Below are positions 1 through 5,909 of a stretch of DNA of 5,909 nucleotides, piece by piece. The DNA lies in contig WQUH01000095.1 in assembly GCA_009782165.1 (NCBI GenBank), positions 1-5,909 on the forward strand, in the 5' to 3' direction. The stretch is from Pseudomonadota bacterium (GTDB lineage: Bacteria > Desulfobacterota > Desulfobulbia > Desulfobulbales > Desulfobulbaceae). Positions within the stretch are counted from its first letter, which is position 1. Every line of letters begins with the position of its first letter. The notes below the pieces were generated by a model, which worked only from the letters and a program-made list of their open reading frames with translations, ran no database searches and was not told the DNA's origin. Position numbers and translations under genes: made by a program.

Positions 1-386
1 CGGTCTTCTTCCCTGGCCATCGCGGAGACAGCGCTCAGCGCATGGATCTTTTCCACCAGTTGCCTGATGTCCACCGGCTTCTCCAGGACATCGGCCGCGC
101 CCAGTTTCATGGCCTGGACCCCCTTGCTCACCGTGGCATGCCCGGTCAAGAGGATAATCTGTTGCGCGGGGTTGAAGGCGACAAGCTGTTCCAGCACCTG
201 CAGGCCATCCAGGTCGGGCATCTGCAGATCGAGCACGATCGCGTTGAACCATGTGGCGCGCACCAGGTCGAGGGCGGCCCGGCCCGAGGCCGTCGTTGTC
301 ACCTCCAGCCCCCGGATGGTCAACCGTTCCGCCAGGATGTCGAGAAATTCCTGATCGTCGTCGATCAGCAGCACAGTTACGGACAT
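1..386 (-). CDS. Response regulator receiver protein, 3' end beyond window (partial)
   Basis: The 128 visible residues form an almost complete receiver (REC) domain that should accept phosphate from a histidine protein. It begins MSVTVLLIDDDQEF. The acidic Mg-binding residues are D9-D11, the phosphoacceptor is Asp53 in IVLDLQMPDLDG, the conserved Thr81 is in LLTGH, and Lys103 is in EKPVD. The frame is still open at the left edge after about 125 residues, so a short tail or a further output domain could follow; no output function can be named. The ATG at 386 is supported by a GGAGG Shine-Dalgarno site 5 bases upstream. The gene starts 28 bases after the stop of the phosphotransferase-like gene, so it is probably the last visible member of the same operon and a candidate end-acceptor of the relay. 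The domain call is firm; the role is inferred. Confidence 0.93.
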   Translation of the reverse strand, partial: MSVTVLLIDDDQEFLDILAERLTIRGLEVTTTASGRAALDLVRATWFNAIVLDLQMPDLDGLQVLEQLVAFNPAQQIILLTGHATVSKGVQAMKLGAADVLEKPVDIRQLVEKIHALSAVSAMAREED

Positions 387-391
387 TCCAT

Positions 392-396
392 CCTCC
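392..396 (-). promoter_or_regulatory. Shine-Dalgarno site of the last receiver gene
   Basis: The minus strand reads GGAGG, 5 bases before the ATG at 386, in the 28-base gap after the preceding stop codon. It fixes the start. It also shows that this gene can be translated independently, unlike the two genes before it, which start inside their neighbours. Confidence 0.75.
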
Positions 397-414
397 GCCT
401 AGCCTCCAGCCGTT

Positions 415-1077
415 TTATTCGATGAATCTGATGGGCATGCGCAGGCGCAACGCGCTGTTCTGCGGATCGGCCTGAACCTGCATGTGGAGAAACAGGATCA
501 GCGGCTGCGCCTCGGCCGCCACCGTTGTCTCGAGTTGTTTGACCGGAATCTCGGGGGTGCAGCGCAGGGTCACGACGATATCGCTCGCCTCGGCATGCGC
601 GCCCAGAACGACCTGCTGCCCTGCTCCGGCCAGCAGGAAGATGTTCTTCAGACAGATCCACAACAGGTTCTCGACCACAAAGGCCAGCGTCTGCACCTCG
701 ATCTCGTCGCCGGGAGCGATCGACAGGCTCACTCCCTTCATGGAGGCCAGCCGTTCGGACAGGGCGATCGTGCAGGCGAAGATGTCGCGGATCCCCACGC
801 CGACAACGGGTTGGTTGGCGCTGTGGGCAAAGCGGTTGAGCCGGCGCACGATGTCGTCGGCGGTTTGCACCCGCCGCCGGATATTTTCCGCAATCGTCAG
901 CAGCCGTTCCGGCTTCAGCGGATGCCCTTTTTCCGACAGGGCGATCAGATCCCCGACCAACCCCGCGTTTTCGTTGATGATCGCCAGGGAGTTCTTGAGC
1001 TCGTGGGAGATGGAAGCGGTCATGCTGCCGAAAAAGCTCAAACCCAGGCTGTCGACTTTACCGTGATAACTGCTCAT
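415..1077 (-). CDS. Histidine-kinase-derived protein with DHp domain and degenerate ATPase domain; candidate phosphotransferase or phosphatase
   Basis: A 220-residue soluble protein with no membrane segment or sensor domain. Residues about 12-85 form a HisKA-type dimerisation and phosphoacceptor region with the H-box SISHELKNSLAIINENAG and His25. Glu26 and Asn29 keep the HExxN pattern used by HisKA proteins for phosphoryl transfer and receiver dephosphorylation. Residues about 95-220 sit where the catalytic ATPase domain should be. An N-box-like trace remains (around Asn145), but no DxGxG, F-box or GTGLGL motif is visible, so ATP binding is unlikely. This layout and length match Spo0B and ChpT, kinase-derived histidine phosphotransferases in known phosphorelays; homology to either is not claimed. 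The start ATG at 1077 overlaps the stop of the receiver gene (ATGA) and has a GGGAG site 7 bases upstream. Alternatives are a receiver-specific phosphatase or a decaying kinase, but the intact reading frame and conserved H-box argue against decay. Confidence 0.85.
   Translation of the reverse strand: MSSYHGKVDSLGLSFFGSMTASISHELKNSLAIINENAGLVGDLIALSEKGHPLKPERLLTIAENIRRRVQTADDIVRRLNRFAHSANQPVVGVGIRDIFACTIALSERLASMKGVSLSIAPGDEIEVQTLAFVVENLLWICLKNIFLLAGAGQQVVLGAHAEASDIVVTLRCTPEIPVKQLETTVAAEAQPLILFLHMQVQADPQNSALRLRMPIRFIE
968..1007. repeat. H-box copy in the phosphotransferase-like gene (40-base diverged repeat, copy 1)
   Basis: This stretch encodes residues around HELKNSLAIINEN and matches 2079-2118 at 35 of 40 bases by hand alignment. 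It is the same part of the H-box in two genes, so it reflects paralogy of the two DHp domains rather than a mobile repeat. Confidence 0.7.
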
Positions 1078-1448
1078 CCTTGTTCTCCCGGCCCCTGACA
1101 GACCTCATTGAGTTTGGCAACGAGCACCTCGATCTGTACCGGCTTGATCAGGTAGTAGTCCTTCCCGCTTTCAGCCGAACAGGCATTGAAATCCTCCTCC
1201 GAGCCGTGCCCGGTGAGGAAGATGAATTTCATTGCCGGCCGCCGGGCCTCGATCAGCCGCTTCAGTTCCAGGCCGTTGATCTCCGGCAAGCGGACATCCA
1301 GCAGGGCGATATCGAACTCCTGCTCCTCGACGATGGCCAGAGCCTTGCGGTATTCGGAGGCCCAGGTGGCATCGATGCCCCGCATATCCAACCGTTCGGC
1401 CAGGGTGGCCACCAATTCTTCTTCGTCGTCAACCAGCAGTACCCTCAT
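1074..1448 (-). CDS. Single-domain response regulator (stand-alone receiver)
   Basis: This 124-residue protein is a receiver domain with nothing attached, so it cannot act through its own DNA-binding or enzymatic domain. It starts MRVLLVDDEEEL. Asp7 and Asp8 form the metal site, Asp51 in LLDVRLPEING is the phosphoacceptor, Thr79 lies in FLTGHG, and Lys102 is in IKPVQ. Known stand-alone receivers work as phosphorelay intermediates (Spo0F), as protein-binding switches (CheY) or as phosphate sinks. Here it lies between a sensor kinase and a kinase-derived His protein, overlapping both by the 4-base ATGA arrangement, which suggests coupled translation and matched amounts. An AAGGAG site lies 7 bases before the start. 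The intermediate role is inferred from position. Confidence 0.96.
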   Translation of the reverse strand: MRVLLVDDEEELVATLAERLDMRGIDATWASEYRKALAIVEEQEFDIALLDVRLPEINGLELKRLIEARRPAMKFIFLTGHGSEEDFNACSAESGKDYYLIKPVQIEVLVAKLNEVCQGPGEQG

Positions 1449-3250
1449 TGAGCGTCTCCTTTGTCCGCATGGTAGTTGAGCGGCAGGGTGATGGTGAAGG
1501 TCGTCCCCACGCCGACAGTGCTTGCGAGGTCGATCGAGCCGCCAAGCTCCGTGACCAGGCCGTAGGTGATGGACAGCCCCAGGCCGGTGCCGCCGCTGCC
1601 GCCCTTGGTGGTAAAGAAGGGATCGAAGATCTTGCCGAGGTTCTCCGGGGGGATGCCGCAGCCGGTGTCGCGCACCGTGGTGACGATCCGGGCGCCGTCG
1701 TCGGTCAGCCGGCTTCTGATCGAAAGGCGTCCGCCTTCTTTCATGGCGGCAAAGGCGTTGTTGACCAGGTTGATGAACACCTGTTGCAGTTTACCACGAT
1801 CGCTGGAAAATTCAGGCAGTTCTTCAGGAATGTCGACATCGAGAGTAATATTGCGGGCGCTGGCCGCCTTGGTCTGGAATTCCAGCACCTCGTTCACCAC
1901 CTTGCGCAGATGGAGGGTCTGGATATTGGCCTGGATATTGCGGGCAAAACTCAGCAGTTGCCGGGTGATGGTCGCGCACCGGTCGACCGAGGAGATGATC
2001 GCGTCGATCAGGCCGATCAGGCGCTGGTCGGCCGCGTACTCCTTGCGGAAGGTGAACAGATCCTTGATGAGGCCGGCCTTTTCGTTGATGATGGCCAGGG
2101 GATTGTTGATCTCGTGGGCCACGCCCGCGGACAGCCGGCCGATCGAGGCCATCTTGTTGGCGAATTCCGCCTGATGCAGGGAGGCGAGGCGGTTCTGGTC
2201 GGCCTGGTGGATGCTGTTGACCAGATAGGTGCAGATGCCGACAACCACCGCCACAATGGTCAACACCGAACCGACGAGAAAAAGCAGCAGATTGCCCCCG
2301 GTCCTCCAGGTTTCCACCGCCATGCCGTCCTTCTGCTTGATCACCACGAGGATAAACGGCGTACCGGCAAGATAGGCATAACCGGTAACGATTTCCCGGC
2401 CCGTATGGTCCCGGCCTTCGATAACCCGGGACCGTTGGCCCTCGACACCGTGGGTCTGTTCCGAAAACGGCGGCACCGGCAGGGGGAACTGGTGCATGAT
2501 GGCGCCGTAATGCCGCGACGGGGTCTGGATAATCCCTTCCTGGTTGATGAGGAAGGCATCGTCGTCGTCGCCGAGTTCGGCATGGTGGGAGAGAATGTCG
2601 CTCAACTGCTGGATGTCGAGACCGGCCCGGAGGATGTAGTGCCGCCCCTGGTGGTCGTTGTGCAGTACGGAGATGACCAGGTGGGGGGTCATTCTGAAGC
2701 CGAGGAACACATCGCTGATATTGGACCGCATGGCAATGGCGTCATGGTAGGTCTCCTGGTCCTTGTACTGCAGATTCTTGTACCAGTCCTGGCCGCTGTA
2801 ATCCATGCCCCGGATATTGTAGGGGCCGGTATAGTTGACCTGCATGCCGGTATGGTCGATCAGGCCGAGATCGTACCATTCTCCCAGGCCGCTTTTCAGG
2901 TTTTCGAGGAGCTGTTTCAACCGGTGTTCATCGGACAGTTGCTCAAAGCTGTTGTCGAGAATGAGAAAATTGAGCGCAAAGACCCGCTCTTCCAAGTAGG
3001 AGGTCAGGCTGCGGCGCAGGTTGGAGACCAGGCGGGTGGTGCGCAGCGCCAGCTCAGACTCGATGGCCTTTCTGCTGATGGCGTAATCGACCGCGGCCAG
3101 GGTAAACAACGGCAGCAGGGCAACGGCAAGGGTGATGACGATGGATTGTTTCCACAGCCGCCTGAAGTTGAACAGCGTCTTGTACATGCCGGACGTCTGC
3201 TCGGAATGCTCGAGAAATTTAGGTCGATACCGCTTCCATCCATTCTGCAT
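1445..3250 (-). CDS. Membrane sensor histidine kinase, double-Cache-like sensor with HisKA and HATPase domains
   Basis: This 601-residue protein should sense an extracytoplasmic signal and autophosphorylate on His379. Membrane helices lie at about 36-56 and 320-344. The roughly 260 residues between them look like a dCache domain, with WYDLGLIDHTGMQVNYTGPY near 125-144, then DWYKN and a second PAS-like half near 230-308. No HAMP domain is evident; a short linker (about 345-365) leads to the H-box GVAHEINNPLAIINEKAG. The catalytic domain is complete: N-box with Asn498, DTGCGIP (528-534), FDPFFTTK (542-549) and GGTGLGLS (553-560). The start at 3250 has only a weak GTGAG site 8 bases upstream. 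Met22 (3187) would keep both membrane helices, but its upstream sequence is no better. The stop overlaps the next start (ATGA). The ligand is unknown. A 177-base gap upstream could hold a promoter. Confidence 0.95.
   Translation of the reverse strand: MQNGWKRYRPKFLEHSEQTSGMYKTLFNFRRLWKQSIVITLAVALLPLFTLAAVDYAISRKAIESELALRTTRLVSNLRRSLTSYLEERVFALNFLILDNSFEQLSDEHRLKQLLENLKSGLGEWYDLGLIDHTGMQVNYTGPYNIRGMDYSGQDWYKNLQYKDQETYHDAIAMRSNISDVFLGFRMTPHLVISVLHNDHQGRHYILRAGLDIQQLSDILSHHAELGDDDDAFLINQEGIIQTPSRHYGAIMHQFPLPVPPFSEQTHGVEGQRSRVIEGRDHTGREIVTGYAYLAGTPFILVVIKQKDGMAVETWRTGGNLLLFLVGSVLTIVAVVVGICTYLVNSIHQADQNRLASLHQAEFANKMASIGRLSAGVAHEINNPLAIINEKAGLIKDLFTFRKEYAADQRLIGLIDAIISSVDRCATITRQLLSFARNIQANIQTLHLRKVVNEVLEFQTKAASARNITLDVDIPEELPEFSSDRGKLQQVFINLVNNAFAAMKEGGRLSIRSRLTDDGARIVTTVRDTGCGIPPENLGKIFDPFFTTKGGSGGTGLGLSITYGLVTELGGSIDLASTVGVGTTFTITLPLNYHADKGDAQ
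1456..1461 (-). promoter_or_regulatory. Shine-Dalgarno site of the stand-alone receiver, inside the kinase gene
   Basis: AAGGAG on the minus strand, 7 bases before the ATG at 1448, lies within the last codons of the kinase. It supports the overlapping start and fresh ribosome loading as well as termination-reinitiation at the ATGA. Confidence 0.7.
2079..2118. repeat. H-box copy in the sensor kinase gene (40-base diverged repeat, copy 2)
   Basis: This partner of 968-1007 encodes residues around HEINNPLAIINEK of the full-length kinase. Five of 40 bases differ, and several differences change amino acids (for example Pro to Ser after the paired Asn). Confidence 0.7.
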
Positions 3251-3270
3251 GACAGTTGCTCACATTCGAT

Positions 3271-3291
3271 ACGGTTGACCGTGCCGGCACG
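3271..3291. promoter_or_regulatory. Overlapping inverted repeats 21-41 bases upstream of the kinase start, possible operator
   Basis: Two symmetric elements overlap. One is ACGGT-tg-ACCGT at 3271-3282 and the other is the perfect 12-base palindrome CGTGCCGGCACG at 3280-3291. They lie in the only long gap of the window, upstream of the kinase, where a protein-binding site or mRNA hairpin would be plausible. No convincing sigma-70 or sigma-54 promoter was found around them. GC-rich DNA yields such palindromes by chance, so the regulatory role is speculative. Confidence 0.3.
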
Positions 3292-3302
3292 AACCCCGTT
3301 TG

Positions 3303-3327
3303 TCCCTCCTGTGCGGGACAGGGAGGA
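3303..3327 (-). other. Imperfect stem-loop in the gap upstream of the kinase
   Basis: Arms at 3303-3312 and 3318-3327 pair over 10 positions with one mismatch and one G-U pair, around a 5-base loop. In the minus-strand transcript no U-run follows, so it is not an intrinsic terminator. It could be a 5' leader structure or a processing site, or have no function. Confidence 0.3.
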
Positions 3328-3397
3328 GGAGGCTGCCGGCGCTTCCGGATGTCGCTCGCGCTGAAGCCGTGCGGCCGGGGGACGGGACGTGTTGCTG

Positions 3398-3423
3398 CGC
3401 GCCGCCCCGGTCCGGCCGGCGCG
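3398..3423 (-). terminator. GC-rich hairpin just after the pseudo-kinase/receiver gene, weak terminator candidate
   Basis: Starting 4 bases past the TGA stop, the minus strand has CGCGCCG and CGGCGCG arms (3417-3423 and 3398-3404) around a 12-base loop. The 7-pair GC stem is strong and well placed, but the downstream bases lack the U-tract of a rho-independent terminator. It may slow transcription or protect the 3' end rather than stop transcription. Transcription may therefore read through into the kinase. Confidence 0.3.
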
Positions 3424-3427
3424 GGGA

Positions 3428-4654
3428 TCAGGAACCCTGCTGCTGCTGACGGCGGAGCGTGATCTTCTCGTTGGCCTTTTTCATGGTCTCGCTCAGGATG
3501 TCGATATCCACCGGTTTCTGGAGGTAGGCGAAGGCGCCGAGCTGCATGCAGATTTCCCGGTCGGATTCGTTGCCGTGGCCGGTGAGAATGATGACCTCGA
3601 TCTCCGGCTGGGAGGCTTTGACCTGCCGCAGCACCTCCATGCCGTCGATGCCGGGCATCTTCAGGTCGAGGATCATGACGTCGGGCTCGTCCTCGCGCAG
3701 CATCTCCAGGGCCGATTCACCGTCGTAGGCCACCGCCGAGCCCATGTCGCGGAGCAGCAGCCGCTCCGACAGGGTCTGGACAAATTCGCGCTCGTCGTCC
3801 ACCAGCAGAACCCGGGCAGGCGCCTGGAAATCGAGCTTGCGGTAGATGTCCGCCTGATGGAAATTCTTGCCGATCTCGGTGTCCACGGACCGGACGCCAT
3901 CGATTTTGCCCACGATCTCCTTGAGCTCCTGTTCAAGCCGGTTCAGCATGAGCACATTCTTTTCGATGGTCAGGGTGACCGCGCCCTCCTTGACGGTCAC
4001 GGTCACCTCGTGTCCTTCCAGGGTCAGGGCGACCAGGATCCTGGCCTGGAGCTGGAAATCGGCCAGAGCGGCCCGCGAGGCCTCGGTCGGGGCCAGCACG
4101 TCGGTGTGGAGATTGCGGACCACGAGCTGCATGGATTCCTGCGCCCCGATCTTGTCGGTGGGGATGATGATGTCGTACAGGGTCGGATCCCAGGGATCCT
4201 TTTTGCCGGTCATCTGCTGCACCCACGCGGTCTTGTCCTCGTCGCTCCTGTAGATCGCCTTGAGCGGATCTTTTTCCAGCCCCTGGGACTGCGCCAGCTT
4301 GACCCGGTATGCCATGTCCGCGATCAGGCAAACGCGCAGGACGTGCGAGATCGAGGCGGGAATGAAGTGACAGCAGAAACCGGTGACGATCATATCGCCC
4401 TCGGCAAGGATATCGGCCATCGCCTGACGGAGATAGGCGACGGACCGCTCTTTTTCATGGGTGAACGGGTTGAACAGCGATGTTTTGGCGGAAAAGGCCC
4501 TGCTGATCCGCTCCGGGGAGATCCCGGACATCTTGCCGGCCCGGTCGGCGACCTCGCCGTCGCGGACCAGGCGATAGCCGGTTTTGTCCATGAGTTGCGG
4601 AATAATCGACTCTTCGTTGCAATGGAGGGCGTTGAACACGGTAAGTACGGACAT
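3428..4654 (-). CDS. Cytidylate-kinase-like (P-loop-degraded) / BON-like / receiver fusion protein
   Basis: A soluble 408-residue protein in three parts. Residues about 1-185 resemble the cytidylate-kinase-2 family: the later region is typical (HVLRVCLIADMAYRVKLAQ, then RSDEDKTAWVQQMTG, then DPTLYDIIIPTDKIG). However, the expected N-terminal SREYGSGG-type P-loop is replaced by NALHCNEES (8-16), so nucleotide kinase activity is doubtful. Residues about 201-262 resemble a BON domain (VTVTVKEGAVTLTI, then GKIDGVRSVDTEIG). Residues 280-400 are a receiver: Asp286/287, phosphoacceptor Asp330 in MILDLKMPGIDG, Thr358 in ILTGHG, Lys380 in QKPVD. The receiver is at the C-terminus, so phosphorylation may control the N-terminal module, possibly through binding rather than catalysis. 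The ATG at 4654 follows the transporter stop by 12 bases and has an AGAGAGG site 6 bases upstream, so the two genes are probably cotranscribed. The receiver call is firm, the kinase-fold call good, and the BON call moderate. Confidence 0.9.
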   Translation of the reverse strand: MSVLTVFNALHCNEESIIPQLMDKTGYRLVRDGEVADRAGKMSGISPERISRAFSAKTSLFNPFTHEKERSVAYLRQAMADILAEGDMIVTGFCCHFIPASISHVLRVCLIADMAYRVKLAQSQGLEKDPLKAIYRSDEDKTAWVQQMTGKKDPWDPTLYDIIIPTDKIGAQESMQLVVRNLHTDVLAPTEASRAALADFQLQARILVALTLEGHEVTVTVKEGAVTLTIEKNVLMLNRLEQELKEIVGKIDGVRSVDTEIGKNFHQADIYRKLDFQAPARVLLVDDEREFVQTLSERLLLRDMGSAVAYDGESALEMLREDEPDVMILDLKMPGIDGMEVLRQVKASQPEIEVIILTGHGNESDREICMQLGAFAYLQKPVDIDILSETMKKANEKITLRRQQQQGS

Positions 4655-4660
4655 GGGATT

Positions 4661-4667
4661 CCTCTCT
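4661..4667 (-). promoter_or_regulatory. Shine-Dalgarno site of the pseudo-kinase/receiver gene
   Basis: AGAGAGG on the minus strand lies 6 bases before the ATG at 4654 and touches the stop codon of the transporter gene (4669-4667). It supports the chosen start and tight operon coupling with the transporter. Confidence 0.7.
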
Positions 4668-5909
4668 TATGGATGAATAATCTCGGGTTGGGGATCGCGG
4701 CCCAGGGGACAGATCTGCATTTCTTCCTGGGTGTGGATGGCCGGATGGATCACCTTCAGGGCAGCCTCCATGGTCGGAAAGACATGATCGGCGCCGATTT
4801 TGCTGTACAGATGGGTGCGGAGCAGCACCGTCATCACCGTTTCGTTGATGCCGCTGATGGAGACATCGATGTTGGCGCTGCGCAGCCGGTCGACCAGCAG
4901 AGACAGGGTCTCTTCGCCGGAGGCGTCGATATCGTTGATGCCGTTGGCCACGATCAGGATGTGGCGCAGGGTGATCTTGCACAGCATCAGGTCGGAGATC
5001 TTGTCTTCGAGATAGCTGGCGTTGGCGAAAAAGAGCGGACCTTCGAAGCGGATGATCGACAGATACCTGCACTCCTCCATGCCCTTGGTGATCGCGCAGA
5101 TCAGCACCCGGCTGCGGTCCCGGGTCAGCGAGGTCACCACCGGACGCATGCTTTTGTACAGGAACACCGTCAGGCAGAGCGCCACGCCCAGCATGATGCC
5201 CTTGTCGAGATGGGGCGCAAACCAGAGGGTACAGACAAAGGAGAGGATGGAAATGAGGCCGTCGTACCACTGCGCCCTCCAGGCGTGGAGAAAACCGGAG
5301 ACGTTGATCAGGCCCACCACGGCCATCATGATGATGGCCGCCAACACCGACTGCGGCAGATGGTAGAGGAGCGGGGTGAAGAACATCAGCGCGACCACCA
5401 CGATCAGACTGGTGAACACGCTCGACATGCCGGTGGCGGCGCCGGCCTGGAGGTTGACCGCCGAGCGGGAAAACGAACCGGAGGCCGGATAGCTCTTGCC
5501 GATGGAGCCGAGGATGTTGGCCAGCCCCTGGCCGATCAGTTCCTGATTGGGATCGAGGCGTTGGCCGGTCTTGCCGGCAATGGCCTTGGCGATCGAAATC
5601 GCCTCCATGAAGCCGAGCAGCGAGATGATGGCGGCGTAGGGGAACAGGTGGACCATGACGCTCAAGTCAACCTTGGGCACGGTCAGCGCCGGCAAGCCCT
5701 TGGGCACCACGCCGACCACCTCGCCGCCGCCGGTCATGGGCACCTTGTCGAGCTTGATGGGGCTGTTGCCCACCCGGATGCGCCAGATCCTGTCGTCGGT
5801 TTTCGCCCCTTCCGGCAACTCGTCGGCCAGATAGTAGAGGAGGCTGTTGTCGGGCTGGATCGCCGCCTTGAACAGGAGCAGCCGGATCGTTTCCCGGTAG
5901 ATGCGGGCC
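4667..5909 (-). CDS. SulP-family anion transporter with C-terminal STAS domain (partial, 5' end beyond window)
   Basis: The 413 visible residues are the C-terminal part of an inner-membrane SulP protein, a family that moves sulfate, bicarbonate, dicarboxylates or related anions; the substrate cannot be read from sequence. Family signatures are VGVVPKGLPAL (about 65-75), LLGFMEAISIAKAIAGKTG (about 97-115), and ELIGQGLANILGS followed by SYPASGSFSRSAVNLQAGAA. Hydrophobic segments follow at about 161-182, 183-202 and 216-252. The STAS domain covers about 280-390. ANGINDIDASGEETL places Ser330 at the position of the serine phosphorylated in SpoIIAA. At least 60 mostly hydrophilic residues precede the VPKGLP motif, where shorter family members have a membrane helix close by. 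The frame is open to the right edge, so the TTG at 5818 is internal. The stop is TAA at 4669-4667, 12 bases before the next gene. Confidence 0.95.
   Translation of the reverse strand, partial: ARIYRETIRLLLFKAAIQPDNSLLYYLADELPEGAKTDDRIWRIRVGNSPIKLDKVPMTGGGEVVGVVPKGLPALTVPKVDLSVMVHLFPYAAIISLLGFMEAISIAKAIAGKTGQRLDPNQELIGQGLANILGSIGKSYPASGSFSRSAVNLQAGAATGMSSVFTSLIVVVALMFFTPLLYHLPQSVLAAIIMMAVVGLINVSGFLHAWRAQWYDGLISILSFVCTLWFAPHLDKGIMLGVALCLTVFLYKSMRPVVTSLTRDRSRVLICAITKGMEECRYLSIIRFEGPLFFANASYLEDKISDLMLCKITLRHILIVANGINDIDASGEETLSLLVDRLRSANIDVSISGINETVMTVLLRTHLYSKIGADHVFPTMEAALKVIHPAIHTQEEMQICPLGRDPQPEIIHP

Follow-up and report, generated by a model that had tools for sequence, protein, structure and literature searches.

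A likely Spo0B/ChpT-like phosphorelay encoded beside a SulP-family transporter in Desulfobulbia

What is the role of a lone receiver and a small kinase-like protein that directly follow a complete sensor kinase? The question is raised by the window analysed here, a complete contig of 5909 bases in which one minus-strand run reads SulP transporter (cut), CMK-REC, HK, REC2, sHP and REC4 (cut). The SulP start and REC4 are both cut by the contig ends (Table 1). An earlier note proposed a four-step relay encoded by HK, REC2, sHP and REC4 in this order. Order and phosphorylatable residues (His379, Asp51, His25 and Asp53) are all as claimed there, and so are the junctions: ATGA overlaps at HK/REC2 and REC2/sHP, then 28 bases between sHP and REC4. 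Two points need amendment. The last receiver has its Asp53 but is interrupted by the contig end, and the four-gene set, correct as drawn, is part of a system that extends past position 3250 to CMK-REC and the SulP transporter on the same strand. Judging from the sequences, HK, REC2, sHP and the two further receivers likely constitute a Spo0B/ChpT-like phosphorelay controlling the neighbouring transporter.

Table 1. Genes of the window, with their domains, phosphorylatable residues and predicted roles
Gene	Position	Strand	Length	Domains and residue	Predicted role
REC4	3-386	-	128 aa visible	Pfam Response_reg, Asp53	Terminal acceptor where present
sHP	415-1077	-	220 aa	DHp + ATPase-like domain, His25	Dimeric phosphotransferase
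REC2	1074-1448	-	124 aa	Single-domain receiver, Pfam Response_reg only, Asp51	Intermediate
HK	1445-3250	-	601 aa	Membrane sensor kinase, His379	Phosphate source
CMK-REC	3428-4654	-		Pfam Cytidylate_kin2 + Response_reg	Main terminal acceptor and output
SulP-family transporter	4667-5908	-		Pfam Sulfate_transp + STAS	Target

The dCache_1, HisKA and HATPase_c domains of HK all score above the Pfam cut-off, and its N, DxGxG and GxGL boxes are intact at 494, 528 and 554; the same boxes are kept in 104/104 HK orthologues. For sHP the HisKA score is 22.3 bits, under the Pfam cut-off of 26.9, and no HATPase match was found in the window protein at E<=1. Its predicted structure (AlphaFold2, pLDDT 91.2) is a two-helix DHp hairpin followed by an alpha/beta ATPase-like domain and is not of the Hpt type; the Hpt model likewise gives no match at E<=1 for the window sHP. 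Structure searches with this prediction match kinase folds, and Spo0B and ChpT are not among the matches listed, which excludes nothing. At E<=1, HPTransfase (which we take to be the Pfam model of the ChpT family) matches neither the window sHP nor three relatives, and the SPOB models (presumably those of the Spo0B family) do not match the window sHP. A PDB profile search with sHP has kinases and one unrelated chain among its matches, Spo0B being absent.

The pattern of conservation is more telling. Across the class loci, sHP keeps its His (108/108), E/D at H+1 (107/108), Asn at H+4 (108/108) and Glu at H+11 (108/108). The ATP-binding motifs are largely gone: GxGLG occurs in 0/148 sHPs against 141/141 HKs and the DxGxG pattern in 5/148 against 141/141. 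Pro at H+5 is present in 103/103 HKs and in just one sHP out of 148; the one is L186, a divergent sHP that also has no E/D at H+1. Spo0B, likewise, is not known to have a Pro at H+5. With its kinase-like fold, retained His and lost ATP-binding motifs, sHP belongs to the DHp type and is probably a new lineage within an already known kind of kinase-derived phosphotransferase and relay. To our knowledge, kinase-derived phosphotransferases come from few lineages, namely Spo0B, ChpT and PhyT.

We searched 95 relatives as well as 257 class genomes and then fetched 120 stretches (12 of them picked because their genomes had no strong sHP hit), which together with the window make 121 loci and yield 108 scored sHP loci. 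All counts of loci and genomes given here are raw, relatedness being ignored. REC2 lies directly upstream of sHP or is fused to it in 107/108 class loci, and HK is present in 104/108; because of these numbers we do not regard the grouping as chance. Two of the four loci without HK are at contig ends, and the others are L057, which has no adjacent kinase, and the divergent L186. One sHP-like gene without the triad (L075) was left out; including it would change the REC2 count to 107/109. REC2 seemed at first to be missing between HK and sHP in nine loci, yet an intact receiver was found in 9/9. Acceptor residues are intact throughout: the HK His in 103/103 sequences with a letter at that position, the REC2 Asp in 107/107, and the phospho-Asp of the further receivers in 39/39 (REC4) and 63/63 (CMK-REC). 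The Lys and the T/S of REC2 are each kept in 107/107.

Similar tendencies are observed in the wider phylum, where a short-frame sHP was found at E<=1e-30 in 65 of the 395 genomes drawn. At 40 phylum loci outside the order, a receiver stands directly upstream of sHP in 40/40 and HK is present in 37/40; in two of these loci (L316 and L324) the receiver directly before sHP belongs to CMK-REC. Linkage of sHP to a receiver and HK extends through the phylum. The search of genome contigs gave one locus, and no sHP relatives were found in viral contigs.

REC2 is tied to sHP more closely still by fusions. The two form a single polypeptide of 342-349 aa in at least 11 protein clusters (five full sequences were inspected and two domain-scanned) and are also fused in L050 and L108; L144, in which a receiver without its T and K part is joined to sHP, was not counted. 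The fusions found join REC2, rather than HK, to sHP. The window REC2 carries an FxTGH motif, and the general form F-x-[ST]-G-[HY] is seen in REC2 at 47/107 class loci and 22/38 phylum loci (leaving out L316 and L324), against 0/39 in REC4, 0/63 in CMK-REC and 1/62 in other receivers. The Phe of this motif separates the locus types: 42/44 for REC2 of the SulP or CMK type versus 1/43 for the sigma-54 type. According to passages of PMC9981736, CpdR and a number of intermediary receivers have such a motif, its significance being unsettled.

Further indications come from the helices expected to dock. In genome G022 the alpha-1 helices after the His are nearly identical in sHP (EIKNSLAIINENAGLLGDL) and HK (EINNPLAIINEKAGLIKDL), and they are each other's best match among the 33 other DHp domains supplied (a set of 30 of 67 HisKA matches plus locus L040). 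The remaining aligned part ranks only 15th and 30th of 33. This likeness of helix 1 could also stem from common descent or from mixed dimers. The alpha-1 helices of REC2, REC4 and CMK-REC rank 1-2 to each other, with 32 other receivers in G000 and 34 in G022 (the best 30 of 41 and the best 30 of 107, respectively, plus the operon). For the sequence outside alpha-1, these pairs rank 1-13 in the two sets, so part of the likeness among the three receivers is general. When HK or sHP was paired with each receiver in a covariation analysis (weighted MI + APC), 0-2 of the 30 highest-scoring pairs fell within the docking block, against an expectation of 0.2-0.4, which is too little to build a claim on.

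In the proposed relay, HK would autophosphorylate on His379 in response to a signal sensed by the Cache domain, perhaps sulfate, and would hand the phosphate to Asp51 of REC2. Phosphorylated REC2 would then phosphorylate His25 of a dimeric sHP, from which the phosphate would pass to the CMK-REC receiver and also, in loci that have REC4, to Asp53 of this second acceptor. What the comparisons back well in the four-step scheme of the earlier note is a relay with sHP as putative phosphotransferase, through the invariant His, the lost ATPase boxes, the fusions, the docking helices and the linkage. The argument that gene order mirrors phosphate flow was dropped.

HK and receiver also occur without sHP. 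Nine loci (L078, L176-L179 and L181-L184) combine a same-type HK with a receiver and have no sHP within 1.5 kb downstream, a number that is no rate, the loci having been fetched deliberately or from weak hits. L175 was dropped from this list, its contig stopping 102 bases past the receiver. The nine HKs share a helix of the form L[AS]II-x-x-K-x-GL, and none of the receivers paired with them has the motif Phe. Consistent absence of the 220-residue protein from homologous clusters, which the earlier note would have counted against a relay, is only partly what we see: the protein is absent at these nine pairs but not consistently so. That orthologous HK-REC pairs manage without sHP would nonetheless suit a two-component pair with a brake, with sHP specialised as a phosphatase, or a sink for phosphate, that acts on REC2 and the other receivers. 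H[ED]xxN, the phosphatase motif of the HisKA class, is kept in 147/148 sHPs, and H-E-x-x-N would suit a phosphatase equally well. A phosphatase need not, however, require the invariant His of sHP; moreover, more than one receiver with the same alpha-1 stands beside sHP, and REC2 has the intermediary-type motif and no output domain of its own. We consider such a brake unlikely and favour the phosphorelay.

Where would this relay end? CMK-REC consists of a cytidylate-kinase-like domain, a BON-like stretch (sub-threshold) and a receiver; the sequence of its CMK part shows no Walker A motif. It is the gene before HK and is present in 33/33 SulP-type loci. Among the 395 phylum genomes, sHP is found in 47/50 with a strong CMK-REC versus 18/345 without one. 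CMK-REC without sHP is seen in G298, where the match lies 2.4 kb from the contig start (going by coordinates only), in G297, an incomplete draft (67%) whose fetched 4.7 kb contain no triad, and in G436, with no triad in 5.8 kb and an acidic pair DK instead of DD.

The downstream receiver is less constant. In the survey REC4 follows downstream in 27/33 SulP-type loci but was found in just 39/108 class loci overall (69 without) and in 3/44 of the sigma-54 type; two of the six SulP-type loci without REC4 are cut by a contig end. In the phylum loci the next profile-detected gene past sHP, as read off the listing, is a same-strand receiver in 35/40. The downstream receivers of relatives are mostly 140-184 aa long. 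At 17/108 loci the fetched stretch, short or cut in some cases, revealed no further receiver. The earlier note had the phosphate flow linearly to REC4, and a relay ending only there, with CMK-REC serving another pathway, would agree with the window order and with the frequent downstream receivers of the SulP-type and phylum loci. Nonetheless, REC4 is missing from 6/33 SulP-type loci, all of which have CMK-REC, and CMK-REC shares the same alpha-1 and directly precedes sHP in L316 and L324. An exclusive end at REC4 is therefore quite improbable, although REC4 may well be reached where it exists; CMK-REC, which lies outside the stretch that the earlier note considered, is likely the main output. 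Least probable of these readings is that sHP is a regulatory pseudokinase which carries no phosphate and sets HK activity through mixed dimers, as RetS does with GacS: sHP and HK do have almost identical versions of DHp helix 1, and this helix contributes to dimerization as well, but the fusions found are REC2-sHP and not HK-sHP, the His and the H+4 Asn are invariant in sHP, and L057 encodes REC-sHP-REC without an adjacent HK.

No DNA-binding domain was found in the receivers of the operon or in the complete REC4 and REC2 relatives scanned; because of this, the phosphorylated outputs of the relay would likely work through contact with the transporter, or with regulators of it, and not at promoters. 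In 3/58 SulP frames a receiver follows the STAS domain (L317, L327 and L315, the last cut by the stretch end). Together with the lack of DNA-binding domains, these frames make control of the transporter by protein contact the more economical output, and direct control of SulP in this way is plausible. More tentatively, and with somewhat less than even confidence, we suggest a relay that ends at the transporter itself: HK, REC2 and sHP would pass phosphate to CMK-REC, REC4 or a SulP-fused receiver and so gate sulfate entry directly and reversibly, with no gene switching, through a separately evolved phosphotransferase family spread through the phylum. At the sigma-54-type loci that were scanned, a PAS-sigma54 activator and a transporter of the DASS/CitMHS type are encoded close to the triad, and here control may be transcriptional.

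The closest parallels are found in three known systems. The Spo0F-Spo0B-Spo0A relay of Bacillus subtilis likewise has a separate kinase, a lone receiver, a dimeric DHp-type phosphotransferase and a further receiver, and in Spo0B, too, the ATPase-like part is degenerate (the relay is mentioned in passages of PMC5898713 and PMC9981736). It differs in that all parts are here in one operon, DNA-binding domains are missing from the final receivers and the profile matches of sHP are kinases, not Spo0B. CckA-ChpT-CtrA/CpdR of Caulobacter, as described in portions of PMC3433190 and PMC9981736, also uses a kinase-like dimeric phosphotransferase, with a helix replacing the ATP lid, and likewise delivers phosphate to more than one receiver at the end, including a lone one. 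The donor receiver of ChpT, however, is fused to the kinase (portions of PMC3433190 and PMC9981736), whereas here it is separate or fused to the phosphotransferase. SdrG-PhyT-PhyR of Sphingomonas resembles our system in placing a lone receiver between a kinase and a kinase-derived phosphotransferase with a degenerate ATPase domain. PhyT is membrane-anchored, has a sensor part and HRxxN and governs a stress sigma pathway (both as given in parts of PMC5898713), whereas sHP is a 220 aa protein without anchor or sensor part and has HExxN.

Sulfate-uptake clusters of Desulfobacteraceae with SulP or DASS transporters are described in parts of PMC11887813 as containing Cache sensor kinases, WalR-type response regulators and CBS proteins; sulfate is suggested there as the signal, and in the model a kinase addresses a WalR-type regulator acting on promoters. 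Going by these parts, the sHP loci probably represent gene neighbourhoods of this kind. The main text of PMC11887813, as available, nowhere uses the words 'phosphorelay', 'phosphotransferase' or 'receiver'. Gene-context terms gave no match in PMC5840216, nor did Spo0B, ChpT or sulfate in a 2025 phosphorelay review (PMC12189002). In a literature search that went by titles and abstract openings, subscription articles and preprints aside, we recognised no description of an HK-REC2-sHP relay.

The sHP family is thus found across relatives of Desulfobulbus, beside SulP or DASS transporters and in one operon with its partners. The published model of sulfate-uptake control, with one kinase and one regulator, would become a testable relay, and the small separate proteins make each of its steps easy to test. 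SulP frames fused to a receiver suggest direct control of the transporter, the step at which a respiration of global importance begins. As minor observations, the named close relatives of sHP are from Desulfobulbus sp., and stop codons are reported inside some sHP matches; in L055 and L058 the end of the match is the gene's own stop.

The predicted phosphotransferase sHP, a 220-aa DHp protein whose conserved His is His25, carries a second histidine (His85), which is kept in 107 of the 108 scored sHP loci of the class, the window included. At the same place most of the HK sensor kinases have Arg. Pairs of a kinase of the same type and a receiver also occur with sHP absent, namely in the loci L078, L176, L177, L178, L179, L181, L182, L183 and L184. 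Several of these pairs are adjoined by another kinase, whose helix reads HEINNPLQIIGDQAGW and which has a lone receiver to itself.

CMK-REC is the protein encoded before HK. No Walker A motif was recognisable in the cytidylate-kinase-like domain of the window protein. In three loci (L317, L327 and L315) the SulP transporter carries a fused receiver, and alpha-1 of this receiver closely resembles that of CMK-REC. In the genome G436 CMK-REC is present and the triad of HK, REC2 and sHP is not nearby; one Asp of the acidic pair is lost from the receiver of this CMK-REC.

Beyond REC4, the receiver downstream of sHP, genes of similar size to the two of L039 are found at the same place in L040 and L042.

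Features in the window and in the loci of relatives
Feature	Position	Description
sHP His85 codon	window 823-825	second His, near end of DHp helix 2
CMK-REC	window 3428-4654	cytidylate-kinase-like domain, BON-like stretch, receiver
CMK-REC of G436	L332:5274-5801	
SulP-receiver fusion	L317:11752-14292	receiver C-terminal to STAS domain
SulP-receiver fusion	L327:1447-3984	receiver C-terminal to STAS domain
SulP-receiver fusion	L315:10926-13340	receiver C-terminal to STAS domain; frame cut by stretch end
Divergent sHP relatives	L186:6438-8889	two receivers flanked by two sHP-like genes
Divergent sHP relative	L180:6558-7244	order HK-REC-sHP-like-REC; 53 bits
Opposite-strand genes downstream of REC4	L039:10410-14923	further dCache kinase (560 aa) and PPDK_N/PEP-utilizer protein (871 aa)
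Receiver and hexapeptide-repeat fusion	L043:5250-6959 (G003)	569 aa; after REC4
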